This document shows, one piece after another, positions 1-64,000 of a stretch of 64,000 nt of DNA (position 1 is its first letter; each line of letters opens with the position of its first letter). The position numbers and the translations under genes were made by a program. The notes beneath the pieces are model-generated. The model was given only the letters and a program-made list of their open reading frames with translations. It had not been told where the DNA came from and did not search any database. Location of the stretch: contig NZ_SJPO01000008.1 of the NCBI RefSeq assembly GCF_007859935.1, positions 124,001 through 188,000 on the forward strand. The letters run 5' to 3'. Source of the DNA: Posidoniimonas polymericola. GTDB lineage: Bacteria > Planctomycetota > Planctomycetia > Pirellulales > Lacipirellulaceae.

Positions 1-1
1 C

Positions 2-340
2 GACTGGGCCTACGAGACGGATCTCAACACTCCGATCCTTGCCGGCGCCAAGCCGGAGCCGGTCGCAGGCGACTACAACTCAGACGGCGTCGTGGACGCC
101 GCCGACTACACCGTGTGGCGTGACCAGAAGGGGCAGAGCACGACCCTGCCCAACACCGACCCGTCGGACACCGACAACTTGGTTACGCAGTCGGAGTACG
201 AGTTCTGGAAATCGCGATTCGGCAGCACGTCGGGCAGCGCCACGGCGGCCGCGCCGACGGGTTCGTCGATTCCCGAGCCATCGTCCCTGGCGCTGCTGGC
301 GGCCGGGGTCGGCGCGCTGGTCTCCCACCGGCGTCGGTAG
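2..340 (+). CDS. C-terminal end of a secreted PEP-CTERM protein with dockerin-like segment (partial)
   Basis: The reading frame is open from the window edge, so the start and main domain are missing. What remains reads GDYNSDGVVDAADYTVWR, a dockerin/EF-hand-like segment seen in many planctomycete exoproteins, then a linker and the anchor PEPSSLALLAAGVGALV followed by SHRRR. That tripartite end (PEP, hydrophobic helix, basic tail) is the PEP-CTERM sorting signal recognised by exosortase. The protein is therefore probably exported and held at the surface. Its catalytic or binding function cannot be read from this fragment. Confidence 0.85.
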   Translation, partial: DWAYETDLNTPILAGAKPEPVAGDYNSDGVVDAADYTVWRDQKGQSTTLPNTDPSDTDNLVTQSEYEFWKSRFGSTSGSATAAAPTGSSIPEPSSLALLAAGVGALVSHRRR

Positions 341-451
341 TTTGAGGCCGTATTCGCCCTCGATGCGTCGTCGTCGGCTCCGTTGGATCGGCGCCCTGCC
401 TGCCGACGGACACCCCTCACCTCCAGGGCTGAGAAGAGTAGATACCGATTG

Positions 452-2425
452 ATGAAGCGGCTGGCCGAGAAGGTACTGTTGATAGGTTGGGACGCAGCGG
501 ACTGGCTGATGATCCGTCCACTGATCGATCAGGGCCTGATGCCAACGCTGGCTTCGCTGATCGAAGACGGCGTGAGCGGCAACCTGGCGACGATCCGGCC
601 GATCCTTTCGCCGATGCTATGGAACTCGATCGCCACCGGCAAACGGGCCGACAAGCACGGCATCTGCGGTTTTGCCGAGCCCTTGCCCGACGGCTCCGGG
701 ATACGGCCCGTCACCAGCACCAGCCGAAAGACAAAAGCGATCTGGAACATCCTGTCGCAGAACGGCCTCAACAGCAACGTCGTGGGTTGGTTCGCCAGTC
801 ACCCGGCCGAGCCGATCCGCGGGGCGGTTGTGAGCGATTACTACGTCCATCCGCCGGCGCCGGGCCAGGACCCCGACGCCCTGCCTCCCGACGTCTGCCA
901 CCCGGAGCGGCTGATCGAGCCGATGGCCAAGCTGAGGGTGAAACCGCGTGACATCGACGCCCAGGCCATCCTGTCGTTTGTCACCCGCGCGGCGGAGATC
1001 GACGGCGCCAAGGACGACCGACTGCGTAAGCTGGCCACACTGCTGATGCGGACGTCGAGCATCCAGGCCGCGGCGTGCGCCCTGATGGCGAAGGAGCCTT
1101 GGGATTTCATGGCGGTCTACTACGACGCCATCGACCAGTTCGGCCACCACTTCATGCCCTACCACCCGCCGGCGGTAGAGGGCATCTCCGAGCTGGACGC
1201 GGAGATCTTCAAGGACGTGATGGTCAACTGCTACCGGTTCCACGACATGATGCTGGAGTCGCTGCTGAACAACGCCGGCGAGGACGCCACCGTCATCCTG
1301 GTGAGCGACCACGGCTTCCACAGCGGGAGCGAGCGGACCGACACAGACGGGTTCAAGGACCCCACCAGCTGGCACCGGCCGTTCGGCGTGGTCTGCGCGA
1401 AGGGGCCGGGGTTCAAGAAGAACGATTCGCTTTATGGAGCTTGCCTGCTCGATGTGACGCCCACCATCCTGTCGCTGTTCGGGCTGCCGGTCGGCGAAGA
1501 CATGGACGGGCGGCCCTGGCTGGAGGCGTTCGACGAAGAAACGCGGCCCGAACGCGTCAAGAGCTGGGACCTGGTGGACGGCGAGTGCGGCATGCACAGC
1601 GAGGACCGCCGGGAGGACCCCGTCGAGGCGGCCGAGGCGCTCCGCCACTTGGTGGACCTGGGGTACATCGAACCGCCCAGCGAAGACGTTCAGCAGACCG
1701 TGCAGAACACCACCATCGACCTCAAGACCAACCTGGCCCTGGCGCTGTCCGACAGCAACCGCCTGGAGCAGTCGCTGCCGATCTGGCAGGAGCTGGTGGA
1801 ACTCTGTGCGGACGACCCGGCCAAGAAAGACCTGTACCTCGCTCACTCGGCGTGCTGCCACCTGCAGCTCGACCACGCGGCGGAGTGCGCAAGCATCCTG
1901 GATCAGCTCAACGGCGAGATGGGGCAGTCGCCGTTTGTCCAGCTGATGCGCGTCCGGCTGGCGGAAAAGAACCGCCAGCCGGACGAAGCGCTGCGGCTGG
2001 CGCGGGAGGTGCTCGACCAGTGCCCCGACGACACCGGCATCCTCAACCGCGTCGGCCAGCTGCTGCTCGATTCGGAGTCCTGGGACGACGCCGAGTCGGT
2101 GTTCCGACGCTCCCTGTCGCTGCTCGAAGAAAACCCGATGGCCCACGACGGGCTGGCGGCGGTGCACCTGGAACGGGACTCTTTCGGCGACGCCATCGAG
2201 CACTCGCTGCTCGCGGTCGGCCTGATTCACTACTTCCCATCGGCCCACTACCACCTCGGAGTGGCGTTGCACGGGGACGGCCGCGAGGAACAAGCGATAG
2301 CCGCGTTTGAAACGTGCCTCGCGATGCGATACCGGCTCAAAGACGCCCACTACCGCTTGGCGGTTCTCTACCGATCAAGAGACCCGCTTCGAGCCAACCG
2401 ACATCAGGAACTGGCCGGCCTCTAA
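452..2425 (+). CDS. alkaline phosphatase superfamily protein with C-terminal TPR repeats
   Basis: About 657 residues beginning MKRLAEKVLLIGWDAADW. The N-terminal two thirds look like the type I phosphodiesterase/nucleotide pyrophosphatase branch of the alkaline phosphatase superfamily: an early metal-binding Asp (GWDAAD), a nucleophile region around SPMLWNSIATG, DAIDQFGHHF and a late VSDHGFHSG carrying the last metal ligands. The final third has degenerate tetratricopeptide repeats (for example LARVHLERDSF-type helices near the end), suggesting protein-protein contacts. No signal peptide is obvious, so a cytoplasmic location is likely. The substrate is unknown. The ATG at 452 is chosen because the domain begins there; an in-frame ATG at 383 would add low-complexity residues. 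Confidence 0.8.
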   Translation: MKRLAEKVLLIGWDAADWLMIRPLIDQGLMPTLASLIEDGVSGNLATIRPILSPMLWNSIATGKRADKHGICGFAEPLPDGSGIRPVTSTSRKTKAIWNILSQNGLNSNVVGWFASHPAEPIRGAVVSDYYVHPPAPGQDPDALPPDVCHPERLIEPMAKLRVKPRDIDAQAILSFVTRAAEIDGAKDDRLRKLATLLMRTSSIQAAACALMAKEPWDFMAVYYDAIDQFGHHFMPYHPPAVEGISELDAEIFKDVMVNCYRFHDMMLESLLNNAGEDATVILVSDHGFHSGSERTDTDGFKDPTSWHRPFGVVCAKGPGFKKNDSLYGACLLDVTPTILSLFGLPVGEDMDGRPWLEAFDEETRPERVKSWDLVDGECGMHSEDRREDPVEAAEALRHLVDLGYIEPPSEDVQQTVQNTTIDLKTNLALALSDSNRLEQSLPIWQELVELCADDPAKKDLYLAHSACCHLQLDHAAECASILDQLNGEMGQSPFVQLMRVRLAEKNRQPDEALRLAREVLDQCPDDTGILNRVGQLLLDSESWDDAESVFRRSLSLLEENPMAHDGLAAVHLERDSFGDAIEHSLLAVGLIHYFPSAHYHLGVALHGDGREEQAIAAFETCLAMRYRLKDAHYRLAVLYRSRDPLRANRHQELAGL

Positions 2426-2460
2426 CGCCGACGGTTCAAAACGATAAGGAAGCCAATCCG

Positions 2461-3570
2461 ATGATCAAGAACGATAAGTCGAGCCCCCGCGCGCACAAGA
2501 AAAAGGCGTTCACCCTGGTGGAGCTGCTGGTGGTCATCGCCATTATCGGCATCCTCATTGCGATGCTGCTCCCCGCGGTCCAGTCGGCCCGCGAGGCCGC
2601 GCGGCGTTCCCAGTGCCAGAGCAACACCAAGAACGTCGCGCTCGCGGTGATCAACTACGAAACCACACAGAAAGAGTTCCCGATCGGCATGACGCACGAC
2701 AGCTCGAAGAACCCCGATCTCGGGCACCCCATCCATTTTGGCCCCAACTGGATCATCCAGATTCTCGCCTACATCGAACAGCAGGCCACCTACGACCTCT
2801 TCGATCTGTCGGTGAAGATAAACGGCAGAGGGACGACCGATAGCGAACTGCGCAACCGCCAGGCGCGTGGCGCTCAGATCCCCGTGCTCCTCTGCCCGAC
2901 CGACGGGAACAACCAAGTCCTCTACGAAGGGAACTACCCTGCGCACGGCGACAACTGGGGGCGGACCAACTACGCGGCAAACGCGGGCGGATCGTTCCTG
3001 TTCAAGGCGCCGTGTGGCCCTAGCCCTGTGGGTCCCGACGACTACTACTGCACCGAGGGCCCCAGCGGCTCCGCGTGGTCCTCCGGCAAAGACGGCTGGA
3101 GGGACAATGCCCGCCGTCGCGGGGTGATGGGGGTCAACACCTCGGTCTCCGCGAGGCGGATCAGCGACGGCATGACCAAGACGATCATGATTGGAGAGGT
3201 CCGCGCCGGCCTGAGCTCCAAGGACGCCCGTGGGGTCTGGGCAATGGGGCACGCCGGCGCGAGCCTGCTGGCCATGTTCGGCTCCGGGGGTGACGCCAAT
3301 GGACCGAATGCGTGCTACCCAAATTCGGACGACGTTTACTGCGACCTCAGCCTGGGAGACCAGAATCAAGCCGAGTGCATGTCCTGCGTTCCCGACCGGT
3401 ACTTCGCGCAGGCGACGGCTCGCAGCTCTCATGTTGGCGGCGTGAACCTGGCGATGTGCGACGGCAGCGTGCAGTTTGTCAGCGATGACATCGAAACCAG
3501 CGGAGACCACGGCCCCTGGGGGTCGCTGTGGGACTTTATGATCGGCAGCGCCGACGGGAGCAGTCTGTAA
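2461..3570 (+). CDS. DUF1559 pseudopilin-like protein with prepilin N-methylation motif
   Basis: 369 residues. The N-terminus has a short basic leader and the class III prepilin signal KAFTLVELLVVIAIIGILIA, cut before the Phe/Thr and methylated in type II secretion pseudopilins. The rest, with QSAREAARRSQCQ after the helix and a C-terminal MCDGSVQFVSD segment, is typical of the large DUF1559 family that is greatly expanded in planctomycetes. The likely role is a surface or secretion-system pseudopilin; the precise role is unknown. An AAGGA ribosome binding site lies about 9 bases upstream of the ATG. The lipoprotein gene downstream is a common partner of DUF1559 genes. Confidence 0.9.
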   Translation: MIKNDKSSPRAHKKKAFTLVELLVVIAIIGILIAMLLPAVQSAREAARRSQCQSNTKNVALAVINYETTQKEFPIGMTHDSSKNPDLGHPIHFGPNWIIQILAYIEQQATYDLFDLSVKINGRGTTDSELRNRQARGAQIPVLLCPTDGNNQVLYEGNYPAHGDNWGRTNYAANAGGSFLFKAPCGPSPVGPDDYYCTEGPSGSAWSSGKDGWRDNARRRGVMGVNTSVSARRISDGMTKTIMIGEVRAGLSSKDARGVWAMGHAGASLLAMFGSGGDANGPNACYPNSDDVYCDLSLGDQNQAECMSCVPDRYFAQATARSSHVGGVNLAMCDGSVQFVSDDIETSGDHGPWGSLWDFMIGSADGSSL

Positions 3571-3671
3571 GTGAGCCCCGTTGCCGGGGGGACGCCGCGC
3601 GCCAGTTTTCCCCGGCGCCAGTTCTACGAGCACAAGTATCAGGTTGTTTTTTCCCGCAGGAACGCACCGTT

Positions 3672-4112
3672 TTGAACGCAAATCACTTGAAGCCCTCGGC
3701 GCGTCTTGCCCTGGCGTTGCTCCTGTTGGCCGCCGCCCCGGCTCTGCTTGGGTGTAGCGGACGACCGGCGACGGCGCAGGTTAGTGGCAAGGTGCTGTAC
3801 AAGGATGGCAGCGTGCCCGAGGGTGGGGTGTGCCTAGTGCAGTTCCAGCCAACCGACGACTCGACCGCGGAGGTGCGGAAGGCGGCCAGCGGCGCCATCC
3901 AACCCGACGGCACATTCGAGGTCTACACACGGAAGCCAGGAGACGGGATCTTTCTCGGCAAGTACGCGGTGACCTTTTCCATCTGGAAGGCGCCGATGGA
4001 GCCCATCTCCTACGTGGACGCCAAGTTCGCAAAGCCTGAAACCACGCCGTTTGTCGTCGACATCGACGGCGACCGCGACGACCTTCTGTTCGAGATCGAT
4101 CGAGCCAAGTGA
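3672..4112 (+). CDS. small lipoprotein with carboxypeptidase-regulatory/transthyretin-like fold (putative)
   Basis: About 146 residues if the TTG at 3672 is the start; no ATG is available before the signal sequence. The N-terminus has a hydrophobic stretch ending LLGCSG, a lipobox-like site, so the mature protein should be lipid-anchored. The body begins VSGKVLYKDGSVPEGG and ends in beta-rich sequence, as in the small lipoproteins that follow DUF1559 genes in planctomycetes. It lies 101 bases behind the DUF1559 gene on the same strand, so co-transcription is likely. A weak AGGA site sits about a dozen bases before the TTG. Confidence 0.75.
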   Translation: MNANHLKPSARLALALLLLAAAPALLGCSGRPATAQVSGKVLYKDGSVPEGGVCLVQFQPTDDSTAEVRKAASGAIQPDGTFEVYTRKPGDGIFLGKYAVTFSIWKAPMEPISYVDAKFAKPETTPFVVDIDGDRDDLLFEIDRAK

Positions 4113-4207
4113 CGCCAGCCCGCCCCACGCCGCCGGATTTTGTCGGCCGCAGGGCGGCTCTTACCGCCACGACCACGGCGGATTTGACTTCCGGAAAGGG
4201 ACCTACA

Positions 4208-5431
4208 TTGATCCAAGGCCTACGCAATCTCGCAGCGGCGTCGCTGGGCGCGCGTATCCCGTGCCGCCTGTTGGCGCTGCTGGTCGCGGTCTCATTGTGT
4301 GCCCGGGCCCCGGCCCAGACGACCAATTCGGCCTGGATGTGGAGCAGCGCGTCGCACCCGGCCGGCGCTGTGAACGTGCTCGGCGACAAGGCGAAGGAAC
4401 GCGAGATGATCGCCAACTTCAAGCACTGGGGCTTCGACCGCATCTACACGAGCTTCGGAACCCTACCTAATTCTACGCCCGAGGTGCCGGCTTCTTGGAA
4501 CGCCAGCCTGGACGACGCGAACATCTCGTCGCAGATGCTGTTCGGCCTGGTCAACTTCAGCCCGACGCAGATGGCGGACCTGGTGCAGACGCGACTCGTC
4601 GAATTCAACAACGCTCGCACCGATCCTCGCGAGCGCTTCGACGCGGTGCACCTCGATCTTGAGCCGCACGTCACGAGCGCGTTCCAGAATGGCAGTGCGG
4701 CCGAGCGGCAAGCGATTCTGCTCGAGCTGCGCGACACCTACGCAGCCGTCCGGGAGCGGCTCGACGACAACGGGTGCTCGTACGTGCGGATCTACTCAGA
4801 CCTCCCGGTGTGGTTCGACAACCTCACATCCAACCTCGGCTGGGCCAATCCGGCCGATCGAAACCAGTGGTTCGACGACATCGCCCTGTCACTCGACGGC
4901 TTCTCGATGATGGCCTACGAGCGCAGCACCCTGTCCAGCATCGTCAGCGGCGTCGGCTACGAAGTGGCTAATTTTGATGGCGAGGTGCGGATCGGCCTTA
5001 ACGTGGCCGAGATCGGTCCCGGCGACACCTTCGCGAGCTTTGACGCGCTCCTGGAGATGGCGGATTCCCTCCGTTCGTACTACGGGACCAGCATCGGCGG
5101 CATCGATTTCCACGCGCTCACTTCTTACAGCGAATTGGCGCCCGTCCGATTGGCCGGCGACTTCAACAGCGATGGCCTCGTAGACGCGACGGACTACGCG
5201 GTGTGGCGTGACACCCGGGGCTCGACCACCCTGCTGGACGCGGACGGCGACTTCGACGGGGTCGTCGGCGAATCCGACTACCAGCTCTGGAGATTGAACT
5301 ACGGATCCCCCGGCGCCGGCTCGTCGGCCGCGACCGCACCGCCGATCCCAGAGCCCGGGTCGCTCCTGCTGTGCTGCTTGGCGCTGTCGAGCTGGCCAAT
5401 CCGGTGCGGGCATGGCAAACTGAGGCAATGA
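4208..5431 (+). CDS. secreted protein with TIM-barrel-like N-terminal region, dockerin-like segment and PEP-CTERM anchor
   Basis: About 407 residues from TTG at 4208, which sits behind GGAAAGGGA and directly before the signal peptide (CRLLALLVAVSLCARAPAQ). A longer GTG start at 4109 overlapping the previous stop is possible but less natural. The body contains DAVHLDLEPHVTS and DGFSMMAYERS, a pattern reminiscent of glycoside-hydrolase-like TIM barrels, but I cannot assign a family. Near residue 310 comes GDFNSDGLVDATDYAVWRD, a dockerin-like segment, then IPEPGSLLLCCLALSSW as a PEP-CTERM anchor. The stop overlaps the sulfotransferase start (ATGA), so the two are translationally coupled. Confidence 0.75.
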   Translation: MIQGLRNLAAASLGARIPCRLLALLVAVSLCARAPAQTTNSAWMWSSASHPAGAVNVLGDKAKEREMIANFKHWGFDRIYTSFGTLPNSTPEVPASWNASLDDANISSQMLFGLVNFSPTQMADLVQTRLVEFNNARTDPRERFDAVHLDLEPHVTSAFQNGSAAERQAILLELRDTYAAVRERLDDNGCSYVRIYSDLPVWFDNLTSNLGWANPADRNQWFDDIALSLDGFSMMAYERSTLSSIVSGVGYEVANFDGEVRIGLNVAEIGPGDTFASFDALLEMADSLRSYYGTSIGGIDFHALTSYSELAPVRLAGDFNSDGLVDATDYAVWRDTRGSTTLLDADGDFDGVVGESDYQLWRLNYGSPGAGSSAATAPPIPEPGSLLLCCLALSSWPIRCGHGKLRQ

Positions 5432-6036
5432 GCGCTGATTCCGCTACCACCGACTCCACTACTGCCGACTCCGCTATCACTATTGTCACGGGCCTACCGC
5501 GATCCGGCACATCGATGATGATGCAGATGCTCGTCGCTGGCGGACTTGCCCCGTTGACCGACGGACAACGCGGCGCCGACGAGGATAACCCCCGCGGGTA
5601 CCTTGAGTACGACAAGACGAAGAGCCTGAGGTCGGACAACTCGTGGCTGGGCGACGCCAGGGGTAAAGTGGTCAAGGTGATCGTGCAGCTGCTGGAGTAT
5701 CTGCCCCGGGAGAAATACCGCATCGTGTTCATGCAGCGGGACCTGATCGAGGTGGTGAGGTCGCAGCGAACCATGCTCGAACGATCCGGCAAGCAGGGGG
5801 CGGCGCTGTCCGACGCGCAGCTCGAAGGCTTATTCTCCAAGCAGGTCGAGGCGGTCGACAGATTCCTCCAAGCAAGTGACGCTCAAGTGCTCAAAGTGCA
5901 GCACCGCTCCTGTATCGACTGCCCAGCCGAAGTGGCCGCCGAGGTGAACCGATTCCTAGGCGGGGGACTCGACGAGGGCGCGATGGTAGAAGCCGTCGAC
6001 CCCACCCTCTACCGGCAGCAGAGTGGTCCGGAATGA
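5428..6036 (+). CDS. sulfotransferase family protein
   Basis: 202 residues. Residues about 14-30 read IVTGLPRSGTSMMMQML, the 5'-phosphosulfate-binding P-loop of PAPS-dependent sulfotransferases, and a later IVFMQRDLIEVVRSQ segment corresponds to the 3'-phosphate-binding region. The protein is shorter than many family members (250-300), so it may be a minimal version. The acceptor is not known. It starts inside the stop codon of the preceding PEP-CTERM gene, so coupled expression is likely; sulfation of a surface glycan or exported protein is a guess from context. Confidence 0.75.
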   Translation: MSADSATTDSTTADSAITIVTGLPRSGTSMMMQMLVAGGLAPLTDGQRGADEDNPRGYLEYDKTKSLRSDNSWLGDARGKVVKVIVQLLEYLPREKYRIVFMQRDLIEVVRSQRTMLERSGKQGAALSDAQLEGLFSKQVEAVDRFLQASDAQVLKVQHRSCIDCPAEVAAEVNRFLGGGLDEGAMVEAVDPTLYRQQSGPE

Positions 6037-6270
6037 CGCTCCAAACGCCCCACCATCGCGTGCCCTAAACAATATGCCGCTCTCTCGCGGGGCCGTGGCC
6101 GCTACGCTTGTGCTTGCGATAGAAGGAAAGTTTGCGGTTAGGACGGCGTGTAGCGCGGGCCTCCGGAAAGTGCAAAGCGGTAAATACCGCTGTGACTTCC
6201 CGGGAAACGCCGCGCCGCGGGCCGTCCGCGGGTATCGCAAACTCTTGATCGGCAAGGGTTTAGAGAAAGT

Positions 6271-6343
6271 CGGGGCGACATGATTCGAACATGCGACCTA
6301 CTGCTCCCAAAGCAGTCGCGCTACCAGGCTGCGCCACGCCCCG
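6271..6343 (-). tRNA. tRNA-Pro (anticodon UGG)
   Basis: On the minus strand a 73-base cloverleaf folds cleanly: acceptor stem CGGGGCG paired with CGCCCCG, D-arm GCGCAGCCTGGTAGCGC, anticodon stem ACTGC/GCAGT with loop TTTGGGA (anticodon TGG), and T-arm GCATG TTCGAAT CATGT. No CCA is encoded at the 3' end. The 234 bases between this tRNA and the upstream sulfotransferase hold no convincing gene; a short dyad AGCGGTA-AA-TACCGCT lies at 6176-6191. Confidence 0.96.
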
Positions 6344-6459
6344 TGGTTGGAGCTAGTGGCTCCACCTGAGTTGATATCGTAGCTTACCGATTGGTTCGCA
6401 GCAACGGACCGCTCGGCGGCGCCCGCCGCACTGCGGTTCGAAGCATTGAGTAGTAACCG

Positions 6460-6516
6460 ACCCCGCCAGGGGTGGGACCGAACTCCGGCGAAGTCCCACC
6501 CCGGGCGGGGTGGGCT
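6460..6516 (-). repeat. 57-bp imperfect palindromic repeat, copy 1 (downstream of parB)
   Basis: Read on the minus strand this starts AGCCCACCCCGCC and ends GGTCCCACCCCTGGCGGGGT. It aligns without gaps to 8435-8491 on the plus strand (about 47 of 57 identical), so the two copies lie in inverted orientation on either side of parAB. Each copy also contains internal complementary arms (GGTGGGAC and GTCCCACC) and could form a hairpin. This is typical of REP-like intergenic repeats. Confidence 0.8.
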
Positions 6517-6558
6517 GGAGCTGCGACGAGCGTTTCCGCTTGGTGATGATCGACCTCG

Positions 6559-7641
6559 CTAGCCGGCCGCGACGAAACCGCCATCCTGGTAGCCGTCCTG
6601 CTGGAAGCTCGAGTCCTGCTGAACGAACTCTTGCGCCGGCTCCTGCTCGGGCGCCGCCGGCTGCACAGACTGCTGGCCCGCCAGGTGCTGCCGCAGACGC
6701 TCGAACTCGTCGGCGTCCTTGAAGGCGATGGTGATCTTACCCTTGCCCTTGGCATTGCGGCTGAGGGAGACCTTTGTTCCAAGCGCCGTCTGCAGCTCTT
6801 GCTCTAGCGATGCTAGCTGATCGTTGCGGGCCGCGGTCGGCTTGCGGCTGACGCCGTCCTCGCCGACCACGCGGAGCAGGTCGTCTTCGCCGCGGTTCAA
6901 CTCCTGGATCGCCTGCTCGGTCGCCCGGACCGACAGGCTCTCGCGCTTGATCCGCTTGGCCATCTCGACCTGCTGGTCGACCTCGCCCAGCGGCAGCAGC
7001 GCCCGGGCGTGGCCCTGGGTCAGCTCGCCGGCGGAGATCATCTGCTTGACCTGCTCGGGGAGCTCGAGCAGGCGGATCAGGTTGGCGATGGTCGAGCGGT
7101 CGATGTGGATCCGCTTGGCGAGGTCTTCCTGGGTGCAGCCGTAGTCCTGCAGGTACTTGTGGAAGCTGGCCGCCTTCTCGAGCGGGCCGAGGTCCTTCCG
7201 CTGGACGTTCTCGACGATGGCGATCTCGGCCATCTGCTGATCGGTGACCTGCTTCAGCTGCACCGGCACGCGTTGCCAGCTGGCGGCCTGGGCGGCGCGG
7301 AGTCGGCGCTCGCCGGCGATCAGCTCGAAGCGGTCGTCGATCTGGCGGACGACCAGCGGCTGGAGCACGCCGTGCTCGCGGATGCTGTCGGCCAGGTCGG
7401 CGATCTCGACCTCGTCGAAGTGCTTGCGGGGCTGGTGCGGGTTCGGCTTGATCACGCCGAGCTCGAGCCACAGCTGGCCCGACTCGTCGCGGTTCATGAG
7501 CGCCGGGTCCTCGCCCGCGGGCACGGCGTCGGCCGGCGCGGCGGCGTCGGCCGGCAGCGGCTGCCCGGCGGGCTGCTCGTCCAGCGAGCGGCCCAACAAT
7601 GCTTCTAGTCCTCGACCCAAACGGCGTTGCTGATTAGACAC
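6559..7641 (-). CDS. parB: chromosome partitioning protein ParB
   Basis: 360 residues, GTG start overlapping the end of parA by 8 bases, with a strong AGGAGGT about 9 bases upstream. Near the N-terminus RRLGRGLEALLG is the usual ParB leader. Residues about 63-150 form the CTP-binding ParB domain with the GERRLRA box, followed by a helix-turn-helix (TQEDLAKRIHIDRSTIANLI) that reads parS. The C-terminal half includes a Gln-rich linker and a short FQQDGYQDGGFVAAG end. ParB clamps and spreads on DNA from parS and is moved by ParA. Three parS sites lie about 2-3 kb upstream of the operon. Confidence 0.97.
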   Translation of the reverse strand: MSNQQRRLGRGLEALLGRSLDEQPAGQPLPADAAAPADAVPAGEDPALMNRDESGQLWLELGVIKPNPHQPRKHFDEVEIADLADSIREHGVLQPLVVRQIDDRFELIAGERRLRAAQAASWQRVPVQLKQVTDQQMAEIAIVENVQRKDLGPLEKAASFHKYLQDYGCTQEDLAKRIHIDRSTIANLIRLLELPEQVKQMISAGELTQGHARALLPLGEVDQQVEMAKRIKRESLSVRATEQAIQELNRGEDDLLRVVGEDGVSRKPTAARNDQLASLEQELQTALGTKVSLSRNAKGKGKITIAFKDADEFERLRQHLAGQQSVQPAAPEQEPAQEFVQQDSSFQQDGYQDGGFVAAG

Positions 7642-8380
7642 GTCCTAGCACCTCCTGGCAAAGCTCTATATAGGCCCTCGCTCCGCGGGAGCGGGGGGCG
7701 TAGTCCATAATGCACTGGCCGTGGCTGGGGGCCTCGGCCAGGGCGACGTCGCGCGGCGCCACGGTGTGGAACACGATGTCGCCGAAAAAATCGCGGACCT
7801 CGCGTTCGACTTCCCGCGTCAGGTCGAGCGAGTCGTCATACTTGGTCAGCAGAATCCCGCCAAACTGTAATCGGCTATTCGTACGCCGCATCACCCGTTT
7901 GATGAGCTCAATCATTTGAGTCAACCCTTCCATCGCAAAGTACTCACATTCCAACGGCATGATCACCTCGTCCGCCATGGCGAGGGCCGTCTGGGTGAGC
8001 GCGCCGAGCGACGGCGGGCAGTCGACCAGCACCGCGTCGTAGACGCTGAGGCTGGCGGTTAGGTGGTCGGCGACGAGCTTCGCCTGGCTGTCGTCGGCGT
8101 TGGCGAGCGCGTCGGCGTCCTGGAAGCTGCGGCTGCCGGGCAGCACCTCGAGGTCGGGGATCTCGGTCGGGGCGACCGAGTCGGCGATCGGGGTTTTCTC
8201 TACTAATGGATGTCGAGGCGAGGGCGTGCGGCCCAGTGCGCTGGTGGCGTTGCACTGCGGGTCGAGGTCCACCAGCAGCGTCCGCAGCCCTGCCATGGCG
8301 CAGCCGGCCGCCAGGTTCACGGCGGTGGTCGTCTTGCCGACGCCGCCCTTCTGGTTCGCGATGCAGTGGACTCGACCCAT
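7634..8380 (-). CDS. parA: chromosome partitioning ATPase ParA (Soj-like)
   Basis: 248 residues beginning MGRVHCIANQKGGVGKTT. The deviant Walker A (KGGVGKTT, about residues 11-18), the switch region DLDPQCNAT and the Walker B-like VLVDCPPSLG are all intact, as in MinD/ParA ATPases. The short N-terminus without a DNA-binding extension marks a chromosomal type Ib-like Soj rather than a plasmid ParA. The ATG at 8380 is preferred; reading further upstream would run into the repeat at 8435-8491. It is the first gene of a parAB operon, with the parB start inside its last codons. Confidence 0.97.
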   Translation of the reverse strand: MGRVHCIANQKGGVGKTTTAVNLAAGCAMAGLRTLLVDLDPQCNATSALGRTPSPRHPLVEKTPIADSVAPTEIPDLEVLPGSRSFQDADALANADDSQAKLVADHLTASLSVYDAVLVDCPPSLGALTQTALAMADEVIMPLECEYFAMEGLTQMIELIKRVMRRTNSRLQFGGILLTKYDDSLDLTREVEREVRDFFGDIVFHTVAPRDVALAEAPSHGQCIMDYAPRSRGARAYIELCQEVLGRV

Positions 8381-8434
8381 GGTGCAGGTTGGTGCTCGGA
8401 GGCTGATGTTCGCGGTAGCTGGTTGTTCGGCCTT

Positions 8435-8491
8435 AGCCCATCTCGCAAGAGGTGGGACCGCGCTAGGGTTCGGTCCCACCCCTGGCGGGGT
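8435..8491 (+). repeat. 57-bp imperfect palindromic repeat, copy 2 (upstream of parA)
   Basis: Partner of the copy at 6460-6516, in opposite orientation. It begins AGCCCATCTCGC and ends GGTCCCACCCCTGGCGGGGT; the next five bases GGGCT extend the outer palindrome. It lies in the divergent gap between parA and the membrane-protein gene at 8622 and so may overlap promoter sequence of either. Confidence 0.8.
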
Positions 8492-8621
8492 GGGCTGATC
8501 GACGCGATGTGGATTGGACTACTCGTTCGTATCTGGCGGCGGGGGATTGTAGAATCGGAAGGCCGGCGGCGGAACGGCAATCATCCCGAGGTTTTCGAGC
8601 GCATACGCAGTGGTGATAGCA

Positions 8622-9467
8622 ATGACCAGCACGCTGCCCAACGCCGAGAGTCCGCCGCCCCGGCCGGCAGAGCCTGATCCCGAGTGGCCGGCGATCGGGG
8701 TCGGGATCTCAATGGCGGCGATGTGCTACCCGATCCTAGTGCTCGTGGTGTCGCTGCCGCTGGTCGTGCTATCCATCTTCGTGGGGTCTGAACACCCGCG
8801 GTGGGAAGACATCCTGGAGGTCGGGGTTACGACCGTGGTGGTAACGACCGTCGCTTGCGGGGCGGCCCTGTTCGCCTCCGCGGTGCTGTGTGTCCCGGTG
8901 CTGTTCGTTCTCTGGGCAGCCACCTGCGCCATCGGAGTCAAGTGGCAGTGGCGGACCAAGGGCGTGATCGGCGGCGGGATGGTGGCTTACGCCTACTTCG
9001 CACCGATGGTCTACGTCGTGTGCAGCGAGTTCCTGTGGCGGCCGCAGGTCCTGCCGGGCGGCATGGAACTGTTCATGTTTTTATGCACCGTGGCGCTCGG
9101 CCCGGTGTTGGCGATTTTCGTTGGCCAGGTCGGCGGAGCGTGCGGGGGACTCGGTCTCGAGCAGCGGCGCTGCGACGCGGGGCTTGATGAAGAAGCCTGT
9201 GATCCGAACCGAGCGTCGTTCAGCGTCCGCCAGATGCTCGGGCTAACGCTGGTGCTGAGTGTGGGGTTCGCGGTGCTGCGGCTGACGGAGATGCTCAATC
9301 TATCGATGCTGCTTACGGTGGCGTTTTGGATGGTGTGCCAGACGGTCGGGCGCCGCCCCGCGTTGACCTTGGCCAGGCGCCTGCGGCGGAGTCGTCGCTT
9401 TGGGGCCTTGAGGGAAATGCCCGCCACACCGACCAGCGCGCCGCCCGTCCGCAGCGCCGGAGCCTAG
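8622..9467 (+). CDS. integral membrane protein, unknown function (paralogue 1 of 3)
   Basis: About 281 residues (MTSTLPNAESPPPRPAEP start). Hydrophobicity suggests roughly six or seven transmembrane segments, with a cytoplasmic stretch around residues 175-200 before a final pair of helices that opens FSVRQMLGLTLVLSVG. The next gene carries a similar C-terminal block (FSIRQLLLLTLLTSLA, then a WQT-containing helix), so the two are probably paralogues. I do not recognise the family. A GTG at 8610 is an alternative start four codons upstream. A TAGAAT -10-like element lies near 8550. Confidence 0.75.
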   Translation: MTSTLPNAESPPPRPAEPDPEWPAIGVGISMAAMCYPILVLVVSLPLVVLSIFVGSEHPRWEDILEVGVTTVVVTTVACGAALFASAVLCVPVLFVLWAATCAIGVKWQWRTKGVIGGGMVAYAYFAPMVYVVCSEFLWRPQVLPGGMELFMFLCTVALGPVLAIFVGQVGGACGGLGLEQRRCDAGLDEEACDPNRASFSVRQMLGLTLVLSVGFAVLRLTEMLNLSMLLTVAFWMVCQTVGRRPALTLARRLRRSRRFGALREMPATPTSAPPVRSAGA

Positions 9468-9473
9468 CCGCCG

Positions 9474-10328
9474 ATGGCCCGCCTCACCAAACGCTACATC
9501 CGCCCGATCCCGCTGCCCAAGGAGCAGCCCCCGCCGGAGGATAACAACGAGCCCGGCGTCCGCGTGATCCCGTCGCGGCTTGATGTCTACTCCAATGTGC
9601 GCCAGGGGCCGTGGACTTATCTGGGATCGATGCTGGCTCTGTCGGGCGGCGTCTATTCGGTCACACTTTGCACCCTATTGTGGCTCTCATCGCTGCGCGG
9701 ACCGCCCCTTGGAGCCGTGGGCTGGCAGGTCCTTTCTGAGCTGATTCCCTACTTAGCCACCATGCTCCCGGTGTTCGCGGTGACGGCTGCCTACGGTGGT
9801 GCGATCAGCGCCGTTGTGCTTCCCGTGTATGTGGCTGCAATCAAATCGATGAAGCTGCAATGTCGCTGGGAAACCCACGGTGCATTGGCGGGGGGCGTTG
9901 TAGCGCTCGTCGCATTCCTGCCGCTGCACTTCATCCGGCCGTTAAAGGAACCTCAGCTGGATGTGTTGGCGATAGAGATTTTGCTGGGGCCGCTGCTTGC
10001 TACCACGTTCCTGCAGTGCGGTGGAGCCTACGCAGGACTTCTCAACTGGCGGTTTGCGCCACCACCCAACGTCGGCGATGCGCCGGGAACTATGAGCCTG
10101 ACCTTCTCAATTCGTCAACTGCTGCTGCTCACCCTATTGACCAGTCTGGCGTTGGGCACGCTCAGCTATTTCCGCCAGCTCACATTGCCGCTCTATGCGC
10201 TCGTTGGCGCCTGGCTGGTCTGGCAAACTATCTCTCTCCCATTCGCCATCTGGTTCGGCCGCTGGCGGCGGCGCGTGCAAAGTAGGAGGTTTGGCGGTAG
10301 GCTGAAGGCGATGAGGCAGCAGCGGTGA
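9474..10328 (+). CDS. integral membrane protein, unknown function (paralogue 2 of 3)
   Basis: 284 residues, starting 6 bases after the previous stop, so almost certainly in the same operon. A proline-rich cytoplasmic N-terminus (about 45 residues) precedes several hydrophobic helices. The C-terminal part FSIRQLLLLTLLTSLA followed by WLVWQTISLPFAIWFG corresponds to the same block in the upstream gene, pointing to tandem duplication. No enzymatic motif is visible. It lies between parAB and the first parS site. Confidence 0.75.
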   Translation: MARLTKRYIRPIPLPKEQPPPEDNNEPGVRVIPSRLDVYSNVRQGPWTYLGSMLALSGGVYSVTLCTLLWLSSLRGPPLGAVGWQVLSELIPYLATMLPVFAVTAAYGGAISAVVLPVYVAAIKSMKLQCRWETHGALAGGVVALVAFLPLHFIRPLKEPQLDVLAIEILLGPLLATTFLQCGGAYAGLLNWRFAPPPNVGDAPGTMSLTFSIRQLLLLTLLTSLALGTLSYFRQLTLPLYALVGAWLVWQTISLPFAIWFGRWRRRVQSRRFGGRLKAMRQQR

Positions 10329-10370
10329 TGCCGCATCAGCTGCGGTGGGGCGGAGCCGGTCAGGTCTGCC

Positions 10371-10386
10371 TGTTTCACGTGAAACC
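10371..10386. promoter_or_regulatory. parS site 1
   Basis: TGTTTCACGTGAAACC matches 15 of the 16 bases of the ParB-binding consensus TGTTTCACGTGAAACA; only the last base differs. It lies in the 70-base gap between two membrane-protein genes, about 2 kb from parA. Confidence 0.93.
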
Positions 10387-10398
10387 AGCAATCGTCAG

Positions 10399-11202
10399 AT
10401 GAGCTACGAACAGCCCCGTCCGTCGGCCCGCCGGCTGGCCCAGTTGGAACGCCGCCCCCGCCGCCTGCAGGACGTCAACTGGCGGGAGATCCATTCGGCG
10501 ATCGCCTTCGCCGGCGCGGCGTACGTGCCGGTGGCGGTCGCCGCCCGGCTGTGGGGCGGGCGGTTTGAGGCGACCCCGCTTGGGCTGCTCTCGCCGCAAT
10601 CGGTCTGGGGCGAGGCGCTCACGGTCGTCGGTCTGGCGGGCCTCGGCTACTTCTGGTTCGCGCTGGTGGGGGCGATGGTGCTCGGCATGGTCGCCCTGGT
10701 GTTCGCCCTCTCGGGCACGCCGGTGCGGCAGGACTGGCTGGCCGGGTTCATCGCCGGCGGCGCCGCTGTCACGGGCGTGTTGCCCATTTCCGCCGGCGTG
10801 GTCGACGACCCGCACGACTTCTTCTGGGGCCCGGTGGTCGCGGTGATGATGATCCAACCGGTGGCGACCTACCTGGCGACCCGCGAGCTCAAGCAATTTG
10901 TGCGGGAGTCGTTCTGGTCCGCCGACGCCCAGATCACTGCCGCGCGTCGGTCGCTGAACCTGCAGATTAGCCTAGCGGCGATGTTCGGCGTGATGTCGGT
11001 CGCCAGCTTCGTGATGGGCCTGCTGCGTGTGAGCGGGCTGCTCGACGTCCCGGTTGCCCGGGTGCTATTGGGCGGGGTGCTGGTCGCGGTGCTGCTGCTG
11101 CCGGTCAGCGTGTGGGTCTCGCACCGGCTGCTGGGTCGGCGGTTCCCAATGCCAGCCCCAGCCCGCGGGGTCGAGGAGGCCCCGGCCTCGCCGTTCGACT
11201 GA
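10399..11202 (+). CDS. integral membrane protein, unknown function (third of the set), bracketed by parS sites
   Basis: About 267 residues from the ATG at 10399 (MSYEQPRPSARRLAQLER); an upstream in-frame extension would read through parS and is rejected. A basic, cytoplasmic N-terminus of about 40 residues is followed by several transmembrane helices and a proline-rich tail. The arrangement resembles the two upstream membrane proteins, though sequence similarity is weak by eye. I do not recognise the family. It is flanked on both sides by parS sites, so ParB spreading should cover it. Confidence 0.75.
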   Translation: MSYEQPRPSARRLAQLERRPRRLQDVNWREIHSAIAFAGAAYVPVAVAARLWGGRFEATPLGLLSPQSVWGEALTVVGLAGLGYFWFALVGAMVLGMVALVFALSGTPVRQDWLAGFIAGGAAVTGVLPISAGVVDDPHDFFWGPVVAVMMIQPVATYLATRELKQFVRESFWSADAQITAARRSLNLQISLAAMFGVMSVASFVMGLLRVSGLLDVPVARVLLGGVLVAVLLLPVSVWVSHRLLGRRFPMPAPARGVEEAPASPFD

Positions 11203-11259
11203 TCTCGCTGGCGGGGAGTCGGTTTGGGCGGCCAGTTTGGGGCGGTCGACCGGCTTGCC

Positions 11260-11275
11260 TGTTTCACGTGAAACA
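11260..11275. promoter_or_regulatory. parS site 2 (perfect)
   Basis: TGTTTCACGTGAAACA is identical to the conserved 16-bp parS palindrome. It lies 57 bases after the stop of the membrane-protein gene and 34 bases before a third site. Confidence 0.96.
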
Positions 11276-11308
11276 CCCAGCACGCGCGCACGGCAAGAAC
11301 CGCCTGAG

Positions 11309-11324
11309 CGTTTCACGTGAAACA
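11309..11324. promoter_or_regulatory. parS site 3
   Basis: CGTTTCACGTGAAACA differs from the consensus only at the first base. It lies 49 bases (start to start) from site 2, in the convergent gap before the DUF1015 gene. Confidence 0.93.
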
Positions 11325-11367
11325 GTCAGCCACGCGTGGAACGCGCTGCGGGGGAGCTTCGCCGAGC

Positions 11368-12735
11368 CTACTGGAGCGGGTTGAACACCAGGCCACTGAG
11401 CACCTTGGGGTAGAAGTAGGTGCTCTTCGCCGGCATCCGTTCGCCGTGGTTGCTGATCTGGCGGATGTGCTCCAGCGTGGCGGGCATGACGATCGCCGCC
11501 AGGTTGAAGGCCCCGCCGGTGGCGATCTGGCCGGTCAGGTCCCGGCCGGTGTCGTCGCCGTGGGTCAGGCCCTGAACCACTTCCTCGATCGAGCGGACGT
11601 ACTTCGGCGCGGCCTCGCTGGGGGCGTCGAGCAGGTTCTCGAAGATCAACCGGTGCAGCAGGCTGACGCCCAGGCCCTGCCAGTCGGAGCTGTGGTCGGA
11701 CGAGAGTTCGGCCATTTTCTGGCGCCCCTTCTCGGACACCGTGACCATGGTCCACTGCTGGTCCTTGGCGGTGTAGAGGGCGAGGGTCCCCTGGTCCTGC
11801 TCGGCGTCGATCATGCCCCAGACGGCGGCCGCCTCTTCGGGGCCGCTGCCGCCGAACTCGTGGTCGAACGAGTCGCCCAGCTTCTCGACGAGTTCCACAG
11901 AATCCAGCTCGGGCATGTTGCGGAATAGGCGGTGGGTCGGCAGCACCAGCATGCCGGGGTCGCTCATCGAGACGCACATCATCAGCACGTAGTTGGCCGG
12001 GTGGTCGTCGGGCAGGGTGGCCCCGCCGTTCTCGGCGGCGTACGCCTCGGCGACCTCGTCGCGGTAGTTGCAGGCGGTCTCGTAGCGGTGGTGCCCGTCG
12101 GCGATGTAGGTCGGCTTGCCCCCCATGATCGCCTGCAGCTTGGTGATCGTGGCGACGTCCGTTACCGGCCAGAGGCTGTTGGTGACGCCCAGGTGGTCGG
12201 TCGCCTCGAGCGGAGTGGCGGTGGCGATGGCGTCCATCAGCAGTTCCTGGGCCTCGTTCTCCTCGTCGGGGAACAGGCCGAAGATCTGGCTCATGTTGGT
12301 CTTGCACGCCTTCCACAGCTTCAGGCGGTCGGCCTTGGCCCCGCCGTGGGTCTCCTCGTGCGGGTGGATGTCGCCCTCGCCGAACCTCTGGAGCTTGACC
12401 CGGCACATGAAACCGCGACGGGTGTACTCGATGCCCCCCGCCTCGTACGTCTGGTGGTAGACGTACACGGCCGGGTCGCCCTCGGTGAACAGTACGCGGT
12501 CCCGCTGCCAGTCCTTCAGCAGCTTGGCGGCCCGGGTGTAGCGGTTGTTGGAGTCGTCGTCGCCGGGCTCGTCCTTGTTCAGGATCAGCCGCACGCAGTT
12601 GTTGGGGTGCAGGTCGTAGAGCTGCTGCTGCAGCTCGGGGCCGATCACGTCGTACGGCGGGGCGACAACATTCGACAGGCCGCCAACGTGGCCAAGGTCA
12701 TAGCGGACGCCGCGGAAGGCTTCGATCTGGGGCAT
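11368..12735 (-). CDS. DUF1015 family protein
   Basis: About 455 residues from MPQIEAFRGVRYD. The conserved opening (FRGVRYD followed by NVVAPPYDVIGP) and the central YIADGHHRYETA motif are the signatures of the DUF1015 family, which is widespread in bacteria and has no firmly established biochemical role. The histidine-rich DGHHRYE segment suggests a metal or nucleotide site. The ATG at 12735 is chosen because the family begins there. It is transcribed towards the parS cluster, and its stop lies 44 bases from parS site 3. Confidence 0.9.
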   Translation of the reverse strand: MPQIEAFRGVRYDLGHVGGLSNVVAPPYDVIGPELQQQLYDLHPNNCVRLILNKDEPGDDDSNNRYTRAAKLLKDWQRDRVLFTEGDPAVYVYHQTYEAGGIEYTRRGFMCRVKLQRFGEGDIHPHEETHGGAKADRLKLWKACKTNMSQIFGLFPDEENEAQELLMDAIATATPLEATDHLGVTNSLWPVTDVATITKLQAIMGGKPTYIADGHHRYETACNYRDEVAEAYAAENGGATLPDDHPANYVLMMCVSMSDPGMLVLPTHRLFRNMPELDSVELVEKLGDSFDHEFGGSGPEEAAAVWGMIDAEQDQGTLALYTAKDQQWTMVTVSEKGRQKMAELSSDHSSDWQGLGVSLLHRLIFENLLDAPSEAAPKYVRSIEEVVQGLTHGDDTGRDLTGQIATGGAFNLAAIVMPATLEHIRQISNHGERMPAKSTYFYPKVLSGLVFNPLQ

Positions 12736-12902
12736 GGTGCGGGGAGGGGCGTGGGACGCGGGTGAGGGGACCAACCGAGCACGGCAGTGTAATCCACCCG
12801 GTGGAAGGCTGGAACCCGCCCGGCCTGCGGCCGCTGGCGGAGCTGCGGCCGCCCCTATTAGACTAGAGGGGATCTCTTCACACCCGACCGAGCTCCCCTC
12901 GC

Positions 12903-14747
12903 ATGTTCACCCTGGCCGTCGCCCTCGGCTCGTTCTTCGCCTTCATCGTCGCCTACCACACCTACGGGCGGTGGATCGGCCAGCGGATCTTTCAGCTGAG
13001 CGCCGAGGCGGTCGCCCCCAGCCACGCCCTGCGGGATGATGTCGACTTTGTGCCCACGAAGCCGAGCGTGATCTTCGGCCACCACTTCACTAGCATCGCG
13101 GGGACCGGGCCGATCGTCGGGCCGGCGATCGCCGTCTTCTGGGGTTGGCTCCCGGCCCTGCTGTGGGTGGTGCTCGGGTCGATCTTTGTCGGTGCGGTGC
13201 ACGACTTCGGGTCCCTGGTGCTGAGCCTCCGCAATCAGGGGCAGACCATCGGCGAGGTCGCCGGCCGGGTGATCTCGCCACGGGCCAAGCTGCTGTTCCT
13301 GCTGGTGCTGTTCTTTGCGCTGATGGTCGTGCTGGCCATTTTCGGGTTGGTGATCGCCATCATCTTCAAGCTGTACCCCGCTTCGGTGCTCAGCGTCTGG
13401 ACCGCCATGCCGCTCGCGGTTGTGGTGGGTTTGCTGGTCTACCGCGCAGGAGTCGGTCTGTTGTGGCCGTCGGTCATCGCCCTGGTAGTGCTCTACGCCA
13501 CGGTCGCGGTCGGCGCCTACGCACCGGAGTTGGGGCTCGATTTCAGCCTCGCCCCGATTGACGCGTTGGGCGCCTACGGAAATCCCGTCGTGGTCTGGAC
13601 CATGCTGCTCCTTGCGTACTGCTACGTGGCCAGCGTCCTGCCGGTGTGGCTGCTGCTGCAGCCGCGGGACTACATTAACAGCCACCAGCTGATGGTCGCC
13701 CTGGCACTGCTGGTCGGTGGGCTGGCGGTGGCCGGATTGACGGGGAAGGCCAGCCTGTCCGCCGCCCCAATGATCGCCACCGAGATCCCAGAGGACGCGC
13801 CGCCCATCTTCCCGTTCCTGTTTATCACCATCGCCTGCGGCGCGTGCAGCGGCTTCCACTGCCTGGTGGCCAGCGGCACCACCAGCAAGCAGATCGACCG
13901 TGAGCCCGACGCGCGGCTGGTCGGCTACGGCGGGATGTTGCTTGAGGGCGCGCTCGCCGTGGTTGTTATCCTGGCCTGCTGTGCCGGGCTCGGGATGGGA
14001 GTCACCACGCCTGACGGGAAGACGCTGACCGGCGCCGCCGCCTGGCAATCAAAGTACGACGCTCGGATCACGACCAGCACCAACGAGCAGGGGCAGACCG
14101 TCACCAGCGGCGGCTGGAAGAACCACAAGCTGCCGCAGATGGTCGGCGGGTTCGTCGAGGGGGGCGCCAATTTCGTCAGCGCCCTGGGAGTGCCGAAGAG
14201 GCTGAGCGTGGCCATCATCGCGGTGCTGGTCGCCTGCTTCGCCGCCACCACCCTCGACACGGCGACCCGGCTGCAGCGGTACGTGATCCAAGAGCTGGGC
14301 GGCACGCTTGGTGTAGCGCCGTTGACCAATAAGCACATCGCGACCGGGATCGCGGTGGTCACAGGCGGGGCGGTTGCGTTGATCGACGGCGGCTCGGGCC
14401 CCGGCTCCGGGGGGCTGATTTTGTGGCCGCTGTTCGGGGCCACCAACCAGCTGCTGGCGGGGCTCGCCCTCATGGTGATCGTCTTCTACCTGCTCCGCCG
14501 CGGGCTGCCGGTTTGGTTTGCCGCCCTCCCGATGGTGCTGATGCTGGTCGTGCCCGGGTGGGCGATGGCGCAGAATATTGCCCAAGACTTCTGGCCAAAC
14601 GGCAAGCACGTGCTGCTCGGCTTCGGCGTGGTTATCTTGCTGCTGCAGGTTTGGATGGTGATCGAGGCGGCGATTGTTTTGCCCCGCGCCTGGAAGGTTC
14701 TGGAGCGCCAACCGGCGCACGACACCCCAGTCGCTGAGCGTGCCTAA
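12903..14747 (+). CDS. cstA: carbon starvation protein CstA family transporter
   Basis: 614 residues and highly hydrophobic, with around 16 predicted transmembrane segments. The N-terminal YHTYGRWIG, the FGHHFTSIAGTGPIVGPA stretch and CGACSGFHCLVASGTTSKQ are diagnostic of the CstA/YjiY family, peptide and pyruvate importers of the inner membrane. The protein has the shorter form found outside enterobacteria. It overlaps the convergent fliM gene by 4 bases at the 3' end. The upstream gap of 167 bases carries a TAGACT -10-like element near 12859. Confidence 0.94.
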   Translation: MFTLAVALGSFFAFIVAYHTYGRWIGQRIFQLSAEAVAPSHALRDDVDFVPTKPSVIFGHHFTSIAGTGPIVGPAIAVFWGWLPALLWVVLGSIFVGAVHDFGSLVLSLRNQGQTIGEVAGRVISPRAKLLFLLVLFFALMVVLAIFGLVIAIIFKLYPASVLSVWTAMPLAVVVGLLVYRAGVGLLWPSVIALVVLYATVAVGAYAPELGLDFSLAPIDALGAYGNPVVVWTMLLLAYCYVASVLPVWLLLQPRDYINSHQLMVALALLVGGLAVAGLTGKASLSAAPMIATEIPEDAPPIFPFLFITIACGACSGFHCLVASGTTSKQIDREPDARLVGYGGMLLEGALAVVVILACCAGLGMGVTTPDGKTLTGAAAWQSKYDARITTSTNEQGQTVTSGGWKNHKLPQMVGGFVEGGANFVSALGVPKRLSVAIIAVLVACFAATTLDTATRLQRYVIQELGGTLGVAPLTNKHIATGIAVVTGGAVALIDGGSGPGSGGLILWPLFGATNQLLAGLALMVIVFYLLRRGLPVWFAALPMVLMLVVPGWAMAQNIAQDFWPNGKHVLLGFGVVILLLQVWMVIEAAIVLPRAWKVLERQPAHDTPVAERA

Positions 14748-15817
14748 GCGGCGTCTTCGTCCGCCTGCTTCGCGGTCCGCTGCGCGGGGTCGGTAATCAC
14801 GCCGCTCACCTGGATTGCCTTGCGGCCCTTGAACGCCCCGGCGGACGCCTCGAACTTGCGACGCCCCTCGATGAGCATGCAGAGCGGTTGCCGGACGTCC
14901 TTCTCGGTGGCGATGATGTCGCCCACCCGCAGGCCGATGAAGTCGGCCGTGCTGATGGTGGTCTCGGCGAGCTCGACCACCACCTCGACCGCCGCCGACT
15001 GCACCTGCAACCCGAGCCGCTGGATCGCCTCGGGGCTGGCCGGCTTGCTGGAGTAGGTCACCCAGCTGTTGGCGCTGAGCTCCTGCCCGATCCGCTCGAT
15101 CGAGTTGAACGGGATGCACAGGTTCACCATGCCCCGAACGTCGCCGATGGTGAGCTCGAAGCTGATCAGCACGACCACCTCGTTCGGCGGCACGATCTGC
15201 ACCAGCTGCGGGTTGCTCTCTACCCGATCGACGCTCAGGTCGAGCTCGATGACGTTCTCCCAGGCCGAACGCATCTCGTTGAGGAACAGCCCCGTGATCC
15301 GGCCGACCAGCAGCAGCTCGATTTCGGTGAGCGGACGCCGCGCCGGCGGGGTCGCCTCGCTGCCGCCGCCCAGCAGACGGTCGATGATCGGGAACAGCAG
15401 CGACGGGTTGATGTCGAGGATCAGCTGGCCCTCGAGCGGGGCCGCGTTGATCAGGTTGAAGCAGGTTGGGTTCTCGAGGCTGAAGATGAACTCGCTGTAG
15501 GTCAGCTGGTCCACGCTCGTCAGCTTCACCTCGACGATCGTCCGCAGCAGCGCCGAGAGCGCCGCGCCGTAGTTGCGGCCGAACCCCTCGTGCATGGTCT
15601 GCAGCGCCCGCATCTGATCCTTGCCGACGCGCTCCGGGCGCTTGAAGTCGTACGGCGTGACCTTTTCGCGCGTGCGGGGAGGAGGCGCCGGGACGGACGA
15701 GTAAACCGGCGCGGCGGGGGAGGCGGCCGCCTGCTGCGCGGGCGCAGCAGGAGTCGGGTCGCCGTCCAGCGAACTCAGCAGGTTTTCAACTTCCGCTTGG
15801 CTGAGCACGTCGCCCAT
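14744..15817 (-). CDS. fliM: flagellar motor switch protein FliM
   Basis: About 357 residues. It opens MGDVLSQAEVENLLSSL, the N-terminal CheY-P-binding motif, then a Pro/Ala linker of about 35 residues, then the FliM core (PERVGKDQMRALQTMHEGF, LLRTIVEVKL, GQLILDINPSLLFPIIDRLL) and a C-terminal SpoA-like domain (GDIIATEKDVRQPL) that packs in the C-ring with FliN. The ATG at 15817 has AAGGAC upstream. A longer reading would extend into the proA reading region and is not credible. No other flagellar gene is in the window, so it is an outlying gene. The product indicates a motile life stage. Confidence 0.95.
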   Translation of the reverse strand: MGDVLSQAEVENLLSSLDGDPTPAAPAQQAAASPAAPVYSSVPAPPPRTREKVTPYDFKRPERVGKDQMRALQTMHEGFGRNYGAALSALLRTIVEVKLTSVDQLTYSEFIFSLENPTCFNLINAAPLEGQLILDINPSLLFPIIDRLLGGGSEATPPARRPLTEIELLLVGRITGLFLNEMRSAWENVIELDLSVDRVESNPQLVQIVPPNEVVVLISFELTIGDVRGMVNLCIPFNSIERIGQELSANSWVTYSSKPASPEAIQRLGLQVQSAAVEVVVELAETTISTADFIGLRVGDIIATEKDVRQPLCMLIEGRRKFEASAGAFKGRKAIQVSGVITDPAQRTAKQADEDAA

Positions 15818-15861
15818 GTTCGCGTCCTTGCGATTGGGTTGCGTCCGTCCCGGACCCTTGG

Positions 15862-17142
15862 CTACTTTCTGGTGTGGCCCTGTCCGTGGACGATGTACTT
15901 GTAGCTTGTCAGTTCGTCCACGCCGCACGGCCCGCGGGCGTGGAACTTGTCGGTGCTGATGCCGATCTCCGCCCCGAGGCCGAACTCGCCGCCGTCGTTG
16001 AATCGCGTGCTGGCGTTGATCACCACCGCCGCGCTGTCGATGCGTTCGGCGAACTCGCGGGAGGCCGCCAGATTGGTGGTGACGATGCTCTCGGTGTGGC
16101 CCGAGCTGTAGCGGTTGATGTGGCGGATGGCCTCGTCGAGCGAGCCCACCACCACCGCCGAGATCGTCGGACCCAGGAACTCGGCGCCGAAGTCCTCCTC
16201 GGTCGCCGGCACGGCGGACGGCGCCAGCTCGCACACCTTGGGGCAACCGCGGACCTCGATCTCTTGTTTGTTGAGCGCGATGACCAGGCGGGGGACCGCC
16301 TCGGCCGCGATGTCTGCGTGGACGACCAACGACTCGGCCGCGTTGCACACCCCCAGGCGGTGACACTTGCTGTTCACGACAATCGCCTCGGCGGCGTCGA
16401 GGTCGGCGGCGGCGTCAACGTACACGTGGCAGTTGCCGTCGAAGTGCTTGATGACCGGCATGGTCGCCTCGGCCACCACCCGGCGGATGAGGCCTTCGCC
16501 CCCTCGCGGGATCGCGACGTCGATGAAGTCGGACTGTTTGAGAAAGTGCCCGACGGCCGCCCGGTCGGTGGTCGACACCAGCTGCACCGCGTCGCGCGGC
16601 AGCCCGGCGGCCTCGGCGGCTTCCGCCAGCAGGTCGACGATTGCGCGGCTCGAGTGCAGCGCCTCCTTGCCGCCCCGCAGGATCACGGCGTTGCCCGCCT
16701 TGACGCAGATCGCGGCGGCGTCGGCGGTCACGTTGGGCCGCGACTCGTAGATGAAGAACACCACCCCAAGCGGCACGCAGACCTTGTCGATCCGCAGCCC
16801 ATTGGGCCGCACGGTGGAGTCGAGCACCCGCCCCACCGGCTCCCGCAACGCCGCGACCTCCTCGAGCCCCACCGCGATCGACTCGATCCGGTCGGGCGTT
16901 AGCCGCAGCCGGTCGACCTGGGCGTCGGTCAGCCCGTAGTCCGGCGCGGCGGCCAGGTCTTTCTGGTTCGCCGCATTGATGACCTCGGCGCTGGTCCTAA
17001 GCAGGTTCGCGGATTGTCGCAGCCAATCGATCTTCTGTTGACCAGAAACCGAAGTCAGCTGAGCCGACGCCACCTTGGCGCGTTCAGCCACCTCGTGGCA
17101 GTAGGCTGCTAGGTCGACAGTAGATTTGGTTTGAGCAGGCAT
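15862..17142 (-). CDS. proA: glutamate-5-semialdehyde dehydrogenase (gamma-glutamyl phosphate reductase)
   Basis: 426 residues, usual length. It catalyses the NADPH-dependent reduction of gamma-glutamyl phosphate to glutamate-5-semialdehyde, step two of proline synthesis. Seen directly: [20 protein letters not shown], the [20 protein letters not shown] segment and the catalytic cysteine region [12 protein letters not shown], plus the C-terminal [13 protein letters not shown]. No proB is adjacent. fliM follows 44 bases downstream on the same strand. Confidence 0.97.
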
Positions 17143-17247
17143 GAAGAATCGTGAGGTCAGAAGGTTCTGGCGCAGAGCGCCGGTGCGAGTATGGCAGGCG
17201 TCGCGATCTGAGGCAACGTTGACCAGTCGGCCGCCTAAGTCATTTTG

Positions 17248-18141
17248 TCAGAATGGTTTAGTGCTAGCGTGGCTGCGGTCGAGGCCGCCGCAAGCGGCGA
17301 ATGCTAGCATCGCTTCGCGGGTCGGGCGGACGTCGTGGACTCGCAGCACCTGGACGCCCTGTTGGGCGAGTGCGAGCGATCCGCCTACGGTCGCCGCGGT
17401 GCGGTCGGCCTGCTTGTCTCCGAGCAGGCGAGCCAGGAACCCCTTGCGGGAGTGACCCACCAAGAGGGGACAGCCGAGCGCATGAAAGCGTTCGGCCGCA
17501 CGCATCAGCTGAAGGTTGTGCTCGTGGGTCTTACCGAAGCCGATGCCCGGGTCGAGGCAGACCTTCGCGTGTTCGACCCCGGCATCCCGCAACCGGTCCC
17601 GCCGCAGCCGGAGGTACTCTAGGATCTCGCCGACGACATCATCATACACGGGATGGTCCTGCATCGTCTGCGGTGTGCCCCGCATGTGCATGGCGCACAC
17701 CCCGGCGCCGGACGAGACCGCCAACCCGAGCATGTCCGGGTCGCCTTCGAGCCCGGTGACGTCGTTGATGATCTCGGCGCCCGCGTCAATCGCCGCCCGG
17801 GCGACGGAGGCCTTGCTGGTGTCGATCGAGAGGGGCGTCGCGGTCTGGGCGGCGAGCCGTTCGACTACCGGCAGCACCCGGCGGAGCTCCTCGACGGCCT
17901 CGACGGGGTCCGAGTACGGGCGCGTGCTCTCTCCGCCGATGTCGAGGATCGCTGCGCCCTCGTCCACCAGCCGCAGCGCGTGGTCGACCGCGGCGTCGAT
18001 CTCCACGAACCGCCCGCCGTCGGAAAAACTGTCTGGCGTCACGTTGACGATGCCCATCAGCAGCGGCGGGCCGCTAAGATCGAGCGTCGTCGTGCGGAGC
18101 GCCCAGCTGCCGGCGCGTGGGGTGAGGTGATCGAAGGCCAT
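17248..18141 (-). CDS. folP: dihydropteroate synthase
   Basis: 297 residues. Joins p-aminobenzoate to dihydropterin pyrophosphate in folate synthesis. The motifs are intact: LLMGIVNVTPDSFSDGG at the N-terminus, DIGGESTRP, INDVTGLEGD, LDPGIGFGKT and GHSRKGFLARLLG. It lies upstream of proA on the same strand with a 105-base gap. A TATAAT box on the minus strand at 18148-18153 would place the transcript start within a base or two of the ATG, so the mRNA could be leaderless; a ribosome binding site is not evident. Confidence 0.97.
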   Translation of the reverse strand: MAFDHLTPRAGSWALRTTTLDLSGPPLLMGIVNVTPDSFSDGGRFVEIDAAVDHALRLVDEGAAILDIGGESTRPYSDPVEAVEELRRVLPVVERLAAQTATPLSIDTSKASVARAAIDAGAEIINDVTGLEGDPDMLGLAVSSGAGVCAMHMRGTPQTMQDHPVYDDVVGEILEYLRLRRDRLRDAGVEHAKVCLDPGIGFGKTHEHNLQLMRAAERFHALGCPLLVGHSRKGFLARLLGDKQADRTAATVGGSLALAQQGVQVLRVHDVRPTREAMLAFAACGGLDRSHASTKPF

Positions 18142-18147
18142 CCCGAC

Positions 18148-18153
18148 ATTATA
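18148..18153 (-). promoter_or_regulatory. possible -10 box (TATAAT) for folP, immediately upstream of the start codon
   Basis: On the minus strand TATAAT lies 6 bases before the ATG of folP, so a sigma-70-type start 6-8 bases downstream would coincide with the start codon. No good -35 hexamer is seen at 16-18 bases. This is a sequence-only inference. Confidence 0.35.
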
Positions 18154-18200
18154 GCGCGCCGAGGCCGCCGAGTTCAGCCGGGGCGCCCACCGGGCGTTGG

Positions 18201-20585
18201 CTACGGGAAGACGTTGTTCGCCCCGTTGCCGCTGCCGGTGTTGCCCGCCGCCGTGCCGCCGGCTCCGGTCACGTCGTAGCCGTCGTCGGTGTTGTCACTC
18301 GCCGTGTTGTCGCTGAAGACGCCGCCGGTGAACGAGTCGATCTGGAAACCGTCGTCGGCGTTGGCCTCTGCGGTGTTGAAGCCGATACCGCCGCCGGTGA
18401 GCGTGGCAAACTGGAAACCGTCGACGCCGTTTGTCCGAGCCGTGTTCTGTCGGATCAGGCCGCCGGTAACATCGTCGAAGTCGAACCCGCTGTCGGTGTT
18501 GCCGGCCGCCAGGTTGCCCGTGATGCTGCCCGACGTGACCGCGTTGATGAAATCGAAACCGGCGTCGCCGTTGGCTTCGGCCGTGTTGCCTGAGATCACT
18601 CCGCCGTTGACAGTGCCTACTTCGAAACCGTCGTTGCCGTTGTTGTGAGAGGTGTTGCCCGTGAGGTTTCCGCCTGCGTAGGTCGAGATCTGGAAGCCAT
18701 CATCGCCATTGCCCGACGCAGAGTTGCCGGAGAACACGCCGCCATTGTAGGTCGTGATACGGACGCCATCGCTGGCGAAGCCGGTGAACGAGTTGTCACG
18801 CACGTCGCTCAGCCCGAGGAGTGTGGCGGCGATGAGTCCGTTGCCGGTGGTCCCGCCTCCGACGAAGGTGTTGCCAACGATGTCACCGCCGCTGATGTTC
18901 TGCAACCGAACCCCAGCGCCCGCGCCGCCGCTGATGTGGTTGTTGGTGATCTTGAACCCAGTCACGTTGTCGCCACCGATGCCGGCGTCGCCCCCTGAGA
19001 TCCTCAGCCCCGTGATCGTGGCGTTGTTGCCGAGTTGGAGGACGTCGGCGCCCGCGTTTCCGGAGACGGTCCGCTGCTGGCCAAAGGTCGCCACCGCGCC
19101 GGTGTCTTGCCCGTGCACCTGGAACCGACCGCCAATAAACTGGTTCGCGTTCAGGGCGATCGGCCCGGTCGCCCCGAGGTTGATGTTGTTGGCAACGACC
19201 ACGATGTCGCCGGCCGCGGCGACATCCGCGGCGGCGGTGGCGCCGGCATCGATCGTAGCGACGTTGGTCGCGACCGCGCCGGTCGAGCTGATGATGGCCT
19301 GCTCGGACGTGCTCAGTGCAGAGCCGGTCACGATCGCCTCGTCGCGGCGGAGCGCCGAGAGCATCCGCCGCTCGATCAACGACAGCTTGGTCGCGGCCCG
19401 GCTGCCGGCGCCGAACGGGATGCGGAGGTTGGCGCTGGCGATCCACTGCGAGTCGCGGACGTCGTCCCACTGGTAGCTCAAGCCGTAGGTGAACCGCGAA
19501 CCCGACCCAAGGTAGGGCAGGTCGAAGCAGCGACCCTCGATCCGTGCCCGCGGCCCCGCGATGGTCGAGTAGCCGGCCTTGTCGGTGTCGAACCAGTAGC
19601 CGCCGAGGAAGACGCGGTACTCGGAGTCGTATTGGCCGCCTGGCCGAGAGAGCAAGAAACCGTACTCCGCGTCCATGCCGAAGTAGGCCCGCTCCAGCCC
19701 CTGCTGCACGACGATGTTGTTGTTGACGTCGAGCGTCGCGACGTTCAGCCCGGTGGCCTGGGCGCCGCTGAAAGGCAGGTAGCCGTTCACGCGGTACTCC
19801 CAGTCGAGCGTCATCATCTCAAAGCCGACCATGCCCTGCTGGAAGTTGTTGTTGTACGCCGAGTGGCGGATGTCGTAGAAGGCGTAGAGCGTGGTGATCA
19901 TCCCGCTGGAGAGCAGCTCCCTGCGCGCGACGCCGAAGTTGCCCTCGCCGGCGCGCTCGTCGTCGTACTGGCCGCGGAGGTCGAGGAACCAGAACACGTT
20001 CTGCTGCTGCCAGAACGGCAGCATCAGGTTGCCCTGCAGCACCTCGGCCGGGTCGCCCATGCGGCCCTCGATCTCGGCGTGGGCCGGCCGCGACGGAAAC
20101 AAGCTTGCCGACGGCGCCGCGTAGGGGGCGGGTTGACCGTAGACCGGGCCGCAACCGTAGGGGTCGACCGGAGCGCAGCCGTTGTAACCAGGCGTGTACC
20201 CCGGGGCGGCAAACCCGGCATTCGGAGCCGCCATGCCGGGCGCGTAGGTCGGCGCGCCAGCGTAGACCGGGGTCGCCCCGTAGACCGTTCCCGGCGGGGC
20301 CACGACCGCCGCAGACCCATAGCCCGGCTGCGCGACCGACGGCGTTGCCGAGAACCGATCCTCGATCGCGTACGCGCGACCAGGGGGTTGGTACACCGAC
20401 GCCTGCACCACCTGCGGGTCGACCAGCCGTTGGCCGGCGCCCGTATCGACTAGTACGGCGCCAGAGCCGGGGTCGTACGCGGCGGTCATCTTCGAGACGC
20501 CAGCCGACTGCCACTGCTGCGCGCTCACGGCGTTTGCCAGCAGCGCCAGCAGCGAGGCGGCGACGACGCCGAGGAGGGGCTTCAT
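18201..20585 (-). CDS. probable inverse autotransporter: beta-barrel plus right-handed beta-helix passenger
   Basis: 794 residues from MKPLLGVVAASLLALLANA, a Sec signal peptide. Residues about 60-165 are a Pro/Tyr/Gly-rich linker. Residues about 170-400 alternate polar and hydrophobic residues with landmarks NLMLPFWQQQNVFWFLDLRG, ARRELLSSGMITTLYAFYD, GFEMMTLDWEYRVNGYLPFS and SSRFTYGLSYQWDD-like strands, closely resembling the intimin/invasin-type beta-domain. From about residue 500 to the end there are about ten repeats of roughly 25 residues with GNTA..NGDDGF..T...GG, typical of a parallel beta-helix (NosD/pectate-lyase-like). Barrel first and passenger last is the order of type Ve (inverse) autotransporters. 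The passenger's ligand is unknown. The start at 20585 fits the signal peptide. Confidence 0.75.
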   Translation of the reverse strand: MKPLLGVVAASLLALLANAVSAQQWQSAGVSKMTAAYDPGSGAVLVDTGAGQRLVDPQVVQASVYQPPGRAYAIEDRFSATPSVAQPGYGSAAVVAPPGTVYGATPVYAGAPTYAPGMAAPNAGFAAPGYTPGYNGCAPVDPYGCGPVYGQPAPYAAPSASLFPSRPAHAEIEGRMGDPAEVLQGNLMLPFWQQQNVFWFLDLRGQYDDERAGEGNFGVARRELLSSGMITTLYAFYDIRHSAYNNNFQQGMVGFEMMTLDWEYRVNGYLPFSGAQATGLNVATLDVNNNIVVQQGLERAYFGMDAEYGFLLSRPGGQYDSEYRVFLGGYWFDTDKAGYSTIAGPRARIEGRCFDLPYLGSGSRFTYGLSYQWDDVRDSQWIASANLRIPFGAGSRAATKLSLIERRMLSALRRDEAIVTGSALSTSEQAIISSTGAVATNVATIDAGATAAADVAAAGDIVVVANNINLGATGPIALNANQFIGGRFQVHGQDTGAVATFGQQRTVSGNAGADVLQLGNNATITGLRISGGDAGIGGDNVTGFKITNNHISGGAGAGVRLQNISGGDIVGNTFVGGGTTGNGLIAATLLGLSDVRDNSFTGFASDGVRITTYNGGVFSGNSASGNGDDGFQISTYAGGNLTGNTSHNNGNDGFEVGTVNGGVISGNTAEANGDAGFDFINAVTSGSITGNLAAGNTDSGFDFDDVTGGLIRQNTARTNGVDGFQFATLTGGGIGFNTAEANADDGFQIDSFTGGVFSDNTASDNTDDGYDVTGAGGTAAGNTGSGNGANNVFP

Positions 20586-20677
20586 AGCGAACAACGATCG
20601 GGGCGGGGGGACTCCACGCGGCACACTCCACGCGGCGGATCCGCTATTAGCAGATGCGGTGGGGCCGAGCAACTCCG

Positions 20678-21973
20678 CTACGGGAGCAGGCCCGGCTTGG
20701 TCGCCGTCAGGATCTCGCGGATCGCCCGTCGGTCGGCGGCAGAGAGGTGCTCGAAGCCCTCCGCGGGGGACTCCGCGAGCGCCGCCGCTAGCTGCAGGCG
20801 GACGGACGCTAGCGCCTCTTCCGGCAGCGCGTCGAACGCCTTGCTGTAGACCAGCGGGCTGCAGGGGTAGCGGAACAGCCTGGTCCGCAGGTCGAGTTGG
20901 CGGAGCGACCGTCCGGCCGGGTCGAACGGGCCTTCCGATGCGTAGCGCTCCGCGAAGCCACTCCCCTCGACCCGACCGCGAAGCGGCGGCTCGCCGCCCA
21001 TCAACAACCCACGGACCAGTTGTCGGACCGCGGCGTCAATCCGACGGCGTGTGCTGTCAGAGCGGTGCGTGGCGGGGCGGTCGAGCGCGTCGTTGAGGGC
21101 CGCGTTGTAGTGCAGCGCCCGTCGAGTCTCCTGGCCCGCCCTCGCGATGAGGTTGTGCAGGTGGGCCTGATGCTCTAGCACAAGCAGCGCGACAAGGTCG
21201 CTGTCGGGCCGCAGGTAGCGGTCTGTGGCGAGCACCGAATCGAGCGTCGGCAGCGGCGATGGGGCCAGCGGCACGAGGCTGTCGCCACGGGTGATGGAGT
21301 TGCCGCGGTGCCCGAGGGGGTCCCGCCGAGCCGTGACGTACCAGCCGCCGTAGCGCTTGGAGTAGGGCGTGGCGGGCGTGCTGGCCAGGCCGCCGAGGTC
21401 GAGTCGTGGCTCGCCGGTCACGGCCGGGTGCACCGACCTCAGCAGGTAGCCCGGCACGCCCTCGGTTTGACGGGTGGCGTGGCAGGCGAGGCACTGGCCC
21501 CCGTCGCGCTGAATGTCGGGGCGGTCGTGGTTGGTCTGGTCCACGGTGTAGAAGACAGCGCCGAGCCGCGGGTCGACCGCCGACACCTCTAGCAGCGGCG
21601 CGCCGGGGATCCAGCCAAGGTACACGTCGTCGTTAAAGTAGAGGGCGCGGGGCCGGTCGGGCGAGATCAGCCGCCGCTGCTGGCTGGTCTTCGAGAAGAC
21701 CAGCGTCTGCGAATCGGTCGGCGCCGCCAGGTAGTCCAGCAGGGCGGGGAGCCAGCCGTGGTCGGCGTCCCATTCGAGCCGCACGACGCCCTCGTCGACC
21801 GCGCTCTTCAGCTGGGCGACGACATCTTCGGGCGCGGAGCTAGAGTAGCGGATGGGGGCGGCGTCGTAGTCGGATTCGGCTCGGCAGGCGCCGCCGTGCA
21901 CGAGCAGTGCGAGAACCGCCGCCAGCAAGAGCATCGCCCGCCCGCGCGAGGCGGCCGCAGGCACAAGGGCCAC
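20678..21973 (-). CDS. secreted protein with one c-type haem motif (CLACH), unknown function
   Basis: About 431 residues (a start at Met14, position 21934, is also possible, directly before the hydrophobic signal MLLLAAVLALLVHGG). A single CxxCH motif, CLACH at residues 161-165, sits in GGQCLACHATRQTEGVPGY, a context like other planctomycete cytochrome-type proteins. The remainder is mostly helical with LLVLEHQAHLHNLIARAG, whose histidines could be distal haem ligands. I know no named family. It probably acts in the periplasm, in electron transfer or as a peroxidase-like protein; that is inference. A 92-base gap separates it from the autotransporter gene on the same strand. Confidence 0.7.
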   Translation of the reverse strand: MALVPAAASRGRAMLLLAAVLALLVHGGACRAESDYDAAPIRYSSSAPEDVVAQLKSAVDEGVVRLEWDADHGWLPALLDYLAAPTDSQTLVFSKTSQQRRLISPDRPRALYFNDDVYLGWIPGAPLLEVSAVDPRLGAVFYTVDQTNHDRPDIQRDGGQCLACHATRQTEGVPGYLLRSVHPAVTGEPRLDLGGLASTPATPYSKRYGGWYVTARRDPLGHRGNSITRGDSLVPLAPSPLPTLDSVLATDRYLRPDSDLVALLVLEHQAHLHNLIARAGQETRRALHYNAALNDALDRPATHRSDSTRRRIDAAVRQLVRGLLMGGEPPLRGRVEGSGFAERYASEGPFDPAGRSLRQLDLRTRLFRYPCSPLVYSKAFDALPEEALASVRLQLAAALAESPAEGFEHLSAADRRAIREILTATKPGLLP

Positions 21974-21996
21974 GGCGCCCGCTTTCTTGCGGTGCG

Positions 21997-22407
21997 CTAC
22001 ATCTGCTCGCGCATGACGTCGTTGAGGACGTCTTCGGCGACATAGATTGGGAGCTGCGGGACGCAGGTCACCGCGACCGCGATTGCGTCGGACGGGCGCG
22101 AGTCGATCTCGATCAGCTCCCCGTCCTGGCGCACGCGGAGCTTGGCGTAATAGGTGTGCTCGCGGAGCTCGTTGATCACGACATCCTGCAACTCGCCGCC
22201 CAGCGACTCGATCGTTTGCACCAGCAGGTCGTGGGTCAGCGGCCGCGGCGTTTCGACCCCGCGCACATGGCGGTCGATGCTGGTCGCCTCGAAGATGCCA
22301 ATCAGGATGGGAAACGTCCGATCTCCTTCAATCTCTTTGAGGTAGATAACTTGCTGGTCATTGATCTCGCTGATGATGATCCGCGAGAGCTGCATCGCGA
22401 CGGGCAT
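21997..22407 (-). CDS. bifunctional nuclease family protein (DUF151)
   Basis: 136 residues from MPVAMQLSRIIISEINDQQV. The conserved core runs VIYLKEIEGDRTFPILIGIFEA through RPLTHDLLVQTIESLGGE to IDSRPSDAIAVAVTC, exactly the DUF151/BFN layout in which acidic residues and the PSDAIAxAxR-like motif form the active site. The family has nuclease activity in plants and is often found near stress genes in bacteria. ATG at 22407 is preferred over further-upstream starts. A TATAAT box lies about 80 bases upstream at 22489. Confidence 0.9.
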   Translation of the reverse strand: MPVAMQLSRIIISEINDQQVIYLKEIEGDRTFPILIGIFEATSIDRHVRGVETPRPLTHDLLVQTIESLGGELQDVVINELREHTYYAKLRVRQDGELIEIDSRPSDAIAVAVTCVPQLPIYVAEDVLNDVMREQM

Positions 22408-22488
22408 AGCTGGGCATCCTCTGAGCCGCCGCGCGCCCCGGCCCACCGGGGGCGGGGCCGGTACGTGCGGCCTGAACGTGACCCCAGT

Positions 22489-22494
22489 ATTATA
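22489..22494 (-). promoter_or_regulatory. possible -10 box (TATAAT) for the DUF151 gene
   Basis: TATAAT on the minus strand, giving a leader of about 75 bases to the ATG at 22407. The -35 region is weak. Suggestive only. Confidence 0.4.
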
Positions 22495-22536
22495 GCTTGC
22501 CGCGTCAGAAGAAGGGATGCACCGCCGGGCCCGCCG

Positions 22537-22983
22537 CTAGTCTTTGTCCCCAATATCCTGCGTGTAGACTTCCTGTAGCAGGTCGTGTTCTTTCGACTCG
22601 TGGGCGACAAGATCGTCGTGGAGTCGCTCGAAACCGTTCTGCAATTCCTGCCAGACCGGAACGGTCCGGGGGCCACTACGGGCCCTGGAAGCCAGGTCGC
22701 ACGCGGAGGCCATCAGCCGGCGGTGTTCCGCCACCAGCGCGTCGATGCGATCGGAGGTCCATGGCGCACGCCGGGCCAGGTGGTCGAACCCGTCCTCGGA
22801 TTCCTCGTAGGTGAAGTGCGTGTCGAGGTGCTCCCGCAGCGAATCAAGCAGCGAAGCCACCATCTGATCTCCCCATGCGGGTCCGTCGAGCCTACGCTTG
22901 AGACTCCGCAGCAGCGACAACAACTCTTCGTGCTCGCTCTGGATAATCGGCTGCGCGAGGTCAGGCTTCGTCTCGTCGGTCAT
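22537..22983 (-). CDS. hemerythrin-like HHE domain protein
   Basis: 148 residues from MTDETKPDLAQPIIQSEHEE. The spacing of His/Glu residues fits the HHE cation-binding fold: SEHEELLSLL, then LREHLDTHFTYEESEDGFDHL, then VAEHRRLMASA and DDLVAHESKEHDLL. These four helices hold a di-iron centre that binds O2 or senses iron/NO/peroxide. It is downstream of the globin-coupled sigma-54 activator on the same strand (119-base gap), so a shared role in oxygen or nitrosative response is plausible. Confidence 0.85.
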   Translation of the reverse strand: MTDETKPDLAQPIIQSEHEELLSLLRSLKRRLDGPAWGDQMVASLLDSLREHLDTHFTYEESEDGFDHLARRAPWTSDRIDALVAEHRRLMASACDLASRARSGPRTVPVWQELQNGFERLHDDLVAHESKEHDLLQEVYTQDIGDKD

Positions 22984-23102
22984 GGGTCGGCTCCGGTTCG
23001 AGGAAGGCGTTGCGATTACCGCAGCTACGCAACCTACGTGCCGGATCAAATGATTTCAGGATTTGGCGCTCAAGAGGGGCGCATTCCGCTGCAGATTCCC
23101 CT

Positions 23103-24581
<1,479 letters not shown>

Positions 24582-24642
24582 GAGGCAGGGGACTACTCCC
24601 TGAAGGTTTTACCAGCACCGCCGCCCCAAGTCATGGGTTACT

Positions 24643-24669
24643 GTGCGGCATCGGCACGACCTGTGGGTC
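24643..24669. promoter_or_regulatory. two short dyads, candidate upstream activator sites
   Basis: GTGCGGCATCGGCAC (24643-24657; GTGC/GCAC arms) is followed immediately by GACCTGTGGGTC (24658-24669; GACC/GGTC arms). They lie about 62-90 bases upstream of the candidate sigma-54 promoter, the usual distance for enhancer binding by a sigma-54 activator. The binding protein is inferred, not shown. Confidence 0.35.
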
Positions 24670-24730
24670 AGAACGGCGCACCCACCGCTGCGACCTAGCG
24701 TAAATCGGCCGATTCGAGTGTTCTTACGGC

Positions 24731-24746
24731 GGGCGCAATCTTTGCA
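24731..24746 (+). promoter_or_regulatory. candidate sigma-54 (-24/-12) promoter for BON-CBS-UspA operon
   Basis: GGGCGCAATCTTTGCA compared with the consensus TGGCACGNNNNTTGCW: the GG and GC dinucleotides are exactly 10 bases apart (at 24732-24733 and 24744-24745) and TTGCA is perfect. A start near 24757 would give a leader of about 110 bases to the ATG at 24866. It faces away from the sigma-54 activator gene in a 284-base divergent gap. Confidence 0.65.
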
Positions 24747-24865
24747 GCATTTCAGGTGACTCAGCGGTGTTTTACCGCGGTTGTCGACCCCGCGTTGAGG
24801 CCGGTTGGGATCCGGCTGTCGCCGGATAGAGTTCCTCGCCGGGTCGCCTACAGGAGGAGCTTGTC

Positions 24866-25153
24866 ATGAATGGCGTCGCAAACTCTGTCGTGCCGCGGCC
24901 AACGCCGCAAACCCTCGTCCGACTCGCCCGCACCAGGATCGAGCACAACGACCACTTCGCCGGTCACCTCGAATCGGTTGAGGTCACCTACTGTGAAGGG
25001 AGTGTGGTCCTCTCGGGCCGCGTCCCGTCGTTCTACCTCAAGTCGGTGCTGCAGACCGCTGTCGGACCGTTGCCAGCGGGGTGCCGTGTCGAGAATCGGG
25101 TAGACGTTGTTTGCTGCGGTGGTCTCAGCAGCCCCTCGCCGTCGCGCGACTAG
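24866..25153 (+). CDS. small BON-domain protein
   Basis: 95 residues behind a strong AGGAGGA site. LARTRIEHNDHFAGHLESVE followed by GSVVLSGRVPSFYLKSVLQTA and VENRVDVV follows the BON fold (alpha/beta module that binds phospholipid, small ligands or proteins, as in OsmY). There is no signal peptide, so it is likely cytoplasmic. It heads an operon with a CBS-pair protein and a UspA protein and lies downstream of a candidate sigma-54 promoter. Confidence 0.85.
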   Translation: MNGVANSVVPRPTPQTLVRLARTRIEHNDHFAGHLESVEVTYCEGSVVLSGRVPSFYLKSVLQTAVGPLPAGCRVENRVDVVCCGGLSSPSPSRD

Positions 25154-25170
25154 CCATAGGAGGCGTCACG

Positions 25171-25686
25171 ATGAAAGTTCTTGCCCAAAAAGTCGACCGG
25201 CTGACGGTCGCCGACGTGATGAGCAGTCTGGTGATCACGCTAGACGAAACCGCCAACATGCGCGACGCCGCTCGGCGGCTCCGCGAGGCGGACGTGTCCG
25301 GAGCGCCGGTGGTGGACTCGACCGGCGTCGTGGTGGGCGTTCTCAGCGCGATGGACTTCGTCGAGCAGGCGACCGGCGCAACCGGGGACCGCTGCCCGAT
25401 CACCGAGGTCCTGGTGCGCGACACCCCGACCGGGCCCTACCGGATCGAGCAGGTCTGCGAGGACTCGGTCGCCAACCACATGACCCGCTACGTGCAGACG
25501 GTCGATCGCGACGCGTCGCTCCGCGCCGCGAGCCGCGAGATGTGCCTCGCCCGCCTGCACCGCTTGATTGTCGTCGATGACCGTGGGCGCCCGGTCGGTG
25601 TTATCAGCCCGCTAGACCTCCTTGCCGCCTGGGTGGACGCCCCCGCCGTGGCGCCGGAGCGAAGCGCGAAAGGAGCCCCCAAATGA
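25171..25686 (+). CDS. CBS-domain pair protein
   Basis: 171 residues with ATAGGAGG 9 bases before the ATG. Two CBS motifs are visible: VADVMSSLVITLDETANMRDA..VVVGVLSAMDFV and VANHMTRYVQTVDRDASLRAA..RPVGVISPLDLL. Such pairs bind adenine nucleotides and often tune partner proteins by energy charge. The stop overlaps the uspA start by 4 bases (ATGA), so the two are translationally coupled. The first-position ATG is fixed by the ribosome binding site. Confidence 0.93.
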   Translation: MKVLAQKVDRLTVADVMSSLVITLDETANMRDAARRLREADVSGAPVVDSTGVVVGVLSAMDFVEQATGATGDRCPITEVLVRDTPTGPYRIEQVCEDSVANHMTRYVQTVDRDASLRAASREMCLARLHRLIVVDDRGRPVGVISPLDLLAAWVDAPAVAPERSAKGAPK

Positions 25687-26123
25687 TCTCGTTCAAACGC
25701 CAGAAGAAGATCCTCGTCCCGACCGACTTCTCGCCGCAGGCGGACCAGGCCGTGATCGACGCGCTCGACATGGTGGCCGACCCGTCGGACCTGAGCGTCC
25801 TGCACGTGGCGCCGCCGATGTCGAGCTACCCGGTGGCCGACCCAGCGATTGTTTGGGAGAACATCACCGAGCACGCCCGCGCCGAGCGGATCGAGGACTC
25901 GTACCGTCAGCACATCAAGGACCCGCGGGCTTCGGCGGTGCACTTTGCCGTGCGGTTTGGCGCCCCGGCCGAGGAGGTGGTCGACTACGCCGAGGAGCAC
26001 AAGATCGACATGATCATGATGCCCTCCCACGGCCGCAGCGGGCTGAAGCGGTTGCTGCTCGGCTCGGTCGCCGAACGTGTGGTTCGCGCGGCCCACTGCC
26101 CGGTGATCGTGCTCCGCAACTAA
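25683..26123 (+). CDS. universal stress protein (UspA family)
   Basis: 146 residues. The N-terminal KILVPTDFSPQADQAVIDAL and the C-terminal ATP-binding-type motif SHGRSGLKRLLLGSVAERV followed by HCPVIVLR are the UspA signature; the first Gly of GxxGx9GS is replaced by Pro but the rest is intact. It is the last gene of the BON-CBS-UspA operon. Its 3' end overlaps the convergent PP2C gene by 4 bases. Confidence 0.95.
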   Translation: MISFKRQKKILVPTDFSPQADQAVIDALDMVADPSDLSVLHVAPPMSSYPVADPAIVWENITEHARAERIEDSYRQHIKDPRASAVHFAVRFGAPAEEVVDYAEEHKIDMIMMPSHGRSGLKRLLLGSVAERVVRAAHCPVIVLRN

Positions 26124-26980
26124 CCCCGGCGGTAGGCCAGGAAGGTCAGGTCGTCGGGCTTGCTCGGCAGGCCGGGCGACTCGTTGACCATCCTGCTCCG
26201 GGCCAGGTCGGCGATTTCGGCCGCGCAGTGTTCGAGCGGCCCCGATCGCAGGCCCGACACGAGCTCGCCCGGCAGCACGTTGTCCACAAGGCCGTCGGAG
26301 GCGACCAGCAGCGTGTCGAACTGGGCCATCGACAGCACCGGCCCGATCTCGATCCGCATCTTCTCGTCGCCCACGCAGTTCGAGACAATGTGCCGTTCCT
26401 CATGCTGGATGGCGTCGACCGCGTCGATCAGGCCGGCCGCCTCGGCGTACCCGACCGGCGAGTGGGCGATCGACTCGAATTTGACCCGCCCGCGTTGACC
26501 CATCAACAGGAAGCTGGCGTCGCCGACGTGGAACGAGCGGACGAACGGCTCGCTGATCAGCGCCACCGCGAGGGTCGCCCCGGCGCCGTTGGCCAGCGCG
26601 AGCACGGCGCGGTTGGCCTCCTCGATGCCGTCGACCACCGCGGACCGCAGCCGCTCGGCGTCGAGGTCCGAGCCCCGCACGGCGTTGACGACCGACTCTA
26701 CCGCGAGCCTCGCGGCCGCTTCGCCGGCGGCCTGACCGCCCATGCCGTCGGCCACCACGAGGACCAGCCCGCCCTCGCTGGTCTCGACCACCGCCAGCGC
26801 GTCTTCGTTCGGGGTGTCCTTGTGCGGGCTGCGGGCCGAGTACGCCGTCACCCTGCCGGCCGCGGTCCGCCAATTGGCCTGCGACGGCTCGTCGCGCTCG
26901 GTCCACATCGCCTCCGCGTGGCCGCTATCGGTCGGCAGTGTATCCCAGCCCTGCATTGGATTCGCCACGGTTAGGACCAT
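26120..26980 (-). CDS. PP2C-type protein serine/threonine phosphatase
   Basis: 286 residues. Metal-binding motifs of the PPM/PP2C family are present: KDTPNEDALAVV (Asp60 of the NED), LVVADGMGGQAAGE (residues about 75-87), and a late LLVASDGLVDNV plus PDDLTFLAYRRG. It removes phosphate from Ser/Thr. It starts within the last codons of the kinase gene (10-base overlap), so the two enzymes are made together and probably act on the same targets. Confidence 0.93.
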   Translation of the reverse strand: MVLTVANPMQGWDTLPTDSGHAEAMWTERDEPSQANWRTAAGRVTAYSARSPHKDTPNEDALAVVETSEGGLVLVVADGMGGQAAGEAAARLAVESVVNAVRGSDLDAERLRSAVVDGIEEANRAVLALANGAGATLAVALISEPFVRSFHVGDASFLLMGQRGRVKFESIAHSPVGYAEAAGLIDAVDAIQHEERHIVSNCVGDEKMRIEIGPVLSMAQFDTLLVASDGLVDNVLPGELVSGLRSGPLEHCAAEIADLARSRMVNESPGLPSKPDDLTFLAYRRG

Positions 26981-27720
26981 TGCATGGTCTCCAGGTAATG
27001 CCGCAGTTGGCCCGCGGTGCGGTACTGCTCGAGGATCAGCGTGCGCTTGAGACCCCGGCAGATTTGCTTTGCTTCGATTGGCTGTTTGGCGTACCGCTCG
27101 GCGCCGCCGATCGCGTCGTAGAAGATCCGGACCAGGTCGACCACGTCGTCCTGCAGGTCGGCGGAAGTCGCGGGGCCGTAGTGGTACATGTCGAGCAGCT
27201 TCAGGTCGAACGAGATCCCGAACCGCCTCACGATGATGTTGCGGGTGTGCAGGTCGCCGTGGTATTCGCGGGCCTCGTGGATTCCCTCCATGCCGGCGGC
27301 CAGCGCGTGCAGCAGGTGCAGCCCCTGGAACACGCCGATCCGTTTACCCCTTTGGCGACTCAGGAAGTCTTCCAGCAGCTCCCCCTCGACGAACTCGGAC
27401 ACCAGGAACACGACGTCCTGGCCCTTGAACTCGAAGATGTCGCTCGCGTGGTACTGGATCAGGATCGGGAACGCCCGCAGCTTGTGCAGCTTCTGGGCGT
27501 AGACCCGCGACGCCTTGCGGCGGCGGTTGCGGTGGGGGAAGAAGAACTTGCCGGCCCGCTCGATGTTGGTGTCGAGTTCGCGGAGCTTGTAGACCTCGCC
27601 CTCCCAGCCGACGCCGAGCCGGCTCTGCACGACGTACCGTTTGCCTATCCGGGCGCCGGGCTTGAAGTCGAACGATGTGATGGATGTCGGTGACATAGGC
27701 GTGTTTTTCTCCGTGGGCAT
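26971..27720 (-). CDS. eukaryotic-like protein kinase, short, with altered DFG motif
   Basis: 249 residues, only the kinase fold and no membrane segment. A Gly-rich loop LGVGWEGEVYK (35-45), a candidate lysine at GKFFF (Lys58) and the catalytic loop HGDLHTRN (154-161) are visible. The usual DFG is replaced by LDM (Asp177 kept). It sits 1 base after the cysteine desulfurase stop and 10 bases into the PP2C phosphatase. Active-kinase residues are present but the altered DFG neighbourhood warrants a check. Substrate unknown. Confidence 0.85.
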   Translation of the reverse strand: MPTEKNTPMSPTSITSFDFKPGARIGKRYVVQSRLGVGWEGEVYKLRELDTNIERAGKFFFPHRNRRRKASRVYAQKLHKLRAFPILIQYHASDIFEFKGQDVVFLVSEFVEGELLEDFLSRQRGKRIGVFQGLHLLHALAAGMEGIHEAREYHGDLHTRNIIVRRFGISFDLKLLDMYHYGPATSADLQDDVVDLVRIFYDAIGGAERYAKQPIEAKQICRGLKRTLILEQYRTAGQLRHYLETMQWS

Positions 27721-27721
27721 T

Positions 27722-28813
27722 CTATCCGGAGAGTCGCTCCCATGCCCCGATTAGCAGGCTGGCGGCCCGCTCGATGTCGTCGGGTTCGGAGTGCCACCCG
27801 GCCGACAGCCGGACGCTGCCGCTCCCAGCCTGGGGATCGACCCCCATCGCCCGCAGCGTCGGCGACAGGCTGACCCCGCCCTGGCCGCCGCACGCCAGTG
27901 GTGTTGCGCAAAGCTCGGGGCAGGCCGACAGCACCTCCGCGCCGGATACGCCCGGCATCGCAACCGCCACCGTGTTGGGCAGGCGGACTTGCCCCTCACC
28001 CCAGATGATCAGTTCCTCCCCGATGGCCGAGCGGAGCAGCCCGACCAGTTGTTCAATCATGCCAGCCAGCCGCGGAGCGGCCTCGTCGACGCTCCGCGAC
28101 GCCAGTTCGGCCGCGGCCCCAAAGCCGGCGATCGCCGCCACGCTGGGCGTGCCGGGACGCAGCAGCGGCCCGCTCGACTGGGGCGGCTTGAGGGCGGCCC
28201 CATCGCGGACGTACAGCGCGCCGACACCCTTCGGGCCGTAGCACTTGTGCGAGGTCAGGGTCAGCAGGTCGACCCCCAGCTCGTTGACGTCAACCTTCAC
28301 CTTGCCGAACGACTGCGAGGCGTCCGTGTGCAGCAGCACGCCGCGGCCCTCGAGCAGCGACGCGATCCGCTCCACCGGCTGCAGCAGGCCGACCTCGCTG
28401 TTCGCGTGCACGACGCTCACCAGGGTCTCGCCGTCGACTGCCGCGTCGACCACCGCCTCGGGCGACACCACGCCGCTCGCGGGGACGCTCACCACGGTCA
28501 GGTCCTCGCCGCACGGGGCCTGGCGGACCGCGTGGTGGTCGACCGTGGTTGTGACCGCCCAGCGGGGCCGCATCGCCAGCGCCGTGTGGCAGCTCTCGGT
28601 GGCGCCACTGCAGAAGTAGATCTCGTGGGCCGAGGCGCCGATGGCCGATGCGACCCGGCTCCGCGCGTCCTCGATCGCCTGCGCAGCGGCCCGCCCCAAC
28701 GCGTGGTCCGCGAAGGGGTGGCCGTACTGGTCCGCCAGGAACGGCAGCATCGCCTCCTGGACAGGCGGCGCGAGCGGCGTCGTGGCGTTGTAGTCGAGGT
28801 AGATCGGGCGCAT
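27722..28813 (-). CDS. cysteine desulfurase (NifS/IscS-like)
   Basis: 363 residues, class V PLP-dependent fold. MRPIYLDYNATTPLAP at the N-terminus, FCSGATESCHTAL, LLHTDASQSFG, the PLP lysine in LTSHKCYGPKG and the catalytic-cysteine loop ending PLACGGQGGVSLSPTLRAMG are in place. It releases sulfur from cysteine for Fe-S clusters or thiolation. It is first in a tight set with the kinase and phosphatase genes (1-base gap). No iscU is adjacent. Confidence 0.92.
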   Translation of the reverse strand: MRPIYLDYNATTPLAPPVQEAMLPFLADQYGHPFADHALGRAAAQAIEDARSRVASAIGASAHEIYFCSGATESCHTALAMRPRWAVTTTVDHHAVRQAPCGEDLTVVSVPASGVVSPEAVVDAAVDGETLVSVVHANSEVGLLQPVERIASLLEGRGVLLHTDASQSFGKVKVDVNELGVDLLTLTSHKCYGPKGVGALYVRDGAALKPPQSSGPLLRPGTPSVAAIAGFGAAAELASRSVDEAAPRLAGMIEQLVGLLRSAIGEELIIWGEGQVRLPNTVAVAMPGVSGAEVLSACPELCATPLACGGQGGVSLSPTLRAMGVDPQAGSGSVRLSAGWHSEPDDIERAASLLIGAWERLSG

Positions 28814-28941
28814 AGCGAGGGCCGGGGTGGCGTGTCACGCCAAGCGTACCTCACGCCCCGGCGTCCACAACGAATCCCGGCCCCCGATAACCGCTACGGC
28901 CGCTGCAACACGACCGCTCGGCCCGGTTCACGACGCCCGGG

Positions 28942-29298
28942 CTACGACTGCTTGCCGATCACCCGCTTCTGGACGTCGGTTTCCAGCACGCCGAAGGCCT
29001 GCTCGTGCCGCTGCACCGACAAGTGCAACGCCTGCAGCATCCGCTTGGCCGTGAAGTAGTTGGTCACGATCCGCTGCTTGACCTCGACCGGCTCGGTCGG
29101 CACGCCGTACGGCTGGCTGTTGAGCCCAAAGTCGAGGATCAGCTCCTCGGGGGTGCCCGTCACGCGGCAAAAGTTCGCGTAGGTGCACAGGGCGTCCTTG
29201 TCGTTGATCTCGACACGCTGACGCTGCTGCTGCGGCTGCGGGGCGCCCTCGGCGGCCGGGGCTTCTTGTTCGGGGGCGTTTTCGGGCGTGTCCGCCAT
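28942..29298 (-). CDS. DUF3467 family protein
   Basis: 118 residues. An acidic Ala/Pro/Gln-rich N-terminus is followed by the conserved block ANFCRVTGTPEELILDFGLN and RIVTNYFTAKRMLQALHLSV, the hallmark of DUF3467, a family common in planctomycetes with no known function. The gap of 246 bases up to the rsmG gene shows no further gene. Confidence 0.88.
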   Translation of the reverse strand: MADTPENAPEQEAPAAEGAPQPQQQRQRVEINDKDALCTYANFCRVTGTPEELILDFGLNSQPYGVPTEPVEVKQRIVTNYFTAKRMLQALHLSVQRHEQAFGVLETDVQKRVIGKQS

Positions 29299-29544
29299 GG
29301 CATTAGTCCTTGTTACGTAGGGGCGTCGTTACGTTGGGGCGTCAAACGGACAGCAGTAGCTCGGCGGCGACCGCCGGTGCGGACCGCAGCGGTCTGCCGC
29401 GACTCTCCGCAAGTTTAAGCGATCGCTGCCGACCGGGCCATAGGCGCGACCGGCGGTTGTGCCACGACTCGCAAGCGGGGCCTCGTTTGTTCGCTACAAC
29501 CGGCGCCGGCGGCCGCGCCACCGGCCGGCGCCAGAGTTCGGACG

Positions 29545-30288
29545 TTAGTCCTGCTCCTTCGGTTCGATCTTCAGGATTACGCTGACCGCGTCCGCGCCGC
29601 GGGTGACGTACTCGGCCACCTTCCGCAGCTCCAGCTTGTTCAGCAGGCTGTAGTGCCGGGCCTCGCCCCGTTCGGCCACCCAGTTGCGGCCCTTGATCAG
29701 CAGCAGCCGGTCGAACGCGTCCCAGCGGGGCGCCAGCCAGAACAGCAGCTTCCGCATCGGCGCCACCGCCCGCACCACCAGCGTGTCGAACGTCGTGACC
29801 TCCAGCAGGTCCTCCGCACGCGCGCCAAAGACCTTGGCGTCCAGCCCCAGGGTCTGCACGATGTCCTCGAGCGCTTGGGCCTTCTTGGCGACCGACTCGC
29901 ACAGGCTCACGTCGAGGTCGGGGCGGATGATCGCCAGGATCACGCCCGGCACGCCACCGCCGGAGCCGACGTCCAGCACCCGCTCGCCCTTCTCCAGCAG
30001 GTTGGCCAGCTCCCACGAGTCGCCCACGTCGCGCGTGACAAACTTCTCCAGCGTGGTGTGTCGGGTGAGGTTCATCTTCTCGTTCCACTCCCACAGCACG
30101 CGGCGGTAGGCGTCGAGCTGCTCGATCTGCTCCTGCGGGAACGAGTAGTCAAACTCCGCTAGCACATCGGCCAGCGAGCGGTCGTCGGCGGCTGCGTCGG
30201 CTTCGGGGGCAGAGGCGCGGGCGTCGGTCGGGTCGGGGGTTTCTGCAGGTTCGGTCAAGGCTTGGTCACTCACGGGATCGGTAGGCAA
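29545..30288 (-). CDS. rsmG: 16S rRNA (guanine-527-N7) methyltransferase RsmG (GidB)
   Basis: 247 residues, with an acidic N-terminal extension of about 45. The core reads YRRVLWEWNEKMNLTRHTTL, VLDVGSGGGVPGVILAI (SAM-binding motif I), VSLCESVAKKAQAL, and VVRAVAPMRKLL. The enzyme methylates G527 of 16S rRNA. rsmG is often close to the replication origin together with parAB, which fits the parAB/parS region about 22 kb away, although here the two are not in one operon. Confidence 0.95.
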   Translation of the reverse strand: MPTDPVSDQALTEPAETPDPTDARASAPEADAAADDRSLADVLAEFDYSFPQEQIEQLDAYRRVLWEWNEKMNLTRHTTLEKFVTRDVGDSWELANLLEKGERVLDVGSGGGVPGVILAIIRPDLDVSLCESVAKKAQALEDIVQTLGLDAKVFGARAEDLLEVTTFDTLVVRAVAPMRKLLFWLAPRWDAFDRLLLIKGRNWVAERGEARHYSLLNKLELRKVAEYVTRGADAVSVILKIEPKEQD

Positions 30289-30403
30289 GCCCTGTAGTAT
30301 CGGGCATTGGCCCCGGATCGGCTATAGCTCGGACGGGGTCGGCGGCGTGAATCGCGGGCTGGGGGCCTGTCCGGTGGGGGCGTCGCGGTCAGCCGTTGCT
30401 GGG

Positions 30404-30450
30404 CGACTTTTGTCCCTTCTGAGCCCACGCAATTATAGGGACAAAAGTCG
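30404..30450. repeat. inverted repeat with stem CGACTTTTGTCCC, copy 1
   Basis: CGACTTTTGTCCC at 30404-30416 pairs perfectly with GGGACAAAAGTCG at 30438-30450 around a 21-base loop. The same stem recurs at 30529. Confidence 0.9.
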
Positions 30451-30528
30451 GGCCCCATGGCGAGCCCCAAGTCGCCCCTTACGCTGCAATAGCAGCGTCA
30501 ACGCGGAACGCCCGCCTGCCGCCGCAGC

Positions 30529-30570
30529 CGACTTTTGTCCGCTCTTGCGCGCCAGCAGGGACAAAAGTCC
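30529..30570. repeat. inverted repeat with stem CGACTTTTGTCC, copy 2
   Basis: CGACTTTTGTCC at 30529-30540 pairs with GGACAAAAGTC at 30559-30569, flanked by another G/C. The loop differs from copy 1, so the arm sequence is what is conserved, as in REP-like elements. Confidence 0.88.
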
Positions 30571-30801
30571 GGACCCGGAATGCATTCGCACGCTCCTCGG
30601 CCTTCTAGAGGGCCTGTTGGAATCGATAGGGGACGCCGTAGGATTAGTTTTACCCCCCGGGGTGGCTCTTTTCGACAACGAAAGGGGCGCCGGACCCCCT
30701 TCCACCGGCCGGCGAGGGGGACGCACGGGCGCGGCAGAGCTGCGGCGCTTCGTGCGTGCTACTAACCACCAGTCACCAACAACCGACTACCAGACCCACC
30801 G

Positions 30802-31674
30802 ATGTTCGGCCTGCTCAACGTCAACAAACCGCCCGGCCCGACCTCGCGCGATGTCGTGAACCGCGTGCAGTGGTTGCTGCGCCAGTCGGGCTCGAAGGCC
30901 AAGGTCGGCCACGCCGGCACCCTCGACCCGATCGCCTCGGGCGTGCTGGTGCTGTGCCTCGGCCCGGCGACGCGGCTGATCGAGCGGGTGCAGCAGATGG
31001 AGAAGCGGTACGTCGGCACGTTCCGCCTTGGCTGCACCAGCCCGAGCGACGACATCGAACTCGAGCCGACCGAGATCGCCGACGCGCCAATCCCGCTGCT
31101 CGCCGCGATCGAGGCCGCCCTGCCTCCCTTCACCGGACAGATCGAGCAGGTCCCGCCTGCCTACTCGGCCGTGAAGATCGGCGGCAAGAAGTCGTACGAG
31201 CGGGTCCGCCGCGGCGAGCAGGTCGAGCTCAAGCCGCGGCCGGTGCAGATCTACGGCCTCGAGGTCGTGCGGTACGAGTACCCCGAGCTGCAGCTCGCCA
31301 TCCGCTGCGGCAGCGGCACCTACATCCGTTCGCTCGGCCGCGACCTGGCCCAGTCGCTAGGGACCGGCGCCGTGATGTCCGAGCTGGTGCGGACCGCCAT
31401 CGGCCCGTTCGCCCTCGCCGACGGCATGCCGGGCAAGTCGATCGAGCCCGAGATGCTGCAGCAGCACCTCCGTTCGCCCCTCGAGGCGCTGCCCTGCCAT
31501 CCGAGGCGCGAGATCACTGACATCGAAGAAGAGCTCCTGCGGCGTGGCATGCCCATCGACGGAGCCATCGATGGCGAAGAAGCAGCCGCGGTCGACCAGC
31601 ACGGCGCCCTTGTCGCGTTGCTGCAGCCGAAGCAGGGCCAGCTTTGGCCCAGCCGCGTGTTTGTCGCAGGGTGA
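30802..31674 (+). CDS. truB: tRNA pseudouridine-55 synthase TruB
   Basis: 290 residues. GLLNVNKPPGPTSRDVVNRV at the start, the catalytic aspartate in GHAGTLDPIASGVLVL, PPAYSAVKIGGKKSYERVR and the RCGSGTYIRSLGRDL segment are typical. It makes pseudouridine 55 in the T-loop of tRNAs. Length is normal. Translation start at the ATG 30802. A hairpin follows 9 bases after the stop. Confidence 0.96.
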   Translation: MFGLLNVNKPPGPTSRDVVNRVQWLLRQSGSKAKVGHAGTLDPIASGVLVLCLGPATRLIERVQQMEKRYVGTFRLGCTSPSDDIELEPTEIADAPIPLLAAIEAALPPFTGQIEQVPPAYSAVKIGGKKSYERVRRGEQVELKPRPVQIYGLEVVRYEYPELQLAIRCGSGTYIRSLGRDLAQSLGTGAVMSELVRTAIGPFALADGMPGKSIEPEMLQQHLRSPLEALPCHPRREITDIEEELLRRGMPIDGAIDGEEAAAVDQHGALVALLQPKQGQLWPSRVFVAG

Positions 31675-31683
31675 CAATGTATC

Positions 31684-31702
31684 CCCGGCTCTCCGAGCCG
31701 GG
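31684..31702 (+). terminator. hairpin after truB, possible terminator
   Basis: CCCGGCTC-TCC-GAGCCGGG forms a perfect 8-bp stem with a 3-base loop just after the truB stop. There is no T-tract, so it could act as a 3'-end stabiliser or Rho-dependent site rather than a classical intrinsic terminator. Confidence 0.45.
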
Positions 31703-31823
31703 ACTAGATGCCATCGGGTTGGGGGCCCAGTCCCGCAGCAGTGCACACTCCGGGAGCCGTCTCCGATGGCGATGTCTACCAGCAGGGCATCGGGGTCGGA
31801 GTCCCCTTCCCACAGTGGCTGGG

Positions 31824-32852
31824 CTACCGCAGGTAAGTCAGCCCCACGAATACATTGCCGTTTACCACGAGGCCGTCTTCCGTGCGGCCAATGCCAAAGT
31901 CAGGGGCTCGGTACTCCACGATCTGAGTCGCCTCGGTAGACTCGGGCGCCAGGACCGCATTGGCCATCAGGTCGAGCGTCAGGTGGGGCGAGAAGTAGTA
32001 GCTGCCGATCAGCCGCGCCTCGCCGAGGTACGCGGCCGTGTCGTGGCTCTCGCCGTAGCGGGAGTATGTCGGCTGCAAGAATAAGAGGTTGTTGAGTCCG
32101 CCCGGCACGGCGTCGTCGCCAAAGCCGTTGATCTGGGTGGTGTTGGCGCGGCGGTAGCCGGCCACCGCCAGCAGGCTGGCGTCCCACAGCCACCCGCCCC
32201 GCTGCGCGACGGCGCCCACGGCGAGCTGCGGCCCGATGAGCAGTTCGTCGCGGTCGGTCTCCGAGAAGACCCGCCCGGCGACATCGGTCAGGCCATCGAA
32301 GCGGAAGTCGCTGCCGGCGTCGTCCGCCCGCACGCCGTAGGCCACGTACTGCACAACACGCCAAGGGCCTGGCGGTGTCCCCGGCGAGGGGCGGGGCCCA
32401 AGCACGCCGCGGTCCGCCATCGGCGCGTGGCCGACGTCCATCGCGAACGCGGCGTTCTGCACGCCGAGCCGCAGCGCCGGACGCTTGTCCTCGACGCCGC
32501 TCGACCAGTTCCACAGGTGCTGCCCCATCAGCTCGATGGACCCCGAGAAGTGCTCGAGCTGCTCGTGGAGCGTTTGGACGGTGGTGAACTCGACCGCCAG
32601 CGTGTTGAATCGGACTTGGTAGGACGAACCGCCTGGAAACGCGGTGACCTCCCCGGCGTCGGTGATGGCGGCCGAGCGGAACATCATCCGTCCGACCGGC
32701 GCGAACCCGACCCCTGAGTGGGTCGGCGATAGGGCCGCCTTAATCTCTGGCAGCACAAACTGGGAGTCCCTTCTGCCGGTGGCGAAGTCGGCCTGCGCGA
32801 ACGCCAGCGGGGTCGAGCAGAGCACGGCGGCGATGGTGAGGAGGGGTTTCAT
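31824..32852 (-). CDS. probable outer-membrane beta-barrel protein (BBP7-like)
   Basis: 342 residues with a Sec signal peptide (MKPLLTIAAVLCSTPLAFAQ). The remainder is Gly/Tyr/Phe-rich with alternating polarity, ending VNGNVFVGLTYLR, with an aromatic residue near the C-terminus, as in outer-membrane barrels. Strands such as GGWLWDASLLAVAGYRR and LIGSYYFSPHLTLDLM are visible. It looks like the BBP7/DUF1551-type barrel family expanded in planctomycetes, but I assign it by pattern only. Confidence 0.65.
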   Translation of the reverse strand: MKPLLTIAAVLCSTPLAFAQADFATGRRDSQFVLPEIKAALSPTHSGVGFAPVGRMMFRSAAITDAGEVTAFPGGSSYQVRFNTLAVEFTTVQTLHEQLEHFSGSIELMGQHLWNWSSGVEDKRPALRLGVQNAAFAMDVGHAPMADRGVLGPRPSPGTPPGPWRVVQYVAYGVRADDAGSDFRFDGLTDVAGRVFSETDRDELLIGPQLAVGAVAQRGGWLWDASLLAVAGYRRANTTQINGFGDDAVPGGLNNLLFLQPTYSRYGESHDTAAYLGEARLIGSYYFSPHLTLDLMANAVLAPESTEATQIVEYRAPDFGIGRTEDGLVVNGNVFVGLTYLR

Positions 32853-33218
32853 GCGATCTAAGAACTGACTGCGTGCACACCTTCTTGCGGCTTGTAGCAG
32901 CCAACGCCGCCCGCGGGTAGAGCAGATCCCCCTCCGTTGGGGTCACGCCGGTCGTGCGGGGCACGCGGGTTACGGGGCGGCAGAGTTTCGCAGCGGTGCT
33001 AGCGTCGCGGTTGCCAAGGCTCATTTCGTGAGCCAGCGGCGGTCGATGCTCCTCGATAGCGCCGCAGGTATGCGCCGCAGGAAACGGGGACAGGCACGCT
33101 GCCGCACACCGGGGCGGCGTCGTCTCTGGCCGGCGGCGAGCCAGTCCCCGTTTCCTGCTCCCCGGCCATCCGCCTTCCCCCCGTCTCCCTTCCACCTTCC
33201 ACCTTCCCCCATTTGCCC
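32853..33218. other. 366-base intergenic gap with one REP-like hairpin
   Basis: No gene is credible here. The gap separates the barrel gene from divergent ftsK and holds the 82-base palindromic element at 33077-33158. The last 40 bases before ftsK are C/T-rich and offer no clear ribosome binding site. Confidence 0.6.
33077..33158. repeat. 82-base palindromic repeat with arms GCAGGAAACGGGGAC
   Basis: GCAGGAAACGGGGAC (33077-33091) pairs perfectly with GTCCCCGTTTCCTGC (33144-33158). The ...GGGGACAGGCAC... context is reminiscent of REP sequences mobilised by Y1-type (RAYT) transposases, but no such transposase is in the window. Confidence 0.85.
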
Positions 33219-36101
33219 ATGCCCGACCGCAGCCGGCAGCTTGATGTGGTGGCGATCGCCCTCGCCGCGGGGACGCTGTTCCTGGCGGTCGCGCTGTCGA
33301 CGTACCACAAGGCCGACCCGCCGGGCTCGCTGGTCTGGCCGCCGTCTGACACGACGCACAACGCGTGCGGCTGGGGCGGCGCGTACGCGGCGCACTACCT
33401 GCTGGAGATGATGGGCGTTGGCGCGTACTACGCGGTCGGCTCGCTGGCGACCATCACCGTGCTGCTGCTGATGCGCAAGGAGGTCAACCAGCCGGTCACC
33501 CGCAGCATTGGCTGGGCGCTCTCGCTGCTGGGGCTCGCGACCATCGCCGCGATGATGCTGCCGCGTTGGTCGCCCGGGCCGGTGATCGGCGCCGGCGGCT
33601 ACCTGGGGGCGATGGGCCGGGCGTGGCTCGAGGGGCACTTCGCCGCGGCGGGCGGGTACATCGTGGCGATCAGCGTGCTGCTGGCGGGGCTGCTGCTGTC
33701 GACCGACTACCTGCTGTTCCGCTGGGCGGCGACCGCCACCGTCGCGTCCGGCGCCGGGTTCGACACGGTCCGCAGGCACGCCCAGGCGGCCGCGGCGCGG
33801 GTGAAGTCCAAGCGGCAGCTGACCGACCTCGACGCGCCGTCGCTCGGCGGCGAGGAGGACGAGGCGCAAGACGACGAAGAGTACGAATACGAGTACGAAG
33901 AAGACGAGTATGAGGAGGAAGAAGAAGCCGAAGACGAGGGTGGCCTCACGATCCGCACGCCCGGCGCCAAGGGCGAGGTCGAGGAGGAGTCGGCCGCAGA
34001 AGAGGAGGCCGATTACGAGGTCGAGGAGGAGGCCCAGCCCGCGACGGCCCCGTCCGCCAAGGGGCTGAGCGGCCTGGCGGCCAAGCTGGCCCAGGGGCTC
34101 AAGGGCAAGCCCGCCGCGCCCGCCGAGGAGACCCCGGCGGCCGAGGCAGAACCGGCCGCCGAAAAGCCGGCCCAGGTGCCGATCAAGAAGCCGAAGAGCG
34201 AGCGGGACGAGATCATCGACCAGCTGCAGGCGGCCGACCAGGACGCCGACCTCGACTTCGACTACGAGCTGCCGCCGCTCGACCTGCTGCTGCCGAGCGA
34301 GGACGTCAGCTACGACGAGCACGAGCGCGAGGTCCGCCGCAAGGCGAAGGTGCTGGAGAAGACCTTCAAGGACTTCGGCTTCAACGTGAAGGTCGTCGAG
34401 GTCGAGACCGGGCCCGTGATCGCGCAGTACGAGATCGAGCTCGAGCCGGGCCTGCGGCTGTCGAAGATCACCGGCCTGGCCGACGACCTGGCGATCGCGT
34501 GCCGGGTGCCGAGCGTGCGGATCGTCGCGCCGATCCCGGGCAAGAACACGGTCGGCATCGAGGTGCCCAACGAGACCCGCCAGCTGGTGCGGCTGCGGTC
34601 GGTCATCGAGGAGACCGACGGCCGCGCCCGGCGGATGAAGATCCCGATCTACCTCGGCCAGGACGTGGCGGGCAACCCGATGGCGGTCGACCTGGCGGCG
34701 CTGCCGCACCTGCTGATCGCCGGCCGCACCGGCACGGGCAAGTCGGTCTGCCTGAACTCGATCATCGTCAGCATCCTGATGAGCCGCGGGCCGGACGAGG
34801 TGCGGATGCTGATGATCGACCCCAAGATGGTCGAGCTGTCGGGCTACCGGAAGCTGCCGCACCTGATGCACCCGGTGGTGACCGACATGCGCAAGGCCGA
34901 GGCGATCCTCGCCTGGGCGGTCGACAAGATGGAGGAACGCTACCGGATGCTGGCCAACGCCGGCGTGCGGCACGTGAGCGTCTACAACCAGCTGACCGAG
35001 GAGGAGCTGCGCGACCGGGTCCGCAACGAGGACGGCAGCCGCATGTCCGACGCGGAGTTCAGCCTGGTGCCCAAGCAGCTGCCGTTCATCGTCATCGTGG
35101 CCGACGAGATGGCCGACCTGATGATGACCGCCGGCAAGGACGTCGAGCAGCACATCATCCGCCTGGCGCAGAAGAGCCGGGCGGTCGGCATCCACCTGAT
35201 CCTCGCCACCCAGAAGCCGACCGTCGACGTCATCACCGGGTTGATCAAGAGCAACCTGCCGGCCCGCATCGCGTTCCAGGTCGCCAGCCGCACGGACAGC
35301 CGCGTCGTGCTCGACGAGATGGGCGCCGACAAGCTGCTGGGCAACGGCGACATGCTGTTCCTCTCGCCCGGCACCAGCATGCTGCTGCGTGGCCAGGGCA
35401 CCTACCTGAGCGACGACGAGATCACCCGCGTGGTCGACTACGTCGGCACCGACGACCAGCAGTTCGCCGCGGAGTTGATGCAGCTGAAGACCAAGGAGGA
35501 AGAGGAGGCGGCCGAGCAGTCGGCCGGCGGCTTCAAGCAACGCGACGAGCTCTACGAGGCGGCAGTGGACGTCGTGGTCCGCGAGGGCCGCGGCAGCGTG
35601 TCGCTGCTGCAGCGGTGCCTGGGCATCGGCTACGGGCGGGCCGCGCGGCTGATCGACTTCATGGCCGAGGACGGCATCGTCGGGCCGTACAACGGCTCGA
35701 ACGCCCGCGAGGTGATGATGTCGGTTGCCGACTGGGAGGCGCGCGACCAGAACGCCGCCGACGAGGAAGAACCCGCCACGCCCCCCCCGGCGACCACCTC
35801 GTCGTTCAAGGCGACCGAAGCGGCCGAGGTCGAAGCCGAGGCAGCCGTCGATGACAGCGAAGAGGACGAGTACGAAGACGACGAAACCGACGAGTACGAG
35901 GAAGAGGAAGAGGAAGACGAATCGCCCGAAGGCGAGTCGGCCGAAGACGACGAGGAGTGGGAGTACGAAGAGGAGGACGAGGCCGAGGAGGAGGACGCCG
36001 AGGAAGAAGGCGAGGCCGACGAAGAAGAGTGGGACGAGGAAGAGGACGGCGAGTGGGACGAAGAGGAAGAAGACGAGGAGCCGCTGCAGGACAGCGCGTA
36101 G
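33219..36101 (+). CDS. ftsK: DNA translocase FtsK/SpoIIIE with long acidic C-terminal tail
   Basis: 960 residues, ATG at 33219 (an in-frame TTG two codons earlier is less likely). Four membrane segments lie in the first 170 residues. A linker with runs of Glu/Asp/Tyr (about residues 205-245) leads to the FtsK motor: LLIAGRTGTGKSVCLNSIIV (Walker A), MLMIDPKMVELSGY, IVIVADEMADLMM (Walker B) and LATQKPTVDVITGLIKSNLP. The gamma winged-helix domain (SVSLLQRCLGIGYGRAARLID) follows, then a tail of about 115 residues that is mostly Glu/Asp with Tyr/Trp, absent from ordinary FtsK. It pumps DNA at the septum and activates XerCD. Confidence 0.96.
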   Translation: MPDRSRQLDVVAIALAAGTLFLAVALSTYHKADPPGSLVWPPSDTTHNACGWGGAYAAHYLLEMMGVGAYYAVGSLATITVLLLMRKEVNQPVTRSIGWALSLLGLATIAAMMLPRWSPGPVIGAGGYLGAMGRAWLEGHFAAAGGYIVAISVLLAGLLLSTDYLLFRWAATATVASGAGFDTVRRHAQAAAARVKSKRQLTDLDAPSLGGEEDEAQDDEEYEYEYEEDEYEEEEEAEDEGGLTIRTPGAKGEVEEESAAEEEADYEVEEEAQPATAPSAKGLSGLAAKLAQGLKGKPAAPAEETPAAEAEPAAEKPAQVPIKKPKSERDEIIDQLQAADQDADLDFDYELPPLDLLLPSEDVSYDEHEREVRRKAKVLEKTFKDFGFNVKVVEVETGPVIAQYEIELEPGLRLSKITGLADDLAIACRVPSVRIVAPIPGKNTVGIEVPNETRQLVRLRSVIEETDGRARRMKIPIYLGQDVAGNPMAVDLAALPHLLIAGRTGTGKSVCLNSIIVSILMSRGPDEVRMLMIDPKMVELSGYRKLPHLMHPVVTDMRKAEAILAWAVDKMEERYRMLANAGVRHVSVYNQLTEEELRDRVRNEDGSRMSDAEFSLVPKQLPFIVIVADEMADLMMTAGKDVEQHIIRLAQKSRAVGIHLILATQKPTVDVITGLIKSNLPARIAFQVASRTDSRVVLDEMGADKLLGNGDMLFLSPGTSMLLRGQGTYLSDDEITRVVDYVGTDDQQFAAELMQLKTKEEEEAAEQSAGGFKQRDELYEAAVDVVVREGRGSVSLLQRCLGIGYGRAARLIDFMAEDGIVGPYNGSNAREVMMSVADWEARDQNAADEEEPATPPPATTSSFKATEAAEVEAEAAVDDSEEDEYEDDETDEYEEEEEEDESPEGESAEDDEEWEYEEEDEAEEEDAEEEGEADEEEWDEEEDGEWDEEEEDEEPLQDSA

Positions 36102-36264
36102 CTCGTTAGCGGACCGAGAGTTGCTTGGCCAACGGCCAGGCTCGCCGTAGGTCCGTGGGTTGAGGTCGGCCCTCAGCCAACGGGGGGACGATTCCCATCC
36201 CCCAACCGAGGGCGATGCCTTAGGCTACGGTGTCTATTGCCTCTAGCCAAACGGATGCGATAGC

Positions 36265-37116
36265 TCAGTCAGCCAGCCGCCAGGCCGTGACTTCTTGCGT
36301 CGGCCGGCTGATGCCGTACATCACGCCGGGCGTGCTCCGGTCCCAGGCGATCCCCTGGCCGGTGATCCCGAGTGACAGGGTTTGCTTCAGCTTGAGGGTC
36401 GACCCGCAGCGCGGCAGAGCCAGCTCGTACAGCTCGCCGCGGTCGTGCCCGGTCGCAAAGAGCCGCCCGTCGGGGGACCAGCCGCCGCCGGAGCAGCTGT
36501 GCGGCGCAAAGCGGTCGAGCACCTCGGAGGGGAAGACCCACCCCGCCGTGCGGCGCCAGTGCTCGTCGAACTTGACGAGCGAGGTGTAGGTGTGCGGCTT
36601 GGCGAGCGGGTCGTCGTTGACCTTTTCTGAGTAGTGCGCGAACACGGCCCACCAGGCGCCGTCGTGCCGGTCGACCAGGGTGAGCGAGCCCTCGTAGATG
36701 CCGAAGCTGTGCGAGTCGACGTGCTCGAGGGTCGCGGCGTCGAACACCTCGAGCGAGCTCGTTTCCGGGAACTTAGGGAAGTTCGAGTGCGCGCAGTACA
36801 GCCGCCCGTCGCGGACGACGCCCGAGTTGAGGTGCCGCAGCGGCAGCTCGTCGGTGGCGGCCCAGCGGCGGACCGGCGCGCCCGACCGCTTGTCGTACTT
36901 GCCGATCGCCGAGTTGGCGATGGCGTAGAAGTGTGACTCGTCGACGGCGACCGCCTGGACCGCTTCGGTCGCGGCGAAACGGGCGACCTGCTTAAGGTCG
37001 TAGTCGGCCTTGGTGGCGTTGTCATCGGCGGCCGCGGGGACTCCCCCCACGACCAACGGCAGGCACAAGAACGCGGCAAAGGGGCTCGCGCTCGGACGGT
37101 GTAAGACCCGCGGCAC
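36265..37116 (-). CDS. secreted beta-propeller-like protein, unknown function
   Basis: 283 residues with a signal peptide ending around VPAAADD. Repeated short blades such as AVDESHFYAIANSAIGKYD, GVVRDGRLYCAHSN and WSPDGRLFATGHDRGELYELAL indicate a WD/NHL-like propeller. Comparable planctomycete proteins are sometimes labelled cycloisomerase, but I see no catalytic motif to support that. Gaps on both sides (163 and 86 bases) contain nothing distinctive. Confidence 0.65.
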   Translation of the reverse strand: MPRVLHRPSASPFAAFLCLPLVVGGVPAAADDNATKADYDLKQVARFAATEAVQAVAVDESHFYAIANSAIGKYDKRSGAPVRRWAATDELPLRHLNSGVVRDGRLYCAHSNFPKFPETSSLEVFDAATLEHVDSHSFGIYEGSLTLVDRHDGAWWAVFAHYSEKVNDDPLAKPHTYTSLVKFDEHWRRTAGWVFPSEVLDRFAPHSCSGGGWSPDGRLFATGHDRGELYELALPRCGSTLKLKQTLSLGITGQGIAWDRSTPGVMYGISRPTQEVTAWRLAD

Positions 37117-37202
37117 TTCGGACTCCTCACATCGGGGTGTTCTCGGGACGCAGACGCGTCCGAGTCTAGCCGCCCCGTGTTAGCGGAGTGTGAATGCGGC
37201 GG

Positions 37203-39857
37203 CTATTTCTCGGGCTCCTTCTTCTCGTCGTCGCCCGTGGCGGCGTCCGCGTCGTTCTTGCCCTTGAGCTCCTTGAGCTGGTCGGCCATCTTCTCCTGCT
37301 GCTCCCCGAGCTCCCGCACCAGCTTCCGCAGCTCGGAGACCTCCTTCGGGGCGCTGGGGGCGTCCTTTTCGATCTTCTCGATCGCCTGCTTGGCCGCCCG
37401 GCCGAGGCGGTCTTCGCGGCTGCTGTAGGTCCGCAGCGCGGCGATCGAGCGGCGGTCGCCCAGCTCGCCAAGGGCCTCGACCGCTCCGGTCTGGACCTTG
37501 CTCGACGGGTCGTTCAGGTAGCCGACGATCACCTTCCGGGCGGCGGGGGCGTGCTCGGTGTCCTTGGCCAGCTTGCCGAGCGCCTGCAGCGACTCGGCCA
37601 TGCCGCGGTCGGTGAAGTCCTGGCGGCGGGCGCTGAGGGTCCGCATCACCGCGGGCGTCAGCGTCGGGTCGGCGGTGCGGGCGGCGGCGGCGATGGCGGC
37701 CTCGGCCAGCACGTTCTGGAAGCTCTCCTTGCCCATCGCACCGCGGATCGCGTCGAGTGCGGCGGGGTCGGTGTACGCGCTGAGCGAACGTACCGCCGAC
37801 GCGGCGATGTCGGGGTTCTTTTCTTCGGACACGACCTTGCTGAGCTGCTCGAGCGCCTCGGCGCGGTAGAACTTGCCGATCGACTCAATGACCTCCTTGC
37901 GGACGCGGGCGTCCTCCTGATTGAGCGAGGCGGCCAGGGCCTCGTACGCCTCGTCGGACTCGCGGTCGGACAGGGCGTCGGCGGCCGCCAGTCGGACGCC
38001 GTAGAACGGGTCGGAGTTGAGGGCCGTCTTGAGGGCCTCGAGCGACTTGGCGTCCTTCTTTTTCTTGAGGGCCGCGACCGCCAGCAACCGGCCGACGACG
38101 TCCTGCTCGTTCTTGAGCTGCTCCTCGAGCATCTCCTGCGGCTTGTCGAACTCAACCTTGGCGAGCACGGTGAGTTCGGGGTCGAACCGGACGATCGACG
38201 GCTTGCCAGGGAGCGGCACGTAGAAGTCCTGTTCCTTCTGGTCGACCGTGATCGCGTGGTCGATGTTCTTGCCGTCAACGGCGAAGCGGAGCTTGGTCGG
38301 GAGGTGGAACAGCAGCACGTCGTTGTTGACCTCTTGGGTCTGCTTGACGCTCACCTTGGCCAGGCCCTCCTTGGGCAGCCACTTGTAGCTGACCTTCAAT
38401 ACCGGGAAGCCGCCGTGGTAGACCCACTGGTCGAAAAAGCGGTCGAGCGACCTGCCCGACACGTCCTCGAGCTCGGCCATCAAGTCGGGCGTGGTAACGC
38501 TGGTGAAGGCGTGCTTCTCGAGGTAGTTCTTGATCGCCTGGCGGTAGAGGTCCTTGCCGAGCTGGCTGCGGAGCATGTGCAGCACCCAGGCGCCCTTGGG
38601 GTAGGCGCGGAAGTCGAACTGGTCCCAGGCCGCCTTGTAGCCGCGGTAGACGATGGGCCGGGTGTCCTTGTCCTTGGTAAGGATGGCGCGGGTGGCGTCG
38701 TTGTACAGGCGGTACAGCATCTCGTCGCGGCCCAGCTTGTGGGCGTCGTACAGGTGGGTGTAAAAGGTCGCGAAGCCCTCGTTGAGCCACAGGTTGGCCC
38801 AGTCCTCGCACGTGACGTAGTCGCCAAACCACTGGTGGGCCATCTCGTGCGCGTCGAGGTTGCGGCTGGAGCGGAGGTTCTCGGTCTCGTCGGAGTAGAT
38901 GGTGCGTTCGGTCAGCACGGTCAGCGTGGTGTTCTCCATGCCGCCAGCGATGAAGTCGCGGCCGGTGACCTGGTAGTACTTGGCCCAGGGGTACGGCACG
39001 CCGATCTCTTGCTGGTAGAACTCCATGATCTTGGCGGTGTCGGCGAACGAGTTTTTAGCGTGCTCGGCCAGCGAGGGCTGTGTGTAGAAACCGAGCGGGA
39101 TGTCGCCCGCCTGGTCGGTCAGCTCGGCGAACTTGCCGGCGGCCAGGCAGATCAGGTAGCTGGCGTGCGGCAGGTCCTGCTTCCAGTGGACGGTCTTCTG
39201 ACCGTCGGCCTCGTCGGTTGAGACCAGGCTGCCGTTCGACAACACGGTCATCTCGCTCGGCACGTGGCAGATGACCTCGCTGGTCGACTTCTCGTTGGGG
39301 TAGTCGAAGTTGGGGAACCAGTGCCGCGCCTCGTGCGGCTCGCCCTGGGTCCACAGGTGCGTGTCCCCGGCGGGGTAGCCGTCCTTCGCCGTGCGGAAGT
39401 AGAGGCCCTTGTCCGGCTCGGCCGTGTACTTGACTACTACCTCGGCCTCGCGGTCGAGCTTCAGCGGCGCGGCGAACAAGATCGTCAGGTGCTCGCCGTC
39501 GTTGACCCAGTCCTTGATCTCCTGCGACGCGGTGACGCTGGTCACCCGCAGGTCGACCGCGTCGAGGATGACCTCGTCTACCGGGCGGCTGATCGGTTTG
39601 AAGGTGAGGGTGGTCTCGCCCGCGATGGTGTGGGTTTCGAAATCGGGGGTGACGTTGATCTTAATGTTCAGCACGTCAATGACCCGGTCCGGCGCATAGT
39701 GCCTGGCATCCGTGGTGGCGCCGGGCTCCGGCCCGAGCTGCGCCGCCCCCTGACAGTAGCGGCAGACGCAGAGCTCTTCGGCGGCCGCGGCGCCAGCGGC
39801 GCACGCGAGGATGAGGGCGATGGTCGACAGAGAAACGGTAAGCGGGAGTCTCGTCAT
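37203..39857 (-). CDS. M1-family zinc aminopeptidase with C-terminal HEAT repeats
   Basis: 884 residues with a signal peptide. The gluzincin motifs are complete: AGGMEN (about 304-309) for substrate N-terminus binding, HEMAHQWF (337-344) and LNEGFATF with Glu360 as third zinc ligand. From about residue 590 the sequence is a series of HEAT-like helices (AADALSDRESDEAYEALAAS, GAVEALGELGDRRSIAALRT), finishing with a coiled coil and a Lys/Glu tail. An unusual CVCRYC motif sits just after the signal peptide (Cys30, 32, 35). It likely acts in the periplasm. Confidence 0.93.
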   Translation of the reverse strand: MTRLPLTVSLSTIALILACAAGAAAAEELCVCRYCQGAAQLGPEPGATTDARHYAPDRVIDVLNIKINVTPDFETHTIAGETTLTFKPISRPVDEVILDAVDLRVTSVTASQEIKDWVNDGEHLTILFAAPLKLDREAEVVVKYTAEPDKGLYFRTAKDGYPAGDTHLWTQGEPHEARHWFPNFDYPNEKSTSEVICHVPSEMTVLSNGSLVSTDEADGQKTVHWKQDLPHASYLICLAAGKFAELTDQAGDIPLGFYTQPSLAEHAKNSFADTAKIMEFYQQEIGVPYPWAKYYQVTGRDFIAGGMENTTLTVLTERTIYSDETENLRSSRNLDAHEMAHQWFGDYVTCEDWANLWLNEGFATFYTHLYDAHKLGRDEMLYRLYNDATRAILTKDKDTRPIVYRGYKAAWDQFDFRAYPKGAWVLHMLRSQLGKDLYRQAIKNYLEKHAFTSVTTPDLMAELEDVSGRSLDRFFDQWVYHGGFPVLKVSYKWLPKEGLAKVSVKQTQEVNNDVLLFHLPTKLRFAVDGKNIDHAITVDQKEQDFYVPLPGKPSIVRFDPELTVLAKVEFDKPQEMLEEQLKNEQDVVGRLLAVAALKKKKDAKSLEALKTALNSDPFYGVRLAAADALSDRESDEAYEALAASLNQEDARVRKEVIESIGKFYRAEALEQLSKVVSEEKNPDIAASAVRSLSAYTDPAALDAIRGAMGKESFQNVLAEAAIAAAARTADPTLTPAVMRTLSARRQDFTDRGMAESLQALGKLAKDTEHAPAARKVIVGYLNDPSSKVQTGAVEALGELGDRRSIAALRTYSSREDRLGRAAKQAIEKIEKDAPSAPKEVSELRKLVRELGEQQEKMADQLKELKGKNDADAATGDDEKKEPEK

Positions 39858-40041
39858 CAGAGCGGTGTCTCGCAGGAAGGCATGATGCAGCCAGGCGCCA
39901 GGGGCTGCACTGGGAGGGCGGGTGGTAGCAAGTATAGCCCGCCGATCGGGCGGCCGGGGGGTCTGGGTAAGATGAGCCGCTCGGCCGTCGATTGCAAGGT
40001 CCCTCTGCCGGCCGGCGGCGGCGGGGCGGGGCCAGTCGCCC

Positions 40042-40071
40042 TTGACGCCAGCGGCGAGAAACTCCTAGTCT
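40042..40071 (+). promoter_or_regulatory. possible sigma-70 promoter for the TPR protein gene
   Basis: TTGACG (40042-40047), an 18-base spacer, then TAGTCT (40066-40071), about 70 bases before the ATG at 40142. The -35 is good and the -10 is weak. Confidence 0.35.
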
Positions 40072-40141
40072 CCGCGACCCCCAACTGGGCCCCGGCAGGC
40101 GTACGCGGCCAGCCAGGCCCGAGATCAAACAAGGGATTCGA

Positions 40142-41542
40142 ATGCGTCACCGCCTGAAAACGTTGCTCCCGCTGGCGTCCGCCGCCGCGATTGCGCTCGC
40201 CTCGTTGTGCTGCGCTCCCCCCGCCGCCCACGCGATCGACTGGCCGTTTTTTGGCGGCGGCGGTGATGCGCCGGCGTCGGGCCGCACGGGACCGGGGACC
40301 GAGGAGTGGTGGAAGCAGCACAAGAAGTCCGCCGTCATGACGCCGGGCAAGGGATACCAGGTGCCCGGCTACGACGGCTACTACGACGCCAAGGGCCGCC
40401 CGATGGACGCGCCGGCCGACGAGGTGATCGACTCGCTGGTCGACGAAGACGAGCCGGTCGGTCTGCTGCCGGGCCTCGACCCCAAGACGCACATCAAGAA
40501 CCTCAAGGAGGCGGTCGGCCGCGGCGCCGACCAGGGCGTCGCGGGGCAGATGCTTGCCGAGGGCAAGACGTTGTTCCAGCAGCAGGAGTACGGCAAGGCC
40601 GCCAGCCGCTTCGAGTCGGCCGCCGACTACGCCGCCGGGTCGACTGTCGAGGCCGAGGCGTTGTTCATGCTCGGCGAGTGCTACTTCTGGCAGGACAAGT
40701 ACCTCAAGGCCCGCGACACCTTCAACGGCCTGGTTAGCAAGCACCCCAACACGCGGAACCTGAACACGCTGATCGGCCGCCAGTGGGTGATCGCGCAGTA
40801 CTGGGAGAAGCACTACTTCGACTACAACAAGACGGCGCGTCTGCGTCCCAACCTGCTGGACGGCACCCGCCCCACGTTCGACACCATCGGCCAGGCGATC
40901 AAGACCTACGACAGCATCCGGCTGAACGACCCGACCGGGCCCTGGGCAGACGACGCCATCATGGCGACCGCCAGCATCTACTTCCGCCAGGAGCGCTACG
41001 GCGACGCCGACTACCAGTACTCGCTGCTGCGGAAGGAGTACCCGCGCAGCGAGCACCAGTTCAACGCCCACGTGCTCGGCCTGCAGGCCAAGCTCCGCAA
41101 GTACCAGGGCGCCGACTACGACGGCGCCGTGCTCGACGAGGCCAAGGTGCTGCTGAAGCAGATCCGCACGCAGTTCGCCGGTCGCCTGACCGACGAGGAG
41201 AAGGATCGCCTCCGCAGCGCCCAGGCCGAGGTCGCCAAGGCGACCGAGGAACGCGACCTCCGCATGGCGCAGTACTACGACAAGACCTCACACTACGGCG
41301 CGGCCCGGCAGTACTACGGCCGGATCGCCCAGAACTACGGTTCTTCACCGGTAGCGCAGCAGGCGCGGGAACGCCTCGCGGAGATCGGCGGCGAGCCCGC
41401 CAGGCCCGAGAAGCCGATGAGCTGGCTGGTCGACCTGTTCCCGGAAAGCAGGGAGCGATCGATCGTCAACCAGATCCCCGAGCTCCGCCGCGACGCCGAG
41501 ACCCGCGTCGCCGAGGCGCCGGGGGACGCGACCACCAAGTAG
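40142..41542 (+). CDS. secreted TPR/BamD-like repeat protein
   Basis: 466 residues with a Sec signal peptide (cut near AHA-IDW). An aromatic-rich N-terminal region precedes tetratricopeptide-like helices: LFQQQEYGKAASRFESAADY, ALFMLGECYFWQDKYLKARD, ASIYFRQERYGDADYQYSLL, AQYYDKTSHYGAARQYYGRI. The spacing resembles BamD/YbgF outer-membrane assembly proteins, but no lipobox is present. The lptE-like gene follows 99 bases downstream, supporting a role in envelope assembly; this is inference. Confidence 0.75.
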   Translation: MRHRLKTLLPLASAAAIALASLCCAPPAAHAIDWPFFGGGGDAPASGRTGPGTEEWWKQHKKSAVMTPGKGYQVPGYDGYYDAKGRPMDAPADEVIDSLVDEDEPVGLLPGLDPKTHIKNLKEAVGRGADQGVAGQMLAEGKTLFQQQEYGKAASRFESAADYAAGSTVEAEALFMLGECYFWQDKYLKARDTFNGLVSKHPNTRNLNTLIGRQWVIAQYWEKHYFDYNKTARLRPNLLDGTRPTFDTIGQAIKTYDSIRLNDPTGPWADDAIMATASIYFRQERYGDADYQYSLLRKEYPRSEHQFNAHVLGLQAKLRKYQGADYDGAVLDEAKVLLKQIRTQFAGRLTDEEKDRLRSAQAEVAKATEERDLRMAQYYDKTSHYGAARQYYGRIAQNYGSSPVAQQARERLAEIGGEPARPEKPMSWLVDLFPESRERSIVNQIPELRRDAETRVAEAPGDATTK

Positions 41543-41641
41543 GCGCCTCCCCGATTCGCCGACCCGAGCGAAGCAAACGGAATCGCCTCGGCCGGGCGTG
41601 ACTTGGCTCGGAGGGCCGTTTCCCTAGTTCAGAGTCCGAAT

Positions 41642-42187
41642 ATGGTTGGCGCTAAACACCGACAGACAGCCCGGCGGCCGATGCTCGTCGGCTTCTGCTT
41701 GCTCGCGGTCGCGGGCTGCGCGAACTACCAGGCCGGCTCGGGATCGCTCTACGCCCCCGACGTGCACACCGTTTACGTTCCGATGATCGAGTCGGAAAGC
41801 TTCCGCCGCGACCTCGGCGAGCGGCTGACCGAGGCCGTCTGCAAGGAGATCGAGCAGAAGACCCCGTTCAAGGTCGTCGGCGACCCGTCGGCCGACAGCG
41901 TGCTGACCATCAGGCTCCGCCCCGACGCCCGCCGTGTCGTGGCCGAGGACGGGCTGGATCAGGCGCGGTACCTCGAGAACGAGCTGTCCGCGGAGGTCTC
42001 GTGGATCAACCGCCGCCGGCTGCCGATCATGCCCTCCCAGTCGATGCCGCTGCCGGGCGGCCTGACCGAGGTGCAGGAGTCTTCGCTGCTGATCCCGGCC
42101 GCGGGCCAGACGGTGGCCTCGCAGCAGCAGGCCGCCATCCACAGGCTGGCCGAGCAGATCGTCGGGCTGATGGAAGAGCCGTGGTAG
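41642..42187 (+). CDS. lptE: LptE-like lipopolysaccharide-assembly lipoprotein
   Basis: 181 residues from MVGAKHRQTARRPMLVGF; lipobox LLAVAGC at the end of the signal sequence. After it come SGSLYAPDVHTVYVPMIESE, the pattern of LptE in which the lipoprotein plugs the LptD barrel. The ATG at 41642 places the basic n-region directly before the hydrophobic core; the ATG at 41603 is possible but longer than needed. It is probably co-transcribed with the TPR gene. It converges with the amidohydrolase gene (16-base gap). Confidence 0.8.
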   Translation: MVGAKHRQTARRPMLVGFCLLAVAGCANYQAGSGSLYAPDVHTVYVPMIESESFRRDLGERLTEAVCKEIEQKTPFKVVGDPSADSVLTIRLRPDARRVVAEDGLDQARYLENELSAEVSWINRRRLPIMPSQSMPLPGGLTEVQESSLLIPAAGQTVASQQQAAIHRLAEQIVGLMEEPW

Positions 42188-42203
42188 TCGCGTCGCACGC
42201 TAC

Positions 42204-43868
42204 TTAGCGTTGCGCTTCGTACACTACCCGACCGTCGACGATCGTCACCCCCACCTGGGCCTCGCTGACCTTGGCTGGCGCCTCGCGGGGGTCGACGTCA
42301 AACACCACGATGTCGGCCAGCCTGCCGGGGCTCAGCATGCCGAGCTTGTCCTCGTCGAACATCGCGTACGCCGCGTCGGCGGTGTAGGCCCGCAGCGCCT
42401 CGTCGAGCGAGATCCGCTGCTCCGGGTACCAGCCGTCCGGGTTCTTGCCGTCGAGTGTCCGCCGGTTGACCGCGGCCTCGAGCCCCATCGCCACCGAGGC
42501 GGGCGCCACGAACCAGTCGCTCCCGAAGGCGAGCTTGGCGCCCGTGTCGAGCAGGCTGCGGAACGCGTAGGTCGTGCGGCAGCGGTTGACGCCGATCAGC
42601 GGCTCGGCCCAGCGGCCGTCGTCGATGGCGTGGTAGGGCTGCATGCTGGCGATCACGCCCAACCCGCCGAACCGCGGGATGTCGTCCGCGTGCGGGTGCT
42701 GGGCGTGCTCGATGCGGAACCGCCGGTCGCGGGGGCCGTTCTCCCGCGCGACCTGCTCGAAGATGTCGAGCTGGATTCGGTTCGCGCGGTCGCCGATCGC
42801 GTGGACCACCACCTGCAAGCCAGCCCGGTCCGCGCCGCGGGTCCAGGCCAGCAGGTCCTCGGGGCGATTCACCAGCAGGCCCCGGTCGGACGGTTTGTCG
42901 TCGAACGGCTCGAGCATCGCCGCCGTGTGGGAGCCGAGCGAGCCGTCGACGAACCCCTTCAGGCCGTTGATCCGCAGCCAGTCGTCGCCGGGGCCGTTCT
43001 CCTGGACGTCGCGTTGGAGCAGCTCCCAGCGCTCCAGCGGCGTGTACGCCCGGACGCGCATCCGCAACCGGCCGCCGGAACGCGCCGCCCGCAGGGCCGT
43101 GAGGTCGCGGAGCGAGCCCATCTGGCAGATTGAGGTCACGCCACGCTCGAGCATGTAGTCGGTGGCGGCGTCGAGGTGCCGCAGCATGGTCTCGGCCGAC
43201 GGCTGTGGGAGCACGCCGCCGATGAGTCCCATGGCGTTGTCGCGCAGCAGGCCCGTGACGCGGCCCGAGGCGTCGCGTTCAATGGCGCCCCCGTCGGGGG
43301 CTTCGGTCTGGTCGTCGACGCCGGCCATCTTCAGGGTCAGCGAGCTGGCCAGGCCCATGTGGCCGTCGAGCCGTTTGATCCAGACCGGGTGGTCGCCGGC
43401 GGCTTCGTCGATCCACTCCCGGTCGGGGAGTTCACCGCCCCACAGGGTGTGGTCCCAGTCGCCGCCGGTGATCCACTCCCCGGCAGGGAGCGTGGCGGCG
43501 TGCTCCGCAATCCGGCGGACAAACAGCTCGCGTGAGTCGGCGTCGCGGAGCTGCACACCGCTGAGGTTGCTGCCGCCGGTGAACACGTGGACGTGCGAGT
43601 CGATGCAGCCCGGGATGACGAGGCCGCCACCGGCATCGACGACGCGCGTCGATTGGTCCGCGAGCGCCTCGACATCGGCTCGACTGCCGACTGCCACGAT
43701 CTTGTTGCCCCGGACGGCGACCGCCTCGGCGGTGGGGCGAGCAGGATCGGCGGTCCACACCGGCCCGCCGACGACAATCAGCGTGGCGGGGCCGTCTTCG
43801 GCCGAGCAGCAGGGCGTCAAATTCGCTATCAGCAGCGCTATGGTAGCGGCGGTAGTTAAACGCATCAT
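42204..43868 (-). CDS. secreted amidohydrolase (amidohydrolase_3/YtcJ type)
   Basis: About 554 residues from MMRLTTAATIALLIANL, a signal peptide or anchor. Metal-binding residues of the amidohydrolase superfamily appear in order: CIDSHVHVF, HAIGDRANR, RIEHAQHPH and FGSDWFVAP, with GLKGFVDGSLGSHTA in the position of the bridging residue. The tail RLADIVVFDVDPREAP..GVTIVDGRVVYE closes the small beta domain. It hydrolyses a C-N bond of an unknown substrate. The start at 43868 excludes an upstream stretch lacking domain sense. Confidence 0.88.
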   Translation of the reverse strand: MMRLTTAATIALLIANLTPCCSAEDGPATLIVVGGPVWTADPARPTAEAVAVRGNKIVAVGSRADVEALADQSTRVVDAGGGLVIPGCIDSHVHVFTGGSNLSGVQLRDADSRELFVRRIAEHAATLPAGEWITGGDWDHTLWGGELPDREWIDEAAGDHPVWIKRLDGHMGLASSLTLKMAGVDDQTEAPDGGAIERDASGRVTGLLRDNAMGLIGGVLPQPSAETMLRHLDAATDYMLERGVTSICQMGSLRDLTALRAARSGGRLRMRVRAYTPLERWELLQRDVQENGPGDDWLRINGLKGFVDGSLGSHTAAMLEPFDDKPSDRGLLVNRPEDLLAWTRGADRAGLQVVVHAIGDRANRIQLDIFEQVARENGPRDRRFRIEHAQHPHADDIPRFGGLGVIASMQPYHAIDDGRWAEPLIGVNRCRTTYAFRSLLDTGAKLAFGSDWFVAPASVAMGLEAAVNRRTLDGKNPDGWYPEQRISLDEALRAYTADAAYAMFDEDKLGMLSPGRLADIVVFDVDPREAPAKVSEAQVGVTIVDGRVVYEAQR

Positions 43869-43988
43869 GCCCTTGGGTCCTGCATCGATGTTGTCGCCGC
43901 CTCGTTTACGGCTCCTTGATAACCGACCGTGCTTGTCGGCATCAAGCAACCGATTGCGCAGAGCATTCTGACTTCTGGTGGGGGGCAC

Positions 43989-44023
43989 AAAAAAAGCCGC
44001 CCGCATCGGTGATGCGGGCGGCT
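43989..44023 (-). terminator. Rho-independent terminator of the PEP-CTERM gene
   Basis: On the minus strand a perfect 13-bp stem (AGCCGCCCGCATC / GATGCGGGCGGCT) with a 3-base loop is followed by seven T residues. It lies 35 bases downstream of the stop at 44059. This is the clearest intrinsic terminator in the window. Confidence 0.95.
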
Positions 44024-44058
44024 AGATGGTTTTCGTGGCAGGCTGTGACAGCTGCTGC

Positions 44059-44724
44059 CTACTTGCGAGCTCTGCGGCGACGGGCGACGACCATGCCGAC
44101 GCTGCCCGCGACCAGGCTGCCAAACAGGAACGCGGTCGGTTCGGGCACCGCAGCCACCGTGAACTGGCCGATGACTCCGCCGAGGCGGAAGGCGTTACCG
44201 CCGTCGCCGGGGGTGATCGGCGCGGCGATGGCGAAGAACGACTGGGGCAGGTTCCCGCCGGTGAGGCTGTCAATATTGATCGGAGCCGCCTGGCTGTTAG
44301 TGCCCGTGTAAAAGTTGTCGCCGGTAGTCGGGATGATGGGGTCGAGGCTGAACACGACCGTGTCATTCACGCCCGAGCTGGTGAGGCTGGCGGTCTTGAA
44401 GCCGTCGAACGACGCCGTGCCGCCGACCACGTTCGCGACGCTCATCGACAGGTACAGGAACTCGCCGTTCGACACCGCGTTCGGGCCATTGCCTACAACG
44501 CCGAGCCCGGCGGTAGAGGTGTGGATGTTGCCCGAGCCGATGACGCTTAGCGTCGCGTCGAACGTGACGCCACTTTGGCTGACTGGCACCGTGAGCGAGT
44601 AGAACGCCCCCGACGCCGAGCCGGTCTTGGTGTTGAACGAAGCGGTAACGAGGTCAGCAAAAGCGCACTGCGCCATGAGCAACGACGCAACGAGGCCGGC
44701 CAGGAGGGGTTTTTGGATCGCCAT
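44059..44724 (-). CDS. secreted protein with PEP-CTERM sorting signal
   Basis: 221 residues. A Sec signal peptide (LLAGLVASLLMAQCAFA) precedes a Gly/Ser/Thr-rich beta-type body and the anchor VPEPTAFLFGSLVAGSVGMV with the basic end ARRRRARK, the classical exosortase substrate form. The body has no recognised domain. It is followed by a strong terminator. Probably a surface or matrix protein. Confidence 0.9.
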   Translation of the reverse strand: MAIQKPLLAGLVASLLMAQCAFADLVTASFNTKTGSASGAFYSLTVPVSQSGVTFDATLSVIGSGNIHTSTAGLGVVGNGPNAVSNGEFLYLSMSVANVVGGTASFDGFKTASLTSSGVNDTVVFSLDPIIPTTGDNFYTGTNSQAAPINIDSLTGGNLPQSFFAIAAPITPGDGGNAFRLGGVIGQFTVAAVPEPTAFLFGSLVAGSVGMVVARRRRARK

Positions 44725-44900
44725 GGGTGCTTCTCTGGTGGGAAATCTAGGCAGGTCGCCGCGCCAATGAACTGTCTGCTCGGTGTTAGAATGGGGACGC
44801 AGCGTAGTCTAGTGTGACCGCTGTGCGGATTCGGATCAACAGAAAGTTTACCGGTAGTCCGCATTTTAGCGACAATACCCACCCGAATGGGTGTTCTTGG

Positions 44901-46679
44901 CTACTTCACCACGTCCGCAAACGCTGCCTTGAGCGCCCTCAGGCCGGAATCGCCCTGCTCGCGGGCGACCACCACGTTCACTTTGACTTCGCTAGTCGAG
45001 ATCAACTCGACGTTAATCCCGGACTCGCTGAGGGCGCGGAACATCCGGGTGCTGACCCCAGTGTGGCTGCGGATCCCCACGCCGTTGACCGACAGGATCG
45101 CCACGGTTTCGGATGCGGTAACGTCGCCGCCCAGCTTTGAGCTGAGCTCTTCGACCACCTTGCGGGCGCTGTCGATCTCGCTGGCGGGCACGGTGAAGCT
45201 GACGGTCGTCTTGCCGTCGGCGCCGACGCCCTGGACGATCATGTCGACAATGATTCCCTCGGCGGCGACCCCCTCGAAGATGTCGGCCGAGATGCCCGGT
45301 TGGTCGGGGACGTGCGACATCGTGATCAACGCCTGCGAGTCGTCGAGCTCGCAGCCCTGCACGGTCAGGTCCTCCATCGCCTGCAGCCCGCTGACTACGG
45401 CCGCAAGGTCGGCTGCCTGCGAGACCTTCTGCGAGGCCTCGAACGGCACGATCTTGGCGGGCGCGCGGTCGAGTTCGAACTCGCCGTGCACCGCGCGCAG
45501 CGCCTCAAGGCCCTGCTCCCGCTTCACCAGGCAGCTCACCTTGATCTCGCTGGTGGTGATGGCCTGGATGTTGATATTGGACTCCGCGAGCGCGCGGAAC
45601 ATCCGGTCGGCAACGCCCGATTGGGTCGCCATGCCGAGTCCCACCACCGAGACCTTGCAGACCGTTTCGTCATGCGAGATCGGGCCGGCGCCGAGCTCGG
45701 CGGCCGCGTCACGCACGGCGGCCAACGCCCGAGCGAGGTCGCCCTGCACAACCGTGAACGAGATGCTCGCCTTCCCCTCACTGCCGGGGGTCTGCAGGAT
45801 CATGTCAACCGTGATGTTGAGGTCGGCCAGTCGGCGGAAGATGTTGAGGCTGGCCCCCGGCTCGTCGGGCACGCCCTCGATCGTGATGCGGGCCTCTTCC
45901 TTGGTGAGCGCACAGCCGCTGACGGGGCGGTCGTCGGACTCGCTGATGGGTCCGATGATGGTGCCGGGCTCGTCGGTAAACACGCCGGAGTTGCGGACGT
46001 GAATCGGCACGTGGAACTTTTTGCCGAACTCGATCGAGCGGCTGTGCATCACGCCGGCGCCAAGGCTGGCGAGCTCGAGCATCTCGTCGTGGCTGACCTG
46101 CATCATCTTGCGGGCCGAAGCGACCAGCCGCGGGTCGGTCGTAAACACGCCGTCGACGTCGGTGTAGATCTCGCACATGTCGGCGCCGAGGACCGCCGCC
46201 AATGCCACGGCCGAGGTGTCGCTGCCGCCGCGGCCCAGCGTGGTGATGTTCAGCTCCTGGTCGACCCCCTGGAAGCCGGCCGCGATGACGATGTTGCCCT
46301 CGTCCAGCAGTCTCCGCATCCGGCTGGTGTCGATCGATTGGATCCGCGCCCGGGTGTGCGAGCTGTCGGTCAGGACGCCGATCTGGCCGCCGGTCAGGCT
46401 GACCGCCTTGCCGCCGAGGTCGTGGATGGCCATCGCCACCAACGCCACGGAGACCTGCTCACCGGTCGACAGCAGCATGTCCATCTCACGCGGCGAGGGG
46501 TCGTCGCACACCTGGCCCGCGAGGTCCACCAGGATGTCAGTGTTCTTGCCCATCGCGCTGACGACCATCACCACCTGGGCGCCCTGCTGCTGGGCGCGGA
46601 GAGCGCGACGGGCCGCCGCGCGGATCTTCTCGGCGTCGGCCACACTGGTGCCGCCAAATTTCTGAACGATTAGGGACAT
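44901..46679 (-). CDS. lysC: aspartate kinase with four ACT domains
   Basis: 592 residues from MSLIVQKFGGTSVADAEKIR. The kinase core has KFGGTS, MDMLLSTGEQVSVALV, TLGRGGSDTSAVALAA and YTDVDGVFTTDPR. The regulatory part is doubled: ACT pairs at about 265-410 (ITIEGVPDEPGASLNIFRRL and VSVVGLGMATQSGVADRMF) and again at about 430-585 (ITMSHVPDQPGISADIFEGV and LSVNGVGIRSHTGVSTRMFR). Four ACT domains are known in some cyanobacterial enzymes. It phosphorylates aspartate, opening threonine, lysine and methionine synthesis; feedback inhibition is expected. Starts before 46679 lack sense. Confidence 0.96.
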   Translation of the reverse strand: MSLIVQKFGGTSVADAEKIRAAARRALRAQQQGAQVVMVVSAMGKNTDILVDLAGQVCDDPSPREMDMLLSTGEQVSVALVAMAIHDLGGKAVSLTGGQIGVLTDSSHTRARIQSIDTSRMRRLLDEGNIVIAAGFQGVDQELNITTLGRGGSDTSAVALAAVLGADMCEIYTDVDGVFTTDPRLVASARKMMQVSHDEMLELASLGAGVMHSRSIEFGKKFHVPIHVRNSGVFTDEPGTIIGPISESDDRPVSGCALTKEEARITIEGVPDEPGASLNIFRRLADLNITVDMILQTPGSEGKASISFTVVQGDLARALAAVRDAAAELGAGPISHDETVCKVSVVGLGMATQSGVADRMFRALAESNINIQAITTSEIKVSCLVKREQGLEALRAVHGEFELDRAPAKIVPFEASQKVSQAADLAAVVSGLQAMEDLTVQGCELDDSQALITMSHVPDQPGISADIFEGVAAEGIIVDMIVQGVGADGKTTVSFTVPASEIDSARKVVEELSSKLGGDVTASETVAILSVNGVGIRSHTGVSTRMFRALSESGINVELISTSEVKVNVVVAREQGDSGLRALKAAFADVVK

Positions 46680-46743
46680 GGTTGCTAGTGGAACGGTTGT
46701 TGATGGGGACCGCCAAGACGCCAAGACGCCAAGTTGGTTTCCG

Positions 46744-47130
46744 TTAGGTTAAGACAACTCGCTTAATGCCGTCTTTCAGCAAGACGACGTGAAAATTGAT
46801 TAGTAGCCCGAGCTCAAGCTCGGTCGCCTTCAGGTAGTTGATGACCTTCGCGTGGTGGATAGGGTGCAGCGCTTCAGTCGCTTTCAGCTCGACGACCAAT
46901 CGCTCACCGACGAGCAAATCGAGCCGGGCATCTCCGACGGGGCGCCCCTTGTACCGTAGTGCAACGGGTTTCTGGCGTTCGAACGCCACGCCTCGCAATT
47001 CCAGTTCAATACAGAGGGCTTCTTCGTAGGTTGACTCAAGGAACCCGGGGCCGAGGATCTTGTGTACCTCCAAGGCCGCGTCGACGACTTCCGCCGCCAG
47101 TTGGTCGAGTTCTGCATCGGGCTCTCGCAT
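46744..47130 (-). CDS. GxxExxY family protein (PD-(D/E)XK nuclease-like)
   Basis: 128 residues. The family motif GFLESTY (Gly29-Tyr35) is followed by a PD-(D/E)XK-like core: RLDLLVGERLVVELKATEAL, in which Asp71, Glu81 and Lys83 occupy the catalytic positions. Family members have no established function; a nuclease fold is predicted. GC looks clearly lower than in the neighbouring lysC. It is bracketed by inverted repeats at 46709 and 47144, so it is likely a passenger or driver of a repeat-bounded cassette. Confidence 0.85.
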   Translation of the reverse strand: MREPDAELDQLAAEVVDAALEVHKILGPGFLESTYEEALCIELELRGVAFERQKPVALRYKGRPVGDARLDLLVGERLVVELKATEALHPIHHAKVINYLKATELELGLLINFHVVLLKDGIKRVVLT

Positions 47131-47143
47131 AGAACTCGCTTCC

Positions 47144-47168
47144 CTTGGCGACTTGGCGTCTTGGCGGT
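47144..47168 (-). repeat. right inverted repeat of the GxxExxY cassette
   Basis: Read on the plus strand CTTGGCGACTTGGCGTCTTG plus GCGGT. It is the reverse complement of 46709-46733 with one mismatch (T for A in the spacer between units 2 and 3). It ends 4 bases before the downstream stop codon. Confidence 0.9.
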
Positions 47169-47172
47169 TTTT

Positions 47173-48402
47173 TTATTCGCCGATGAACCACCGCATCGCG
47201 TCCCACCCCTTGTCGAACGTCAGCTCGCTGGCCGCGGCGTTTGTGTCGCCGTAGGCCTGGCATGCGTCGGGGGTGACGCCGGCGCCGGCCATGGCGACCG
47301 GTACGTTGCCGTGGGTGTGCTTCTTGGTGCTGAGGAACGTCGGGTGGTCGGGGCTGATCATCACCCGCCAGTCGCCGTGGCTCGTTAGCGCTTCGAGCAG
47401 CGGGCCGACGATGTGCTGGTCGATCTGCTCGATTGCCTTGACCTTCTCATCGCAGCGGCCCTCGTGGCTGGCTTCGTCGGGCGCCTCGATGTGGACGCAG
47501 ACAATGTCGTACTTGTTTAATGCCTGGATCGCGGCCCGCCCTTTGGCGGCGTAGTCGGTGTCGAGGTAGCCGGTGGCGCCGTCGACCTCGATCCGGTCCC
47601 AGCCGACCAGCGCGGCGATGCCCCGCAGCAGGTCGACCGCCGTGATCATCGCGCCCTTGGGTCCGAATTTCTGAGCGAACGGCTCGAGAGACGGTGCGCC
47701 CCCCTGGCCCCACAGCCAGGTGTTGGTGGCCGGGCTCTTGCCGTTGGCGATGCGGGTCTTGTTGACCGGGTGGTCGGCCAGCAAGTCGGCGCACGCGTCC
47801 ATCAGCTCGACCAACACATCGGCCCCGGGACCGCGTGGGTGGGCATTGGCGACCGGCAGGTCGGTCCAGTCGTGCGGCGCCTCGGTGCGGGTCGATTTGT
47901 CAAACGGCGCGGCGAGCTTCGCCCCCCGCCAGATCAACAGGTTGCGGTAGCTGACGCCGGGCACGAACTCGAGCGCGCCTTTCCACTTCGGGTCGCTGGC
48001 GATTTCGGCCTGTACCGACTCGAACAGGGCGGTCGACTCCTCGGTCGAGATGTGATCCGCGGTGAAGTCCTGCATCACCCGCTCGCCGTCGACTTCGCCG
48101 ATGGTGACCAGGTTGCAGCGGACGGCCCAGTCGCCCTTGCCGAGCGCGATCCGCTGGGCGGCGGCCTCCATCGGCGCGCGGCCGGTGAAGTGCGCGAACG
48201 GGTCGTACCCCAGCAGGCTGAGGTTGCCGATCTCCGACCCGGCCGGCAGCTCGTCAGGCGTGTGGCACGCGCTGGCGATCACCCCCTGGGCGACCACCGC
48301 GTCCATGTGCGGGGTAGCGGCCGCCTCAAGCGGGGTCTTACCACCGAGCGACTCCTGCGGCTGATCGGCGGCGCCGTCGGGGATGATGATGAGGTATTTC
48401 AT
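47173..48402 (-). CDS. proposed homoserine kinase (archaeal-type phosphoglycerate mutase-like)
   Basis: 409 residues from MKYLIIIPDGAADQPQESLG. Alkaline-phosphatase-superfamily metal sites appear as PDGAAD at the N-terminus and as IEAPDEASHEG and SPDHPTFLSTKKHTHG at the C-terminus. This is the ApgM-type fold that TIGRFAM/COG entries describe both as cofactor-independent phosphoglycerate mutase and as a proposed homoserine kinase. Its place between hom and lysC favours the homoserine kinase role. The reading MHTIRN from 48444 is dropped because it runs through the CCGAAATC repeat; no ribosome binding site is visible before 48402. Confidence 0.85.
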   Translation of the reverse strand: MKYLIIIPDGAADQPQESLGGKTPLEAAATPHMDAVVAQGVIASACHTPDELPAGSEIGNLSLLGYDPFAHFTGRAPMEAAAQRIALGKGDWAVRCNLVTIGEVDGERVMQDFTADHISTEESTALFESVQAEIASDPKWKGALEFVPGVSYRNLLIWRGAKLAAPFDKSTRTEAPHDWTDLPVANAHPRGPGADVLVELMDACADLLADHPVNKTRIANGKSPATNTWLWGQGGAPSLEPFAQKFGPKGAMITAVDLLRGIAALVGWDRIEVDGATGYLDTDYAAKGRAAIQALNKYDIVCVHIEAPDEASHEGRCDEKVKAIEQIDQHIVGPLLEALTSHGDWRVMISPDHPTFLSTKKHTHGNVPVAMAGAGVTPDACQAYGDTNAAASELTFDKGWDAMRWFIGE

Positions 48403-48404
48403 TC

Positions 48405-48437
48405 GATTTCGGATTGGTGATTTCGGATTGCGGATTG
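48405..48437. repeat. left tandem repeat GATTTCGGATTG (brackets the zinc-ribbon gene)
   Basis: GATTTCGGATTG GT GATTTCGGATTGCGGATTG on the plus strand, starting 2 bases after the start codon of the homoserine kinase-like gene. The related inverted copy lies at 48819-48847. Confidence 0.85.
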
Positions 48438-48448
48438 TGTGCAATCAA

Positions 48449-48817
48449 CTAGTGCCAGTCGTGTCCGCACCAGAGGCATTGTTTGGCAACCGGAGTACGA
48501 ACAATACGTTGGCAAGCAGGACACCGATTGATGAACACATCTTCCCTTTTCTGAGAGATGATCCGTCTCGCTGCATCGTCTAAATAGCTTTCGATGTCAC
48601 CTTCGATGATCTGACGTATCCGATCGCTTCCGTTGATGTATGACTCAATGTCGTCTTTTGCATGGTCAATTGGAGTTTCTCGATGTGACTGCTTGTTTCG
48701 CAGTACAGCGATTGCGATGACGCAGCGTTCCTCATCGCTGAAGAGATGAGGGTAGTAGGCGTTGAGGTACCACCGGAGGGCGGTGTCGTCGTGGTAGTCC
48801 TCGGAGTCTTCTGCCAT
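48449..48817 (-). CDS. small zinc-ribbon protein of unknown family, low GC
   Basis: 122 residues. The C-terminal 30 residues hold a double CxxC ribbon: CPACQRIVRTPVAKQCLWCG followed by HDWH. The N-terminal part is helical and acidic (SEDYHDDTALRWYLNAYYPH, ESYINGSDRIRQIIEGDIES). I do not recognise the family. GC is near 48 percent by eye, clearly below the surrounding high GC, indicating recent arrival. It fills the gap between hom and the homoserine kinase-like gene and is bracketed by inverted tandem repeats. Confidence 0.7.
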   Translation of the reverse strand: MAEDSEDYHDDTALRWYLNAYYPHLFSDEERCVIAIAVLRNKQSHRETPIDHAKDDIESYINGSDRIRQIIEGDIESYLDDAARRIISQKREDVFINRCPACQRIVRTPVAKQCLWCGHDWH

Positions 48818-48818
48818 T

Positions 48819-48847
48819 CCGAAATCTGCAATCCGAAATCCGCAATC
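48819..48847. repeat. right tandem repeat CCGAAATCTGCAATCC (inverted copy)
   Basis: CCGAAATCTGCAATCCGAAA followed by TCCGCAATC; its reverse complement shares GATTTCGGATTGC with 48405-48437. It begins next to the start codon of the zinc-ribbon gene (48817) and ends one base before the hom stop codon (48849). Confidence 0.85.
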
Positions 48848-48848
48848 G

Positions 48849-50144
48849 TCAGTCCCGGACCCACATCTTCACCGGCTCACCTCGACACGCATCGAGGGCG
48901 GCGATCTTGGCGCAGGCGCGGTCGGTGGCGGCTTCGCTCGCGCGGTGGGTCATCACGACCAGCGGCACGGCGGTGTCGCCTTCCAACGGCTCCTTCTGGA
49001 GGATCGACGCGATCGAGATCCCCTCGGCGCCGAACGCCTCGGTGACCTTGGCCAGGACGCCGGGGCTGTCCTCGACCATTGCCCGGACGTAACGCTTGCC
49101 GGTCGAAGTGGCGAAGTCGGCCTGGTCGACCCCCTTCACCTGGTCCGACCAGAGGCCGAGCGTGCGGAAGGTGATCGCGGTGCGTCCGACGGCGGTGTCG
49201 ATCAGATCCGCGGCCACGGCCGAGGCGGTCGGCATCTGGCCCGCCCCCTGGCCGTGGTAGAACAGCGGGCCGACCGCGTCGCCCTTGACCAGCACCGCGT
49301 TGAACGGGCCGCCTACCTCGCCGAGCGGGCTGCCGGCGCGGACCAGCGCGGGGTTCACCTCGCAGTCGAGGCCGTGCTCCTTCAGGTCGGCGATCGCCAG
49401 CAGCTTGATCTTGTAGCCCATCTCCTGGGCGTAGTTCACGTCGAGCAGGTCCACGGTGTCGATGCCGGACCGCGGGATGTCCCGCCAGTTGAGCCGGGCG
49501 CCGAAGGCCAGCTGGCACAGGATCGCCAGCTTCTGGGCGGCGTCGGTGCCGTCGACGTCCATCGAGGGGTCGGCCTCGGCGTAGCCGAGTCGCTGGGCCT
49601 CGGCCACGACATCCGAGTAGGCGGCGCCCTCGGTGTGCATCTTGTCGAGGATGAAGTTGCTGGTGCCGTTGAGGATGCCGTGCAGCGAGGTGACCTGGTT
49701 GGAGGTCAGGCACTGGCTCAGGTTGGCGATGATCGGGATGCCGCCCGCCACCGAGGCCTCGAATGCGATTGACCGGCCGAGCTCACGCGCCTTGTCGAAC
49801 AGCTCCGGGCCGTGCTCGGCCAGCAGGGCCTTGTTGGCCGTGACGACGTCCTTGCCCGACTCCAGCAGCCGGATCATGACCGAGCGGGCCGGCTCGATGC
49901 CCCCCATCAGCTGGGCGACGACCTTGATCTCGGGGTGGTCGATGACCTCGTCGATGCTGTCGGTCAGCACCCCGTCGGGCAGGTCGCAGTCGCGGGGCTT
50001 GCTGAGGTCCCGCACGGCGGCCTTCTCGAGCCACAGCACGCGGCCGGCGTGCCGGGCGGTGCGGTCGCCGTGGTCCAGCAGGATCTTCGCAACACCGCTG
50101 CCGACGGTCCCCAGGCCAATAATGCCAACTTTGGTCTTTTCCAC
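48849..50144 (-). CDS. hom: homoserine dehydrogenase
   Basis: 431 residues. A Rossmann nucleotide-binding motif (VGIIGLGTVGSGVAKIL), the catalytic region VVTANKALLAEHG, ILNGTSNFILDKM and GYAEADPSMDVDGTDAAQKL, then a C-terminal ACT domain (VRAMVEDSPGVLAKVTEAFG). It reduces aspartate semialdehyde to homoserine. It is first of the hom-homoserine kinase-lysC set, with each gap filled by a repeat-bounded cassette. Its upstream leader holds a further hairpin repeat. Confidence 0.97.
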   Translation of the reverse strand: MEKTKVGIIGLGTVGSGVAKILLDHGDRTARHAGRVLWLEKAAVRDLSKPRDCDLPDGVLTDSIDEVIDHPEIKVVAQLMGGIEPARSVMIRLLESGKDVVTANKALLAEHGPELFDKARELGRSIAFEASVAGGIPIIANLSQCLTSNQVTSLHGILNGTSNFILDKMHTEGAAYSDVVAEAQRLGYAEADPSMDVDGTDAAQKLAILCQLAFGARLNWRDIPRSGIDTVDLLDVNYAQEMGYKIKLLAIADLKEHGLDCEVNPALVRAGSPLGEVGGPFNAVLVKGDAVGPLFYHGQGAGQMPTASAVAADLIDTAVGRTAITFRTLGLWSDQVKGVDQADFATSTGKRYVRAMVEDSPGVLAKVTEAFGAEGISIASILQKEPLEGDTAVPLVVMTHRASEAATDRACAKIAALDACRGEPVKMWVRD

Positions 50145-50175
50145 GGTGATATCGCTCGGCCGCTAGAAGAAATGA

Positions 50176-50251
50176 GCCACAGATGAACGCGGATGGACGC
50201 AGATCGGTCCCTTGTCTGACCGATCGGTGCTCATCCGTGTTCATCCGCGGC
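50176..50251. repeat. 34-bp imperfect inverted repeat in the leader upstream of hom
   Basis: Left arm 50176-50209 (GCCACAGATGAACGCGGATG and on to GATCGGTC) is paired with right arm 50218-50251 in inverse orientation, 27 of 34 positions matching, around an 8-base loop. The GATGAACxCGGATG words are of the widespread short-spacer repeat type. It lies 32 bases before the hom start codon on the minus strand. Confidence 0.85.
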
Positions 50252-50310
50252 CGAAAATCGACCCCTCATGGTAGTTGGCGAATCGACCGAAGGTCAATGG
50301 GCGGAGCGGT

Positions 50311-50338
50311 TTGCGCTGATGGGTTCCGGCGGTAGAAT
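50311..50338 (+). promoter_or_regulatory. possible promoter for leuS
   Basis: TTGCGC (50311-50316), a 16-base spacer and TAGAAT (50333-50338). A start near 50345 would give a leader of about 75 bases. Fit to the consensus is moderate. Confidence 0.4.
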
Positions 50339-50417
50339 CGCCGGTTCGGCTTCCAACCAGCCAGGACGACCTGCGACTGCACTCTGCCTTACAAATTCCG
50401 CACTCCTGCGATTCAAC

Positions 50418-53051
<2,634 letters not shown>

Positions 53052-53207
53052 GGGATCGGCGGGCGCGGAGAATCCGCATTTCGTACGCGAGGCATGTTGT
53101 CTCTGTATCGCAAGGGCGACCTGTGTTAGGTTGACGCCCAGAGGGCAGGGCGGCGCTCTCGGTCTTTTCTTTGCGAACATTGGGCCTTCTTTGCTTAGCG
53201 ATCTACT

Positions 53208-54500
53208 ATGAAAAATGTCGTAGCCGTTGTTCTGGGGGGTGGTCGTGGCACGCGGCTGCAGCCGCTTACTACTTACCGCAGCAAGCCGGCGGTCCCGCTG
53301 GCGGCCAAGTACCGGTTGATCGACATCCCGATCAGCAACTGCCTGAACGCGGGGCTGAACCACGTGTTCGTGCTGACGCAGTTCATGACCGCCAGCCTGC
53401 ACCAGCACATCCGTGGCACCTACCGGTTCGACGCCTTCGGCGGCGGGTTTGTCGAGATCCTGGCCGCGCAGCAGACCATGGACGCCGACGCCACGCTCGA
53501 CTGGTACCAGGGCACGGCCGACGCGGTCCGCAAGAACCTCCGCTACCTGCTGCAGCCCGGCTTCGACTACGTGCTGATCCTGTCGGGCGACCAGCTCTAC
53601 CGGATGGACTTCGCCAAGATGCTGGCCGAGCACCAGGCGAGCGGCGCGGACGTGTCGATCGCCGGCAAGCCGGTCGAGCGGTCGGAGGCCTCGGCGCTCG
53701 GCATCATGCGGCTGGACGACACCGGACGCGTGATTGGTTTTGTCGAGAAGCCGAAGACCGCCGAGCAGCTCGACCAGGTCCGCATGGACCCGGCCTGGAT
53801 CGACGCCCGCGGCGTCGAGAGCCACGGCCGCGACTGCCTGGCGTCGATGGGCATCTACCTCTGGAACCGCGACGCCATGGTCGAGGCCCTGGAGCAGAGC
53901 AATTCTTCGGACTTCGGCAAGGAGATTTTCCCCAACGCCATCAAGCAGCGGCACGTCCAGGTGAGCCTGTTCGACGGCTACTGGGAGGACATCGGCACGA
54001 TCCGCTCGTTTTACGAGTGCAACCTGGCGATGGCGCGGGCGGACTCGCCGTTCTCGCTGGCGGACGCCTCGGCGCCGATCTACACACGCGCCCGGTTCCT
54101 GCCGCCCACGCGGTGCGACGGCGCCGAGATCACCCAGAGCCTGATCGCCGAAGGCTGCGTGATCGAGCCGGGGGCGAAAATCGAAAACAGCGTTATCGGG
54201 CTGCGGTGCCGCATCGGCAAGAACGCGGTGATCAAGGACTCGATCCTGATGGGCGCCGACATGTACGAGACCCCCTCGCAGCTTGCCGCGCTGCCGCCCG
54301 GCGAGCCGCCGCTGGGGGTGGGCGATGGCACACTGATTCAGGGCGCGATTGTCGACAAGAACTGCCGCATCGCCCCCGGCCTGAAGGTGGTCAACGACAC
54401 CGGCCAGGAGGACTACGGCGAGGGCCGCAACTGCGTCGTCCGCGACGGCATCCTGGTGGTCCCGAAGAACTGCACGCTGGGGCCGGACTGGCATCTCTAG
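53208..54500 (+). CDS. glgC: glucose-1-phosphate adenylyltransferase
   Basis: 430 residues. LGGGRGTRLQPLTTYRSKPAVP at the N-terminus, VLILSGDQLYRMD and the YWEDIGTIRSFYECN core, then a left-handed beta-helix C-terminus (TQSLIAEGCVIEPGAKIENS). It forms ADP-glucose for glycogen synthesis. The 156-base gap after leuS shows no strong hairpin. No other glg gene is next to it in the window. Confidence 0.97.
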   Translation: MKNVVAVVLGGGRGTRLQPLTTYRSKPAVPLAAKYRLIDIPISNCLNAGLNHVFVLTQFMTASLHQHIRGTYRFDAFGGGFVEILAAQQTMDADATLDWYQGTADAVRKNLRYLLQPGFDYVLILSGDQLYRMDFAKMLAEHQASGADVSIAGKPVERSEASALGIMRLDDTGRVIGFVEKPKTAEQLDQVRMDPAWIDARGVESHGRDCLASMGIYLWNRDAMVEALEQSNSSDFGKEIFPNAIKQRHVQVSLFDGYWEDIGTIRSFYECNLAMARADSPFSLADASAPIYTRARFLPPTRCDGAEITQSLIAEGCVIEPGAKIENSVIGLRCRIGKNAVIKDSILMGADMYETPSQLAALPPGEPPLGVGDGTLIQGAIVDKNCRIAPGLKVVNDTGQEDYGEGRNCVVRDGILVVPKNCTLGPDWHL

Positions 54501-54678
54501 GCCGCAGTGCGTAGGCGGTTGGGCGGCAGAATCGGACCAAACCGCATCTCCCGCAGCTTTTCGCGCGAACGTGGACGCCCCGGAGCCCGTACGCCATACT
54601 GGCAGCAAGCGCCCGGCTGAAATGGCGGGGCGCCTCCCTCCTCGTACCTTGCTCTCGCCGTCCAGGAAACGTTCAGAC

Positions 54679-55449
54679 ATGACGCGTCCCCGTTTTGACT
54701 CGCCCGTATTGGCTGTTCTCTGCTGCTTGTCCGCCGCTGGCGTCGCGTGGTCGCAGGGCTCGTCGGACCTGAAGATCAAGGCCTACGACGGCCCGGCGAT
54801 CTACCTCGAGGAGAGCGCCGACGAGGTCCCCGCCCAGGTTGTCGGGAACAGCGTCCAACGAGACACCTACGACAACGGCAAGCCGAAGATTGAGCGTGGG
54901 CTCACCAAGTACTCCGACAACAGCCTGGTGAGCAACGGCATCTACCGCGAGTACTACCGCGACGGCCAGCAGTTTGTCGACGGCCAGTTTGTCGACGGCC
55001 AGCCGACCGGCGAGTGGACCTATTGGCGTCCCAACGGCGAGCTCGCCAAGAAGGTGACGTTCCAGGACGGCCTGCCCGACGGTCAGGTTGAGGTGCACCG
55101 CGCCGACGGGACGCTCGAGGCCCGCCGCTCGTTCAAGCTCGGCAAGCGGGACGGCACCTGGGAGACCTACGCCGACAACGGCGAGACCCTCATCACCGAG
55201 CACGCCTACACCGAGGGCGTCCGCAGCGGGACCTGGAAGTGGTGGTACGAGAACGGCAATCCGATGCGCGAGGCGAGCTTCGACAACGGCGTTATGACCG
55301 GCGTCGCGGTCGAGTGGGCCGAGGACGGATCGAAGCGGGCCGAGATTCCCTTCCGCGAGGGCAAACGCCACGGGGTCGCGAAGCAGTGGACCGCGGACGG
55401 CCGCGAGATCGCTCAGACCTACGAGGACGGCAAGCCCGTCAGGAATTAG
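54679..55449 (+). CDS. secreted YwqK/MORN-type repeat protein
   Basis: 256 residues from MTRPRFDSPVLAVLCCLSAAG, a signal peptide. The mature part repeats units of about 22 residues: GIYREYYRDGQQFVDGQFVD, GEWTYWRPNGELAKKVTFQD, GTWETYADNGETLITEHAYT, GTWKWWYENGNPMREASFDN. Such MORN-like repeats are annotated as YwqK-type antitoxins in some genomes, but secretion here argues for a structural or surface role. An AGGAAAC site precedes the ATG. Earlier in-frame starts would extend the low-complexity leader. Confidence 0.85.
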   Translation: MTRPRFDSPVLAVLCCLSAAGVAWSQGSSDLKIKAYDGPAIYLEESADEVPAQVVGNSVQRDTYDNGKPKIERGLTKYSDNSLVSNGIYREYYRDGQQFVDGQFVDGQPTGEWTYWRPNGELAKKVTFQDGLPDGQVEVHRADGTLEARRSFKLGKRDGTWETYADNGETLITEHAYTEGVRSGTWKWWYENGNPMREASFDNGVMTGVAVEWAEDGSKRAEIPFREGKRHGVAKQWTADGREIAQTYEDGKPVRN

Positions 55450-55775
55450 TCGGGTCTTGCCCAGTTGCCTCGCCCCCGGCGGGGGCGGCTCCGGTTGTTA
55501 GCAATTCGGCCAGCAGCAGCCCTGCGAGCGGCGACCAGCCAGCCGACGGACCGGATCTGGCGATCCGGTCCCTAATTGGCGCCGCGAATGTGCGGGCCGC
55601 GGCTCGTCACGACCGCCGCCACGACGTACAATCTTGGGTCCCGCCGCCCCCCGGTTCGGGCCCCTGCACGCCCGTGCAGATCCTGTTTCGCATTGGGGGC
55701 GGCCGCCTATAGCCCCGATTGAAGCGGCCGCCGCCTTTGGCAGCGGGACGCGACATCAAACCTCGCCGACCCAGC
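55450..55775. other. 326-base intergenic gap with one dyad
   Basis: No gene is credible. It contains a C/G-rich palindrome near 55472 (CGCCCCCGGCGGGGGCG) just after the upstream stop, probably a transcription-end hairpin without a T-tract, and the dyad at 55549-55570. The remainder carries the ftsH promoter region without a clear -35/-10 pair. Confidence 0.5.
55549..55570. terminator. dyad GACCGGAT-CTGGCG-ATCCGGTC
   Basis: Perfect 8-bp arms with a 6-base loop, without a T-tract. It may be a transcription-end hairpin or a regulator site; the context does not decide. Confidence 0.35.
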
Positions 55776-57998
<2,223 letters not shown>

Positions 57999-58085
57999 TC
58001 GGGGGCGGTGTTCGGCCGCCGTGTTAACGACCCCTTTCACCATTCTTCTGCCACTTATCTCTTTACCCGTTGCGGAGCTACCGAA

Positions 58086-58409
58086 GTGCTAGACCCGGCC
58101 AGCCAGAGTGTCGCCCACATGGTTTTCTTTACGCTCAAGGACCGCTCGCCTAGCGCCGTGGGGACGCTGGTCGCCTCGTGCCACGAGCACCTCGCCGGGC
58201 ACGACGGCGTCGTGTACTTCAGCGCCGGCGAGCGCGCGCCCGAGTTCGACCGCCCCGTCAACGACGACCAATTCGACGTCGCGCTGCACGTCGTGTTCGA
58301 GGACCGCGCGGCCCACGACGTCTACCAGCAGCACCCGCGGCACCTCAAGTTCATCGAGACCAATAAAGAAACCTGGGCCCAGGTGCGGGTGTTCGATTCG
58401 CGGGTTTAG
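58086..58409 (+). CDS. Dabb (stress-responsive A/B barrel) domain protein
   Basis: 107 residues if GTG at 58086 is the start, with GGAG upstream; the ATG at 58119 would begin inside the first strand (HMVFFTLKD). The body (DGVVYFSAGERAPEFDRPVN, FDVALHVVFEDRAAHDVYQQ, HPRHLKFI) follows the dimeric alpha/beta barrel fold of Dabb proteins, whose roles vary from stress response to polyketide cyclisation. The gap from ftsH is 87 bases. Confidence 0.85.
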   Translation: MLDPASQSVAHMVFFTLKDRSPSAVGTLVASCHEHLAGHDGVVYFSAGERAPEFDRPVNDDQFDVALHVVFEDRAAHDVYQQHPRHLKFIETNKETWAQVRVFDSRV

Positions 58410-58479
58410 CGGCCCGGCGTGGGGGAATTTCTTCTTGTCGTTGTGGCAATCCGCAGCGTGGCTGGGTATGCTTAGGGCG

Positions 58480-58507
58480 TTGGTCTGTTCAGGCGCCCCT
58501 GTAGAAT
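58480..58507 (+). promoter_or_regulatory. possible promoter for the PEP-CTERM gene
   Basis: TTGGTC (58480-58485), a 16-base spacer and TAGAAT (58502-58507). The start would lie about 8-10 bases before the ATG at 58523, giving a very short leader. Weak. Confidence 0.35.
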
Positions 58508-58522
58508 CCCCGGGAACGCACC

Positions 58523-59545
58523 ATGTCGCGTCTTCTGTCCACGCTGTTTGCTGTCGTCTGCTTGTCACTGCCCAGCGTGTACGGCCAGGTGGTCGGCTCG
58601 GCTGTTGGGGCGGGCGCTAATCAGAACCTGATCGGCTTTGGCTTCGGCCCGCTGCCGTTGGGCGTTGAGCCGTACGCAGCCAACCCGTTCTCGCTCGAGT
58701 TCACCGCGGACACCGACGTCTTCGGCGTGGAGTCTCGTGCGACCGCGCCGGCCAACTTCCTGGACGACTCTTCCAGCGGCGGCGGCGACTCATTCGGCGC
58801 CATCAAGGCCGCCGACAACGACCCGTTCTTTGGCGTGGTGGACACCAACAACAACGACAACCCAAACAACGACCCCTTGTCGGCGGTTTGGACTTTCGAC
58901 ACGTCGCTCAACTCGAGTGGTTTGTACCTGTCGATGAGCTTCGCCGCGATGGGCGACTTCGAGGCCACCGGCAGCGGGGCCGACACGTTCCTCGTTGAGG
59001 CGGCGTTCGATGGCGGCCAGTTCGCACCGGTGTTCGAGAGCTTCGTCGACGACGAACTGCCGGACGTCGACTACACGCTCGAAGACGGCTCGGTCCGTGC
59101 GCTTGCCGACCCGCTGTTCCTTGCTGGGGTGCAGCTCAGCAACAATTTCACCACGCTCACGGCGCCGCTCTCTGGGGTCGGCTCCTCGCTGAGCATCCGG
59201 TTCAGCGCCCAGACCGACGGCGGCAGCGAGGTCGTCTTGTTCCGCAACCTTGAGATCCACGCCAGCGACCCGGGCACGGGCGGCCAGTCGGGCGACTTCA
59301 GCGGCGACGGCGTGGTCGACGCCGGCGACTACACCCTGTGGCGTGATAACTTCGGCCAGCTCGAGGGCGACCTGCTCGGCGGCAACGGCGACGGGGGCGC
59401 CATCGGCGACAGCGACTACGAGCTGTGGGCCGCCAGCTACGGCATTGGCGCCGGGTCTGCTTCTGGGGCGACCGCCGCCCCGGAGCCGCATTCTGCGGTG
59501 CTGCTGCTGGTCGCGGGGTTGGCGGCGGTGCGGCGCCGAGCCTAG
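58523..59545 (+). CDS. secreted protein with dockerin-like segment and PEP-CTERM anchor
   Basis: 340 residues. A signal peptide (STLFAVVCLSLPSVYGQ) leads to a Gly/Asp/Asn-rich beta-type body with no named domain. At about residue 258 GDFSGDGVVDAGDYTLWRDN is a dockerin-like calcium-binding segment and SDYELWAASYG its second half. APEPHSAVLLLVAGLAAV then RRRA forms the PEP-CTERM anchor. It is probably surface-held through exosortase. Confidence 0.88.
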   Translation: MSRLLSTLFAVVCLSLPSVYGQVVGSAVGAGANQNLIGFGFGPLPLGVEPYAANPFSLEFTADTDVFGVESRATAPANFLDDSSSGGGDSFGAIKAADNDPFFGVVDTNNNDNPNNDPLSAVWTFDTSLNSSGLYLSMSFAAMGDFEATGSGADTFLVEAAFDGGQFAPVFESFVDDELPDVDYTLEDGSVRALADPLFLAGVQLSNNFTTLTAPLSGVGSSLSIRFSAQTDGGSEVVLFRNLEIHASDPGTGGQSGDFSGDGVVDAGDYTLWRDNFGQLEGDLLGGNGDGGAIGDSDYELWAASYGIGAGSASGATAAPEPHSAVLLLVAGLAAVRRRA

Positions 59546-59813
59546 CGCGGCGGGCCGAGGCCTGAATCACCGGCCGTGCCCTGACTAATTGTTGGGCGCC
59601 CGAGCGCATTCTCGGGCAGCCCGCCGCCGGTGGGCCGCCGCCCCCCCAGGGCCGGGGCGGGGCGCTACGAAGTGCGGCAAGTCGGTTTCCGGCGGCGATT
59701 CCTGCGGCCTTGAGGGGCTGGGCTTGCCAGGCGGGCACATTACCGCGAAGGTGGGAACGAGAAATGCTCCCCCCTGGTGGGTTCCTCACTGCCCCTCCAC
59801 CCCCGCCCTGCCG

Positions 59814-61241
59814 ATGCAACCTCCCCGGTCCTACCGCCACACCAAAATCATCGCGACCCTCGGCCCCGCGACCGAGTCGCCCGAGATGCTCGAGAAGCTG
59901 ATCGACGCGGGCGTCGACATCCTGCGGCTCAACATGGCCCACGCGTCGCGGGAGTGGGTGATCAACATCGTCAAGCGGATCCGCGAGGTCTCCGACAAGC
60001 TCGACCGGCATGTCGCGGTGATGATCGACATCAAGGGCCCCGAGATCCGCACCGGCGACGTCGACGGCGCTGTGGAGCTGAAGCGGGGCGACCAGCTCGA
60101 GCTCTGCACCACCCACGACCAGCGCCCGCCCGGCGACGTGCTGCGCGTCTCGGTCAACTACAAGGGCCTGCCGAACGAGGTCGAGGAGGGCCAGTTCGTG
60201 TTGGTCGACAGCGGCCTGCTGCGGCTCTGCGTGGTGGAGAAGGGCGCCAACCACATCCGCTGCGAGGTCATGACGCCCGGCGTGCTCGGATCGCGACGGC
60301 ACATCAACCTGCCGGGCGTGCACGTGCACCTGCCTTCGCTGACGCTGAAGGACCACGAGGACCTGGCCGCCGGCGTTGAGGCCGGCATCGACCTCGTGGC
60401 GTTGTCGTTCGTCCGTGCGGCGGGCGACGTCGAGGAGCTCCGCCGGCACCTCACCGACCTCGGGTCCACCGCGCGGATCGTGTCGAAGATTGAGGAGCAG
60501 GCCGGCGTCCGCAACATGGTCGAGATTATCAAGGAGTCCGACGCGATCATGGTCGCCCGCGGCGACCTCGGCATCGAGATCGAGTACCCGCAGCTGCCGC
60601 TGGTGCAGACCGAGCTGGTCAAGGCGTGCCAGGCCGAGGGCCGACCGGTGATCATCGCCACGCACCTGCTCGAGTCGATGATCAACTCGCCAATGCCGAC
60701 CCGGGCGGAAATCTCCGACATCTCCAACGCCATCCGAGAGCAGGCCGACGCGATCATGCTCTCCGGCGAGACCACCACCGGCGCCTACCCGCTCGAGTCG
60801 ATCGAGGTCTTCAACAAAGTCATCGCGAGCATCGAGCCGTCGGTCGACTACAAGCTGAACTCGGCGATCAAGCTCCGCGAACCGAAAGCCAAGATGCTCC
60901 GCTCGGCCGCCACGCTGGCGCAGGACCTGGGCAACTCGGGGATCGTGGTGTTTACCCGCAGCGGCTTCCTGGCGTATGTGCTCGGCGCGCTGCGTCCGCG
61001 GGGCGTTCCGATCTACGCGTTCACCGACCGCGAGGACATCTTCCGCCAGCTGATGCTGCCGTGGGGCGTCGAGCCGTTCCTGATGCCGTTCTCGGACGAC
61101 CCGGAGAAGACCATCCAGGACGCGCTGGTCTACCTCAAACGCAAGCAGTGGTGCGACGCCGGTACCTGGCTGGTCGTGATCACCAACGCGCTGGCCGAGG
61201 GGCAGGTGATTGACTCGCTGCAGCTGCGGCAGATCGACTGA
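59814..61241 (+). CDS. pyk: pyruvate kinase
   Basis: 475 residues from MQPPRSYRHTKIIATLGPAT. KIIATLGPATESPEML, MIDIKGPEIRTGD, the catalytic lysine in VSKIEEQAGV, and MVARGDLGIEI with LLESMINSPMPTRAEISD are all present. The usual RLNFSHG reads RLNMAHAS here, an unusual variant. It makes pyruvate and ATP from PEP. Upstream starts back to 59589 cross a GC-rich stretch with no domain. Its stop directly abuts the stop of the convergent CotH-type gene. Confidence 0.96.
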   Translation: MQPPRSYRHTKIIATLGPATESPEMLEKLIDAGVDILRLNMAHASREWVINIVKRIREVSDKLDRHVAVMIDIKGPEIRTGDVDGAVELKRGDQLELCTTHDQRPPGDVLRVSVNYKGLPNEVEEGQFVLVDSGLLRLCVVEKGANHIRCEVMTPGVLGSRRHINLPGVHVHLPSLTLKDHEDLAAGVEAGIDLVALSFVRAAGDVEELRRHLTDLGSTARIVSKIEEQAGVRNMVEIIKESDAIMVARGDLGIEIEYPQLPLVQTELVKACQAEGRPVIIATHLLESMINSPMPTRAEISDISNAIREQADAIMLSGETTTGAYPLESIEVFNKVIASIEPSVDYKLNSAIKLREPKAKMLRSAATLAQDLGNSGIVVFTRSGFLAYVLGALRPRGVPIYAFTDREDIFRQLMLPWGVEPFLMPFSDDPEKTIQDALVYLKRKQWCDAGTWLVVITNALAEGQVIDSLQLRQID

Positions 61242-64000
61242 TCAGACGCCTCGCCAGGGGGTCCTCAGCGGGCGGCTTGGCCCGACCGCGGGACGCGACG
61301 AATCCATCAGGCCGATCTCGCTGAAGTACTGGTCGCGCCCGAGCTCCTCAGAGTCAATCACCGCGCCGCCACGGAGCGTCGACGGCGATTGCTGCGGACG
61401 CGTGCGGCGCTCACTGCTCACTTGTTGGGTGAGTTGTTGCGCCCGCTGGTTCGACAACGACGACTCGGTCGCCGGTTGGATCGCGGTCTGGTCCGAGGCC
61501 ACCGAGAACGCGGCGGCTGGCTCCGACAGAGGCGCCAGCGCGGCAATGTAGTCTGAGGAAGCCGGCCTCCAATCCTTGGCATCCAGCGGCGAAGCCAGGG
61601 CGACAGGTTCGTTGTCGATATCCCCCGTGACGGACGCTGCCGCGAGGGCCGCGGCCTCGTAGTCACGCCACATTGCGTAGTCGGCCGCGTTGACCACCCC
61701 ATCGGCGTTGCCGTCGGACCCGGCGCCTGGTGTTAACAGCGTAAGACCGTACTGGCTGCGCCAGGTGTCGTAGTCGCCGCGGTCGACATCACCGTCGTTG
61801 TCGTAGTCGCCTGCCAGCGCCGGCACGGCCAGGCCGGCTGCGCCCGGGGACCCGCCGGCCACGGCGCTGGCGCGCCAGTTTGCGGGGTCGTTGGGGTCGC
61901 CCAGCGGGTCAACAATCTCCAGCGAGGCCCCGTCTCCGTCAGCGGCCGTGGGCCACGGGGCAGAGTCGTCGTAGGTGAACGAGAGGATGGCGACCCCCTG
62001 GGCGGTAAGGAGCGTCACGGTGTCGCCGCCGTTGCCGAGGTTGCGGTCTCCGAAGCCAGTGGAAGCTACGTTCAGGCCCTCGCCGTAGACCGCGGTGAAC
62101 ACCTCCGGAGTGCGGGCGACAATCAGCCGCTCGCCCGGCGCGAGCATCACGCCGGAGTCGATCACATACGGCTCGGACGCGAAGTCGACGATCTGCACGC
62201 CCGACAAGTCGGTGGCCGAAACGCCGGTGTTGAGCAGTTCGATAAACTCGAGGTCGCTCTCGTCGGCGACCACCCCGGCGCTGGGGTGGTAGTGGACCTC
62301 CGTGACCGCTACCGTGGGGTTGAGCGCGGCGGCGCCGGCGACGAACTCGATGGGGTCGGACCAGTGGCTCCAGTGCCCGTCGGCGTCCTGCATGCGGACC
62401 CGCGTCCGGTACGTGGCGCCCGGCTCGAACGCGTCGGCCGGCGCCATTTGCTGGCTGGTGAACGTGGTCTGCGTGCCCGACTCCCAAACGCTGTTCAGCT
62501 CGTAGAGGAAGGGCGTGCCCGAGGTGTAGCCGGCGGTCTGCGAGCTGCGCACCTCGGCTGCCCGCCACTCCATCGCGGCAAACGAACCGGCGCCCTGAGG
62601 GTCGCTGAAGGCGGATGCTTCAAACACCAGTTGATCGACAGGGAATTGGGCGGCCCCCACGTAACTTATCGAGGGTTTGTTGGGGACGCCGGACTCCGAA
62701 CCGCGTGACTGGACGAGGTTGTAGCCGTAGCCGCCGGGGCTAACGAAGTCCTGCATGTAGTCGACCAGGCCGGCGAAGGTCTCGCTCTGGAGCAGTTGCG
62801 GGTTGAAGTTCTCGTACCAGATGCCCTTCTTTACTTTGCGGGGGTGGAAGTCCCACATCGCCTGGTTAGCGTCGACAATGGTCTGATCGCCGCCGGGCGC
62901 CAGCACGTTGGCGAGCTCCTCGATCACCAGCGCGGCGTCGCCGTTGTTGAGCAGCAAGTCGGTGACCTCACGCAGCCGGTTCTCGTACGCTAGGGCCGCC
63001 TCCGGGTGCTGCGAGAGCAGCGAGCGGATGTTCTCGCGGTTGGTCACTGGATTGCCCAGGTGCGGCGCGTCCTCGAACGTGAGGTCGAGATCCCAGGGGA
63101 TGACGTACCACTGACCACTGACCTGATCGCGGTAGTAGTTGACGTTCTCGTTGGGGCGGATGTCTGAGTTGTTGACTAGGTGGTTGACGATGTTCCACGC
63201 GAAGTAGACGTCCCAGTTGAGGTTCTCTTCCCACCACTGGAGGGTTTCGAACCCGCCGTCGATCCCGGACATGAACGCCGCGAGGTCCGACCGGTCGGTG
63301 ACCGACTCAGAGCCCTGGTGGCGTTGGTTGGTCGCGCCGAACACGCTGCTGTGCATGTTGTAGACGTTGCCGTCTTCCAGGCCGCGTTCGTCGAGGAAGC
63401 TGCCGTCGGGCTGCTCGATACCGACGTACAGGCCCCAGAAGTCGCCGCTGTACTGGTCGCCGCCGGTTTCGGACGCGCCGTCGATCACCCGGAAGTTGAA
63501 GTACGTGGTGTACGGCGAGGGCGCGCCGGCCAAGTCGTAGAGCTTGAACGCGGCAGCCTCGGAGAGCACGGTCCCCTCGGTCGAGATGTCGTTGCGCCAC
63601 CAGGGGTTGGTCCCCGGCAGCACGTTGATCTCGTCCCAGGTCTCGCCGAATGGCGCGCCGTAGTTGTCCCGCGCCTGCAGGTGGTGACCATTGAGGAACT
63701 CGATCTTCCACTTGTTCTTTCCGACCTGGTAGGTCGACGCGACGCCGCGGTTGCGGAACTCGACGTGGTCGTAGACCACGCCGTCGTAGACCAGGGTGCC
63801 GCGGAACAGCACCTCGTTGTACTGCCCGTTGTACTGGCTGTTGGTGACGTCCGTCGCGTTGGCGATCAGGTGGTAGGTGGCGATGTCGTCGAGCGCGTCG
63901 CCGCTGTAGACCACACTCGGCTCGAACCCCGGTCGCAACGACGCCGTGTAGTCGGGCACGCCGTCGTAGACGAAGTACGCAAAGTTCGGCTGCGGGTCGT
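61242..64000 (-). CDS. secreted CotH-family protein with lamin-tail and dockerin-like segments (5' partial)
   Basis: At least 919 residues; the reading frame continues past the window edge, so the N-terminus is missing. The first visible part (YNEVLFRGTLVYDGVVYDHV, KNKWKIEFLNGHH, YYRDQVSGQWYVIPWDLDLT) matches the CotH kinase-like family found in secreted planctomycete proteins. Next come a fibronectin-like stretch, then a lamin-tail domain (NPTVAVTEVHYHPSAGVVAD), then LAGDYDNDGDVDRGDYDTW and SDGNADGVVNAADYAMWRDY, dockerin-like pairs. No PEP-CTERM anchor is present; it ends in a polar tail. CotH proteins can phosphorylate secreted partners; the target is unknown. Confidence 0.85.
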   Translation of the reverse strand, partial: DPQPNFAYFVYDGVPDYTASLRPGFEPSVVYSGDALDDIATYHLIANATDVTNSQYNGQYNEVLFRGTLVYDGVVYDHVEFRNRGVASTYQVGKNKWKIEFLNGHHLQARDNYGAPFGETWDEINVLPGTNPWWRNDISTEGTVLSEAAAFKLYDLAGAPSPYTTYFNFRVIDGASETGGDQYSGDFWGLYVGIEQPDGSFLDERGLEDGNVYNMHSSVFGATNQRHQGSESVTDRSDLAAFMSGIDGGFETLQWWEENLNWDVYFAWNIVNHLVNNSDIRPNENVNYYRDQVSGQWYVIPWDLDLTFEDAPHLGNPVTNRENIRSLLSQHPEAALAYENRLREVTDLLLNNGDAALVIEELANVLAPGGDQTIVDANQAMWDFHPRKVKKGIWYENFNPQLLQSETFAGLVDYMQDFVSPGGYGYNLVQSRGSESGVPNKPSISYVGAAQFPVDQLVFEASAFSDPQGAGSFAAMEWRAAEVRSSQTAGYTSGTPFLYELNSVWESGTQTTFTSQQMAPADAFEPGATYRTRVRMQDADGHWSHWSDPIEFVAGAAALNPTVAVTEVHYHPSAGVVADESDLEFIELLNTGVSATDLSGVQIVDFASEPYVIDSGVMLAPGERLIVARTPEVFTAVYGEGLNVASTGFGDRNLGNGGDTVTLLTAQGVAILSFTYDDSAPWPTAADGDGASLEIVDPLGDPNDPANWRASAVAGGSPGAAGLAVPALAGDYDNDGDVDRGDYDTWRSQYGLTLLTPGAGSDGNADGVVNAADYAMWRDYEAAALAAASVTGDIDNEPVALASPLDAKDWRPASSDYIAALAPLSEPAAAFSVASDQTAIQPATESSLSNQRAQQLTQQVSSERRTRPQQSPSTLRGGAVIDSEELGRDQYFSEIGLMDSSRPAVGPSRPLRTPWRGV

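Follow-up and report, generated by a model that had tools for sequence, protein, structure and literature searches.

Between the apgM and lysC genes of Posidoniimonas polymericola lies a small gene of the GxxExxY family enclosed by two inverted repeats. The question raised by this locus is whether gene and repeats form a mobile element, and what part the encoded protein may play in it. The initial annotation of the window (the whole 64,000-nucleotide stretch of DNA analysed) proposed a minimal mobile element whose only gene might itself recognise the repeats. The features concerned are as follows.

46709..47168, no strand: whole cassette, two palindrome arms and one gene, filling the apgM-lysC gap
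46709..46733, plus strand: left arm, three CGCCAAG units at 8-bp spacing, ACCGCCAAGACGCCAAGACGCCAAG
47144..47168, minus strand: right arm, inverted copy of the left arm, 24/25 complementary, three units
46744..47130, minus strand: GxxExxY gene, 128 aa, PD-(D/E)XK nuclease-like
44901..46679, minus strand: lysC, aspartate kinase (context)
47173..48405, minus strand: apgM, cofactor-independent phosphoglycerate mutase (context; start approximate, open frame to 48444)

The two arms, 25 nt each with 410 nt between them, are 96% complementary, which is the highest complementarity among the 25 longest inverted pairs of the window (60 pairs were found in a scan for arms of at least 20 nt lying within 900 nt). 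The exact double unit CGCCAAGNCGCCAAG is confined, within the window, to these two arms. The right arm with the next bases ends in GGCGGTT, which corresponds to the AACC outer end common to many of the arms listed. The cassette begins 29 bases from the lysC start and ends 4 bases from the apgM stop. Its GC content is 57.6%, and that of the GxxExxY gene 57.1%, as against 66.8% for lysC and 68.1% for apgM; a GC as low as that of the gene is found in 0.7% of 387-bp windows. The annotated 25-nt inverted repeats of three CGCCAAG-type units with one mismatch, the exact fit into the gap at 4 bases from the upstream stop and about 30 from lysC, and a GC lower than in the neighbours are thus all borne out by measurement. 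Elsewhere in the window, positions 10366–11328 show repeated TGTTTCACGTGAAACA-like sites with two inverted pairs, which appear to resemble the consensus of parS/ParB sites.

The 128-aa product matches TIGR04256 with 140.1 bits (cut-off 35) and PF13366 with 137.8 bits (cut-off 22), in both cases over the whole profile, and is therefore a member of the family. Its key residues are H23, E32, D71, E81, K83 and Y99; position 95 is K, where 230/239 homologues have Q. E32, D71 and K83 are present in 239/239 aligned homologues, E81 in 236 (the rest show Asp) and Y99 in 235. The PD-(D/E)XK core of Asp71, Glu81 and Lys83, described as intact in the initial annotation, is near-invariant. The closest unsaturated pairs give dN/dS values of about 0.05–0.16, e.g. 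dN 0.056 against dS 1.06, and these substitution rates indicate that the gene is under purifying selection.

An AlphaFold2 model (37 sequences; pLDDT 95.0, pTM 0.88) displays the PD-(D/E)XK core fold with the Asp and the Glu-x-Lys in place. The top Foldseek match is lambda exonuclease, a weak match (E 8e-4, TM 0.51). With VIA-align the top match is SSO0001 (4ic1), which we take to be a Cas4 protein, with Z 9.6 over 101 residues at 4.4 A, followed at Z 6–7 by Cas4 4r5q, MGME1, restriction enzymes, Hjc and others; structural matches with Z under about 8 are not decisive. The predicted fold is thus PD-(D/E)XK, with Cas4-type nucleases as the nearest relatives in the model comparison. A Holliday-junction resolvase might be suggested by Hjc 1gef (Z 6.7), with Cas4-type matches ranking as high or higher. 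By sequence, no relative of the window protein was found in the PDB and no match in PHROGs. PADLOC gave a weak Cas4b hit as its sole match (E 0.0016, 16.9 bits), which does not place the protein in a known anti-phage defence system. Cas4, lambda exonuclease and MGME1 are RecB-like PD-(D/E)XK nucleases, and GxxExxY resembles them in fold, in active-site layout and, in most homologues, in Q(95)xxxY(99), the pattern known as the QxxxY motif and associated with RecB-like nucleases. It differs from them in standing alone, at 128 aa, and in having repeat arms of its own, and the likeness to Cas4 is one of fold (Foldseek TM 0.5 at best) and of a weak profile match, not of sequence in the PDB.

The family is widespread. 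GxxExxY genes are present in 48/59 genomes of relatives (own genome included), with up to 12 copies per genome, and in 70/149 genomes of a phylum sample. A wider collection consisted of the best 80 of at least 579 relatives, from many bacterial phyla and two archaea (Methanothrix, Methanoperedens). At each locus inverted similarity was scored between the two flanks of the gene, with cut-offs of 26 and 34. Flanks shorter than 200 bases excluded 7 of the 241 loci, and removal of three repeats from the remaining 234 left 231. The repeats were the same gene under two identifiers (L036/L221, L137/L295 and L120/L193, one of each left out of the 231); counts of unit type, period and residue conservation still hold all three pairs. 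L112, a duplicate of L002, was excluded. The loci are the top of score-ordered lists, not a random sample.

Bracketing inverted repeats with a score of 26 or more are found at 200 of the 231 distinct, nearly all bacterial, GxxExxY loci, and at 158/231 with a score of 34 or more. By set, the numbers at 26 are 86/91 for the relatives, 55/66 for the phylum loci and 59/74 for the others, and at 34 they are 70/91, 47/66 and 41/74. Shifted windows without such a gene reach the two cut-offs in 12/192 and 1/192 cases and apgM genes in 2/30 and 2/30. When flanks are paired across different loci the values are 14–15% at 26 and 3–5% at 34; that such pairs score at all is due in part to unit types shared between loci. 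Matches in direct orientation with a score of 34 or more occur at 6/91, 23/67 and 14/76 loci of the three sets. Below 26 are 31/231 loci, among them both archaeal ones (L230 with 17, L293 with 25, the latter showing CACAGAG-type units by eye), so that the claim of bracketing holds for bacteria only. A lack of repeats in most homologues would have spoken against the cassette, and the opposite is found.

A plasmid or phage vehicle for GxxExxY was considered and rejected: with the window protein as the one query, the family was found in 8/72,556 plasmid records and 0/50,697 phage records. One IMG/VR viral contig carries a GxxExxY gene, and there the arms are present with a score of 47. At the DNA level there was no match in E. 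coli.

The arms do not share one sequence. Units of the form CRCN(AA|GA|AC)G, at least three per locus, are present at 151/203 arrayed GxxExxY loci (repeats included), and other types around these genes include CGCAGATGAA, CACGAATTA, ACAGGATTA, CATGAAG and GGGAGATG. The flanking repeats of GxxExxY genes thus stand as an architecture, which is general, and not as one fixed sequence, many unit types being found instead. Within a locus the unit type is pure, with a mean of 96% among units that fit the CRCN(AA|GA|AC)G motif. The period is 8 or 9 bp in 121/135 clearly periodic GxxExxY arms and in 242/335 of all arms measured.

Arm sequence and protein sequence vary together, as repeat and gene do in REPIN/RAYT systems. 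Protein identity correlates by rank with arm similarity at rho 0.44 over 3556 between-genome pairs (86 loci, 35 genomes). This value is reached by 0/500 full permutations and by 0/500 within-genome swaps (within-genome mean 0.13, maximum 0.25). Removal of pairs with homologous flanks leaves rho 0.40 over 3361 pairs, again with 0/500 in each permutation and a within-genome mean of 0.14. A host component is visible in the rho of 0.13–0.14 that within-genome permutations still give. The arms therefore follow mainly the protein and to a small extent the host, and not the site alone. This co-variation lends indirect support to the idea that the GxxExxY protein may read its repeats.

The unit of the window cassette is also found without the gene. 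The P. polymericola genome has 28 exact double units CGCCAAGNCGCCAAG (reversed-pattern control 0), which are arranged as six inverted pairs and a further six arrays that have no exact partner close by. One of the six pairs encloses GxxExxY; the other five are gene-less, with 19–100 bp between units and interiors that are unrelated by eye. With gene-less pairs at 5:1 over the gene-bearing copy, a population of the REPIN/RAYT kind fits better than a lone minimal transposon. Two further GxxExxY genes of this genome are bracketed by inverted arrays of other units, of AACCACCAAGACACGAAGGCAC and GGAGCAGAGAGAGCAGAGG types.

A larger population is seen in genome G022, where the GxxExxY cassette L037 has CGCCAAGGACGCCAAGAGCGCCAAGG arms. 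This unit gives 510 exact hits in the genome (control 0), and among the 100 hits listed (contigs C1–C3) 23/32 array sites are pairs, all plus then minus. Dispersed gene-less inverted doublets of a resident repeat, as known from REPIN/RAYT, are thus present in both P. polymericola and G022. Moreover, 20/23 of the G022 elements contain a second palindrome that beats 20 shuffles and, judged from its arms, is built of another unit type; this Russian-doll nesting of palindromes is visible in the sequence.

These data suggest that the cassette belongs to an extensive family of miniature palindromic elements, similar to REPIN/RAYT in way of life, in which the partner would be a PD-(D/E)XK nuclease reading its own arrays. 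We give this reading a probability of roughly 0.58.

Array abundance follows the resident gene type loosely. Counts of two unit types over the 59 genomes spread over orders of magnitude, with 0–7 hits for reversed-pattern controls. Among 36 family genomes, the 11 with the window's protein type show a median of 41 hits of the window's unit versus 2 (p = 0.004, ignoring phylogeny). Exceptions occur both ways. G005, G017 and G021 have the protein type and 4, 2 and 2 hits, respectively. High counts without an intact window-type copy among the listed matches are found in G015 (180), G027 (155), G030 (121), G016 (30), G007 (20), G012 (16) and G003 (16); the window-type gene is truncated in G027 and decayed in G007. 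For the CACGACG unit, hits number 36, 61, 21, 57 and 1 in the five genomes from which a locus of this type was retrieved, the median elsewhere being 1, with high counts also in G022 (80), G020 (60), G018 (31) and G019 (30); carriers are known from retrieved loci only. A one-to-one rule of array abundance and resident gene type was accordingly rejected. With three pattern counts summed, the median is 1 in the 11 genomes without a detected GxxExxY gene and 6.5 in the 48 with one (p = 0.001, ignoring phylogeny). The one high value among the 11 is that of G007 (33), where the apgM-lysC gap holds the decayed remnant of a GxxExxY gene end, 36 codons long with one stop and at most 64% identical to a homologue, between CCAAG arms.

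Arrays are also seen in other settings. In G030, CGCCAAG arrays lie just inside the ends of a MITE family of about 280 bp (L303–L320) with termini CAGGAGAACTGCAAAGTC / CAGGACGCTTTCAAAGTC, and an element of this genome folds far better than its shuffles (z -5.7). In G006, G024 and G018, CGCCAAG arms 400–830 bp apart enclose other open frames of about 100–290 aa (L373, L375, L377); inspection by eye of the open frames at loci of this type brought no transposase to notice.

Palindromes of the same design enclose other gene families as well. The gap next to the window cassette contains a second one:

48405..48847, no strand: second cassette, inverted GGATTGC/GGATTTC-type arrays (26 nt, 88%) around a 122-aa gene
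48405–48430 / 48815–48840: arrays of the second cassette
48449–48817, minus strand: 122-aa gene, matching no family, with a CxxC...CxxC end

The same gap of the same-genus genome G001 holds a 36.8%-identical gene with arrays that are alike by eye. P. polymericola also has two four-helix-bundle genes, one with arrays of the GGATTGC/GGATTTC kind and the other without arrays. A set of 32 four-helix-bundle (TIGR02436, S23/IVP) loci, made up of these two and the best 30 of relatives (L301 1410–1870; L383–L412), is bracketed by inverted repeats in 29/32 cases at a score of 26 and 23/32 at 34, mismatched flanks giving 14% and 4.9%. In these arms the period is 7 in 41/42 clear cases. Gene family thus goes with array geometry, 8–9 bp with GxxExxY and 7 bp with the four-helix bundle. 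One report describes a 428-nt selfish element, the Coxiella 23S intervening sequence (IVS), with inverted repeats, one small gene and tandem heptamers before the S23p start (PMC4990558), with which the 7-bp arrays agree.

Such cases bear on an alternative in which another transposase is responsible for moving the palindromes, with GxxExxY as cargo or as a passenger settling in them. It would account for the CGCCAAG arms around unrelated open frames, for the G030 arrays inside a MITE with separate terminal repeats, for the four-helix-bundle genes and the 122-aa gene in similar palindromes, and for the several genomes that are rich in arrays without an intact gene of matching type. Yet bracketing at 200/231 loci across phyla would be unexpected for a mere passenger, the unit sequence follows the GxxExxY sequence even at unrelated sites, the period differs between the two gene families, and no transposase was noticed among the open frames inspected by eye. 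This alternative we regard as unlikely, and a nuclease acting on its own arrays is preferred.

The apgM-lysC gap was surveyed at 30 loci, the window's included, the states being judged by eye from the sequence. The window's GxxExxY type fills the gap in 7/30 loci (the other six being 64–69% identical) and another GxxExxY type in 2/30. Gene-less inverted arrays of the GxxExxY class are found in 5/30, one with a decayed gene, other tandem arrays in 4/30, three of them clearly inverted, and no inverted tandem pair in 5/30. L073 and L085 were not read, and at 5/30 loci lysC is not beside apgM in the available stretch. Further gene-less inverted tandem-array classes (CGAATGACGAAT, ACAGGATT) were observed in this gap at L078, L080 and L083. 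As the window copy sits in the same gap of six relatives, it appears to be a long-standing resident and not a fresh insertion. In the same-genus G001 the gap is 144 bp, has no CGCCAAG arrays and is not alignable base by base.

Empty sites are found at other loci. L128 of G027 is a 458-bp cassette between two genes, and its joined flanks are continuous in G015, G022 and G033, all of one genus. Alignment shows an empty gap at this site in G022. In G033 the site holds about 76 unrelated bases and no array, in G015 one CGACG-like arm, and in G031 a CGCGAAT palindrome without a gene; G002 has other sequence there. The joined site of L156 is continuous in G033, with 134–138 bases between the flanks in G015 and G022. 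For the gene-less elements, an inverted CGAATGACGAAT element, about 126 bp long, lies in the apgM-lysC gap of G015 and is lacking from that of G027. Relatives thus show empty sites of the kind expected for a transposon, both for L128 (in G022) and for a gene-less element (G015/G027). A gap occupied identically in all relatives, with no empty counterpart, would have argued against mobility; instead, the same gaps are found filled, with arrays alone, or empty. The initial proposal of a minimal mobile element around GxxExxY is thus supported by the general bracketing and the varying gap states in its mobile part, and gives way to a REPIN/RAYT-like population as regards a lone minimal unit.

The target-site duplication of classical MITEs and DNA transposons is not seen. 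An abutting direct match of at least 4 bases occurs in 5.0% of 181 loci against 7.4% expected, so there is no general duplication; direct matches of at least 7 within the 20 outer bases occur in 3.3% against 1.2% expected, i.e. a few loci with 7–8 bases near the ends. A strain-level empty site for a Bacteroides plasmid cassette was not obtained, there being no second copy of the region. The left arm of this cassette (L381, about 2385–2420; 32–35 bases) recurs on two other Bacteroides plasmids, away from the listed GxxExxY genes.

The changing state of the gaps also bears on two readings without mobility. The arrays might serve the host in regulation or structure, as terminators, RNase III sites or mRNA insulators, and be kept by selection, the gene being there because palindromes tolerate insertion. 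The elements read do lie in intergenic gaps, palindromes of several unit types occur in the same gaps, and the fold of the G030 element would suit such a role; but from one relative to the next the same gap changes between different unit types, a gene-bearing copy and an empty state, hits range from 0 to >500 between relatives, and Rfam at gathering scores gave 0 matches in 14 loci. A host role for the arrays is therefore very improbable in our judgement. Alternatively, GxxExxY could be a genome-maintenance nuclease that trims or resolves palindromes, the cassette being immobile and spreading by recombination and horizontal transfer. A fold related to repair and end-processing nucleases, the window copy kept in place in six relatives and the rarity on mobile replicons at the sensitivity used (the plasmid and phage counts above and the one viral contig) are in line with this. 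However, up to 12 copies per genome, the compact unit formed by arms and gene, and the empty sites within the same genus are not, and a house-keeping enzyme would not need arms of its own with matching unit type. We consider it quite improbable, and the self-reading nuclease element is again preferred.

Among known systems the closest parallel is REPIN/RAYT. Both have dispersed intergenic gene-less inverted doublets able to form hairpins, a doublet sequence that matches the resident gene type, and singlets as remnants, and RAYTs are thought to move or maintain REPINs in trans (PMC3116915). The partner is different: the RAYT (REP-associated tyrosine transposase) is an HUH Y1 enzyme and GxxExxY, a PD-(D/E)XK nuclease, is not. 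In addition, REPIN arms are single REPs while GxxExxY arms are tandem arrays of 8–9 bp units, the GxxExxY gene lies inside the palindrome, and there are several gene types in up to 12 copies per genome. The 23S rRNA IVS with S23p is alike in having inverted repeats and one small gene (PMC4990558), and differs in its unrelated four-helix-bundle fold (the GxxExxY model is alpha/beta), its 7-bp units and its site in an rRNA helix. MITEs are alike as numerous short gene-less inverted-repeat elements beside genes. The GxxExxY elements differ from them in having no general target duplication, arms made of short tandem arrays, interiors that differ or hold nested palindromes, and a partner gene other than a known transposase.

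Short tandem units between genes have also been described as intergenic heptamers, viz. GGGAATC in Xanthomonas, GGGGA(C/T)T in Nostoc and TAACTGA in Beggiatoaceae; the Xanthomonas heptamers are reported to form 70 and 75 convergent pairs, generally not with mobile elements (PMC4692102, PMC4679880). With 7-bp units they are closer to the four-helix-bundle class, and the TAACTGA sets are direct repeats. In the open-access literature searched, no account of the GxxExxY-array association was found; where open-access papers mention GxxExxY, the passages concerned do not deal with repeats.

A mechanism can be proposed on this basis. The element would consist of two inverted arrays of a short unit with a period of 8–9 bp, often with an AACC outer end; a central GxxExxY gene would make it a gene-bearing copy, and gene-less palindromes of matching unit would be its dispersed, probably non-autonomous copies. 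The unit recognised by the PD-(D/E)XK protein is most likely its own, several copies being bound along each array. Recognition may take place on the cruciform or single-stranded hairpin formed by the two arms, where the protein would cut. Repair or replication of the cut could then lead to loss of the palindrome, to its copying to new intergenic places, or to its insertion in the middle of other palindromes, with no duplication of the target. Gene-less palindromes would be moved or maintained in trans by the GxxExxY nuclease, a proposal supported by the co-variation, the period specific to each gene family, the gene-less copies and the nesting.

A wider idea is put forward tentatively, as a possibility that we hold at somewhat below even odds. 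GxxExxY and four-helix-bundle (S23/IVP) genes may drive one unrecognised superclass of palindromic mobile elements, each protein with its own array geometry (8–9 versus 7 bp), that would target the centres of palindromes or hairpins, including each other and rRNA helices, and could explain a large share of anonymous intergenic short tandem repeats.

The curated GxxExxY family, often multi-copy and so far without an assigned role, is now tied to a definite DNA partner, which gives it a first testable function. The association also offers an origin for a class of short-unit arrays between genes that mostly go without explanation, and provides an example of REPIN-like life based on an entirely different enzyme. 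Should this be confirmed, specificity could be read from the flanking arrays, and the family would represent a naturally diversified set of small sequence-specific nucleases.
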